From: Watersipora subatra
Lineage: Eukaryota; Bryozoa; Gymnolaemata; Cheilostomatida; Watersiporidae
DNA: 64,000 nucleotides
Assembly (NCBI RefSeq): GCF_963576615.1
Contig: NC_088708.1
Location: forward strand, 52,439,196 to 52,503,195
Reading direction: 5' to 3'
Under the pieces are notes generated by a model, which saw only the letters and a program-made list of their open reading frames with translations, was not told where the DNA came from and searched no databases. A program made the position numbers and the translations under genes. Positions 1 through 64,000 of the stretch are shown one piece after another; the stretch's first letter is position 1, and every line of letters starts with the position of its first letter.

Positions 1-2720
1 AATGTATGCAAAGCTATTAACATAATCTATTGTGTTTCAAAACTTGTTAGATTGTTCTAACAAAGCATCGGTGACAAATGCACCAATGCTTTGGATCTAT
101 CGTATCAGTTATTCTTGAATAGAGCTAGTTTTTTAGTAGCAAATTGCGCTTATTCACATGACATAACTGGAACCTTAGAGAGAAATATTCAGATGAGGCT
201 ACTCCGAGACTGACACACAGTCGATAACAAAAACTTACACATTTCACCGAATGTTGAAGAAGGTGCCTCTCCATGGGTCAAAAATGTATTTTGTACGAGG
301 TGACATTTTTTATAAGAAATAACTGCTGGTGATTCTATACAGCTATAATTAAAGTGCCAATAGAGATCGCTCACAGCTATGAAGTAGATTGTTATAACCT
401 TACCTCAGCAAACTATGAGGTAGATGGAATAAATAATCTCAAACAATTCAATCGCTCCTGCATGTCAGAATTACGATTCGTCTTTGTTCATTTAAAGCAA
501 TATCTATGGTTTGTCAATATTCCATCAAAAACATTTGATACTTTTACCAATGTTTTTGAACAAAACCGTTTTTGTTTCCATAAAATGCCAAAAATCGCTG
601 TCATTCAGAATAGGTATTAGTATAAAATGTAATAAAAATTTGGATTGGAGTTAGAGCATTACAGCTGTCATTGCTCTGTACTTCACACTTCTCAATCCTC
701 TGTGGCATTTGGGAAAGGACTCACAAGAGCTATCTAATCTCTTGTTATCTAAACATGAGCCTTCTTGGAAAATGATTTTATTCGGATTATGTGACAGCGC
801 CTAACAGATGGTTGTTAACTTGTTGTTATTAATGGTTGTTATTAACGGTTGTTGTTAACGGTCAAAACTGCATCTATTTGATATGATAATTACGCCAAAA
901 TTGAAGGTATAAAAAAAAACACTTCCAATCACATCCCATGTTGTATGGCTATCAATGGTACATATCTATATATGCACACTGTCTGCTAGTTAGTCTGTTA
1001 GTTCCGTTATTATGTTAGTCTTTCTATGAAGGGTAGATAATCAAATAAAACAATCCATTGGTGAGGAGAAGAGAACTTCGCCTGGAAACAAATTCTTCAA
1101 TTGATTTCTCATAGTGAAGACATCACGTAAACGGTAATTTAAATGTTTGGTACATGATATTCTCATAGCGAAGACATCACGTAAACAGGAATTTAAATGT
1201 TTGGTACATTATTACCTATAAAAAGATCAATTTGACTTGCTCTAGACACCATAACTTGGATAGAGCCTTGATAAATGGATTTGAGAGGAGTTTGTGTTAG
1301 TCAAAAAGTAAAACCAAATTAAACATTTTGGAACCCTTGGAAGAAGAAAGCTTCACTTTTTCAGCAATTTATTTAAAGGAAAAGTAGGGGTCATCAGCAG
1401 GATTTCCCTATGGAGTTCATGGCTCATCGTCATTGTCATTTGCTATCACACAGCGTGAGCTCCTTCGTGTTGATTAACTGTATCAAATTTCTGATAACAT
1501 AAAATCATGATGGTATATTAGTATATCGTAGCAAGGATTACACAAAAAATAATGTGTGTGAGAGGACGAGAAATTTGTCAAGTAAAATACTGTAGGCTCC
1601 ATTGCAGGTGTGCTGTTTATATGAATCATTCTAACATTAAATTTATCATATATGTAAGTAACGTTATTTAGAAAAAAGATGCTTTTAAAGAAAAAAAAGC
1701 AACGCTGTTCAGTTTTCAATGTGTCAAAAAGACAGTCTATACATTTTGCGAGAATGATTCAAATGACAGATTTTTTATTAAAGCTTCAGAGTTGTGTCCT
1801 CTTGGAAGGATTTCAAAACTAGTATGTGTGAACTAACGGTCTTGCTGTTAATTCATATATGATATGCTCATTATATTTAGTAGTCTACAATTACTAAATA
1901 TCTGAAACCACCTTCCATTGGGCTCAATTTGTGATTCGCCGCAATAGCTAAAATGATGTATAGCTATCGCAGTATTTCTATACATGAATAAATTTGGCAT
2001 CGCTTAAAACTGATCAATTGATAGTTTTTAACTAATAATTTTTTACGTATAATTTGAATAAACATTTTAGTTTTCCTAGTTTTAGCCAATTTAAAAAAGT
2101 AAAAATATATTTCAAGTTTTTGTTATAAAAGCTTTTATGCACATTTACATCTGTAAAGTTGTCTAGTTAACAGCATTTGAACATACATGTATGTTGCAAC
2201 AAACCAAGTCAAAAAGGACAGATTTAAATCTAGTTTTAGCAAGAATCGGAAGCTAGACAAGTTTTATAAAGATAACAAAAACAAGTCGTACATCTTTGAA
2301 AGCTAGCTTGCATATAACTCACATCTAGCATTTGATTTTTAGCTGTTTTGCTTTTTTTCATGATGTCTTAGCCACTAATAATTGCTTTGTGTTTTTTTAA
2401 ACTAATATTGTTTCAAATATCACTGGTAAGTATCTTAAATAGTATTCACGAAATAAGTGAGATAAAACAATGGCGTCATTTTCTTATCTCACCATTTGAA
2501 TGATGACATCAGGCACTGACGGCACTGACCTTTGTCTGTACCATTGCTTGTTACTAAGCCATCGAGTTAAAATAGGATGCATTCTAAATTTTATGAAATC
2601 AAAATTAAAAGTAAGCTAATAACACTACTTGTTCCGCTGTGTTGTGAACAAGAATTTTTGCCACCAATCTACAGATAAGCATCGTATGAATAAATTGTCA
2701 ATTGTTGGCTCGGCTGTTGC
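1..2720. other. Intergenic, no recognisable gene
   Basis: The open frames here are short and show no domain I recognise. Two small tandem structures are visible: a run of related GTTGTTATTAACG-like words near 809-862, and a 54-bp direct duplication at 1107-1214 listed separately. Nothing else can be supported. Confidence 0.5.
1107..1214. repeat. 54-bp tandem duplication (2 copies)
   Basis: Two adjacent copies start with TCTCATAG at 1107 and 1161 and both end near GTTTGGTACAT. They differ at only a few bases, so the duplication looks fairly recent. Confidence 0.85.
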
Positions 2721-2786
2721 GCTAACATACCATAGTGCAGGTAGAGTTTCCCAGCTAACATACTATAGTGCAGGTAGAGTTTCCCA
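2721..2786. repeat. 33-bp tandem duplication (2 copies)
   Basis: Copies start with GCTAACATAC at 2721 and 2754 and end in GAGTTTCCCA, with about one mismatch. It lies 38 bp left of the fold-back element at 2825. Confidence 0.85.
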
Positions 2787-2824
2787 TAACAATCTGAAGT
2801 TTGTGTTTAGCCAAAGTTGTGTTA

Positions 2825-3549
2825 AGGTCCGGCCACACGTAACGAATTATTCGTTCAATCTGACCGAATCCACGAATTTCACAGAATTCACAGATCTATT
2901 CTGCCGAATATCATAGATTCGTCTGAGCTGTGCATGCACACCGAATTCATTACCGAAACGCGTTTAATTGGCTAACCAATTTTTTTAGCGAGCACGATTC
3001 TATTAGCTTTGACAAGTGATATAGTCCAAGACACGTACGACGACCCACAATAAAAGTTTCACCGCGATATGACTTGATACATACGACGCAACTGCCTATA
3101 TGCGCTATTGTTGGTTCTCTCTCGTTGGTTCACCATGACAGGAACTTCTCATCGTGTATCCAGAATTTTTTTTAGATATTTTAGAAGTTATGAATTATTT
3201 CTTTTTCAATAATAATAATTTCTTTTTATGCAGCAAAAGCTCCGTCACAAAAACAGTCGCTATCTCTAGCGCATATAGGCAGTTGCATCGTATGTATCAA
3301 GTCATATCACGGTGATACTTTTATTGTGTGTCGTCGTACGTGTCTTGGACTATATCACTTGTCAAAGCTAATAGAATCGTGCTCGCTAAAAAAATTGGTT
3401 AGCCAATTAAACGCGTTTCGGTAACGAATTCGGTGTGCATGCACAGCTCAGACGAATCTATGATATTCGGCAGAATAGATCTGTGAATTCTGTGAAATTC
3501 GTGGATTCGGTCAGATTGAACGAATAATTCGTTACGTGTGGCCGGACCT
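2825..3549. mobile_element. Long fold-back MITE with TTA target duplication (PIF/Harbinger-like)
   Basis: The 725-bp element is almost entirely an inverted repeat. The left arm begins AGGTCCGGCCACACGTAACG at 2825, and the right arm ends with its complement at 3549. The arms are roughly 290 bp, near-identical, and separated by about 150 bp of AT-rich sequence. A 3-bp direct repeat TTA flanks both ends (2822-2824 and 3550-3552). A 3-bp TTA/TAA duplication is typical of PIF/Harbinger elements, so a non-autonomous member is the likeliest class, but no transposase is present to confirm it. Short open frames inside are mirror images of each other and are not genes. Confidence 0.8.
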
Positions 3550-3552
3550 TTA

Positions 3553-4110
3553 CACACAACGACAGATGTTTGTATGTTCAAGTGTTGCATAACCAGTGAC
3601 TCTAGCTGTTTAATATTAGTCTTATTATTCTGATGCTGCCGAGTACAATCAGCAGCAAACATGGTGGCTTTGTTTAGTATCGCATCAAAGGCTGCCTCAG
3701 GTAATTAGCTGATCATCATTAATTAGTCTAGCTCTTGTCTTCCTCAGATATTCACCTAATCTAGACATACATGTACAGTAGGGTAATGGTTAGCATGAAA
3801 ATGATGCTGTGGCAGGCCATATATTAGCCTAGGCTAATTATGACGGCTGCTTTGAAATACAATGTGTACTCAGTCAACTCGAGACCTGTTATAGAATGAT
3901 CAGCCATAAAAAGTTATTGGTTTATTAGCATGAGGTATGCGTTGCTTTTGTATCCCACTCAATATTGCGTATTTACATCCTTAACAACTGTTGGCTGGCA
4001 AGCAAAACTAAACAAATATGCGTGCGCTTAAGCGCCAAGCTGGTCCATTTCGGAAATACAGTAACCGTCACACATGTCGTACACGCCAATAGAGTTTAAA
4101 GGTCTTGTAG
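3553..4110. other. Upstream region of the desaturase gene
   Basis: No gene is visible. CTTGTAG directly precedes the ATG at 4111, so a spliced 5' leader ending at 4110 is possible. The same TAG is an in-frame stop, which makes the ATG the first usable start. Confidence 0.4.
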
Positions 4111-5433
4111 ATGGATCTGAACACATTTTACAAGTCAACAGATAAAGCTCTCAAGTGTACAGATGATTCAACCATTTCTAGTCAGCGTGAAGAAGACGAA
4201 GGCAGCAAGCCAAAGGTGAATCAGGAAAAAGAGTTGATCGGAATCGACGGTTACTGGTATGACGTTACTAACTTCATTCCGTACCATCCAGGTGGAGACG
4301 TGATCAGGGAGTTTGTAGGAAAAGATGCTTCAGCAGTATTTCATGCCTTCCACAAACAAACAGTGTTGAAACATCGTAAGCCGTATGGAACTATAGAAGT
4401 AGCTAAGCAAGATCATAGTAAAATCGGTCAGGCGTTCACAGATCTGCGTATATTCTTTGAAAAAGAAGGCTATTTTGAAACTGACCACTTTTGGTATGCT
4501 AAAAAATTTTTCATAACATTTGTTCTCTTTGTTATATGCCTGTATTGTTCAATCGTGCATGCTGATTCCAACGTTCGATATGTTGGAGCATTTGCTCTGG
4601 CAGCTTTCTGGCAGCAATGCGGATTCTTCATGCATGACTTTGAGCATGACCAACTCACGCACAACCGACACGTAGACAAATGGTTTGGTTCCTTTTTTGG
4701 AACAGTCTGCTTTGGTATCAGTGGAGGCTGGTGGAGAAAAGAACATTTTATTCACCATGCGCTGACTATCTGTGTAAGTCCATCTAAGAAGTTTGCTGAC
4801 CCTCAGATGCATGAGCCAGTTATTTGGGCACAACATGAAAAACTTTGGCCTTTTTATCAATCTAGACTTGCTTACTGCTGCATTAAGATACAACATTTCA
4901 CATTCATTCCGCTATGTGTAATCGCAGGCCGCCTTGCTATCATAGTAGCATCACTTGCAAGGGAACGCGACCTTATCGAGTTTACTGCATTTCTACTTCA
5001 CTGCACATGGGTGACTCTCTTACTATCTAACTTTCCATCTGCTAAAGATATGGCCATTTTTTACGCAATCGCTGCGATAATTCAAGGGGTGTTGCACATT
5101 CAACTTTTGATTAGCCACTATGCCAAGGATTATCATGATCTTGAAGATGTTGGAATGAATCTCAACTGGTATCAAATGCAAGTTGAAAGCAATATTGACA
5201 TCATCACACCACTCTGGCTTGACTGGTTCCATGGTGGACTCAACTTCCATTTAGTTCATCATTTGTATCCTCGAATGCCTCGACATAATTTTCGAAAAGC
5301 AACTGAGTATGTAAAGCAAGTATGTGATGAACACGGACTAATCTATGACCACTGTGGGTGGTTTGAGGCTGTCACACGCACTCTTCATCAGCTGAAACAT
5401 TCGAGTGAACACTTTTCGCTCGATCCTCGATAG
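4111..5433 (+). CDS. Cytochrome b5-fused front-end fatty-acyl/sphingolipid desaturase
   Basis: A single exon encodes 440 aa, the usual length for front-end desaturases. These are membrane di-iron enzymes of the endoplasmic reticulum that insert a double bond between an existing one and the carboxyl end of a lipid acyl or long-chain base. A cytochrome b5 domain (about residues 40-100) carries the heme motif HPGGD at 59-63 and a second heme-histidine region, FHAFH, at 77-81. Three histidine boxes follow: HDFEH at 175-179, HFIHH at 212-216 and HLVHH at 380-384. Hydrophobic segments lie near 132-172 and 262-335. The third box usually starts with Gln in this family; here it is His, which still fits the H/QxxHH pattern. 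The context WFHGG-LNFHLVHH-LYPRMPRHN resembles Delta-8 sphingolipid desaturases of fungal type, but substrate and regiochemistry cannot be read from sequence. AATAAA lies at 5646, 213 bp after the stop. Confidence 0.93.
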   Translation: MDLNTFYKSTDKALKCTDDSTISSQREEDEGSKPKVNQEKELIGIDGYWYDVTNFIPYHPGGDVIREFVGKDASAVFHAFHKQTVLKHRKPYGTIEVAKQDHSKIGQAFTDLRIFFEKEGYFETDHFWYAKKFFITFVLFVICLYCSIVHADSNVRYVGAFALAAFWQQCGFFMHDFEHDQLTHNRHVDKWFGSFFGTVCFGISGGWWRKEHFIHHALTICVSPSKKFADPQMHEPVIWAQHEKLWPFYQSRLAYCCIKIQHFTFIPLCVIAGRLAIIVASLARERDLIEFTAFLLHCTWVTLLLSNFPSAKDMAIFYAIAAIIQGVLHIQLLISHYAKDYHDLEDVGMNLNWYQMQVESNIDIITPLWLDWFHGGLNFHLVHHLYPRMPRHNFRKATEYVKQVCDEHGLIYDHCGWFEAVTRTLHQLKHSSEHFSLDPR

Positions 5434-8400
5434 TATCCCTTCATTTCAATTATGTTTGCAACTTTTCAATGCATTCTCGCTCTTCCTTGCTCAAAGTTTA
5501 GCGATAGCTGATAGTTTTTTTTCATATGTTTTCTATACAATACAATTTTCCCAAGAAGTCTGGTCAGGTGCATTTTAGCAACGCGTTTTGCTATCAATTA
5601 TAATGTCAACACCTAAATCGAAATTTTTTATATCTTTGTTTACTTAATAAACAATATGGCTGCTTGTGGATAAGGGATAGGTTGGTATGGTGAGTCTGAC
5701 ATGCAAATAACGCTGCAAAGTGCAGTTGATAACAAATTGGGTCATTGATGCTAAACTGTACAATAGCCGCTAGGTGTGTAACATCACGATTACAATATTG
5801 TGTAACCGGCTCAGATAAGGACATTTGTCACTCTTCTTGTTTAACTGCAGTTGATTCTTTAGAGATTGCAACCAATTTTTCCTGAATTGGTAGAACCCAC
5901 CCGCAAGAGGCTAAATGTAGCTTTTAAGCACTATAGCACATATCCAAATAAGAATTTGAATAACTACAAAGTTTTCCCCCAGAGGAATAAACCTAAAGGC
6001 TAGTTTGATAACTTCAGTGTGACAACGAAGTTCTACTGCGAAGGTTTCTAAAGTAAAATATTGATCAATCTTTTGTCACACGCTCTAGCGTTCTGTTGAC
6101 ATATGAGTATTAACTTGCTTTTGTATGATTAGTAAAAGTGGTCTCCCACATTCTTATTAGAAATGGCACATGTGTAGCTAACCTCTATGGCGATTATAAG
6201 AAACTCTTCCTTCAAACCTGTCTATTTTCAATTTGAAATGTAATAGGTTGTTGATCGTTGGTCTGTTGCAATTTCTGGTTTATAATAGAACACTGGCAAT
6301 AAAAATGATTTAATTTCAGTAAGAGAAGTTATAGCAGTTATAGTTATACATTTGGGTTAAGAATCAATGGAATTATGGGCATCATATTGAGTGGGTAGCT
6401 GATAAGAATTTAACACCCACTGAAGGTGTGCACAAAATCATAAGTTATGCATAACTTTCCTTCTATGAGGAGGGAACATTTATCCTAGATGCTCATCGTG
6501 GCATGACACTGGCCGAGGATTTACCTAGTAGTTTTCCATATCCAAGGTTAGAGTAACATATCATTTCACATAGTGACCAAGCACTGACATGTAGATTTGG
6601 CAGAAATAAAATGATCATAATTATATATGTTTCTTAGAAGATGCTTGCCCAAAAGAAGTTGCTAATTTTTTGCAGCATTGATTACTCTAATGTTGTGACA
6701 TGAATTTGTTAAAACATTTTAGCAAATTAAAAGGTTTGGTATCATCTTTTGTTGCTGAGCAGTTTGTTATTTTTACATTTGCTAAGTCTGACAAACAAGC
6801 TGACTTCTACACTAGTTTTGCTTTTCAAAGGTACGAACCAAATCTGATAAACTCCTTTCTGGTTGACTTTTCAGTTTAAATTGCTACAGTGGTCCGCGGT
6901 TTAATAGCTTATTTTTGCAAAATATTCACTGTACCCAAGTTTTTGGATTTACCAAAATCATCAAGTTCTGAAAATTAAATAAGAAATTCGTAACAACCAA
7001 TTCATCTGTTGAGAGTTAACTGCACGTTATATTTGGTCTATAGCTGAAAACTGGATAGAAAATATTTGCTAGTTAAATCCTGATTCTAGATTATATTTTC
7101 CTTTTTTGTTCAAAATGTTGATAATCTGGTATGTTGTGTTATCTGTTATATTTATATTTATGACATGATATAACCTTGTTTGCAGTTACATCTATTTTGT
7201 TCAACTAGAGCTGGGCTACCTAGTTCAACGCCTATAAGCAACTATTATAGTCACAAACAAGTTCACTACAGGTTTGATTCAATTATTATTGAATATTCTT
7301 ATCGCCAAACGGCTTTCTAGGGTAGACACAGTTTTTCCAACATCTTTCACAACTTAGGTAACTGTTGCGCCGATAAGTATCTTATACTTGACACTGTTGT
7401 TGATCACTGATGTGTTTTTGCTATGAAGCATGTTACTGATTATATGTGTTGATATGTTGTTTAGAATCTCATATATTAGCATTTGCACAACTGCCTGATG
7501 AAAGATACGATTTTATGAAAAGCTCTATAATCTCAATTTAGTTCTTACACAAAACTCAAAGACAAACACCAAATCAAAAGTAGCGCAAACTGCATTTCTT
7601 GTAATCACCAACAATAACCCCCCCCCCTCCCCCGCTGATTGACATAGTTATTATAGTGTGGCCATTTCTATTCATCACTCTTTTAGTTTTTTTGTACTTG
7701 GTTTTTGACTGAGGCAGAAAGCACCGGGTATCGGTGAACGATGGCTGTTCCACATTGGCAAAGGCAAAAAGTAAGTAAATCACACTTCTCCAATCTTTTG
7801 TGTAAACAATTGAATCACAGAGTTTTCCAGAGATGCGACTGAAAGTAACATCTCCGCAACACCGTTCCCCAATTGATGCACATCACCTCAATGAAATGTT
7901 GTGTGCTAGTGCAATAAGAAGACAAGTTGACATGCACTATTGAGCATTGACTATAAGGCATCCTTTAGAAAAAATGCATGCACTAGTCCTGATATTAAAA
8001 TAGCATCAGTAGTGAGTTTACATCTAAATTAGTTGCCCTTTTCTTTAAAGCATAGTAGAAACTTGGCTTATCTTTAGGGTCTTCTTGAAGTGCTTTCAAA
8101 CTAGTGAGAATGACTTTATAGCCCGTTAAAGCATCGATATGCTGCTGTTATGGTTGTGGAAGTGAATCAAAACTGGCCCACTATAAAACATTAGTTAATA
8201 AGAATAATACCCTGAAGTATACAGATATGTTATCAGTGCAATTTTTAGAACTAGTGGTGTCTAGTTATCCATACAACATGAGGTTTTAATACTCAATGTT
8301 ATCAAGAATTGCTTCAGCAATTTCGTTTTTTGGATAATAAAATAAGCTCGACTTCAGTAATAACGATATGGTCTTGATATTAATATTGTACCTGTACTTT

Positions 8401-11400
8401 GTACAAACTGTTCTGTCATCAATGCTGCTGCTAGCTGAACAGACAATATATCACTTCTAACTGGTAGACTACATCTCCAAATAGCAAGTTGAGACAATGC
8501 ATACAACGCATATATATATTTCATTCTACAAGTTATAAATTTGCAGTTGAATTATTTTTAACGCAGTTGCAGTAAAAAAAAACAATGTTAAAAATTCGAC
8601 TGAAGCTACATGCTATCCTCTATGCAGGCTAGTTAGGATTCTATAAGCCATCTCAAAGCTGAATAAACTACATATTCAATGCACTGTTTATCAATTCATA
8701 TTAAACAGATTCCTTGAATGAACCAAAGAACGTCAATTTGGTCAAACACAATTGGCTGACGATTACTCAGTTATTCAAAACAAAACTCCAATACCCAATG
8801 CGTAAGTGAATCTTGATTTCATTTCAGATTGTTATAGTTTCACATTGAAACAACCTTGGCACAAAACCTTTCTCAAGTGTTTTGATTTGTTTAGGTGTAA
8901 CAAGCTGTTAGATTCTGCTCCTCAAAAATAGCTGATGTTGTTATAATCAGTTACAGGTTCTGATATACGACTTGATACCCAACAATAGATCATAGTCTAA
9001 AGTGTGATGTAATGTCACTATGTGATATAATGGCAGAATGCCCTCTCATCACATAAAAGAATGAAAAAAAGACGCCCCTTGCAGTCCATCATTTTATTAC
9101 AAGTCAAAATGATTTGTAACATTGCAAAGTGCGTGGTGGAGAAGCCGGTTTAAATTTGGTTATAAAGCATTTAGGAGTGTACACTTGCTTAACTCTATTG
9201 TTTTACACTGAATTCTAAAGTTCTTTGAGATGGATTTTTTGATGTTCAGCTATGTGATAGAACAGTTCCAGGTTTTTCAAGGTTACTAAACCGGCCAACA
9301 ATTGCCGCATGATTAAAATATTACAAATATGGATAAATCGAACTACCCATCAAGAAAATTTTCAGGAATTCAGTACAAGTTTATAATTCCTAAAGGTTTA
9401 TGATATAAAAGTGACTGCTTTGGAATGGCTACCCTAATGTATAAATAATAATTTGTATATATTATATACAATGATATATTGTTGACATTGAGTGTTCTCT
9501 CTGCAGTGATGATATGTAGATTGTGTTTTGCGATCAGCATTTGAATGTGATGGACATTCTTTCATTAAGACTCTACGATGCAATGAATATATCAGACATT
9601 CTTATATCCAATCTTCTGTCAAAAGACTCCCCTATATTATTAGATTACCAACTATTGAAACGCTTTTGTTTGAGTCACGATATAATTACTGATTTCAGCT
9701 CTCATTTTTGGTTTTGCCATTTCACGAAAAACATAATTATGTCAATGATTACTAATTCTAATACAAAGTTTTACATTCATGCAGACAAGTATCAATATCA
9801 CAACTTACTGAATTTGGCACATACAGTAACACATTGACTTTTGATCACCACTACATACAAATTTTTCAGCGTGTGAGGTAAAGTTTTAGCAAATATTTCC
9901 AACATATGACACTGAATGTTCTTCATGCATTACAGGTTTTTTAAGTAAAAGTAAAAAGCGTAAAAAAATTCAAAAATATATAAAACATAAAATAATAAAA
10001 AGAAAAATAAATCAAGTACATATACAATATATTTAGTGTAATTTAGAGAAAGTTACGACACATATTTCTATCGTTCACTTTTCCACTGAACTTGTGTTTA
10101 AGTTAAAGTACAAAGAAATGGTTCTTTTTACTGCTTTATTAATTTAGTTTTTAAATATAATTTAGGTTTTCACAATTAATTTTTTAAATTTTACATAATA
10201 CATTTGTTCTAATACTATGTGTAGTTAATTGAAATATTGATCGCTGTTTTTTGGTCTCTTGAACAAATTAAATAAAACGCAACATAATTCGTATAAGAAT
10301 ATTTTCTTTCATATGATGGGTTCGAAGGATATATTTAAGTGAATCAACTTAGTTTTCTGAGGTCGAACTAAGCCAGGATTGGCAATAGAGAACTATAGCT
10401 CTAGTGAACTATGGCTATAGTTACCTATGGCTATAGTTTTAGTTAAAACTGATAACATTTTTATCAATTAGTGGCAATAGTTATAATTATACATTTACTC
10501 CTGTAAGTTATAGCCAGTGGAAATGTGACTCTTCTGCCCACTTGTGTTATAACCCCTTTCTCTTCAGACCTGCTCACTGTGTCACCATTATTTTCACTGA
10601 TCAATAGAAAGCTGTGGCTGCATAGGCACATGCTTCTGACTGTATTGACACTTACTCCATCATCTCAGTGTTTGTATACAGCTCTTTTTGCATTCTCCGT
10701 GTCTTATTAGCCAAATCAATATTAAATACGAAAGTCCGATCAAGATTCTGACAAATAAACTATGATCTTTAAAAAGTTGCATCATATATGTTAGCAACCA
10801 CCTGATTGTACATGTCAGAACAGGTCCTGGTAATGGTCCTATCCATCAATAATCGCTAAAAGCACACCAGATTCAGATATTTTGTATTGAATGTTTCATT
10901 GTTTCTTTTCTTACAAAAGATAAAATACCGTATATTTATTAGTATGTACAGTATTTAATTTTATGATGCTATTTAAAATTTATGAAACTCATAAACTTAT
11001 TTATGAAAAAGAAATAATTTTTATCGTTGTAAATGAGAATTTTACACATATTATTTACATCCTTTTTAAAACAAAAAAATTGTTCACCTAATCTATCAGC
11101 AAAAGTTTTCAGGCGTGAATAAAAGTCATTTACTATGATTACAATTCAGTAAATGTTCATATGTTCGTGGTAGAAATTTTTACTTTATCGTGTTTGCATG
11201 TGTGGTAGGCTAAGACACTATTTGCATGCTAAATGGTAGATTTATAAAAGTTATCTGAAGCTTAAAATTTATATAAGAAGAGATCCAGACAACTAACTTC
11301 AATATACATGATACTGATACCAAGATCAGTTGTATCTTTAATATAGATTAGAGTATATATTATCAACTTGAATATAGATTAAATTATCTATAATACATTG

Positions 11401-12288
11401 GTCTATCGGAGATGTCAGGACTCGCCCTATAAACATGCCACTAGGAACTAATGTGGTAACAACTATATTCTAATATGACAACAAAAAGCTTGATTTCTTG
11501 GAAATGAGGTGCTTGTAAAATGTGTTCAGAATGACAACAAAGCTTGGAATATTTCAAAAGATTGTGTAATTTTTTAGTCTCCCCAGACTACAATACTAGG
11601 TAAGACAATTCGGTAGTGCTTCATCTGCACTCAAAATAGTGCGGGTAAAGCACTACACATGGAATGGCTTTCAAAAATGGAAAAAACTATTCCATCTAAA
11701 ACATTTTAATGTCAAAACGCACAATTTACAAGTAACTAGCAATTGTCTTACATAAGACACAAAATAATTTTTACTACAAATAGCTACTAGCTTTGACTAT
11801 TCGCGTATTTTATACATATTGGCTCTCCTAGTTATGCTTCCTCAAACATTAACAACAGAAAATCCTGAATGTTTTGTTTTAAATAAACATCAAAAACAAT
11901 TAGTAAACCAGCGGTCACAGAAGGCCTTACTCCGCCTTAGGAACTGCAGTATTGTGTCTGAAACTGGCATAATCAATAAAACATGCACTCAGAAGCCGAG
12001 TACAATGTTGAGTGAAGAATTAGGATTATGGTGTAACCAGCCGGTTATTCGCTTATGTTTATTATAACAATGTTACAGATAATGGTGCCTATACAGTTTT
12101 TCAGTCTGGTAATTTTTGAAAGACCAGAAGGCGTTGGAAATGTGCGATACATCGACAAAATTCAAAATTAGATGTTACAGGCCAGTTTAATATTTCCTTG
12201 TTATACAGACTAGTGTGCTGGCAATTTCGTGAGAGAGCATCATGTGTAATAATTATGTGCATAATTATTCTTAGCTATGTAAATAAAG
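5434..12288. other. Long intergenic stretch, no recognisable gene
   Basis: It begins with the 3' UTR of the desaturase (AATAAA at 5646). Beyond that the sequence is AT-rich, with a poly-C run near 7618-7634. Open frames are below about 105 codons and have no motif I recognise. Intron-rich exons of an unfamiliar gene could be missed here by eye. Confidence 0.4.
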
Positions 12289-12420
12289 GTGATCGAGTGG
12301 CGCAAAATATATGGCGTTGGCTTGAAGTCCAAATATTTAGTTAGGTTTAGTTCCGTGCTGTGCATTTAGCGTGGCTTCGGATGGACTGACACGGCTCTTA
12401 TTATAGTAAACTCATCATAG
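12289..12420 (+). repeat. Possible degenerate tRNA-derived SINE head
   Basis: GATCGAGTGGCGCAAAA resembles a pol III A box. Some 40 bp later GGTTTAGTTCC resembles a B box (consensus GGTTCGANTCC). The spacing suits a tRNA-like promoter, but the folded stems are poor, so this is not a functional tRNA gene. No target duplication was found. Confidence 0.35.
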
Positions 12421-15107
12421 AAAGAGGTTTGTTGTACCTCTCAAGTTAACATTTGCAAAGCTTTTGACAAAAAGCCTCACAGCCCAGTTTTCGTCAGCCG
12501 ACCACCATTTTGCTCCAGGGGGGCCTCTCGCAACTTTCATCCCCAAGAGCTCGATGAAAAAAAGCACTTTTCAAGGGGTGTTTTTGGTGGCCAGACACAC
12601 TAGAATGTTTTCATAAAAAAGGGTATGATTTGTTAGCTTGGTGCAGTCGATAGGAGCCAAACCTGTCTCATTGAGTTCCACACAGTGGAAAGGGGTATTC
12701 ATGGGCCTAAAACGGGGCAATTAGTCTGTGATGATGAAGTGATAAGGGGTAGTTTTTTATTAATGTGTAAGTCAGTGGAAAGGGTGCATTTTATAACATC
12801 TCAGACTAGCCCTTGTGGATGAATAGAAAAGAGTGAAACCCCTGGGCCTTTTGCTTGCCATAATTATGTTTAAAGATGACTGACTTGGAAACACCAGAAG
12901 TGTGACCGGATTGATAGAAACTATTCAAATAATCCACATCAGGTAATAGATATTGCATTCAATATGTTCAATTAGAAGATGAAAATTTGTAGGTAGCCTG
13001 TAATTGTTCTCCGGTGACGATGACAGATTGCTTCACGGTATGTCTCACCAAATGACAACGGGTGCGTGTCAACTCTGCTTGACATTAACAAGGAGCTCAC
13101 GAGCAGCTCGTGCATGCGATTACACTCTAGTAACTTTCCACAAGGAAGTGGTACAGCCATTGAAATGTGTTTCACACAAGTGTGCTATGCTCTCAGTGGC
13201 CGCGGTTTCATTACCAATGCAGCTTGGCTAAAAGAAAAACCATGATAACTTTTTAGTGAAACGCAAACATCTAGGCTGTTAATATCATAGGAGTAAGTAT
13301 AGTAAGTTATTCCATGCACTGGTCCTGTAATCCTAATTTATTAATATGTATGGTAATAGATTGACAGCCTTCTTGCTCGTGTCTAAATTGGATTCTTATC
13401 ATGAGATTCTGGTTTTCAGACACAGCTTACACCGTTGCAACAATATCATGCTACTATAACATTACTATTGTAACTGTAGATCTATTGTCATGGATTGTGT
13501 ATATACATGTACGTCTAACATCTCTTGGGAGTCAACAAAATTGAATGATTTATCAATTAAATACAGAATGTTTTATCACTTTACCCAGAATAATCATTTG
13601 CAGAGCTAAAAAACCAGACATCGAAGTCATAGAGTTATCAGTAGTGGTAAAAAGATCATTATCATGTGTGTGAAATCATGTGTTTTTAGCTAAACAATTC
13701 TCAATGATGGGATGAATGGGGACATCACAAAAAGGTTTGCCTAGATGAACTTAGCTCGTGATAAGATTTTTGTATGGTTTTCATTCACAATTCGTAATGG
13801 AGTCGGGTGAGTACAGTTTCGCAGTGAGTCAAGCGTGGCTTCAATGTCTCGTTTTACAACATCGGTGCTTTGAAAATGTGTAATCAGCAACTTTGATAGC
13901 ATTCCGTGCAGTTTGTTGCAATCAAGTCCATTTAAGCCTTTCTATTATCAGTGACACAATGCATTGCACAAATATCATACCGGCGACTCTATCTGCAAGC
14001 CAATTGAGCACAATGGGTTATTTACTTTAGGTAAGTGTAGGGGCTTTATCAAAAACTGTATTGAACTTCTAATGAAAACAATGCAAATAGCATCAGCATA
14101 ATGCAAATTAGCACCAGCGGCTGGATAAAATCAATTTAAGTTAACCTTGAACTTTCCACATACACGATGTTGAATTATTAAATATGTTAAGGGATCGATT
14201 AAATTAATTTCAAACAACAACTCTTTGGAGTGAAAGGTCAAAAGAATGTTGGGGTACTTGGGCAACGGTTGGCGAGAGTGTTCCCAGCGTCGAGATAAAA
14301 ACCAGAAATAGGCGCTAGTCTTTTATATTGGACTAAGCAGCTATTGGACAGCGCTGCTTGAACCACATAAAATGGATGGTTTTTAAATCTTACCACAGGA
14401 AATAGTTCAAGTCACAAGTAACCAGTTGACCGAACAAATGGTGAAACTCTGGTTAAAAGCTAGATGACTAAAGCATATAAAGCATCCTGTATAAGTTTCC
14501 TTGTATTAAGGTTATAAGCGAGGAACCCAGCTAAAGGGGCACGACTTTACATTAGTCCAGAGATTTGAGATTAGGATATATTTTAGGCCCTGTACTCGAT
14601 CTGATAGATTTCCTATTCAAGTTATTAGTGCAGCAGCAGGATTCATAAAATCTCGTAACTAGAGGTAACCTTGCGTCAGGCTAAACTAATATGACTTCCT
14701 AAGATGAGTAACAACGTCCAAGGAGATATGCCGGTGAGAATGATCTATTCATATATAGTTATAAAAATTAAGATAGCTGTGTTGAATGGCATTAAAATTT
14801 GTTTTAAAAGAGTGGCAGGTCTAAATATCAGTTCTATTCATTCCCATAAGTTATTGAATTCTGTCTTCGTTAAATTCTAAATCACTGTCAATAGACTAGT
14901 CTTGTCTACCTTCAGCAGTCAAACAATTAACCTGGTCTCTAAATAACAGACACTATAAATTGTTAACCAAATCGGCCTGTTTCCTCGAGCTAGAATGCAG
15001 ACCAGAGAAAAATGGATGATGGCATCATTGTAGTGACTTATGACTCATCTGCTAACAAAATACGTGTACATGCTATATTTACAAGCACATCATAATTCCA
15101 TATATTT
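12421..15107. other. Intergenic, nothing recognised
   Basis: No open frame with a known domain, no clear repeat family and no tandem array is visible between the SINE-like head and the LINE fragment. Confidence 0.4.
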
Positions 15108-15109
15108 AC

Positions 15110-15149
15110 ACTACCCGATGTTAATCATTACATCGGGTAGTGTAAATTA
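15110..15149. repeat. Perfect hairpin at the 5' end of the LINE fragment
   Basis: TTACACTACCCGATG is followed, after a loop of about 10 bases (TTAATCATTA), by its exact reverse complement CATCGGGTAGTGTAA. The right arm abuts the first recognisable LINE codons (CGVPQGS, from about 15155), so the hairpin sits at the 5' truncation junction. Confidence 0.85.
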
Positions 15150-16845
<1,696 letters not shown>

Positions 16846-17692
16846 GATTATGGGCACACGTAGAATGCTAGCCTTAGATAGCGACCACATCTGCTCATGT
16901 AAATATACTAAAGGTCAACTTACATGTTATGAAATCCTCTCCGCAGTGCTGTGTGCATAAGTGTTCACCTACGTGCAAGATAGATTCCTATGGAACACCT
17001 ATGCTGTATCATTTCTGATTATTCTACACCATCCTGCACCATTCTACACAGATGCATGACGATCCTTTGAACTTACCGTACTCTAATTGTGAATAGGATA
17101 TATTCATTTACATGTAAAATGACGTCATGAACATGATTGATAAAATCAGCTAGATTGAGCATGTCGATGTTTCAAATGTCGGGATCTCAGTTGTTATTCA
17201 AAACGAAAAATATATCCAAGAACATTTGAACAAGGATCTGTTTACATGCTGGACAACTCCTCAAAACAAACTTGTAGTTATTGTCTGGTTCACCAGCAGA
17301 GAGGTAGGAATGAATAGAGTCTACCGTTTCTTTAAATTGTAATTTCTGAAAGACACTAGATAATAATTCTGTTGCTGCATGAACCCACAGATGTATGTAA
17401 TTACAGGTATCCGTACATTAATATCAGCCGTAAAATCAACAAGTCCATCAGCTAAATCTGGTTTGAGGAAACTTTGACTGATGCTTCTAGCAGAATGGCA
17501 AACACAAGCATCAAACCAATTACTCAGTCAGCAGAATTCGTAACAGATAAAAGCAAAAGTAGTAAGACTAGGTATTAAATAGCAAATGAGTTATCCCACT
17601 TACAAACTATTTCATTCATTCAAACGTCTCGACTTGATGCATATATTTAGGAGCCAAGCATGGCCACAAAACTAGCATGGCCAACTAATACT
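16846..17692. other. Region 3' of MRPL45, no gene
   Basis: No coding signal was found. This should hold the 3' UTR of MRPL45 on the minus strand, but I found no exact AATAAA within about 400 bp of its stop. Confidence 0.4.
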
Positions 17693-20600
17693 TCAAATGG
17701 CTGTCGACTTTTCATCCGCTTCCTCTTTCTGGCTCCGCATAGTTCTCCTAATAAGCGACTGGTTGCTTGAACTGAGATTTGTAGCTATCTTTGAATGTAG
17801 TCTCCATTTGCCGAGGGTGTCCGTCAAGTGTTTCTCAAAGATGATAAAGTCTAAAGTGTCTTTTGGGACAGTTTCACTGCCATGCATTAGGCGACCAAAT
17901 CTGTCATACAGAGCCATAATCTGCAATGCATGTGATCAGATAGCCATTTCATCATTGACAAAAATGGCTCAATAGAAAAATACCCCAACATCAAATATTC
18001 GATCTGAACTATGTTATAACTGTCATTGCTGTGTTAAGGAGACATTAGCTCATGATATCTGGGCTAGATTGGTCACGACTCGCGCATATAACCTGTATAT
18101 GAATATTGATGTAAAAGATACACGATACCAATGCAAATGTTTGGGTTGGGAAAATTCTGTCATTCGCCAGGATAATGTGAATCGTGGTGACATGTGCGAT
18201 TATTTACAAAGTGTTCAATGTGAACCAGGCTCTAGTAGGCTTTAGAACACAGGCCAAACACGTATTCTTATGTATTCTTCGTGTTTTCACTAGCTATTGT
18301 TAGCAGCACCGTCTCTGGCTCTACGTATCGATGTATATTAGAGGCTGTATGAGGTTGATGTATGTACAAGTTTTTATTGGCGGTAGTAATCTTCAACAAA
18401 ATGGTGTTTTTCATTACATGCCCAAAAAAGAAAGGAAAAGTTAAAAGAAAGAAATCAGGAATTATTGAGTGAGTTAAAGAACATTGTTTTAAAAGTTAGT
18501 AATCTAATAGTATAGTCAGGATAGTGAATCTTATGAGTGTCTTTGATGTTGAGCTGTACTAACAGAAAGTTCAAACACTGAAACATACGTGTTACGTTAC
18601 GTTACGAGGTAATTCTCAAATTTTAGGAAAAAGATTATCATAGTGATAGGCTTATAATTTTCAGAACAAGTTTGAGTCAACAAAGAGTACAGTCAATGAA
18701 ATAATTAGCAAGATAGATATGACAGACACGAGTGCATTGAGAACTAACGCACGCATGGCAGGCCGAGTATCGATGCCATCGACAGTGTGTGCTAAACAAA
18801 TCAGTGTTTGAAAACGACTAGTATAATCAAGGCTTTACTTATGCAGGAGTTCGGTTTGATGATAACTTCATTTAAATATTGGACCAGTTTCAATTCCCAG
18901 AATATCTACATAACTATTTATTGAACGGAGAAATGAATCTAGACAGCATTCAGATTTGAGTTCGTCACACGCATGAATTGTGGCATACAGTGACTATACA
19001 TACCGCTGTAGCGTGTCAGGAAACAATGTTATAGTATATATGTATAAATCATGGTGGGATTAATGAACCTACTATGTGTGTAAGTAAGGAGCATGTGAAT
19101 ACTGAAATTTTAATAATCTTCCACAATCATAATGGATACACCTATGTCATAGGCAAGCACCTACTCATCGGGAATTCGACAAAACCTTAAAACTTATCTC
19201 AGGTTTGAATATTGGCTTCACCAATTCATGAAATGTAAATACTAGTTCTCTGCTAGTTCTCTGCACAAGGTTATTAAATTCAAATTCTACTTACATCTGT
19301 AGGAGGTTCTTTAATACCAACGTGATTTATAGATACATGCTATAACATTATTTCGTGTCTGGATAAAGTAGTGTGCATTATGTATGTATGTCTACAATAT
19401 GTGGATTCCATCAGTGTACCCCTTACAATTGTACAAGTGTTACTCTAGTTATTTTAAAAATTAACGCACATGATGGCCTACAGTAATCAAGGTGGAGAGG
19501 CCTCGCTGACAAGATAAAAATTTGCCTCTCAACGCATCAGCAAAAATCATAGTCTGAGTTCTTTGTCGATAATTGACATTTTGCAGCTACGATAACTGAA
19601 CGTTTGCCTCATAACGAATGCCCTCGGTGAACGCTCAAGCTTTATTATCAGATTCTTTCACAGGTTTCCATATAATTGATAGAGGAGCCACTGTATCCAT
19701 TGCTTGTCTATTTATGGGTGTCTAGGTTTCAACACGTACATGTACTTCTATTACACAATAGATGTTTTTCCAGCATATCACAAAGGGAAGTGTAAAGAAT
19801 CCTTATGTAGGCATATTCCATTACGTGCAAATTACAAATGATGTAGTGAATTCAACACTTGACTGGGCGATATTTATTTTTACCTGTCGTAACTTTTGTA
19901 CAATAGAATTTGAAAAAAATATTATACGGCTGAAGCAGAAAAACTTTCTGAAAAGATTACATCATCATGTTCGTCATCCACATGAAAGACTGAATGCACA
20001 CAGCGCACGTAAACAACGGTATCTAGGTGTCATGACTATTTACTCTCTAACAGCTTGACAGAATCAAAATGTCAAAATATTAATTTAATTGAAAGGCACT
20101 GTTGCTAGGCACAATGACAACAAACTTAGCTTCTCAGTGTGGAATTACACAAAGCATTCATTCTGACAGCCTCTGGTGACATACACACTCGATGCTAATC
20201 ACTCTCCAAACATAATACCTAAGGCTAAGATAAAATCTTATCAGTGAAACGAGAGGCGAATGCCGGTCGATGACGCAAATCCCTGATTGCAAGAAGAAAT
20301 AATTGGATGGCTATGGACAATAACCTAAATTAATGCTTATCTGCTGTGAATTGAATCAATACACCAGTGAAATGCTTTTATAAAGGGAATTATATAAGCA
20401 AATTGACCGTCACGAACTCTGTGAGCAGACAAATGCATAATATTCCTTCAATCAGCTGAAACGTGACAGTAGATATTTTACAGTAACAGCAGAGCAGAAG
20501 GATAAGCATTGATAAACCTGAGCGGGTGTAGAAGACGAAAGATCTTCTCATTTATGCAAAAAATGAAGTCATAAAAATTTTGCGTCTCATTTTGATTCAG

Positions 20601-23600
20601 TTTTAATCTGGGATAACTAATTATATAAGTCGTAATTGAATTTAAATAAGTGAATTTTAATAATATAGGGATATCCTTATAATAATAATATATATAATAA
20701 ATATATAATAATTTTGATAATATAGGGATATCCTTATAATAATTGGCCGATATAAACTTCCCAATAGGGAAAGGCGACTGATTCTTGCAAAGGTGCAAGA
20801 ATCAATTGTGAAGACAAAGAATGTATATTTATCGTCACAACAACTTGCTAATGTGAATCTATATTTTCACCTCTTCTAAGCATCAAAAATGAATATCGTA
20901 ACTCCCTTAATCCTGAAAATTATCTGTGCATTTCATTCAGCCACGAGAAATCATGTTGCAATCAAATAATAGTAGAAAAGTGACAGGAAAAAGTCAAAGA
21001 TCGTAAAGTTTTTTTTTATGTTGTTGCTATATGAAAATGTCACACTCTTCTTAGCATGGCCTTCCAATAACATATCGTTTTCATATATCCTGAATGTCTG
21101 CTTTTATAATTTTTTGAGCGTTTCACTATCTTTACATCTTAGCAAGCATTTGCCAACGATTAGTTCTCAATTAACTGCGAGAGAAAAAAGCAGAGTTATC
21201 ACCCTTTACATAAAAGGAATGACAAATCCAGCACATTTCGTAACAAAAGGTTTTCAAGACAAGAACAGTAATGTAAAGCCTGCGAAGGATGAAGCAGTTG
21301 GCCATAGTACCAATTGTGATTGTCATACATTGACACCAGTATATAGTTGACAGGATTTACCATCATTCCAGTGTTTACCAGTATCACCAACTACAGGTAT
21401 GTAGACGTCCTACTTCCTGTTTAGCTGAACATGCTTCACAAATATGAAGCATACAAGATATATAAATCATATATAGCCTCTAAAGAATAAACAAACCTAC
21501 ATTCTCACAAGTAATAATCATATATAGCCTCTAAAGAATAAACAAACCTACATTCTCACAAGTAATAATCATATATAGCCTCTAAAGAATAAACAAACCT
21601 ACATTCTCACAAGTAATAATCATATATAGCCTCTAAAGAATAAACAAACCTACATTCTCACAAGTAATAATCATATATAGCCTCTAAAGAATAAACAAAC
21701 CAACATTCTCACAAGTAATAATCATATATAGCCTCTAAAGAATAAACAAACCTACATTCTCACAAGTAATAATGATGGCTAAAGTTTCTACAAATTCATA
21801 AAGACTGATAGTATTTTAGACGTTGACTTGCAACAAAATTCAAGTTACAGTTATTTGATAGTATTTTAAAATTACAATTTATTTATACAAATATAATCAC
21901 GGTGTTTCATTTTTTAGCGATGGGTTGGATGTTAGAAAATCAAAAAACCCATTTTTTAAGACAAAAACCTTCACGATAGCAGCTCCAACCTGTGATATAA
22001 GGAGATCATTTTTTGGCAAAACAAAGATGTATGATCTACAACGTCAATGCCGACGATTAGCCAGGGCGCAAACGCAAGACAAAAGTGCTTCTGTCTGCCA
22101 ACATTCTAATAAATTTTCTTCCATCCCCATCATGCTACATGTTTTGTTACCCAACATGGCAGACAATTATAATACAAAGGCGAAGCAGATTCCACAAATA
22201 TCAAAAGATGTGCGCTACTTTTAAACATCCCGAATTGACTTTTGAGCCCTGACTATAGAAATACACCAATCTGCTTGTCCAAAGATCTTGTGAAATGCTA
22301 GAAAGAAAAACTTCCTTCACACAAATACGAAATTTTACAAATTTTCCGGAAAAATTAGCTATTTTCAGAAGAAAACAGTTTAAAACCTGTTCAAAACCTA
22401 TCGAAACAATCATGATGTTGAATGAACGCTTTAATGTACAGGTGTTTTGAGCAGACAATTTTTAAATAATCTAGTTTGAAAAATGAGCCATTTCAATATG
22501 GTTAGCTGTTTCCAGACAACAATTTAAAAGATTTATCAATTCCCAGAATCATTTTTCATGACTTGAAAATATTGATAAACTTGGTATTTCGTCCAAATTA
22601 CACACAAATATTATTCAAACACCAATCTGTAATGTTACATGCTCTTGTTAATGCAATAAAAACTTGTGTAGTCGATTAACCTTGATTAACATCTCACTCA
22701 TGGAAACATATGAAGGAGGCAACAACTCCTACTCACCTGCTTGCTGTGAAACCTTACTGTTATCTGACCATACTTGTTACCCTCCTTGTGATGTTCACGT
22801 ACAGCGACATGAACGAGTTTGGCTGGTTCAAGGGTCTCTATATACTTCCAGACCAGTGTCTTGTCCTCGAGGCCTCCTGTTATTTTCTAGTGAAATCAAT
22901 AAATGAGGCTGCGAGATTATAAGCTTTCAAGCAATAGACTTGACACCAACAGCTTCATTGGAGCAACATTCCTAACTATAATTATTACCATATAAGAAAA
23001 TCTGAAGAATTTATTAGCAGTACTAATAAATGAGACATCTGAAAGATACAAGTTTGATGTTCTCAAATTAATGTTTGGACTGCAATGTGATCACAAACTA
23101 CTGGCAAAGAATACGAAATCATTTATATTATATACACACAAATGACACCAAGAATAGGTAATAATGGAAACACCAAAGAATCATTAAATTTAAAACTTTT
23201 GAATCATAGATTACCAGTAATTAAAAATCGCGTTTTAAAATTTTACCAACAAATCAATCAATGACTAACAGCAGTGCAGAAGAACAAAAATGTTTTAGTG
23301 TGACTTAGTGATATCACAAGGGCCAACTATTACGGGTGAACTTAATATTCTGTTTGACTCATACGAGGAGATACCTGGGCTCTGACACATTCTGTTCGAC
23401 TTAAAGCTAAAACGATAAATGCATTAGACAATGATGACGCAGTTGTATGTGAATCACTAAGTTACGAATTCAGGAACTTAAACAAAATTTATGAAATCAT
23501 GGTAGGCTAATATGACATTTAAAGTGTAAAGGCACATCATGATTTAGATAAAGTTGGCTATGTACATGTTTAGCCTTGGCACTCTTGAAAAGATGATAGA

Positions 23601-26600
23601 ATCTAGTCATGTTCTCTCTATTGCCTTTTCAAGAGTTACAGGATGTTAGCTATGGTTGCTATGGTTGCCTTACAACCTTAAATATGGTGCTTGTAAGAAC
23701 ACATTGCTACCATTCACAAAATATACTGATAAGTCTTGTGTATATGACGGGCAGCTGTTTTGAGGGCTTGAGAACAACACCGTCCAGCTATACATGCTTG
23801 TTTGTACAAGCCTTATATCAGCCTTACAATAAAAACTGTCATTAATGATAAAACTTCTTCTGCAAAATTGTTTTTGGTTGCAGAATATACCGTGAGTTAA
23901 TTCTAGGGAAACAGCATACAATATCAAGCAGTGTGAGCATCGAAATATCATAAAAGATGGATACAAGCTGCTAAATACTAATATAAAAGAGAATAATATA
24001 ACTTGAGAGCAAACATAATCACTGTAACACAAAATAAGGCTTTAAACAAAAGACAGGAATGACACTAAAAAATATGAGGTGAAATAGATTTGCGACTGTT
24101 ATAGGTGATATTTTTGAACTGAAAGACAAAGTTTAAACCATAACTGTCATGTACAACTTTTATTGTATTTGCTAGGTAAATCAGACACGCTGATTCCGAT
24201 TTTGTACTCAAAATAAAGATTGGTCTACTAACCTTCAGAGTAATGAAGGCTTTTTTACAGCGTTTTCATATCGGTATCGAAAACAACACGATCGGCACAA
24301 CAAGCTCCGCCCATAAATGCGTGATGTAACCTAGCTTTTTAGGAACGAAAGTTAAGTAGGGATGTTTAGTCTGATTTAGAATGATAGAGATGGGTGTTTT
24401 AAAATCCATTATTATCTAATATCAGCTTTAAAAATAATTTCAGTCTTTTCTGAAAGGTATATAAGCTATTTAACATTGCATATTTTAAAAAGCGCGATAA
24501 CAACGCTAGCTTGTGATAAAACCACGCTTTTTGAACTCATTTTTCTTGGCATCCAGCCTATTTAAACATCATGTAACAAGCTACGAGTAATTTTAAATAG
24601 TTTATATACTTTTCATAAAAAACTGAGATTATTTTACAGGCTGGATTTCGATAATAATGGGTTTTAAGAAACCCATCTCTATTATTCTAAATCGGAGTAA
24701 TCTTCTCTAACTTCCGTTCCTGCAAAAGCTAGGTTTCGTCACATATTTATGGGCGGAGCATGTAATGATGGTTGTGTTGTCTTCGAGACGAATACTGAAA
24801 CGCTTTAAAAAAGCCTTAATGACTTTGAAGGTTAGTGGACCAATCCTTATTTTGAGTACAAAATCGGAATCAGCGTGTCCGATTTACCTAGTAGATACGA
24901 TAAAACTTGTACGTGACAGTTATGGTTTAAAAAGGCGGTAGTACGGCAGCCCACAGAGAGTCAAATTTTTACACACTTCTTTTCTTAAAAATGGCAAATT
25001 TTAAACAAGTTACAACCCTATAATTTCAATTTAAGCTCTGATTATTAGCACTTGAGAGCTTCTGCCATTGCATCAGTTTTTATGTTAAATATTATTTAGA
25101 AATCATTGAGCGCAACAACAATAGCTCTATTAAACGTTAAGTATTTGCAGATCATTTTAGGATTGAAGGCGTTACAATATTTACTTTAACATCTATTTAT
25201 TCCGAATTATGAAAATGGGTATAACACTCATATCACAATGTGCTAAAACACTAGCTCTACTAAACATCCACAAATTACCACATTACTCGTCAATTTGAAA
25301 CTTATAAGGAATATCTTTTGCTCACCCTCTTTGTCCAAACTGTAACTCTTTGTCCAATAATGTAAAGAACAAAACACCACGTTTATAGCACTGTAGCTAT
25401 GGTAACCATTGTCCCTAATAAATATGTCGTAGATGCCTGGCCCATATATGGGTAGGAAGTTAGAAACTTACAGGCCATGCATATTCTGTGATGATGTCAT
25501 GCAGCTTGTAGTAGTCATCGTTGTCCCTGTACTCTGACATAAAGTTTCTAGGAAACACCCTACAAGAGCACAAGATACAATGAACACTCCAAAGACTGAC
25601 AATAAGAGTTCCATGACCTCTTGGGCTCACTACAAAAGCGTGTTTATAAATAAAAGCTCCACAGGTTTTATAGTAGCGCATAATAAAAAAAGTCATGAAA
25701 GATTCACCAATCGTCCTTATATAGAAGAAAGCTAACCCCAATGTTGGCAGCCGCATTCTCAGAGATGAGTAATAAAGGCAGCATTATTTAGTTGTTATTA
25801 ATATGCAACTGGTATCATAAAAGGGTCTCATATATCATGTTTAGGGTAATCCGGTCGGGTTATCCGCAACTAAACCAGCTCTCCTATCGGCACTCTAGCG
25901 TGGATGAAGAGGGTGGCTAGCAATCCTGCAGGACTAAAAACGAAGCCTGGCAAAGAGCAGAAGAGCTCCTCCGCGAGCCAATGGCCAGCTAGCTGAAGAT
26001 GGTGTCTCAATAAAAACACCCAACAGAAGGCTATGGCAAACCACTATTAAAACCTGCCAAGAAATGTCATGGTTATAGGAAGTGGGGAGAACCATGATCG
26101 TCTACATACGACATGATACTTAGAGAGAGGGAGTGATCATAAACGACAAATTATTATAAAAGAGAAATTATAAAACTTTATGATTTGGTGTGTTTACCAG
26201 ATTTTTATGATTCAAGGATTAATCATATTAGCTCTTTCTACAAAGGTTCCCTCATTCTCTCGTACTAAAAATGAGCGCTATTCAAAGATTTCAGCTGTTT
26301 CCAGCCATAACTGACTTTATTCCTAGTTACTGTTGCCTTGTCAGTTTCATATAACAAACTTTAATTTAGCGTAATTTATATTTTAAGCTAAAAATTCATA
26401 CATCTGATCAATCAAAAATTTAAATAGTCTCAAAACATGAATCAAGAATAGATAGGCTAGCAACAGTGTAGTAATTGCCTACCAAAGACTTCGCTGTGAA
26501 CTTCAGGGATTTTTGCCACGACAATCATATCTAGTTACGAAATTTGAAATGGAGATGGTCTAACAAATATTTCTTCAATGAAATAACAACTCCAAAGAAG

Positions 26601-29600
26601 ATCTTCAAGAAATAGCCTGCCAAGCTTGCATCATGTAGACATCAATTAAAAGGAGATACAGTGGCAGCCACTTACGTAGTTAGTAACTCATGAACTTGTA
26701 TATAGATTTCTTGCATTTTCTCTGCATGATCTTGGGCCGCAAAGTCATCCTCAAATTTTTTCACATCTCGAGTGCCTCGAAATTTTGACCAGCTCGACAA
26801 AGCTCGTTTTTTCTGTAGAAGAAAAAACAATGTCCAGAAATAGCACTAATAAGATGAGTCTCCTTGAAGCTCATCATGAACACAATAGTAATAAAACAAC
26901 TAGCATCAGCAAACATCAAAAGGTCAAGGCTGTGTATGTCATGAGGTTCTTTAGAGAGAAACAACGGAAGACACATGAATAAGAATCGTAGTAAGCTTAC
27001 GGCCAGAGGTAACAGTTGCGTAGTCTGATCAGACCTAATAGCTAATGAACGACTTTTGGTTTTCAGCTTCTGCAGTTGGTGTGGTAGTTTATCGCTGCTC
27101 TGCTGATACCTATCTGCTCCTACATACACCTTCTACACCTGCACTTACATACTCTATCTATCTGTTCCTACATACACCTCCTACACCTGCTCTTACATAC
27201 TCTATCTATCTGTTCCTACATACACCTCCTACACCTGCTCTTACATACTCTATCTATCTGTTCCTACATACACCTCCTACACCTGCTCTAATATACTCTA
27301 TCTATCTGTTCCTACATACACCTCCTACACCTGCTCTTACATACTCTATCTATCTGTTCCTACATACACCTCCTACACCTACACGCATCTACATATCTGT
27401 ACCTATTACATTTAGCATTAGTATTGACTAAAACCAAATTGCATCTCGCCTATCGGCTTTATCTTGGAACAAAATATAGTGTTAGAAAGAGGCAAAAACA
27501 AAGTTGCTTGTTATTATCATAGAATTGTCCCCCCATGCTAATGATACCTGAGCAGATCCGTCAAAGAGAGACCCTCGTTGTTCTTTAGGTACATATTCAT
27601 CGAACACTTGACCTAAAATGACATCAAGTTATTCTACAGAGTTGTCATCTCACTCATTCAAACAAGCTTACATGCAACCAATTACCAAAATTAGTTTTAC
27701 AAAAGAAAAAGCGCATGGAAGATGCAAATAGCTAGGATCTTTATCAAATTCTGGAAAGAATTAGAGAGAAACTGAGCATACTGGGAATGAAAACTTGGTA
27801 ACCAAGCACCAACACCAGTATTGTAATTGATCAATCTATTCAATCCATCAGGAATAGACTGAAATAGTTGCATTTAACCTGCTTCCCCAGCAGACAAACT
27901 TTCTAAATATCGCGTAATATTTAACAATAACAATTTAATAATAATAACAAAAACTTTTCATTAAAAAGTGTATTTGCAATCTTCTATCAACGCAGAGCAC
28001 AATTGTGACTAATATTTATATATACTTTTACAGATAATACTGCATCCAAAATAAAATTATAAAAAACAAAAGTACGTTGTAAGAGTTTTGGTTACACGCT
28101 TCATTTTTAGTTGAAGGGATTATTTGTATTAAAATAACCTTCTGACTATGGCTAAGATGTGATATTCTTGTGGTGCCTCGACTGGACTGAGTCCACCGTG
28201 ACACCAACTGAACTAAACAATTACTCAAGTGAAAAAGAGGTAAAAAACTGAGCAATCCATATAATTATGCTTAATTTTAGTTGTACAATGCGCTGTGTAA
28301 TAACTATATGAGAGTTGTTTTCTGCTGTTGAGCATAATCTCACATTGTATAACTAGCAACTGCATGAGCAGTAATAACAGCAAATCTATCAATGGGTTGA
28401 AGCAATTCATCATAACCAATCAACCAATAACAAACTGCAACGGTTTTTCACTTATTAAACATTTTCCATTTATTAATCTTGTTGCATGACCAGTTCATTG
28501 ATGTGCATTTTGACTAGCTAACAGTTGATTTATAAGCATATTTGATCATTATTAACTATTCTATAATGAATCCAAAGTGTTGCTCAAAGGTAGACGACTC
28601 CTTTACAGTAATACTTCAACTTACGAGTGCTCTAACGTACGAGAAACTTGAGATACGAGCCAGCTTTTAAGCAAGTTTTAGCACTAACATACGAGCGATG
28701 TTTGAGATACGAGCACATGAGTCAGTTGCAAAGTATGCCGGAGGTGTTTTATGAGAACAGCATCACTCTGTATTTTTCAACTACTCAGGTTATACTTTTG
28801 TACCGTGTTTTCTGTGCGCAAGTTTCAGTGCAGAATTAGGTGAATTAAAAGTACTGTGCGTAGACCGAAAGTTTGCCAGTAAAATGAAAGATAATGGAAA
28901 GAAAAAGCAAATGATAACAATTGATATTAAACGGAAAATTATTGTAAAATATGCGAAATGTGTATGCGTGATTGATCTAGCTCAGCACTATGACAGAAAT
29001 ACATCTACAATTATCAAACCGACGGGCATTCAGGGCATTTAGTTTGCAAAATGACTAACCATAGTTTCTAAACGACGCAGCGATCTTCACAACCGTTGAT
29101 GGAGAGACTGCTCAGGCATTGGATAAAAGATAAACAATTGGCCGGTGACAGCGTAACTGAAACGATGTTTCAATAAAGGCGAAAAGGCCAGTGGTGAAAA
29201 GGCGAAAAAGCCTATGTGAAAAGACCGGTGCTATCTATAAAAATTATAAAAATAGACTTTCGGACAAGTTGGCTAGTGGTCGTGCATTAACCCTTTGTGC
29301 TGGCACCAGTGTTCGTCCTGATCGCAACACGTTGAAAGGGCGACAAAGGCAAACGTCCTTAGATAGGTTTATCTTAAAACGGCCGGCTAGTCGTGAAAGC
29401 GAAACAAAGGAAAAATTAGCTAACCAGCGAGAAACTTCCAACTATGAACGCCGAAAAAATTGTAATTACGAAAAATGAAAGTTTGCTTTTAGGTTTGCTT
29501 TTAAATTTTTTTTAAGACTTTGATAAACCCAAATTTATCAAATTCAACTGTTGTAATGAAGAATAACACTTATATCTCCCTCCCTGGCAAATGCTAGCGT

Positions 29601-31724
29601 TAGCAGCAACTGTATGTATTTAATTTTACATTTTAATTTATCTTATTTCCTTGCATTGTTTTTTATTTGTGGCTTTTTGAAAGCATGTGGTAAGTTAGGA
29701 CAATAACCAACATGTTTATTCTGTTACAATATCTTGTTTTGAGTGTTTTATTTGCATTTTTTAGAGTATAAAAACCAATTAATATATATTTAATTGTTCC
29801 ACATATAAATAGATTGCACCAACATGCGAGTAAATTGACATACGAGCTCAGTCTCGGAACGCATTAAGCTCGTATGTCGAAGTATGACTGTATTACATAT
29901 CACTGCTGGAACCAGGCGAGTCACATGCGGATTTTCCTAGTAGATCTTTCGTGCGAATTGAGAGTCGATATTGCAGTAGTGCTAGTATAAATATGCCTTA
30001 GATAAAATGTACATATACGACCGACCAGGCATGTTATACTAATAATCATTCAAACATTTAGACAAACAGACTATCCGAAAGTAAATCTGCAACCAACATA
30101 CATGAGAAAGATTCGACAATACAGTCATACCTCGACATACAGGTTTGATGAGTTCTGGGACAGAGCTTGTATGTCAATTTACTCTTGTCTCAAGATGTCT
30201 GATTTCATATATAAAATAGCTAAATACAAATCATTGGTTACCATACTATGAAAAAATCACCTAAAACAGGATATTACGGTGGAAAATCATGTTTTTTATT
30301 GTTGTTATTCAGTACGCAAACTAACAAGGTAACAACTACTTATATAGTAATAAAAAACTGCAAATGTAACTTTCCTATGTACATGTACACTACTGTATGG
30401 AGTTTTTACCTTTGAGACAGATGTAGTGGCTAACGGCACTCTGAGAGACAGACTTGACTGTGTGATGCTACGTATAAAAACTTTGGATTCAACTTAAATG
30501 AATTTAGCTTACGAAACACAATTAGAGCTAAGTTTTAATCTTTTACTAAATTTCCTTTAATTTTGTCATCTTAATGTTTTTATCATCTGTTTACGGTTTG
30601 GCGCTTTTTGCTGAGAAATGGCTCGTACTTCTTAAGGTCACTTGTACTTCAAGGAATACACTTGCTCAAAATTCAGCTCATATTTCGATTATCTTGCATG
30701 TTGGAGCACTGGCACGTAGAGGTATGACTGTATGAAAAACACTACGGATCAATTAGTCTAACACATTGAATGTGATGTGCTGAGAGGGGGGTAAATTCGT
30801 GCCCCAATGAATGAAAACAGAATGCTAACCGCTGTCAGTGACACAGATGGCAGGAGAACCTTTGCCAAGAGGTACTATTCCTTTTTGTCTCATAAATGCT
30901 CTAATCTCAGCAGGAGTAACCTCATTCTTAATCAGCTTGTACATCTCTTGATAGGCAGGCAGAGCAATCTAGCAAAAAATTTAAATTGTTTATTTTAAAT
31001 GCTGAGGAGGCAAGAGCTAGCACATACAAACGATTAAATTGGACATACCATGGCGATTGTGAGAGGAATTTACATAGGTTGTAAAACTTATTGTAAATAT
31101 ATTGCACCATTTTAGGTAGCTGTAGGCAATGACAAATTATAGTTTATTTCGATTTCATTTACAACACATTTTTATCAATAAATAACTTATGTTTTAGAGT
31201 CTGATTTAAATATTGGTGTTGCGAAAGAAAAAAATGTTTAGAAACAGAATCATCTTAGGATCATCTCAAAGTATCTGGACTCAAGATTTAAAGAGCCTTG
31301 TCCTCGTTGTGTTTATCATATGAAATACAAAAGAAAATCTGCAGAACCAAAAAAAAAATCTGCAGAAAAGAGTGGAGTGAACGATACCAGACTCTTAAAG
31401 GATAGGATATACTTCGGGTAATATCTCAGGTTGATTCCAATTTGATAATATCTGGATCATGAAGCTGGTTCAACACGGAAGAGAATGACTTGATAGCTAG
31501 CCTGTATCGGTGAACATATATCAGCTCTAACGGATGATCGATGTTGTAACAAAATATTGGCTAGTTACCTTCAGAAATTTTTCTCTTCTTTGCCGCTTCC
31601 ACTTTGGAATTCTGTGCTTTCTGATAGTCCTGCATTGTTGATGCTGGACTTCAGAAAATGAGGTAGCAAGCATTCCCAAGTGATGGGGCTCAGACGGGGC
31701 ACATAGTTTCATACGAAGGCTCAT
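17693..31724 (-). CDS. MRPL45: Mitochondrial ribosomal protein L45 (mL45), 7 coding exons
   Basis: Exons (5' to 3'): 31724-31569, 30968-30830, 27612-27548, 26812-26676, 25559-25472, 22886-22737, 17920-17693. All junctions are GT-AG and phases agree, giving about 320 aa (human about 306). The product is a component of the large mitoribosomal subunit, related to the Tim44 C-terminal fold and placed at the exit-tunnel, membrane-facing side. Recognised blocks: a basic N-terminus with RTIRKHRIPKWKRQRRE, likely part of the import signal; QVFDEYVPKE at about 100; EIYIQVHELL; YYKLHDIITEYAWP; WKYIETLEP and YGQITVRFHSKQ; and the C-terminal ALYDRFGRLMHG with VPKDTLDFIIFEKHLT. The ATG at 31724 directly follows TTTCTAG, so a spliced 5' leader is likely. 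Introns total about 13 kb and are full of mobile elements. The acceptor of exon 5 is ambiguous by 12 nt. Confidence 0.93.
18370..18595. repeat. Dispersed repeat, copy 1 (second copy at 47878)
   Basis: This segment in MRPL45 intron 6 resembles 47878-48075 in a NitFhit intron. Shared blocks include TATTGGC-AGTAA, ACAAAATG-TGGT-TTT, ACATGCC-AAAAAA, TTAAAAGTTAG and TAACAGAAAGTTCA, in the same order. There are no terminal repeats I can define and no coding sequence, so the class is unknown. Confidence 0.6.
21465..21771. repeat. 51-bp minisatellite, 6 copies
   Basis: Six almost identical 51-bp units begin AATCATATATAGCCTC and end TCTCACAAGTAAT. Only about one substitution (CCAACA for CCTACA) separates the units. 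It lies in intron 6 of MRPL45. Confidence 0.95.
24136..24930. mobile_element. Fold-back MITE with arms of about 350-390 bp (MRPL45 intron 5)
   Basis: The element starts AAACCATAACTGTCA at 24136 and ends with its complement near 24930. The arms align along nearly their whole length with scattered substitutions, meeting near 24530. Shared arm landmarks are GACACGCTGATTCCGATTTT, GCTCCGCCCATAAAT and GAGATGGGT. A partial single-arm copy lies at 38104-38317. No transposase is present. Flanking TTTAA-like sequence makes the exact target duplication uncertain, so the superfamily is not assigned. Confidence 0.85.
25472..25559 (-). CDS. MRPL45: MRPL45 coding exon 5 with two in-frame acceptors
   Basis: The upstream exon leaves two bases of a codon. 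Acceptor CTTGTAG gives an exon starting at 25559, and acceptor TTTCCTAG, 12 nt further on, gives one starting at 25547. Both keep the frame and differ by four residues (VFPR), directly before NFMSEYRDND. I list the longer form. The downstream donor is GTAAGT. Confidence 0.8.
25830..26130. repeat. Probable SINE or LINE-tail relic (RTE/BovB-like 3' sequence)
   Basis: GGCTATGGCAAACCACTATT, then CTGCCAAGAAATGTCATGG and an ending of CTTAGAGAGAGGGAG recall the conserved 3' segment shared by RTE-type LINEs and the SINEs that use them. The block is more GC-rich than its surroundings. I found no open frame or target duplication, so the assignment is from memory of the motif only. Confidence 0.4.
27114..27390. 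repeat. 48-bp minisatellite, about 6 copies
   Basis: Units of 48 bp start at 27114, 27162, 27210, 27258, 27306 and 27354 (the last partial), each containing CTACATACACCT and ACATACTCTATCTAT. Because 48 is divisible by 3, one frame stays open and yields a 16-residue repeat, but this lies in MRPL45 intron 3 and is not a gene. Confidence 0.95.
28606..29890 (+). mobile_element. Tigger/pogo-type DNA transposon, decayed and internally deleted
   Basis: The 1285-bp element is flanked by TA dinucleotides. Its inverted ends are CAGTAATACTTCAACTTACG and, on the other strand, CAGTCATACTTCGACATACG. Inside, a frame from 28884 to 29042 carries a CENP-B/pogo-like helix-turn-helix (KKKQMITIDIKRKII then DLAQHYDRNTSTI) and is closed by a stop. 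Another frame at about 29095-29165 reads MERLLRHWIKDKQLAGDSV, typical of Tigger transposases. The open frame 29191-29478 reads like the C-terminal tail. The DDE catalytic core is missing, so the element cannot mobilise itself. It lies in MRPL45 intron 2. Confidence 0.85.
30122..30730. mobile_element. Tigger-type MITE (non-coding)
   Basis: The 609-bp element is flanked by TA. Its ends begin CAGTCATACCTCGACATAC on the left and CAGTCATACCTCTACGTGCC on the complement of the right, nearly the same termini as the element at 28606. It has no transposase remnant. It lies 231 bp from that element, in the same MRPL45 intron. Confidence 0.8.
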
Positions 31725-32929
31725 CTAGAAAGGCAGTTTTAGTGGTAAACAAGTCGAAGCAAAAATATCCTAGATTATCATTTACTTACACAACTCTGTT
31801 GTGTGACTTGTTGTGATGATTAAAAACTATCTTAATAAATAGAATAGCAAAGTTTCATTCAAAATCTTTCAATATCATTGACAAATTGTTAGCCATTATC
31901 TTAGTAGCCTTAGGATAGTGTAGCCTACACATACACTATCCTTTCGAACCATTTTTTTTGTTAGATGGAAGCTTCTGAACCAAAATATGACCCAAGAAAT
32001 GCAAGATATTTATCGATTAGGCTGTGATTATTTTTATCAGTCAGTTAGCCTCGTTGGCATTACTGACCATTCTTCTAGCTTCATAGAATGGCATGACATC
32101 ATTTTCATGGTGATTGTAGCTTAAAATAATTTCTTAAGACATGGTGTAATTTTATCTCCTAGTTTAGATTATAGCTCTCACATTTGAAAGTTGCTCTATG
32201 ACAAACATGTACAGATGCACTGACAGACTATTGAGCATGAGATGCTTAATTTGTAGTGTACACAAATATTTTGATTTAAGCACTTATACATAATCAAGAG
32301 AGTTTGTTGTGAACATTGACCATTTGAACAAAGCAATACTTTGTGCGAAAGTTGGGTTGGCTTTTGTGAATGTATAGCTATAGCCAGCTTATTTTTTAGT
32401 CTCGTAACCATACAGTGCCGCACCAATACATTGTTTTTTTGTTATTGCGTTTAACGCTATATTTGGATCAGCATTCTGCCTATGTGTTCCTTAAGAATAG
32501 CCATATATTTTTGCATAAAAATGCAATGAAGAAATGAGCTTGCAAACGAAAAAAATGCGTTGAAAATTATAAACATGCAGTGACCACCAAAACAAAAGTA
32601 TTTTTGATGCCAAATAAACAAAACTAGATAACAGCAAAAGACAGCTCTATGTGGCCTTCATAGCTCTATACCCTTACTCTTCTTATAAATTCAGTACATA
32701 CTAGAGCTTGTAGCAAGGGATACGCCTCAGTGTGATTGGCTCTTAGCCAGCGCTGTTTGCAATGTTGTTGCTATATTGGCAACTAGTTTACTATATGAAG
32801 CTGGGATTTTAATCCACATACAGTTTTTGCTAAAATGTTGTTATATATATAAAAGGTTGAAGTCTTTGCATATACTGTAGGTGGGTCACCTCCAGCTGTA
32901 GCTCTGGTGTTTGAAGTGCCTTCAGTTTT
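31725..32929. other. Upstream of MRPL45, no gene recognised
   Basis: This should contain the MRPL45 promoter and any non-coding first exon. No motif can be fixed by eye, and no other coding sequence is visible. Confidence 0.4.
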
Positions 32930-33470
32930 ACTGTTGGCCACTGTTCATCAATTCATCGTATGATCTGATAAGAGATGAATAATATTCCTCCTTTGCTAGA
33001 AGTCCATGCAGAAGATTGTGTCTAATGTTGTCTAGATTTAGCGCTTAACAAAGGCTGGTGATTCTTTCTCTTCCTCTTACATTAGAAATGAATCTTACAA
33101 CTTTATTTTGCATAATTTCTATGTTGCACACTTAATACTGTTGGCATAGGTCCCACAGTGTTGTAGGACACTACTATACTCTAAATGCGGTCTACACAGA
33201 CTTGTGTAGGCCAGTAGTTTAGCCTGCTCCGCAGCATTGTACAAAGTACGTTTAATCATAGAAAGGTGGTGCTTTGTCTTTGATATTTCATTATCAATGT
33301 AAATTTTAACTCGGATTGTAAGATAGCACCAAGGTACTTGGTCTCCTGCACAACTTCTAGCGTGGTATGCGGCAGTGTGTAATTCGCTTGGGGTGATATA
33401 TATGCTTTGGATGCAAGACAGAGACAAAACCTTTGTCTATATTAAAATACATGCACCAGGTTGAAGTTCA
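32930..33470 (-). pseudogene. Decayed LINE reverse-transcriptase C-terminal fragment
   Basis: Read on the minus strand in shifting frames, the segment gives the familiar LINE order: WCMYFNIDK, then TLEVVQETKYLGAILQSELK, then LAYTSLCRPHLEYSSVLQ, then IMQNKVVRFISNVRGRERIT, a stop, and LDNIRHNLLHGLL with SYDELMN. At least one stop and two frameshifts interrupt it. It looks like an old copy of a different LINE lineage from the one at 15150, related to the fragment at 36960. Confidence 0.8.
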
Positions 33471-34293
33471 GAACTCTAATGCAACGATGTTTTATTGAAA
33501 GACTTGTAGGTCAGTGTGCTTATTCACCCACTTCGTAGATAAGAACAAATAAACGGCTCTATGGAGGAATAAAAGAAACAATGGGTCATGTATTTAAAAC
33601 TATTACTTACTTGACTACATATCACCACACCATTTCTGAGTAATGATGCCATTGCCATTAGAATAGATGCTGTTTTTGCGCAGTAGTATGCGATGTGTCG
33701 ACTATTACACGCTCAATGCGCTACTTGGAGCAAAACCAAATGTGCTAATACAAAAATAGATTTGTTTGACTCGATAAGCAAGACTCTGAGTCGAATACCC
33801 GGGAAGTCTTTTTGTAATGTATGTACATGTACCGTATGTATTTCTTCTTTCACCCCGTTCTATGGTTTACACCGGTGGGCTATTATCTCGGCGGCTTTGA
33901 ATGATCAAACGACTATAGCAAAAAGTAAACGTTTTGTATAAAACGTCATGTTACTGCATGCGAAGGTGTTTTACGAGTATCTTCTTTAATATACCAAAAG
34001 CTTTTTTGTGTACTGTGTCTTGAGTAGATGAATGCAAGTTTCTAGACTTCTAGATCTAGTATTGATGAGAAGAATGTATATCTTAGTTTAATCTATATAG
34101 AACAACGAGGAGTTTTTCATCGTGTCGAAGTGCTATCGGCCTGTTTCATCTGGATTCGGGTATCATTATCACTTTCCGTTAAATTGGCTGCCAATTACAA
34201 CGAATTAATGTCGAATGTAATTTCATTTACTATTGCTGCTCACAAAATATTACAGTAAACCGAATGTACGCCTAAAAAACGAAATAATTTAGA
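33471..34293. other. Intergenic, nothing recognised
   Basis: An 82-codon open frame at 33693-33941 has no recognisable domain. No repeat structure stands out. Confidence 0.35.
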
Positions 34294-36765
34294 ATTATGG
34301 ACGGTTGGGCGACAGTCAATAGGGCGACAGACACTTAGGCGACACTTTCGGTTCGAAAGGCGACAACTTCAGACGGAAGGGCGACACAGCGGACAAACAG
34401 GCGACAATTCTGGACATTGAGGCGACAATTCTGAGGGCAGGATTAATTCAAAATATTAAGTCCTGCTATGGCCTGTTATGTTGTTGTGAATTAGTAGTGA
34501 ACACTAACAAGACACCAACTTTATTGATGCCCAGATCGGAAATCTTGCATTAGCATACTTTGTACGCATTGCTCCACCTTATTTCCTTGGCATCTATTAC
34601 CTGCTTATATCCTCATTAATCTGATTACATTATTATTTTACACACAGTAGAGTTTCATATTGTATTAATGAATGTACCAAATATTTATTTAATTGAGATA
34701 GTTGTTATTTTAAAAAAACTGCGGAGATTAATCTGTCTTTAATCGCCCAACTATTCTTCTGTTCATCCTTTTCCACAAATTTAACTTTAGAGTCTGTCAA
34801 CACGCTCAGAAGTCATTTAGCCAGTCACTATTTTGGCCTATTTTCGTTTTCACTTCCTTCCTTGAATGCTTGGAAAAACTGGCAAGTTGCTTATCAGTGT
34901 GGCAAGAGTCGGAGATTCCTTACCACCTAATTTATGACATCATAGAGGTACCAACTTTTTCAACCCCTTTGAAGCGATGCATTCTTGATTCACTAGCATA
35001 CCGCTGTTGATGAGTCATTATACCACCTTTGGCTCATGTATCATGTATTAGGACCCTCAGTAGTAGCTTTCAAATTAATGTATATTCTTGTCCTAATTGC
35101 AGTATGAAAATGAATACATACATATGAGTTTAGCTTTATACATTTTAATAAATTTGCTTTTTGGTATATTTATACAAATAGTAAAGCTGATTTTTATCAT
35201 ATATAACTTCAAAAATACGTATATCAAGTTTGCAGCATTTTTTTTACAATGACTTAATACTGATTGATACTATGTAGATAAACCCATCTAGCGATAGAAC
35301 TTCTCTTTCCTATCTAGAATGACGAGATCAGGTTCACGGTTATAAATTGGCAACTGAATATTACTTTCTACCAATTCTAAAACTTACATAAAAAGATAAT
35401 TTGAATTACAGGAGTATAATTGTACACAGTGACTCGCAGGTGCTCGAATGCACTTGCACTTCCAATCATACACAAAAATAATTGCAGGAAATTCCCTACA
35501 CCACTATTTAATAAAGTTGTTATTAAAGTTCAAGCCAATGGCTGTCTATGTAATATCTTCCCATCTTTTCTGAAATCTGTCCTTTGTTAAAATAGTCGCA
35601 TATAAAAAAGATTCATAGTGCGTGTTAAAATGCAAAATATAGTATATGATGTGGTACATGGCAGCATTAACCTGCAACTGAGTATATATCACAAAGGTCT
35701 TTGAGGTGTTGATCACTCCTCATTGTCTCAAACTACAGGTTGTGTGTGCCATCGGGATCTGTGACAAGGGTAATTCGGTCAAATATCTCAAGTGACTCTA
35801 GGGTAACATGGCATCAGGACCAGTTGATTTCTATGCTTTGGAATGGATCATTTCTCCATAAGCTTTCTGTGATGCTGTTTAGTCTTCTTGCAACAAGCTG
35901 CAGAAGTTAGTAAAATATGGATATATCTTAGACACCTGTCAGAAAAAGCCTTCACTCTTCATACTCAAATAAAATCTCAACAAACATAGATCAGTGTGAA
36001 CCGCAATTTAGCCTATTGAGTCTGCATTATAATGACATTGAATTATTTTCATAATTGTAAAGAAACAAGGATAAGGAAATCATTATTTCCACAAGTAAAT
36101 GAGAAATTACAATAATAGGGAATTGTCTTTTCATCTCACACAAAGAGCAAACTCTTCTCCCAGCTACTGTGAATTTTGACAATCGAAACCATAAAACTAT
36201 TTCTTCTCGAGGTAAGATAACTCTAAGGTTTCAACAATCAGAGAAGGGATAACTCTAAAGTTTCAATAATCAGAGACAAGATTGTCGACAATTCAGCCGA
36301 GAACGTGACTTTTCGAACAGTTTTGAACAAACATGCTGATACAAAAACAAGTTTTGGTGTTTTAACTGAATAAGCTAGAGGCATTTTAAAAAAACTTTAA
36401 TATTTTGTTAATTGTCTGGGCTAGCATAATCAGAGAAATCCCAATCCCACCAATAGCGTTTAAAAATACATGTTGCAATTTCGATTTATAAAAAGGTCTG
36501 CAAAAAACAATAACACTTTCAAGGCTACGTTTCAAAAATATACGTAAGCATAGCACACAACGACAGCGTCTCATAGTTTGTCAGTACATTATTACCTTGC
36601 CTTCAACCAAACAGCAAACCAATTTGTCGCCTTTGAGTCTAGAATTGTCGCCGGTTTGTCTGCCGTGTCGCCTTTCCGTCTGAAGTTGTCGCCTTTCAAA
36701 CCAAAAGTGTCGCCTAAGTGTCTGTCGCCCTAGTGACTGTCGCCCAAAAGTCCAGTTACCATAAT
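34294..36765. mobile_element. 2.5-kb element with mirrored GGCGACA-array terminal repeats
   Basis: Both ends carry inverted repeats of about 140 bp. Each contains seven copies of GGCGACA, on the plus strand at 34308, 34323, 34338, 34359, 34380, 34400 and 34421, and as TGTCGCC at 36625, 36646, 36666, 36687, 36708, 36723 and 36738. Spacing from the outside inward is 15, 15, 21, 21, 20, 21 bp at both ends. The outer flanks share AATTATGG. The 2.2-kb interior is AT-rich without a recognisable transposase, so the element appears non-autonomous. Exact ends and target duplication are unclear. I know no named family with this layout. Confidence 0.75.
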
Positions 36766-36959
36766 TTAATGCGATAAATAAACAATCGGTAGTAATATTA
36801 TAACTAAAGATCATCTGCACTTTTATGGAAGGTTTTGCTAATGGTTTCATCACTTTGAAATAATTTTGTTCTGTGCAATTAGTTCTATCTTTTTTAGATT
36901 AGAGTAGATAGGAACTTTTGCTGGCCGAAAGCTATGATAAACTCAATCGAGTATTGATT

Positions 36960-37350
36960 AGAGCTTTTTTGTGATATCTAGGTTCGTGAGCAGTCTGAAG
37001 GGTCGTGACAGTATCACTGAAGCCCGTGAACAGTTAGGTCCTCTGACTCTATTCAGACGAAAACAAAACCATAGGATAGCTTTACTCACTAACATCCTCC
37101 CAGATGAAGATAGACACAATGTTTTCTCATCCATTTATGATAAAATAATCAAAATCACATCTGAAACAATGATGATCACACGCACAGCTGGCTTGGGAAT
37201 TCACTTCAGTATATGCAACCTCCAGTATACTTCACAACAGCTTTTTACGCAAAACTATACATGACATGAGAATACTACCAAAGCTGCATAATCACCAGAC
37301 AGCCATGCACTGCAACAATGTAAAAACACTGTTGCATACTGTTTCCCCAT
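36960..37350 (+). pseudogene. LINE reverse-transcriptase C-terminal fragment with frameshift
   Basis: The open frame 36971-37264 starts FVSSLKGRDSITEAREQLG, then TLFRRKQNHRIALLTNIL, a C-terminal block common in LINE reverse transcriptases. After a +1 shift near 37200 the reading continues as NSFLRKTIHDMRILP and VKTLLHTV, the usual end of such proteins. It is a short decayed relic, and its start resembles the FISNVRGRERIT segment of the fragment at 32930. Confidence 0.75.
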
Positions 37351-38103
37351 GAGGCACCCTACTTGCATCTACTGATTTAGAGTGTCCTATCGTCCCAGAT
37401 GTATTCAGCGGTTTTGTTGAACATCTACAAGCCCAATCTATTGGTTATCTACAGATCAGCAAGTATCACAAATTTTCTTTATTTTTTTCACATAGGTTTT
37501 TATAATGCCAGTTTTTTGATGCTATATATAATTATTTGAATTATTATTAATTTTTTGGCTTTGCACCATTTAAACAAAATACACCATGTTCTTATAAGAA
37601 TATTGATTCTAATTGTTGGTTTTCTTTCGTGTACTCCCACAAGGTATAAAAAGGGGAACTTCTATTGTATTAAGAAAAAACAATTTTTTTACTTTCCTTC
37701 TCTTTTTTCTGCATTAAAATTGTTACACTACAGTTTTTCTGTAAGAGCGGTTATGAAATGGTTTCACGGAATTCTCTTACAGTTCTCGGAAAAAATGAGT
37801 TGTAATACACTGAGCTTCCTATTGCAGGTAAATAAAGACATTGTCTTGTATTATAAAAGTGATCAGCTTCATCAATACTAATATGTTCACGTTAAATAGA
37901 GTTTTTAGAGCACCCTTGGGTGGAAGTGGAAAACATTAATTATGTAAAATGTTTATTTCAAAATATGTATATCAGGAGTAGTCTTCAGTGTGACAATTTA
38001 GATCAAATCAAATATCAGGGAAGATTACCATTTTATGTCAGGTTTTGACTGTATCACTCTTCAGTTTTTATAGGTATTACCATTTCCATGCACCTTTTTC
38101 ATT
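37351..38103. other. Intergenic, nothing recognised
   Basis: AT-rich sequence with a 108-codon open frame (37555-37881) of low-complexity composition and no known motif. Confidence 0.35.
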
Positions 38104-38317
38104 AAACCATAACTGTCACGAACAACTCTTATCGTATTTACTAGGTAATTCAGACACGCTGATTCCAATTTTGTACTCAAAATAAAGATTAGTCCACTCA
38201 CTTTCAGAGTAATGAAGGCTTTTTTACAGCGTTTTAATATCGGTCTCGAAAACAACACAATCGGCACAACAAGCTCCGCCCATAAATACATGACGTAACC
38301 TAGCTTTTTAGGAACAG
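38104..38317. mobile_element. Single-arm copy of the 24136 fold-back family
   Basis: It begins AAACCATAACTGTCACG and follows the left arm of the 24136-24930 element, including ACACGCTGATTCCAATTTTG and GCTCCGCCCATAAAT, up to CTAGCTTTTTAGGAAC. Homology then stops abruptly, and no opposing arm is present. Confidence 0.85.
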
Positions 38318-38422
38318 AACATATGTTTTTGATTCAATGATTATATGTTTTTGATTCAATGATTATATGTTTTGATTCAATGATTATTTGTTTTTGATTC
38401 AATGATTATTTGTTTTGATAAT
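38318..38422. repeat. 22-23-bp minisatellite, about 5 copies
   Basis: Five tandem copies of TGATTCAATGATTAT joined by TGTTTT or TTGTTTTT. The array starts directly at the broken end of the single-arm fold-back copy. Confidence 0.9.
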
Positions 38423-38737
38423 TCATGAACTCTATTTAAATGTCAGAGTGTTTATAAAATGGCACCATAACTTAACCCTCAACTATGCTTAAGGCTCAAA
38501 GTCACTAGATCTAGTTTTTGAATTGTAAGTTACAATCTTTTCTTGTTTAATCTGAGAACAGGGAGGCACAAACTTGTAACGACAGATATAACATTTGGAG
38601 AAGTATTTTACTATTAGCTCTTGCAGTTTAGTACAAATTTGCATGGTGCCATGCCTGGCTACAAGGTAGTCTAATGATGGGATTATGTGCGTATTTGTTG
38701 TATACTTGCAGAAATATTGCAAGCTTTATTCCTGGCT

Positions 38738-41700
38738 ATGGCCAACATTTACAACTTTGGTGACAATCACCGTGGCAAGGATCCTTCAAACAGAGCCGAA
38801 CACGCTAGATCTAATGCAATAGTCATAGAAAATGGAAGTTATGAATGTCGAGCCGGTTTTGTGTCTGATAAGCAGCCTGATCTTATATTCAAAAACTTGG
38901 CATTTCGCCAAAAAGGTCGGAACAATGAAGCAGATATTGTGCTAGTGGGCAGAGAGATCGAGAATTTGGAAACATTTCGCACACAACTCAAATCGCCCTT
39001 CGATCGGAATGTAGTGACTCAGTTTGACACCCAAGAGGTGATATTGGACCACGTATTCAGTAAACTGCGCATTAAATCCAAAAACTGTGTTGGTCATCCA
39101 GTCATGATTTCTGAACCAATAGCTAATCCAAATCATTCTCGAAAATATTTATCCGAACTCGTTTTTGAGTGTTACTGTGTGCCTAGTTTATTTTACTACA
39201 CAGATGCATTAGGCTGCTGGTATCACGAAAAGCAGTCAACTAACGATGAGAACAATGCTCTCGTTGTCTCTATCGGCTATCAGACGACGCATGTCATTCC
39301 TATTAGTGATGGTAAAACCGACCATGAGAATATTCGAAGAGTGAATCTTGGAGGATACCACTTGGACTATTTCATGCAGAAGTTGTTGCAGCTCAAATAC
39401 CCTATACACGCTGGCTCAGTGTCGCTCTCTCGGGCTGAAGACATCGTACAGAATCATGTATGGATTGCTGAGCATTACAAGGAGGCATGCGATCAATGGA
39501 CTGACATGTCGTACTATTATGATAAGGTTGGTGTGCTTCTTAAAACATATTAGTATCGCATTTATTTTATTCCAAATTTATCATGTTTTTGCAAATTTAA
39601 CTTTTTTTTGCATGTTTTACAAAAAAATTTCTATACAGCTACAAAAACATTTAAGCTAAGCAAGCATTTCAAAAATTGTTTGAAATTGCATTCAAACAAC
39701 TTGAGAATATTTTGGATTTTTTATTTGATTTTTTAGATTCACTCACTAGAGGGCACATCTAGAAATCATTTGCTACATGTAGAATGATTTCTATGTCTGC
39801 TGGTATCTAATTAGAAGTTAAATATAGATTTCTAGAATTATTTTTAGAAATTCTAGCAATATCTAGCAATAAACTAGAACTTATAATATTTGACATTTTG
39901 CTCATGCATTGATGTTACTCACTGTCACACATACTAATGTATAGGTGTTTTATAATGTGGTTTCATATTAGTCAAGGTTTCATATTAGTCTGCTCGCTGC
40001 AGGTGCGAAAGATGCAACTGCCCTATGGCAACGTGCCAGCCAACTTTGCGGCCGTAGCAATGCAAGGGGAGAGGCAGGTGGAGAGAGCAAAACTCACTAA
40101 AGAAAAGCAATCATTGGAAAAGTTGCAAAACAAGAAACAAATACTAGGCAAGTATTTAGATCGATAATACCACTGACCCTTGGTGGGTGGTCCGGTTTAA
40201 CTGATATGTCTATATTTAGGTCTATTGATACAGGAAGCATCACATTAATAAAGTTTATATGCATTGCACTATACGTATAATCTAAACTATGCTGTACTTT
40301 ATATACTTTAAAATATTTAGGTTGTCAGGTAAAAATATTTCTAAACCGCAGAAGTTTTTAAAAACAACAACAAAGGTTAGGCAACTCCTGTAAAGTTAAA
40401 TTGTTTGCGTAAGTTTTTATTAACATTAAATATTAAAAATCATTTTTTATTGAGTATCACAAAATTCACTCTTTAAACTTATTTTGTGGTTTTTAACATA
40501 TTTATAAATCATAAAATTTATTTCACCATCATGATAGTCGAATAGCATACAAACAATTTGATTGAAAAAAATTTCAGTTTTGTGATTGAATTATATAAAT
40601 GACTCCTATAGACAAGTGTTTCTTACATTTAATATTTTTATAAATTTTATCATCAGGTTTATAAGCCAAATATACCTAGCTTTATGTTGGTAGTACCTAA
40701 GTAATACTATTGCGAGAGAATATATTGGTCCAATATGGCCTACTTTTACTCAGTGTCGGAGGCCATATTGGACCAGTATTAATAGCCTCCATCTTACCCG
40801 CTATTACTTATTCTATAGATTGCTTTGGGAGGCTGGCGTGAAATGTAACGGCAACAAAATAAGTACCTTTCACAAACTGATGCAAATTGTGTTTCAGTGA
40901 CTACCTAGTTCCTGAGCAAATTACAAAGTTCCTGTGCAAATTACAAAGTTCCTGAGCAAATTACAAAGTTCCCGAGCAAATTACAAAGTTCCCGAGCAAA
41001 TTACAAAGTTCCCGAGCAAATTACAAAGTTCCCGAGCAAATTACAAAGTTCCCGAGCAAATTACAAAGTTCCCGAGCAAATTACAAAGTTCCCGAGCAAA
41101 TTACTAAGTTCCCGAGCAAATTACAAAGTTCCCGAGCAAATTACAAAGTTCCCGAGCAAATTACAAAGTTCCCGAGCAAATTACAAAGTTCCCGAGCAAA
41201 TTACAAAGTTCCCGAGCAAATTACAAAGTTCCCGAGCAAATTACAAAGTTCCCGAGCAAATTACAAACTGCTTCATATTGAGCTGAAAATTAAAAGATGT
41301 TTTTTGCTGCACACTATGTATAGTTTATAACAAAGCATAAGCAGAGAGAGTAATGTCACAGGATGTATATAGACACCATATTGGGCCCATTCTTTTCCTT
41401 CAGTGAGATTACTCTATGTAATGCTCTCCCTGGTATGAGCAAGGCCGTAATTGCTTCATTAATTACCATAAATGTAAAACTCAAATGGAAAATTATGAAG
41501 TTATGCATGCTTTGAACCAAAATACCTGCTGGTCATCAGGTATCTGTAGACATGTCAAGTCCGTAACACTAAATCACTGTCACTGAGAATATACTGATCA
41601 CATATTTGATCAGTACTTTAAAATAGCCACCTAGAACAAGGGCAGCCAGAACGGGAACAGAAAAACCCATACTAAATATAGGTAGCTGTTTTCTCAAGCA

Positions 41701-44492
41701 GGATCCTTTGGTTTAGCCTCTGATGTTTGTGTGCCTTCCAGCTCTATAACTGTCTACATTCTTTGATAACTGGTCCTGTTTGAAATAGATGTGGTTTTTT
41801 GTATATTTCCTTGTTAGATCTTGCAGCAACATACTCACTTCGCTTTACATCATGTGACCTGAACAGCCCAATTAGGTTTTTCATAAAATCACTGTTGCTT
41901 GCCATTCAGGCTATTTGAGGAACCAGTTTTGCTTGCCACAGTATTTGGCATCGTGTTTAAAAGTTCTATGAGTACTATTTGATTTGATTCCACAGACCAA
42001 TTATGTGAGATACAGGAGCTGACAGGTACGAAATTGCATCGGCGCCTCGCTGAACTGAATGTCGACTCACCAGGAGAACTTCAGTGTCACATTAAGGCAT
42101 TGAGGGCTACGGTAGAAGACCTGAAGAGGAAGATAACTCTCAAAGAGGAGTTCAACAGCGGCATCCTTACTGCTGAATGGCTCCAGGCTCAGGTTGTTAT
42201 AACTGCAGCATCGCTTGTGAATGATCACCCTGATGTTTATGTAGCTTACCAGAGTAATCGTGTGTTCTAGATATCTTAGCTAGTAGGATAGTTGTCTCAA
42301 TGGTAGTAGTATTTACCTACATAGTATACTACCGTTTGTCAAACATTCTTACAGTAGGTTTGGTCGGGCAAACAACAGATTATGAATTTCCACATTTTGG
42401 CAACTATCTTTGCTTCGCGCAAGTTCTATTTGAAAGAAGTTCGTAAACCAAACACTTCACATTCAGTAAAGACTTGTTAACAAAGCCCTGTAATCAACTA
42501 CGTGTATTACTAAGAATATGCAGTATTGTTTTGATCATTTACTGGCAGGAAGTCGAATAGACCAATCAAAAGAACAATCATTTCATGAGGTATTTTTGTT
42601 GGCTAAATCATTATCTTGCTATTTACTTAGCTGCCATGGTCGACAGCGAATGTTTCGTGCAAGCTGAATTACTCACAGAGGAGTCACTCATGAATCTGTG
42701 ACTCTGGTTTTTTATTCTATTGGCACCTAAAAGCAACGAGAGTTGGATTGGCTTTTTTATCCCAAGTGATTGAAAGACAATGAATTGATGTTTCGCTTTT
42801 AATAGTTCAACTATGCAAGTCAACCTTCACTTAATTCAATCAAACTAATTCCATGAATCAAAGACGGGAAAGACGAGCATTTTCAGACAACATCTGTAGA
42901 CTAGTCATCTCCCATGGGACTCTATCCTCTCTGACTTTCTGTTTTTTAGGTGTAGCTTGACTACGACCCTCATATATTGTTGACTAGCTAAATGTGCGGC
43001 ATTGCACGGGTAATAAAATAATTACCCAATGAATCTGTATAACTTAAGCTAGTCTAAAGCTTTACTATAATAAAAGCCATGAAGCCAGCTTGACGTGACG
43101 TTACGTGTTAGTTATGCTAGTATTTTTGCAAGCGCAGCGTATGTATGTGAACAATTATTTTATGGTATGGCAAGGACAATGTAGCGTAGTAAATAGAAAG
43201 TTTGCCTGCAGACCTGTAGGTTCGGAGTTGAAATCACAGTGAAGGGGATTTTTTTTACATAAAACTTTATTGCTATAATGGGACAGATACTCAGATATAT
43301 ATATAAACTTGGCAGCTGTTGCAGGATTATTGCAGAGTGAAGCGTGTCCACTATTGACTTTCTGAGTACATGTATCTGCTTTGCGTTTGACAGATTGACA
43401 AGCTGGATAACCCTGATCTGACTAAAGAGTTTTCTGAGTTTGACGTGGCTGAGTACTATCAGCTACACATTGGCATAGAGCAGGTGCGGGTACCAGAGCT
43501 GCTCTTTCAACCTAGCATGGTTGGCATAGACCAGGGTGGGCTGAGTGAGACCCTTATCTATGTGCTTGGCAAGTATCCTGAGGAGAAGCAGGCCCAACTA
43601 TCAAGTAAGTTTTGTTCTACAATGTATGTGTTTGGTTTAGCTAGTTTAACTTCCTATGATTCTGTCTAACAAAAGTTTGTGTTCCAAAAAATCTTAACCA
43701 ATTTCTGGAATGAATTTATTGGCATAAGATTGATTGGAAACCGAATTTAAACTTTATTTGGTACATTATTTTTATCAATTCAAATTTTTGTTCTGAGTAT
43801 CAAGCTCAGCCATAAAAAACTACTTATATCAAACATGTATAATTATTAATTTTAATAATTGTACATGTTTAGTTATTAAATATTATTATTAGATGTAATT
43901 ATTAATTTTAATAATTATATCAAATTTTATTATAATAGTGTAACACATGATAACACATTATACAGTTTAACAATGCTATTGAATATAAAATCAAATTTCA
44001 ATTGTAATGTAATATATTATTATAATATTTTCTGTAGACACGTTTTTGTTGCACTGTAGTTGATAATGATAACATTTGATATTATATCTAACTCACATTT
44101 ACTAAGGACTAGGCTAACCTAGATTAGACTGTATGTTTTGAACAATACATAAGTGACGTGTTTTTAAAATTTTTCGAACCAAATCTGTTATATTTGCAGA
44201 GAATGTGCTACTAACCGGTGGATGTGCATGTATACCAGGAATTAGAGAGAGAGTAGAGGCTGATTTACGATCGTGTCGTCCGTTCCAATCAGAAATTAGG
44301 GTGAAGTTAGCTTCAGATCCAGTGAATGCAAGCTGGAAAGGTGCACGAAAGTGGTACAACGACGCCAACAGAGCACAGTTTGCTTGCACCAAGGCTATGT
44401 ATGAGGAGCTTGGAGGAGAATACTTTATAGAACACGAGCTAAGCAATGCTTTTTACAAGACACCTGCTCCAACTCAAGCTAAGCCTCAGTAA
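38738..44492 (+). CDS. ACTR5: Actin-related protein 5, INO80 complex subunit
   Basis: Exons: 38738-39526, 40003-40151, 40321-40328 (predicted 8-nt microexon), 41996-42192, 43394-43604, 44200-44492. Phases agree and give about 548 aa (human about 607). ARP5 works in the nucleus as part of the INO80 nucleosome remodeller, paired with the IES6-type subunit. The actin-fold start has IENGSYECRAGF, followed by LKSPFDRNVV, SELVFECY, VVSIGYQTTHVIPI and RVNLGGYHLDYFMQKLLQLKYP. A charged coiled insertion specific to ARP5 (about 270-350) holds QVERAKLTKEKQSLEKLQ, LHRRLAELNVDSP and DLKRKITLKEE. The actin fold resumes with VPELLFQPSMVG, LLTGGCACIPG and GGEYFIEHE. The ATG at 38738 is the first Met that fits the family. 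TTGCAG at about 38710 may mark the acceptor of a 5' leader. Confidence 0.94.
40321..40328 (+). CDS. ACTR5: Predicted 8-nt microexon of ACTR5
   Basis: Exon 2 ends two bases into a codon and exon 4 needs one preceding base (G) to read D-QLCEIQEL. Direct joining hits a stop. GTTGTCAG, between AATATTTAG and GTAAAA, has a length of 8 (1+6+1), restoring frame as K-L-S-D. The fit is exact, but other small exons of suitable phase cannot be excluded. Confidence 0.45.
40725..40776. repeat. Hairpin with 16-bp arms in an ACTR5 intron
   Basis: TGGTCCAATATGGCCT and its reverse complement AGGCCATATTGGACCA are separated by about 18 bp. No related copy was noticed elsewhere in the window. Confidence 0.8.
40908..41267. 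repeat. 20-bp minisatellite, 18 copies (ACTR5 intron)
   Basis: Eighteen head-to-tail copies of GTTCCCGAGCAAATTACAAA, exactly 20 bp each. The first three copies carry CCTGAG or CCTGTG variants, and one central copy has ACTAAG. Confidence 0.97.
42960..43170. other. ACTR5 intron sequence, possible repeat block
   Basis: GTGCGGCATTGCACGGGTAATA and the neighbouring GACGTGACGTTACGTG stand out in composition from the AT-rich intron and directly precede a SINE-like segment. I cannot assign them to a family. Confidence 0.25.
43175..43290 (+). repeat. tRNA-derived SINE family, copy in ACTR5 intron
   Basis: AGTTTGCCTGCAGACC, then GGTTCGGAGTTGAAATCACAG, then GGGGATTTTT and ACTTTATTGCTATAATGG matches, with substitutions, the minus-strand segment 62516-62405. 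The first blocks resemble a tRNA anticodon-to-B-box region, and the rest is a shared tail. Confidence 0.6.
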
Positions 44493-44929
44493 AATTGTTA
44501 GCTACTAGCTGATGTTTAGGTCATCGTAGCAGATAAATATGTTATTAGAAATATAACCGTAAGACATGTTGAGTTGTAGATACATTGAGACAGAATTAAA
44601 CAATGTTGACATCATAAAATATGCTTTTAAACTTGCACCTTGTATAATATTTTTTGAAAAGGCCCTCTTTAACATTGTCGAATCCACTTCTATAAGAAAG
44701 TAAAGCAATGGTAACTCCAAGACATGATATAAAATTAAAATATTCATATGAAGATCATGTATTCCATCACCAGTGATAAGCTCGTAACACATTCAACAGC
44801 AATTAGTTTGGCATCTGCTCTACACTCTATTTAGATAAAACTCTGAAACAACACATTTCTATGTTTATTTGCAACATTTGTAAATATTTTTTTTAATATT
44901 GTATGTATATATTGAATATATAAATAACA
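44493..44929. other. Convergent 3' UTR region of ACTR5 and NitFhit
   Basis: The stops face each other 437 bp apart. AATAAA for NitFhit on the minus strand is the complement of TTTATT at 44864-44869, 61 bp past its stop. The nearest exact AATAAA for ACTR5 is at 44933-44938, inside NitFhit coding sequence. Confidence 0.6.
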
Positions 44930-47900
44930 TTAAATAAAATATTTCCTCATTCTTGAAGCCTCTTCCATCATCACATCTTCAGTCCTCCATAAATGACTAC
45001 CCTGGGGGAGGGCTGTTCCATCTTCCTGTTTGTCATGTGACTCCAACTGCAGCAGATCAGCCAATTCAGTTTACCTAATGTTCACTTCTCAGCAGTGTCA
45101 GATAGTCAACACTGAGCCAGCGAGTACTCAAAATGAGTTGTTTGTTCATTTCAAGCTGAATTGACCTTATGTTACCACATACTTCCAGCCACTAGGATCT
45201 GCTGTCACTATTATTTTAAAGTATTAAAATCTCACAAATGTTTATCTTTTCAAAGGTGATTTATGCAGCAAATTTATTAGCCTATTTATTATGTTAGTGT
45301 GTGTTAAGTCCAGCCTTTTCTAAGGCAAAATAATTGTTGACTTTCAAAATAATACCTCGAAATGTGAAGAAAACATGAGTAGTGTAAATAGAAATAAATA
45401 TAAATTGCAAATATACGGTAAGTGGCTAATACATCATAAATATGATATTTAAGATATAAATACCTTTCCATAGATATCATCATTATTCTCAAAGTCCCCT
45501 GGTCGTCTGGGCAGTATGTGGACGTGCACGTGCTGCAACATCAGATGAGATGAGGTACTTATGCTAACATTCAAGTGTTTAGTTAGCCCATGAAATTATG
45601 TTTGTGGTAGGAGTACGTGTGTGCATATGTATGTACATGTATAACCAAATAATTGTATGTAGAGTTATTACAGCTGACTATCTCTCAGGGTTACTAGTAA
45701 TGATAATATGATAATAAGAAGGCTGTAAAAGCTTTGGTTGACAACTTAACAAGGATTTTCTTTACACACTGTTCTGCGAGTACGTGGAAGTCTGGTCAAG
45801 ATATGTCACATAAAGTATAAACTTCAAGTGTCCATTTTCATTTGCGAAAAACCTTTTCCATTATTGTATTTTGTGGTGCTCCAAGAAATATATCGGCAAA
45901 AAATGTTTTTTAAAGTCAACTGAAAATTAGACATTTAGTCAGCATATACATATAAATCAGGGTGTCAAGGTGGCCTAGTGGTAGTGCCTTGGGCTGTCAA
46001 CCATTTGGTTGGTGGTTCGACTCCTGCTTAATGCCAATCTGACAATAAGCTTTCTACCCTAAGCTGCTGAGTCTTTTGGATCTAGGATATAACTTGGAGG
46101 CCCCGTGTACACACTGACAATGTGGGCACATTAAATATCAACCTCTGTCCTTCGCACATTGGGCAAGTGAAATGGCTACCTGGCTCTGTCAGACTGGACG
46201 TGTTGCAAAGGCAACCCATCAGGTTAATCTGACAGTTGCGGAAATGGTAAATACTAAGAACTGTGTTACCTCTTCTCTACCATACTGCTCGACCCAAGCA
46301 TGCATCGCTAAGATGCAAATTATCGTCGCTTTCTGACAGACAGCAAACCAGTTACATATAAATCATTGAATCCATAAGATGGATGATTAGGTATAAATGG
46401 GAATTTATAATAAATTTGCAATCAGCCCACTTAAATATAACTCTCATCTCTTTCCTAAATATCTCTCAAATTTTTTTGCCAAATCAGAGTAGAGTATCAG
46501 ATATTTATACACGTATCTACCTCCACGGTTTGTCCAGCATCAGGTCCATCCTGAATAGTAACTGTGAGTGATTCAGCAGCAAATTCCTTTTTCACAGCCT
46601 CGCTGACCGTACTGACTGATTCAAATAAGTCAGCCATCTCTGCAAATGTCAAATCTGCCATCCTTTTCACCACTCTGATAGGTGACACCAGCATATCTAG
46701 TCAGGACTAAGTAAGGGAATGTGATATACATACACAGGTAAATATGCTATTTGAAATCTTTAAAGTGTTAAAATTCAAAAACAAAACACTAATCATATGA
46801 GATGCAACCACAGCCATTGACAATTAATCACTTTTAATATAAAAAAAATATTACCATAAGATTTAGCGTAGTGCTATTTGAAACAACGATGCAAATATGG
46901 CATTTATAAATCCCCACTCAAGTCTTGCTGCCTGGTCGCACACAAACTGCTTTACTTACTATAAACCATTTTTATGAACACAACATCTACAGACTCTACA
47001 GACATCATACATCATACAGCATAATTAATCTTATTTATGAAACACGCCTTATTGATATGAAACCTTTAATTATTCAAAATGAGCTTGCAATGAAGACCTT
47101 AGAAAAGATCTAGAAAAAGTTGAAAAACATGCACCGACCTACATAATTTTACAGAGACCATCAGTTGTAAGTACACTAAGCAAGCTATTTACGCAAATAA
47201 AAAGTATGTCTTAGTTTTAAATAGCAAGGTGTTTTGTTCTTAAACAGAATGCAGTGATTGTCAAAGGATACGGCCTGGGAGCACAGGCTTCTTGTTGACA
47301 AACGCAAAGGAGAGCTGAGTTCGGTAAATCACAGTTGTGTAAGGAATGCTCAACTGTGCGAAGTTATACACTTTTCTTTCATCAATGTTATAACCTAAAC
47401 ATATGATTGGTGAGTTACAATTTTATTGGACAACAAATAGCTCTGTGTCTCGATACAAAGATAGCAGATGCAAGGTCTGAGTTGGATACAAGCTAGAATG
47501 CACATGTTTGTAAAAAGTTAACCCTTGAAATTTGAATTAACCGCTCAACTGTACCAGCTACAGAGTATATCAGTTGAACAATTAGTAGTAGAGATGACTA
47601 TTGAAGTAGTAGTAGTAGCGATGACTATTTAAAAATGTGATGAAATCTAAACAGCGTAGTTTTTAACAAGTGTACACAGAAATGTGAAAGATTACAGAAC
47701 TATTTACCAAAAAATTACTACATACAACTTATGTGCAGTTCGGTAGAATTTCATGTAGATACAGTTAGCAGCTGCAAAAACTGGCACCTGGTAGATAGGA
47801 TTGTATTAGCAACTTGATATCATTAGCTTTTTTCTGTCAGATTACATTTAAATACATAAATACATTAGATTGTATTTATCAGCTGTTATTGGCATTAGTA

Positions 47901-50900
47901 ACTAACAAAATGATGGTTTTTGTGACATGCCAAAAAATGAAAAGAACAGAAATCAAAAACTATTAAGCGAGTTGAACAAATGTGTATTAAAAGTTAGAGA
48001 TCTATTTGTATTCCGGTATAGAAGTTAAGTTTGTAGTAACAGAAAGTTCATAAAACTAGTGTTAAGCATATGCGTAAAAGGATAAATACAAATATTCCTT
48101 GCACATTTTATGCACGATTTTGAACCTGTAACACAAAGGGAAAAAGGACTAAGTTTTTGATAACTTGAAGTTATAAAGATGCTATCGTACAAACTGGTCT
48201 CACATTTGGTTAATTGGTAAAGATTTGTAGCTTGTTATCTGTTGTCATTCCATAAAAACACTGGAGTTTAGCATTTATCCCCATGGAGCTATCACCAATG
48301 ATAACCGCTTCTTTGTTTACCAATACTGGAACTCGGTCGGTTCAGTAGAATGAAAGACATCCAATAAAGTACTATATATATATATATATATATATCCTAT
48401 ATATATATAGGATGTATATACTGTATATATATATATATATACTATATATATATATCCTGATATATATATATCCTGATATATATATATATCCTGATATATA
48501 TATATATATCCTGATATATATCCTGATCACAGATGACTCTCGATTTCAAACAAGTAAACAACATTAGCATGTTGTTCATCACTCACTTTGGTTATTGTTG
48601 CACTTAGAAACTGTATAAAGGTCTGGCCGTTTATGAGATAACACAGGCATGGATGTTCTCACTTTCTCTATCAGGTCAAGGTCAATTTCCGCTGTAGCTA
48701 CACCCACACCATCTTCAATGTCGCAGAGGATTTTACCCCAAGGATCGATGATCTGACAAACATACAAAGTACACGCTGTTCTATTGATAGAGGAAGTCTG
48801 ACGTAAAACGAAGCAATTGACCGGCAACCCCCAGCAACCAGCATTCATAGGGGTCACCAGCATTCATAGGGGTCACCAGCATTCATAGGGGTCACCAGCA
48901 TTCATAGGGGTCACCAGCATTCATAGGGGATAATGAATTTCATTCTGCATGGTGTCTTTGTTTAGTAAAGGCTGAGATTTTGTAAAACTTGTACAATATT
49001 ATTGGTCGATTGTTAGCATGAGTACCCAACAACCCAACAAGTGATGTTTATAAGCTGGTGATGTAATGAAAACTGTACTCAATTACTTTTTTATTTCAAG
49101 TCAGTGAAAACTGATTAAACAAAAACCAAACACATCAGTTCAGCCACTTGAAGTGCGCAATTCAAATCGTACTTTACCAAATGGTAGTTTGGTAGTTTAA
49201 ATTAATTTTAGTAGTAGTGAAATGGTAGTTTGCAAATATGGAACGAGCCGTTACCAACGAAGAAGCAATTCATATGCTCAATAAGAGATATCGGGTCATC
49301 ATCTGTTTCCATGTTTTTTTCATTGATCGATTGAACAATGATATTATAATAATAATGCTGTAATAATTCATTGGCTGGTAGTATATGATGAATATTTACA
49401 TCTACCTCTAGTGTTATTAAACTGTGTAGCTGCAAATTAAAATTGATAAAAAATAATAATCCTAATAATATATTAATAATAAAATAATAATTTATTGAGT
49501 TGAAGATAGCGAGCAGTTGAAGATAGCGAGCAGTTGAAGATAGCGAGCAGTTGAAGATAGCGAGCAGTTGAAGATAGCGAGCAGTTGAAGATAGCGAGCA
49601 GTTGAAGATAGCGAGCAGTTGAAGATAGCGAGCAGTTGAAGATAGCGAGCAGTTGAAGATAGCGAGCAGTTGAAGATAGCGAGCAGTTGAAGATAGCGAG
49701 CAGTTGAAGATAGCGAGCAGTTGAAGATAGCGAGCAGTTGAAGATAGCGAGCAGTTGAAGATAGCGAGCAGTTGAAGATAGCGAGCAGTTGAAGATAGCG
49801 AGCAGTTGAAGATAGCGAGCAGTTGAAGATAGCGAGCAGTTGAAGATAGCGAGCAGTTGAAGATAGCGAGCAGTTGAAGATAGCGAGCAGTTGAAGATAG
49901 CGAGCAGTTGAAGATAGCGAGCAGTTGAAGATAGCGAGCAGTTGAAGATAGCGAGCAGTTGAAGATAGCGAGCAGTTGAAGATAGCGAGCAGTTGAAGAT
50001 AGCGAGCAGTTGAAGATAGCGAGCAGTTGAAGATAGCGAGCAGTTGAAGATAGCGAGCAGTTGAAGATAGCGAGCAGTTGAAGATAGCGAGCAGTGAGAT
50101 TCGAAGACAAATATTTGGGTTAAGCAGCCAGCCTTTATTAGTCCAGGTACGCTGGAGGTACACGGAAACATATCTCAATAATGCAATTTTTTGTCTGCTC
50201 CAAATTCCAAATCCCTTTATTTTCCAAATCCAATTCTAAATCATGCTTGAACTAGTCCACATCAGTTTAAATGAAAATTAACTTGAATCACTATAATTAA
50301 TGGTGATTTGTGTCAATTATTCCATATTTGATTCACCACTGATTTGGGCAATTCTACTTAAAACAGACCACTTGTATACGGAGCTTCAAATCAGATAAAT
50401 ATAATTAATTTAACTCACCATGCTGTGCCCATGTGATGCCCGCTTAGGGTTATGCTGTCCGACCTGTGCAGCAGCTACGACGTAGCATTGGTTCTCAATA
50501 GCCTTAGCCCGCAGCAACACCTATACGCAGATATAAAGATATATGACTAGTTAGCCAGCTTGCAAACAATTTGTTTTAATGTTCACTTTAAGGTATAAAT
50601 TCTACCATTTTAACTTTTCATCAAATGATGAAATGAAATTGAATGGAGATAGAGCCAAGACATTTATTTGTCTAATGAATGTTAATTCTAGCAACAATAT
50701 ACGTTATTCAATAGTTTAGTTCAAAACATTTGTCTGTGAACTGCTCAGACTGATTTGAGGACACATACCAAACGCCTTTTAAAAATGATATCTGACATGC
50801 TGTGTATGCGCATTGGATGTAGCAGATGGTTGGCAGAAGAGACAGTGACAAGGACAATATCAACCACTTTACTTACAGACCTACAGAAACAGCCTAGTCT

Positions 50901-53900
50901 GGCTTCTTTAACACATGCAGGCTAAAGGTTCTATATGATGTTCCTAGCATATTCATCAAGACTTTTACGCTAGAATGACCGTTTGATAGTAAATTATAGC
51001 AATAAATTTATTATAATTATAATTTTATATTTTTGTAATAATAAATTTATAATTACAATAAAACTCTGACTAGGAGTGGCATCTGCTGAAGCCGTACCGA
51101 ACATTGCGGTCAATATTATCATTCTTATTTTTCGCTGAAGCATGGAAAAGACTATTTTGTGCGAATCAACCTACGTCCCAGGATGCATTTCCAACAGCGA
51201 CTCTAACCGCTGATCTACCTCCCAGTGAGCCTTTCCAAAAGCGACTCTAAACGCTTACTTACCTCCCAGTGAGCCTTTCCAGGAGCGACTCTAAATGCTG
51301 ACTTACCTCCCAGTGAGCCTTTCCAGTAGCTACTGTAACCGCTGACTTACCTCCCAGTGAGCCGTTCCAGTAGCTACTGTAACCGCTGATTTACCTCCCA
51401 GTGAGCCTTTCCAGTAGCTACTGTAACCGCTGACTTACCTCCCAGTGAGCCTTTCCAGTAGCTACTGTAAACGCTGACGGGTAAGTTAGAATGTCTGCTC
51501 CACCATTTCTCAGAATGGTTGATAGCTCAGGAAATCGTAAATCATAACACTAGAGGGGTGTTAAGGAGGCACAGTTTGTTGATTGCAAATTAGTTAGATA
51601 TGAAGGCTATTACCATTATTTGGTAATAATCTAAACAGAATATTTTACAAATGAAAGATGTTAAAATGTGCAGTCATCACCAGTCTAATATAAGCGATAA
51701 ATTTATATACATAATTGATTATTACTTATTACTATTATGTATTGCTTATTAGTATTTTAACATAATAAAGTCAGATATTCTAAAACTTGCATTTTATTAA
51801 CTGCAATTTTATCTAGCTTTCAGTTTCAAAATGTAGTGTAGTCAAAAAAAATATTAATTTGAAGGTCATCTTGGACCATTTTTAGGCAAAATAATCATAT
51901 ACCTGGTAACACAATGTTGAGATATAGATTTCTTGTAGCCTAGTTTTCATGTAGAATCAACCAATTTCTCATGACTGGTTGAAATGTGCATGCATATTTG
52001 GTAAACGCTTGAAAAACACTATGGTAAACATTTGACACTGGTACAATGTAAGTATTATACAAAGTAATACATTACTCACGCAATTCATACCCATGTATAC
52101 ATTGGCTTCACTTATATGCATACCAGTTGATGTAAGCTAAACTATGCATGTACTGTTATGTATACTAGCACATGACTATTAATACTAGTACCAGCGTAAT
52201 GTACAGGTACAAGCTCGTACAGTAAGTGTATGTAATGATTCCAAGATGCGCAACTCCAACTTTGTTGCTTTAGTCAAATAACAAAGGATACAATTGAAAG
52301 ACCAATATTGCCAGCTGGTGTGGGAACAGGCTTTGCTATCATCCTGCCAGGAAGGGTGAAGTCACTCTCACACAACCTAATTTTTTCTGGGATGTCCACA
52401 TCAAAGAGATGCAGCTTGCTGTATTTACCTACTACTATTCCCTGTGGGTCAACAAGGATGTGGGTGTTAAAAACCTTGTTGCCACCTGCACTCTGAAATA
52501 AAAGACACAATTCTAGGCAAGGTAAGATAATCAGGTACATATTGTTAAAGCTAACAGCGGGTTATCTTAGCTAGCTCAGTAAGAACACATCTGCTTGCTT
52601 GCAATTAAAGGAGTAATTACAGTGTAGAAAAGTATTTGCTATAATGATTTTGTGTGAATGTAGGTATGTTCAAGGGGTGAGAAAGTCATGTACGGATCAC
52701 ATGAAATGTTCAAGTTAATAATTTATGAAATGGTGCAGTTACAGTGTATGATAAAGTGAAATTATGATATCACGAGATGGTGAAATTATGATATCACGAG
52801 ATGGTAAAGTTGTGATATCATGATATGGTTGTTATGATATTGTGAGATGAGGATGCTGCAAATGGTGAAGTAATTCAAACCACATTTGTTCTAAAAGCAA
52901 ATCGCTGTTATTATTGAGCAGTTAGGAAATGTATTCATCACAGTAAAGCTGATATAGGTAAGAATTATATACAGCCATTGATTTGATATTCAGCTGGGAA
53001 GAGTTGATGAGGTATTCTAGAAAACATAAATTTGAGCGTGATGTGTGCTTTGATATAGCGCTCACCTTCTCTTTAAAGCCACCAAGAGATAGCCAGAGGT
53101 TGTTAGCTTTAGCAATAGAGCAATATGCAGATATAGTGGGGCCTTCAACAGACTCCCCAGCCACTATACCAGCCTCTTTACTCGTCTCTATACAATCAAA
53201 TCCTTCTGGCAAAAACACAACCTAAAAGTTTGCAAATTCATGTGATTGTTCAGTAACCATAATAACAAGCATCAGAAAATTTTATTATATTCTAAGATAC
53301 AAAATAACTAGTGTTTGTAACACAAATTAATAACACTGCTTGGCATTACAGTCAACTAACTGAGATTCGAAATCCTAGTGAGTTATCATCAGAGAAGATG
53401 TTTGCTTCCTATGTATGTTTTATGATATTGAGCGTACATCGCCAAATGGAAATGGTTTGGCCTAGGATGCTTTTTATTATCTAATGTAATACCATTTAAG
53501 GCTGCCATTTAATAACTTTAAACAGTCCTGAAGACTGAAAAGTGTATACTATCAAGGAGTCACTGACTGACTGACTGTCATAATGCTATGCTGCTATAAG
53601 CTAATGCTCCAAGTTTTGGGCAACTAAAACACATTATGCCCTAAATTATGATAAAAGGAAACGACAAGTTAAATTATTTTAACATTGAATCAGCCAGAAC
53701 AAATAAAAACAGATGCTAGGTTAATCAATAGATGAGAGAAATAAGGTACCTCTGCTTCCTGCCTTTTGCACTTCTCAATCAGCTCCCTTCCTTGTTGCAA
53801 ATTGGCTTCCTTGTCTTCCGTTGAACACATTTGACAAACAGCCACTTTAGTTTTTCTTGTAGTCATTGCTTTACGGAAAACTTTACAAAAGGTGGAGCTT

Positions 53901-53950
53901 GCTTTATAATTGTTAGTCAGAAGAAGATGATTCCAAATTAGGCGTCTCAT
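44930..53950 (-). CDS. NitFhit: NitFhit: nitrilase-family amidase fused to FHIT hydrolase, 10 exons
   Basis: Exons: 53950-53750, 53221-53066, 52492-52292, 51549-51439, 50520-50419, 48752-48587, 47394-47272, 46696-46521, 45532-45464, 45046-44930. All phases agree, giving 473 aa (fly and worm NitFhit are about 440-460). The Nit half, homologous to NIT1, removes ammonia from deaminated glutathione. Its catalytic triad is Glu73 (FLPEGFD), Lys145 (KYSKLHLFD) and Cys187 ([10 protein letters not shown]). [17 protein letters not shown] and IIDPWGK follow. The Fhit half, a diadenosine polyphosphate hydrolase of the HIT family, has [29 protein letters not shown] and the histidine triad [14 protein letters not shown] (central His about 415). 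The basic N-terminus [10 protein letters not shown]...KVFRKAM could be a mitochondrial signal, with an internal Met29 as cytosolic start. Introns contain a SINE and five tandem arrays. Confidence 0.96.
45960..46352 (+). mobile_element. tRNA-derived SINE with 13-bp target duplication
   Basis: The 393-bp body is flanked by perfect 13-bp repeats TACATATAAATCA (45947-45959 and 46353-46365). The head GTGTCAAGGTGGCCTAGTGG resembles a pol III A box, and GGTTCGACTCC, about 40 bp later, is a near-consensus B box. The remaining 320 bp, with GTGGGCACATTAAATATCAA and a CTTTCTGACAG end, is the family body. It lies in a NitFhit intron, antisense to the gene. The perfect duplication indicates a recent insertion by LINE machinery. 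Confidence 0.88.
47878..48075. repeat. Dispersed repeat, copy 2 (see 18370)
   Basis: Ordered blocks shared with 18370-18595 indicate a dispersed family with diverged copies. It lies in the NitFhit intron between exons 6 and 7. Confidence 0.6.
48373..48530. repeat. (TA)n-rich array with TATCCTGA interruptions
   Basis: Runs of TA alternate with TATCCTGA or its near-palindromic form. The left part (CCTATATATATAGG) is self-complementary and could form cruciforms. It lies in a NitFhit intron, about 60 bp from the donor of exon 6. Confidence 0.95.
48839..48930. repeat. 19-bp minisatellite, 5 copies (NitFhit intron)
   Basis: Tandem copies of CAGCATTCATAGGGGTCAC; the last copy breaks off at GGGG. 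The array begins 87 bp upstream (in gene sense) of exon 6. Confidence 0.95.
49499..50093. repeat. 17-bp minisatellite, 35 perfect copies
   Basis: Exactly 595 bp, or 35 units of GTTGAAGATAGCGAGCA, with no substitution that I can find. Since 17 is not divisible by 3 and the complement lacks stops, all three minus frames stay open and give long artefactual frames. It lies in the NitFhit intron between exons 5 and 6. Confidence 0.98.
51169..51476. repeat. 44-bp minisatellite carrying the exon 4 end and splice donor of NitFhit (about 7 units)
   Basis: Units begin at about 51169, 51213, 51257, 51301, 51345, 51389 and 51433, each near CTTACCTCCCAGTGAGCC. On the gene strand the unit reads AAGGCTCACTGGGAG|GTAAGT, the last codons of exon 4 (K-A-H-W-E) followed by a consensus 5' splice site. 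The unit at 51433 is the real exon end. The others lie downstream in the intron and repeat exon end plus donor with increasing divergence. Confidence 0.9.
51439..51549 (-). CDS. NitFhit: NitFhit exon 4 (catalytic cysteine exon)
   Basis: Acceptor CCCTCTAG is followed at once by TGT, the catalytic Cys of the nitrilase triad, in [10 protein letters not shown]. The exon encodes 37 residues through [18 protein letters not shown] and ends at the first donor of the 44-bp array. Reading past that donor meets a stop within eight codons, so only the first donor gives a full-length protein. Confidence 0.92.
52740..52835. repeat. Short degenerate tandem repeat (NitFhit intron)
   Basis: Three to four copies of GAAATTATGATATCACGAGATG-like units of about 27 bp, decaying to the right. 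Confidence 0.8.
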
Positions 53951-53982
53951 CTACGTACAACCATTTTGAATAAAGTGGTACC

Positions 53983-56347
53983 ACAATTACATAGCGCAAT
54001 GACAGGCATACACAATTACATAGTGCATTGACAGGCATACACAATTACATAGCAAATGACAGACACACACAATTATATAGTGCAACGACAAGCATACACA
54101 ATTGCATAGTGCATTGAAGGCATACACAATTACATAGCAAATGACAGACACACACAATTATATAGTGCAACGACAGGCATACACAATTACATAGCGCAAT
54201 GACAGACACACACAATTACATAGTGCAATGACAGACACACAATTACATGGTGCAATGACAGACACACAATTACATGGTGCAATGACAGACATACACAATC
54301 ACATAGTGCAATGACAGGCATACACAATTACATAGTGCAATGACAGGCATACACAATTACATAGCGCAATGACCGGCATACACAATTACATAGTGCAATG
54401 ACAGGCATACACAATTACATAGCACAATGACAGGCATACACAATTACATAGTGCAATGACAGACACACACAATTATATAGTGCAATGACAGACACACAAT
54501 TAATTACATAGTGCAATGACAGACATACACAATTACATAGTGCAATGACAGGCATACACAATTACATAGCGCAATGACAGGCGACACAATTACATAGTGC
54601 AATGACAGACACACACAATTATATAGTGCAATGACAGACACACAATTACATAGCGGAATGACAGACACACACAATTACATAGCGCAATGATAGACACACA
54701 ATTACATAGCGCAATGACAGACACACAATTACATAGCGCAATGACAAACACACAATTACATAGTGCAATGACAGACGCACAATTACATAGCGCAATGACA
54801 AACACACAATTACATAGTACAATGACAGACGCACAATTACATAGCGCAATGACAGACACACAATTACATAGTGCAATGACAGACACACAATTACATAGCG
54901 CAATGACAGACGCACAATTACATAGCGCAATGACAGACACACAATTACATAGCGCAATGACAGACACACAATTACATAGCGCAATGACAGACACACAATT
55001 ACATAGTGCAATGACAGACGCACAATTACATAGCGCAATGACAAACACACAATTACATAGTACAATGACAGACGCACAATTACATAGCGCAATGACAGAC
55101 ACACAATTACATAGTGCAATGACAGACACACAATTACATAGCGCAATGACAGACACACAATTACATAGCGCAATGACAAACACACAATTACATTGTACAA
55201 TGACAGACGCACAATTACATAGCGCAATGACAGACACACAATTACATAGCGCAATGACAGACACACAATTACATAGTGCAATGACAGGCACACAATTACA
55301 TAGTACAATGACAGACGCACAATTACATGGTGCAATGACAGACACACAATTACATGGTGCAATGACAGACGCACAATTACATAGCGCAATGACAGGCACA
55401 CAATTACATAGTGCAATGACAGACACACAATTACATAGCGCAATGACAAACACACAATTACATAGCGCAATGACAGACGCACAATTACATAGCGCAATGA
55501 CAGGCACACAATTACATAGTACAATGACAGACGCACAATTACATGGTGCAATGACAGACACACAATTACATGGTGCAATGACAGACGCACAATTACATAG
55601 CGCAATGACAGGCACACAATTACATAGTGCAATGACAGACACACAATTACATAGCGCAATGACAAACACACAATTACATAGCGCAATGACAGACACACAA
55701 TTACATAGCGCAATGACAAACACACAATTACATTGTACAATGACAGACACACAATTACATAGCGCAATGACAGGCACACAATTACATAGTGCAATGACAG
55801 ACACACAATTACATTGTGCAATGACAGACACACAATTACATAGCGCAATGACAGACACACAATTACATGGTGCAATGACAGACACACAATTACATAGCGC
55901 AATGACAGACACACAATTACATAGCGCAATGACAAACACACAATTACATAGCGCAATGACAGACACACAATTACATAGCGCAATGACAAACACACAATTA
56001 CATAGCGCAATGACAGACACACAATTACATAGCGCAATGACAAACACACAATTACATTGTACAATGACAGACACACAATTACATAGCGCAATGACAGGCA
56101 CACAATTACATAGTGCAATGACAGACACACAATTACATAGTGCAATGACAGACACACAATTACATAGCGCAATGACAGACACACAATTACATGGTGCAAT
56201 GACAGACACACAATTACATAGTGCAATGACAGGCGACACAATTACATAGTGCAATGACAGGCACACAATTACGTAGTGCAATGACAGACACACAATTACA
56301 TGGTGCAATGACAGACACACAATTACATAGTGCAATGACAGGCGTAC
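53983..56347. repeat. 27-bp minisatellite, about 2.36 kb, abutting the NitFhit start
   Basis: Some 85 units carry CAATTACATAGYGCAATGAC followed by AGACACA, GGCACACA or AAACACA variants. Early units are 24-29 bp and less regular; from about 54687 the period is a steady 27 bp. It begins 33 bp upstream of the NitFhit ATG. Both strands stay open for more than 500 codons because 27 is divisible by 3. These frames have no start context, splice sites or domains, and are not genes. An eight-unit (216-bp) higher-order block occurs twice, near 55290 and 55500. Confidence 0.97.
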
Positions 56348-58121
56348 ATATTCACAACAAAGGTATTTCACAGTCATATAAGGTAAACATCATTACAGCC
56401 AGTAATGTAGAAGCTGCTAAAGATGTGGAAGTATTAGCTGATATAATATCAATGGATTAAAATGCTTGTGCAATCAATCTCATCACATTTCATACTGATA
56501 CTCTAATGTCTGAAATTGAATCTGTCAAATCCAGTAGTTGTGAAATCGCTGTTTCAAAAACTAGCTTTTATTATTCTTAAAATATTCAACTCCATGATTA
56601 TGGTTATATTTGTGCATCAATCTGGTAGATAATATAAACTTGGGTTGTCTACCTTTATGGAAGCTTCGTCGGATTAACGCAGCTTCACTTTAAATGCCTC
56701 TTATTGATTGTATGTCACTACTGTCTAAACACCAAAAAACTATCATCCGCAACAATTAGTTTTCCAAAGTAACCAAAGGTAGAGCAGAGCGTTGGCTAAT
56801 GTCAAAAGAAGTAAAGACGTCGACAGCGGGCTACTACTATAATTGTCTAGACGAGCCCAGCTGCCGCGCAATCATCCACAGCTCACACCGACAAAGTTAC
56901 CATCTGCTAGCTATAGAAGACAGCTGAACTCTCTCAATAAGCTGGCTAATTATTTTTAGCATTTGAGTAGCAGTTTTCCCATTGTGATCTTGAATGTAAT
57001 GGCATGTATTAGGAGTTGTTTCAACTTGAGCAGCAATCTAGCCAATCAATGAGCCCCAGTAGATAAACTAATAAGAAAGTTGTATTATAAATCAGTCTAC
57101 CAAAACTAGTGTAAATAACAATTGATGACATTGCACTTAAGATACATATAAATTATGCATCCAATATCACAAGCTAAATATTCCATTTTCAAATTTAAAA
57201 AGAACAATTTTTCTAAACCACAAATCTCCTGCGCTACACCTTTTAAAAAGTTTATCGATAACTCTTATTTTAATATTACAATCTAACGGTGGCTAGATTT
57301 ACTGTTAAAATCTTCTATTGTTAGTTTTGAGCATAGACCTATTAACTATACTTTAACATAGTATAGTTAATAGGCCTATGGTTCTGAGTGAAGACTGAAG
57401 CTGTTATCTCTTAAAAACATCGGTGGGTAACAATGTTTTTACCACTGACCTTTGAAGGCTTTAATGAGCCACACCACAAAATTAAACAGGAAGTTGCTAA
57501 CAAAGAGTTTCAACATTTCCTATAAATTTCTTCTTATAAAATAGTGCGCAGATTGACCAATCATTTTTCAACCAAATACAGGGTGTGCTGGAATGCGTCT
57601 GTCACGAGTGACAATGCATGACATCAATAGTCATCGACACCTATGGTGCCTTAGCCACTTCTGTTGTAAATGAGTATCAAACCACAAAATCACTATAGAC
57701 CAATTAAATCCTGCTTGACTAGAAACTCGAAAAGCAGCCCACAATGCAGAAGATTGTTCAAATGGTGTTAAACTAAAAGTGGATTTAGCAAACAAAACAT
57801 TTATTTGCTGCCATAAATATGAAATCATAACAACATCGTTAGAGTAGGTATTGGTGGACGTAATATCATGTAAAAAGAACGAATGAGAATGTACCCTTGG
57901 ACGGTAGTAAAAAATTGTCAAACAATAAACTTTTGTAGAAGTAAAAAAAACAAACAAGTAAACCAGATATAAATTGGTTAGCTACAAGTTTACACTACAA
58001 GTCACTTAAGAATATATTCATCTATGTGTATGCATAAACGCATCCACATAGTCCCATAGAGGTACCAACAATACCTGAGCTTAAACAGATACTCACAGCA
58101 CATAAATATGATAATTCACTT
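56348..58121. other. Between NEK4 and the minisatellite, no gene
   Basis: No recognisable coding sequence. A 108-codon minus frame at 57957-57631 has no known motif. The region holds a hairpin at 57332-57380 and, at its right edge, the probable NEK4 3' end (AATAAA on the minus strand at 58122-58127). Confidence 0.4.
57332..57380. repeat. Hairpin with 20-bp arms
   Basis: Arms CATAGACCTATTAACTATAC and GTATAGTTAATAGGCCTATG pair at 19 of 20 positions around a 9-base loop. Confidence 0.85.
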
Positions 58122-58242
58122 TTTATTAATAAGATAAACGGAAGAAGCTATAAGAATAATTGAGAACCTGCCAATTTGGCAACTTGCCAATGACGGAGAA
58201 GTATGACGGAAACAAAAACCGCGTCACAAAAACGAGTAAGGA

Positions 58243-61200
58243 CTACTTTGCTCTAAATGCAGATTCTTCACAGAACTTTAACTGCCAGATTTTTCCGGCG
58301 TATTCATCAAAAAGGGTAGGACCAAGATGTGTCCTCAGCCGGTCCTCCATGTTTTCAGAATCAACATCATCCAATATCTGGAAGGACTTGTGTAATTTCT
58401 CAAAGCCGACACCCTTCAGACAGTCCTTCCTCAGAGCAACTATGCGCTCCATCAGCCGACCAGAGCTGTTCAGAGTCTCCTTACTGAACATTGGTGCCTC
58501 ACCGATCTGTGGCTCCGACTTAGCTGGAGCTGCCAATTTTGCTTCTTCCATCTCCAAAGTGTCATCATCCATATCGACATCGATGTGCAGAGTAGCATCG
58601 AGCATCCTTTCTAGTTGCTCGGCCTCTTTCTCTTCTCTCCGCCTGTCTCGCTCGTCGTCGTTATCCACAGATGACGATTCATCATCATCTTCATCAACTA
58701 GAGAGACCTGCCTATGCCGTACGACATCGCGGGCAGCCTTGTTGCTCAAATCTGAGGCTACACTCGCAGTACTCTGATCGCTGGGAAATCGACGATGACC
58801 ACGCCCGGCCTTGCCACTGCCTGGCCTGTCACTGCTTGCACTGCCCTTTCGTTTTGGCTCCAGATGAATCTTTTGGATGCCTTCATACGAGTTACGAGGT
58901 GTCTCTTCGCGCATGCTTCTCTCTCTCCTACGAGCTCGAGCAGACATGTTCGGATTCGTTCTCTGACGCTCATCCACTTCATCCAAACTCCCTACACATT
59001 ATAATTTAAAGTGAGAAGTCAGGGCAGGACATGTAGGTGGTTGATAAGCAATTGGTAAAATATTTGAAGAAACTGAGGTCTGGTTCACGGAAATCATTTT
59101 GGATGTACGTGTTTGTCTTATTCAACGATTTCAGTGTTTGCAGTACATTAGACAAGCATACACTCATGCCTGATTTACGATTATTAACTGGAGAGACTGA
59201 TACATGAATACCTGTCACTACCGAATAGCATCTATTATGTCAATGTTTCCTGGCATACATTCAAACACATACGTTAGTGACCATTTATAGGCCATAGTAT
59301 CCAACAGAAATTTTCACACTAAATTCATCTACACTAGAAATGTGTGTTAAAGCAGGCTTCACAAACTTTCATGTCCCATTAGAAGCCAAAATGGAGAAAT
59401 ATTGGCACTTCGTTTACACAAAATGTTTGTCATAAACAAACCACAGGGCAGCAGATTAAAACTATAGAATGATGAATGTGATAAGTCTTAAGAAAGTGAA
59501 GCATGCTAGTAACTAAACCAGCTGAAATCAAACTAGTTACCTCAACACCGGTTTTTTAATCTTATTTTTTCTTGATCAAATTAACGCAACTACTATTTTG
59601 ATTGCGTGTGTTATTTTGAAGTTCACCATTGCTGCTCTCAAAATTAACAGATTAACTTTTAGATTAGTAACCAAACATAAATAACATAAATATATCAAAC
59701 CATTGACGGTGAAGCCACTAGTAAAACACCCTACCTGATACTATAGATCTATCTGTATCTGGGGTGAACGGAGGAGTAGATGCCCCAGCACTGCTGTCAA
59801 GATTAGGGATATCTGGCAGGGGTCGAGGTTTGTTTACCGGAGCAGAGTGGTAGATAGGATAGGATTTCTTTCCGCTAGAAGGCCTCTCACGAGATTTGCC
59901 TAAAAATGAGTGCATAAAGTAGTCGAATAGTCGTTGTGTATTTTTTCATCTTAATAGATTAACTAACAGCTACTCAGAGCCTAGCCTAGCGCCATAAATT
60001 GATTAACTGCTAACCACGGTCCAGTGCCATGACTAGCTATGCTACTGCGCAAATGGGTCGCATTGCACCTTCTTTTTTCTAATTCTCACTGCTATGTACT
60101 TTTGTTCAATAAAACAAACAGACATGTATGAAGTACAAAAAGGATGTGGGGAAGGAGCATGAATTTCATGCGCAAGCCCAAAATGGCATGTGGGAAGCAT
60201 ATGCGTATGAAATAAATAGATGTTCAGCATTCAGCTGTCATATATAAATAAAACTACATGAGACTCACAATGTGTTAGAGGACCTGAAACATTCTCAGAT
60301 GCTAATTTGAATCCATCCGCTGCTCACGTTCATTTCAAGGATTTAATCTATGAAAACAGTTGTTTACACAGCTTCCGTAAACAATTGAGGATGTTTACGA
60401 CTTTACGCGGAAGAGGAGCACTAGAAAGCAAACACGTGATAACAAGCCCGAGAACAACAAAAACTTTACAGTAGGTAATTAGAACCTGTTATACTGACCT
60501 GCGGAGTCACTTCTTCCACTCTGAGCATTTGAGTTGTCCCCTCGGCCATCTACTTGACTGCGAGCTGAGGTTGGTACTGCACGGACTCCGCTCGTTTTCC
60601 TATTCTTTCTCGTTCCTTCGAGAAATATGGCGATGTTCTTTTTAATAAATGGATCTCGTAGAATTTTGTTAACGGATGGACGCCTCGCTGGATTTTGGTC
60701 GAGCATCGCTCGAATGAGTGTAGTCAATTCTTGGCTATACTGACCAGGCATAGGAGGCATCTTGCCTCGAAGAATTTTATAAACAAGAGAATTCATATCC
60801 TTGGCATTGAAGGCGTGTTTCAGTGTTGTCATCTCATACACACAGCAACCGAGAGCCCAGACATCAGATTTATGATTGTATGGCTTGTTGGAGAAGAGCT
60901 CGGGACTCATATAGTATGGAGTACCTATGAGGGTAGTAGCCATATCATTACTGCTTTCCAATACACGGGCTATGCCAAGGTCACCCAATTTGATAATCTT
61001 GCTTCGAGTCAAAAATATGTTTTGCGTTTTCAAATCCCTGTGAAGAATATTCCGTTCGTGGAGATACTGTAAGGCCATCGATATTTGCACAAACCACTCT
61101 ACTATTTGGCGTTCCTCAAGGAATGTTCCTTTACGACCTTTCAAGTTATTATACAAATCACCGCCTTCACAAAAACTCATAGCAATCCACAAAAAGCCCT

Positions 61201-61417
61201 CCTCCTCAAACGAGTCCTTATAACCGACTATGTTTGGATGTTTGAGTTTAGACAACAATTTTGCTTCCTGCTCGGCTGCCTTACGTTCACGCTTGGAAGC
61301 TTTTTTAACATCCATCTTTTTGAGGACATATTGCTTTCTGTCTCTCTGGTGCTTTGCCAGCCAGACCTCCCCATAGCTACCCTTGCCAACCACTTTAATT
61401 CTTTGGAAGCTTTCCAT
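58243..61417 (-). CDS. NEK4: NEK4-type NIMA-related serine/threonine kinase, 3 exons
   Basis: Exons: 61417-60499, 59899-59735, 58991-58243, both introns in phase 1, giving about 610 aa. The kinase domain (residues 1-265) has the glycine loop GKGSYGEV at 11-18, Lys33 in VLKK, HRDLKTQN at 126-133, DLG in place of DFG at 146-148, and GTPYYMSPE at 165-173. ELFSNKPYNHKSDVWALGCC and HAFNAKDMNSLVYKI are close to NEK4. The middle is a basic Ser-rich linker, then KPRPLPDIP and an acidic stretch. The last 85 residues (RLMERIVALRKDCLKGVGF to YAGKIWQLKF) match the C-terminal segment of vertebrate NEK4, which supports NEK4 over NEK1 or NEK3. NEK4 is linked to cilia, microtubules and the DNA-damage response. 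It is shorter than human NEK4 (about 840 aa), mainly in the linker. CAG at about 61446 may end a 5' leader intron. The minus-strand AATAAA is at 58122-58127. Confidence 0.92.
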
Positions 61418-62404
61418 CAAGTGATAGTCAGTACTTAGCCATCTGCAAAGGTTGACTTATGTCAGTAGGTAAACACTGCTTATAAAAACACTGCCAGACC
61501 AGTCATTCAAAGCTGCCCGAGTTAAAGGCAAACTCAATTAAAATATCTCTTTTTCTATCTGGTAGATGGAAAACTTCCAAAGGCAATGGAAGCTTACCAT
61601 TTCCTGAGAGTCAGTCTAAGACATACCAGTTGAATATGATAAGTTTATGTACGTCTATCGATGCAGTAAATCTATGAGCATGGTCAATGTTAACAAAACT
61701 CAACAGAAATAACTTGCTGACAAAACCACACCTCGGAAATTTCTGTAGCTAACAACCTTTAAAATTGGTCACCGTGAGACAAATACATCATGCGAGCATA
61801 CTTAAGTATGAACAATAGGCTGTCAAACCTGAATTAACAGAGATGCTGAAAATTAAGACCAAGAAGGATTTCATTTGATAACTCCTTAATCGTGACATTG
61901 TGACTCAAGTATGACATTTAGAAACATGAGAATAAACTGAGCAACCACCAAGACAAGGTTTAGTATGATGACAGTCATGCCATAAAAAGGTGTCAGCATA
62001 AGCAAGGGTCTGTGTTTATAATGATGGACAACTTGAGAAGATAAACAAACAAGAAAGGACAACTAATGCTTACATACCGGTATCAAACAGACCTTCTTGG
62101 GTAAGCTCAGCGGGTATGTATGTAGTACTTCACTCGATTAAACACTACAAAATAAGGTTATAGAGAATGTGCTCACTGTCGACACTCATGCACATTCTAG
62201 GTATGACGGTATGAATAACTATTAACAAATGTGTTAACCGTTAGAAGATATAACATCTATCTACGGTGAGTTGGCTAGCTCATGTCATAAACACTTTGAA
62301 CTTCACTTCTGTTGAGGGGTTTAGTTTGTCAGGAAAAAGAATGTTTAAGGGACTTATTGGTTTCTATGTATTTATATCAATTTCAGTGTTTTTCGTTAAT
62401 GTGT
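61418..62404. other. Upstream of NEK4, no gene recognised
   Basis: Probable promoter and leader region of NEK4. No other coding signal, tandem array or clear element is visible. Confidence 0.4.
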
Positions 62405-62516
62405 TCAGTTATAGCGATAAAATTTTAGAAATGAAAAATCAGCTTTGTACTGGGTTTGAACTCAGAAACTCCGGGTCTGCAAACAAGCGTTCTAAACCAC
62501 CAGGCTAGACGGGTCT
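62405..62516 (-). repeat. tRNA-derived SINE family, second copy
   Basis: On the minus strand, TAGCCTGGTGGTTTAGAACG resembles an A box and GAGTTCAAACCCAG a B box. A tail with GCTGATTTTTCATTTC and ATTTTATCGCTATAACTG is shared with 43175-43290. It is too diverged in the stems for a working tRNA gene. Confidence 0.6.
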
Positions 62517-63960
62517 AACTGTCCGCAGTGATGAACAATAGTGCATATCATACTTATTACACCTGCCAATCTTTAACGCCGATTGAATAAATACTCGCGC
62601 TTCAGCTGGCATGCTCAAACAACCATCTTGAATATGCTAGTATAGAGCAGGGAGATTATAAAGTGACATAGATCTAACTCAGAAAGTACTGACAATCGAC
62701 GACATGTAAAAACAAAGGGATGCAATTTGATAGCCCCTGCAAGCGTTTATTGTAGCTTGCATTATTACATCAAATACTACCTAACAAGAGTTTGAGGATT
62801 TTGTCAATAATGATGACAGATCAACATAAGTCGTAATGAGAAAAGCCAAGACAGATAAATGCAAGTCGATCGGGCCGAATCTGTTTCACCAGATACATGT
62901 AATTATGATTACACCTAATGCAAGCTACTATTAAAATGCTTGTGCACATAACTGATAGGACTACCAGTAATTTTATTTAAAGTGTTAACCTTTTCAGTCC
63001 TGATCCCTACTATTTCGGGAGAAGTTGTGTTCACTTTGGCCTGAGACCAACTATTTCGGGACACATTCTGAGTAACTTTATTTATACTCCTTTTATGTAG
63101 ATCGTTTTTTGGAGCTTTATTTTGAAATGTAAGAGCCTGCTGTTTATTTTGATACCAGAATTGTGGTTGGATAAAAACATTTTACCAGGCCAATCCCGTG
63201 TTAAATTTCCACTTCTTCAACTCTGGAGGTCGCTACTTTGAATACATTTACCGAAAGTCGCTGCTAGATTTCTGAGTCCATCTAACGTAATTATAAGTTC
63301 CAATGAACAATTCAACAGTGAAAACGATTCACAACAGAATGATAAATTATTAGCAGCATAAGGTAAGTTTTAAATGTACTACAGCAGAATTATTGAATCA
63401 ATATATTTTTTATTTCGATTTTTTTTCTAGCTGATAAAACTTTTCATAGTTTTAGTAGATACAAATGACATAGTAAATGCATTTACTTTTAGATATTGTT
63501 GTGCAAGAAATTTGGAAGCCAGAAAATTATGCCGTTTTTATATAATAATTTTTATCGTTATGCTGTTACTTGTAGGTGAGGCTGGAAACGTAAGTGATGA
63601 TTATTTTACTAGTGGCAATGATGATATGCCCAAAGCATCCACACTTGTCAGTGATTACCAGCAACGAAAAGTTATAGTTTAAAAACATTAATTTTATACC
63701 TTTTATGATAAACTTTCTTTTTATACTTATTTTGATACACATTCTTTTTACTCATTTTCGTGCTTTTTTAGATGATATCAGTTTTGTACTCAAGTTGCTT
63801 GCATATTGTGTGTCTTATTATCATAATAGCAAAAATATTTTGTTTGGAGTCATTAGAATGTAAATGTTGTCTTTATAGAATGTAATTATGATATAAAGAC
63901 ATAATAAATCAATAAATCATCTTTGTTGATTTATTGATTTATTATTTATTGATTTATTGA
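62517..63960. other. Right-edge intergenic region
   Basis: No gene is recognised. CTATTTCGGGA-like words occur twice (about 63010-63060) just after a TTAA at 62985. Acidic-looking short frames near 63295 and 63590 are too short to assign. Confidence 0.35.
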
Positions 63961-63961
63961 T

Positions 63962-63996
63962 TTCCGATCCATAGTTCAAAGAACTATGGATCGGAA
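63962..63996. repeat. Perfect hairpin, 16-bp arms, at window edge
   Basis: TTCCGATCCATAGTTC, loop AAA, then the exact complement GAACTATGGATCGGAA. It follows a run of GATTTATT repeats (63905-63960). Confidence 0.9.
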
Positions 63997-64000
63997 GCTC

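Follow-up and report, generated by a model that had tools for sequence, protein, structure and literature searches.

Mirrored GGCGACA arrays mark the ends of a non-autonomous DNA transposon family in Watersipora subatra, probably a Phantom-type Mutator-like element

Two facing arrays of the short word GGCGACA in the genome of the bryozoan Watersipora subatra raise the question of whether the DNA that they enclose is a mobile element and, if so, which kind of transposase moves it. In the window, by which we mean the whole 64-kb stretch of DNA that was analysed, GGCGACA has 17 matches against 2.0 expected (maximum among 100 shuffles, 5), and 14 of these 17 words form two mirrored arrays, seven per element end. 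Word positions on both strands confirm the layout described in the initial annotation, with the words of both ends in mirror orientation and spaced 15, 15, 21, 21, 20, and 21 bp from the outside in. The spacing of two helical turns proposed there holds for four of the six intervals but not for the two outermost, in which 15 bp corresponds to ~1.4 turns. The two arms, 34298-34428 and 36624-36754, share 89% complementarity along their 131 nt. When the 120-bp array is compared between left and right arm, 12 columns differ, 12 of them among the 71 linker columns and 0 among the 49 word columns (P = 0.0012 if mismatches were evenly spread), which bears out the earlier impression that the words were kept while the linkers diverged; dropping the last, most diverged linker leaves 7 arm mismatches (P = 0.018). 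Units 6 and 7 of the array resemble tandem duplicates of each other.

The ends of the element are fixed by a direct repeat, ATAATTTA, found exactly 16 bp beyond the outermost GGCGACA word on both sides, together with the borders of 20 other copies described below. They place the element at 34292-36760 (2469 bp), correcting the borders of 34294 and 36765 given at first. Among random flank pairs, chance repeats of at least 8 bp were seen in 5/2000 when strictly symmetric, in 21/2000 at an offset of up to 2, and in 12/500 at an offset of up to 12. A different end, given by the terminal extension AATTATGG with a 7-bp gap, was discarded: each of the 20 fetched copies begins with GAATTATGG directly after the duplication. 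The parts of the element are:

34292-36760, plus strand: non-autonomous transposable element, 2469 bp, both borders common to 20/20 further copies
34284-34291, unstranded: left copy of the target-site duplication ATAATTTA (8 bp), identical to 36761-36768
36761-36768, unstranded: right copy of the target-site duplication ATAATTTA, identical to the left copy
34292-34298, plus strand: left 7-bp tip GAATTAT, unlike the right tip
34299-34302, plus strand: GGAC, first half-site, adjoining the left tip
34308-34427, plus strand: left array, seven GGCGACA words starting at 34308, 34323, 34338, 34359, 34380, 34400, and 34421
34428-36624, unstranded: interior, no coding capacity found
36625-36744, minus strand: right array, seven GGCGACA words at 36738, 36723, 36708, 36687, 36666, 36646, and 36625
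36750-36753, minus strand: GGAC, half-site, adjoining the right tip
36754-36760, minus strand: right 7-bp tip GGTAACT

The initial annotation had proposed searching the genome with the element end for other copies, and this search was carried out on 783.7 Mb in 239 contigs. With the 147-bp left end as query, 348 candidates were obtained; 40 were scored (the window's own end included), all of them 99-100% identical, and 20 of the 39 other scored matches were fetched. A pattern built on words 2-3 and allowing at most one mismatch gave 238 matches, compared with 0 for the reversed control. Among the 100 listed of these 238 matches, 62 form 31 plus/minus pairs, 27 of which are 2.2-2.5 kb apart, most of these 27 being assigned to the family by length alone. 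The fetched copies are 2380-2477 bp long, except for one copy of 598 bp, and share the same two borders in 20/20. Perfect duplications flank 21/21 copies including that in the window; they measure 8 bp in 12 copies and 9 bp in 9 and have no sequence in common. Because the fetched copies have identical borders and are all flanked by these duplications, the feature is a mobile, non-autonomous DNA transposon family, and its ends coincide with the arrays, as had been suspected from the window. Full-length copies are mutually 94.0-99.7% identical, a same-flank pair at 99.9% being left out, and the family has therefore spread over some time. The copy pairs L215/L228 (G000:C78, 169555 and 520452) and L220/L221 (G000:C6, 53.46 and 53.98 Mb) share their flanks and for this reason probably reflect duplication of a segment or in the assembly rather than independent insertion events; without the two same-flank copies, the duplication is 8 bp long in 11/19 and 9 bp in 8/19.

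Neither frames nor a Pfam search revealed a recognised coding sequence inside the element, in line with the initial annotation, which had seen no transposase there. The interior of the window copy has no stop-to-stop frame longer than 92 aa, and a 105-aa frame that overlaps the element runs past its right border. The longest frame across the 21 copies is 122 aa, and 10 frames of the window copy gave no Pfam match above the cut-off. Of 38 unpaired ends among the 100 listed, 31 were inspected 0.2-0.8 kb inwards and 30 match the family interior, one over only 94/201 bases and one with shifted coordinates like those of a deletion form; the remaining end belongs to the 241-bp form described below. 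Four long plus/minus pairs (3.9-7.0 kb) were considered as transposase-bearing copies and rejected, since each is a family copy that has gained other sequence. One contains a retrotransposon (reverse transcriptase, RNase H, and integrase domains), another a tandem repeat, and two unidentified sequence. A 241-bp form is little more than two partly decayed arrays with four exact words per side, and its flanking repeat agrees at 7/9 bases by eye. Judging by the 598-bp and 241-bp deletion forms, movement may require no more than the ends.

The window contains other repeats as well. A near-palindrome of ~740 bp (2818-3556, 87% self-complementary) resembles another foldback or MITE-type element, and a second of 800 bp (24132-24931, 78%) has a related 214-219-bp piece at 38102-38319 (85-92%). 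A tandem array of 2.4 kb (53982-56341) consists of ~86 copies of a 27-bp unit and is open in several frames. Genes of the window match the fatty-acid desaturase, actin, protein kinase, and reverse transcriptase families.

The outermost 7 bp of the element differ between its ends, with GAATTAT at the left and GGTAACT at the right, in the window and in 20/20 fetched copies. The left tip is exact in 10/12 further left ends, with one base changed in the other 2, and the right tip in 8/8 further right ends; GGAC stands next to the tip in 9/12 and 8/8 of these ends, respectively. The trinucleotide GAC, always after A or G, lies 5 bp upstream of the word in 5/7 units per arm, a number reached by 0/5000 linker shuffles in either arm; at word 3, the preceding A belongs to word 2, as its last base. 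As the arms copy one another and units 6 and 7 are alike, this recurrence does not represent seven independent events. Within the 21-bp unit, GAC steps are 11 and 10 bp apart, or about one helical turn. Composed of tip, GGAC, and seven-word array, the ends are thus several-domain inverted ends with short internal repeats, as in Foldback-type elements.

The MULE domain PF10551 has 51 matches in the same genome. We fetched 13 loci (L259-L271) of 3.5-5.5 kb each around 13 of the 51 matches and found no GGCGACA array within the fetched sequence; arrays further out would escape a span of this length, above all at L259, L260, L261, and L267, where introns apparently split the MULE exons. No copy pairing GGCGACA ends with a transposase was found among 100 of the 238 ends and 13 of the 51 MULE matches. 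Arrays of a roughly 15-bp unit of the CCCCCTGGC type are present in eight loci (L262-L266, L268, L269, and L271) and are one-sided in L263 and L264. The tandem-repeat search, which covered the loci other than L260, found no such array in L259, L261, or L267; in L261 it gave a 13-bp unit present 2.2 times. At L270 (G000:C9:46198900-46202400), the MULE match lies near inverted 14-bp repeats of the TTCGAGAATTTGCA type, possibly a further array-ended family.

In L262 (1118-3242, G000:C8), mirrored 15-bp arrays enclose a 473-aa frame in which Pfam recognises FLYWCH and MULE domains; the tips of this element are GGTATC and GGTTTT, and its duplication measures 8 bp. In a duplication test of seven MULE loci, five of which have both ends, L262, L268, and L271 proved to be flanked by 8-9-bp repeats, the best duplication of L268 and L271 requiring tips of unequal length. 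The tips of these three elements are unequal, GGTATC at one end and GGTTTT or GGTTCT at the other. L265 has a GGTATC tip but no duplication, and L269 has neither. GGTATC differs from the GGTAAC of the GGCGACA element in one base of six, a short likeness that was recognised post hoc. L262, L265, L268, and L271 resemble the GGCGACA element in their mirrored arrays, unlike tips, and, in 3/4, 8-9-bp duplications; they differ from it in their word (a CACTTACCCCCTGGC-type unit) and in carrying transposase sequence. Their outer array units are 1.8-2.4 kb apart, and their transposase frames comprise the one open frame of 473 aa in L262 and shorter ones in L265, L268, and L271, with FLYWCH confirmed only in L262. 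As judged from their sequences, the array-bearing MULE elements share the architecture of the GGCGACA element, with another word.

On these findings, the GGCGACA element is a non-autonomous cut-and-paste DNA transposon, most likely of the Mutator superfamily and of the Phantom (FLYWCH+MULE) type, the best match and one that was absent from the candidate list of the initial annotation. We infer the superfamily, rather than regard it as proven, because the part of the genome examined yielded no GGCGACA-ended copy with a transposase. The enzyme, most likely a MULE, would be supplied, at present or in the past, from another place in the genome. It would bind the seven GGCGACA words of each end, in keeping with the multimeric binding sites proposed in the initial annotation, and probably also the RGAC half-site one turn upstream. 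It would then bring the two element ends together and cut at the 7-bp tips, and insertion would follow at breaks staggered by 8 or 9 bp.

A mover from a different superfamily with duplications of 8-9 bp is unlikely; the foremost candidate would be Merlin, with hAT or P as others if their cutting were imprecise. Merlin elements make 8-9-bp duplications and encode an IS1016-type transposase, P elements and Galileo make 8-bp duplications and encode a THAP-domain transposase, and hAT elements usually make 8-bp duplications. Duplication length alone is compatible with Merlin, hAT, and P, and the lack of a transposase-bearing GGCGACA-ended copy among the ends and MULE loci examined leaves room for such a mover. 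The observed lengths fit Merlin; the 9-bp duplications in 9/21 copies speak against P element and Galileo, and the nearly equal use of 8 and 9 bp (11/19 and 8/19) departs from the usual 8 bp of hAT and the 8 bp of P. Foldback-like ends arose independently in several superfamilies, for example in Galileo with its P transposase, according to the excerpted text of PMC3169594; however, 7-bp tips that differ between the ends and lie beyond the inverted region are shared with Tm1, as far as its excerpted description goes, and with the array-bearing MULE elements of this genome.

A somewhat weaker contender, and an improbable one, is that the element carries the arrays mainly as sites for host factors or regulation, the transposase requiring only the tips. 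The equal number, spacing, and orientation of the words at both ends would instead be expected of sites that serve end joining. Right-end words in the 19 copies are exact at all seven positions in 14 copies and at six in the other 5, which also argues against the host-site reading; counted per site-copy, they carry 5/931 substitutions compared with 47/1349 in the linkers (permutation P 0.018), the interior rate being 0.024. In 8 further right ends, 3/273 word positions and 31/489 linker positions are changed. At 12 further left ends, by contrast, words (23/418) and linkers (46/744) vary about alike, giving no selection signal and agreeing with host sites; this count covers words 1 and 4-7, words 2-3 being left out since these two had served to select the ends. 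The left ends of the 19-copy set are unusable for this comparison because the set was chosen for identity. Since right ends show a signal and the 12 further left ends do not, the evidence for selection on the words is partial.

We find it comparably doubtful that the ends form a two-part code of RGAC half-site, 5 bp, and GGCGACA, read by a transposase of an unrecognised or very divergent lineage whose filament or multimer would count sites and tell left from right. Such a code would take in the GAC steps every ~10-11 bp in the 21-bp units, the two tighter 15-bp steps, and the two unlike tips. A chance or satellite-like array in place of a mobile element, which the similarity of units 6 and 7 might recall, is refuted by the copies, whose perfect 8- or 9-bp duplications at 21/21 go with identical borders, and no shuffle of the window yielded more than 5 words.

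With the Phantom-type reading preferred, the outcome is, apart from the clear words, an ordinary one: the feature is a transposon. It adds a family with unusually clear putative binding-site words, seven per end in a fixed register, with unlike tips, and therefore lends itself to studies of repeated-site recognition by Mutator/Phantom transposases. The same holds for the question of why left and right tips differ, a point left unexplained in the excerpted literature on related families. Several array-ended families with different words stand side by side in this one genome.

None of the titles listed by a literature search for the word GGCGACA describes such an element. Scanning plasmids for the word-array pattern gave no match. 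Pattern matches in viral contigs (43 and 47 stretches) and in bacteria and archaea (at least 117 stretches) were rejected, as those looked at are tandem words resembling coding repeats or unrelated arrays; none of 206 loci compared has more than 4/7 words at the right offsets.

Comparison with described superfamilies sets IS3EU aside. As described for fungal families, IS3EU elements make 6-bp duplications and have the ends TAYGG..CCRTA; membership is ruled out by the 8-9-bp duplications and the ends GAATTAT..AGTTACC. Within KDZ (Kyakuja/Dileera/Zisupton), Zisupton and Dileera make 8-bp duplications, and the described Kyakuja families make 7-bp duplications and have no inverted ends; the GGCGACA copies have inverted ends and duplications of 8 bp in 12/21, 9 bp in 9/21, and 7 bp in 0. 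The TU elements of sea urchins have 15-bp repeats in the outer part of their inverted ends and 8-bp duplications; their ends are much longer than those of the GGCGACA element. In the excerpted text of PMC4079207, which names the sea urchin among Foldback hosts, Tetris of Drosophila virilis is a non-autonomous Foldback element whose ends contain internal repeats and whose duplications measure 8-10 bp, and it differs from the GGCGACA element in its 220-bp repeats and ends of up to 1.7 kb.

The closest agreement is with the Phantom group, for which partial descriptions list 8-10-bp duplications and to which they assign the Muta elements. The duplications of the GGCGACA element, 8 bp in 12/21 and 9 bp in 9/21 and of no fixed sequence, lie within this range, and the element has the non-inverted 7-bp tips seen in Tm1 but not universal in Phantom. 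In the excerpted account (PMC5225508), Muta1 of Aedes aegypti has duplications of 8 or 9 bp, ends of 145 bp that contain nine subterminal repeats of 12 bp, and more than 300 putative non-autonomous derivatives. Duplication length and short subterminal repeats are thus shared with the GGCGACA element, from which Muta1 differs in its 3-4-bp spacers, its 10-bp terminal motif, and a known active transposase-bearing copy (PMC5225508). Tm1, a Mutator/Foldback family of root-knot nematodes, has asymmetric 7-bp end motifs followed by GGA and short repeats, makes 8-10-bp duplications, has ends that average 93% identity, and is mostly non-autonomous; one member, placed in Phantom, codes for a MULE transposase and has a FLYWCH finger without one histidine (all from excerpts of PMC3169594). 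Like the GGCGACA element, it combines unlike 7-bp tips outside repeat-bearing inverted ends with duplications in the 8-bp range. According to the same excerpts, Tm1 carries 1-9 tandem copies of a 13-15-bp unit, CGATTCAGTATCCGC, whereas the GGCGACA element has 7-bp words at 15/20/21 spacing, seven per end in most copies, and GGAC instead of GGA. Because its anatomy agrees with the descriptions of Tm1, Muta1, and Phantom, we file the GGCGACA element as a probable Phantom-type Mutator-like element, and thus probably as a new, non-autonomous family of a known kind.
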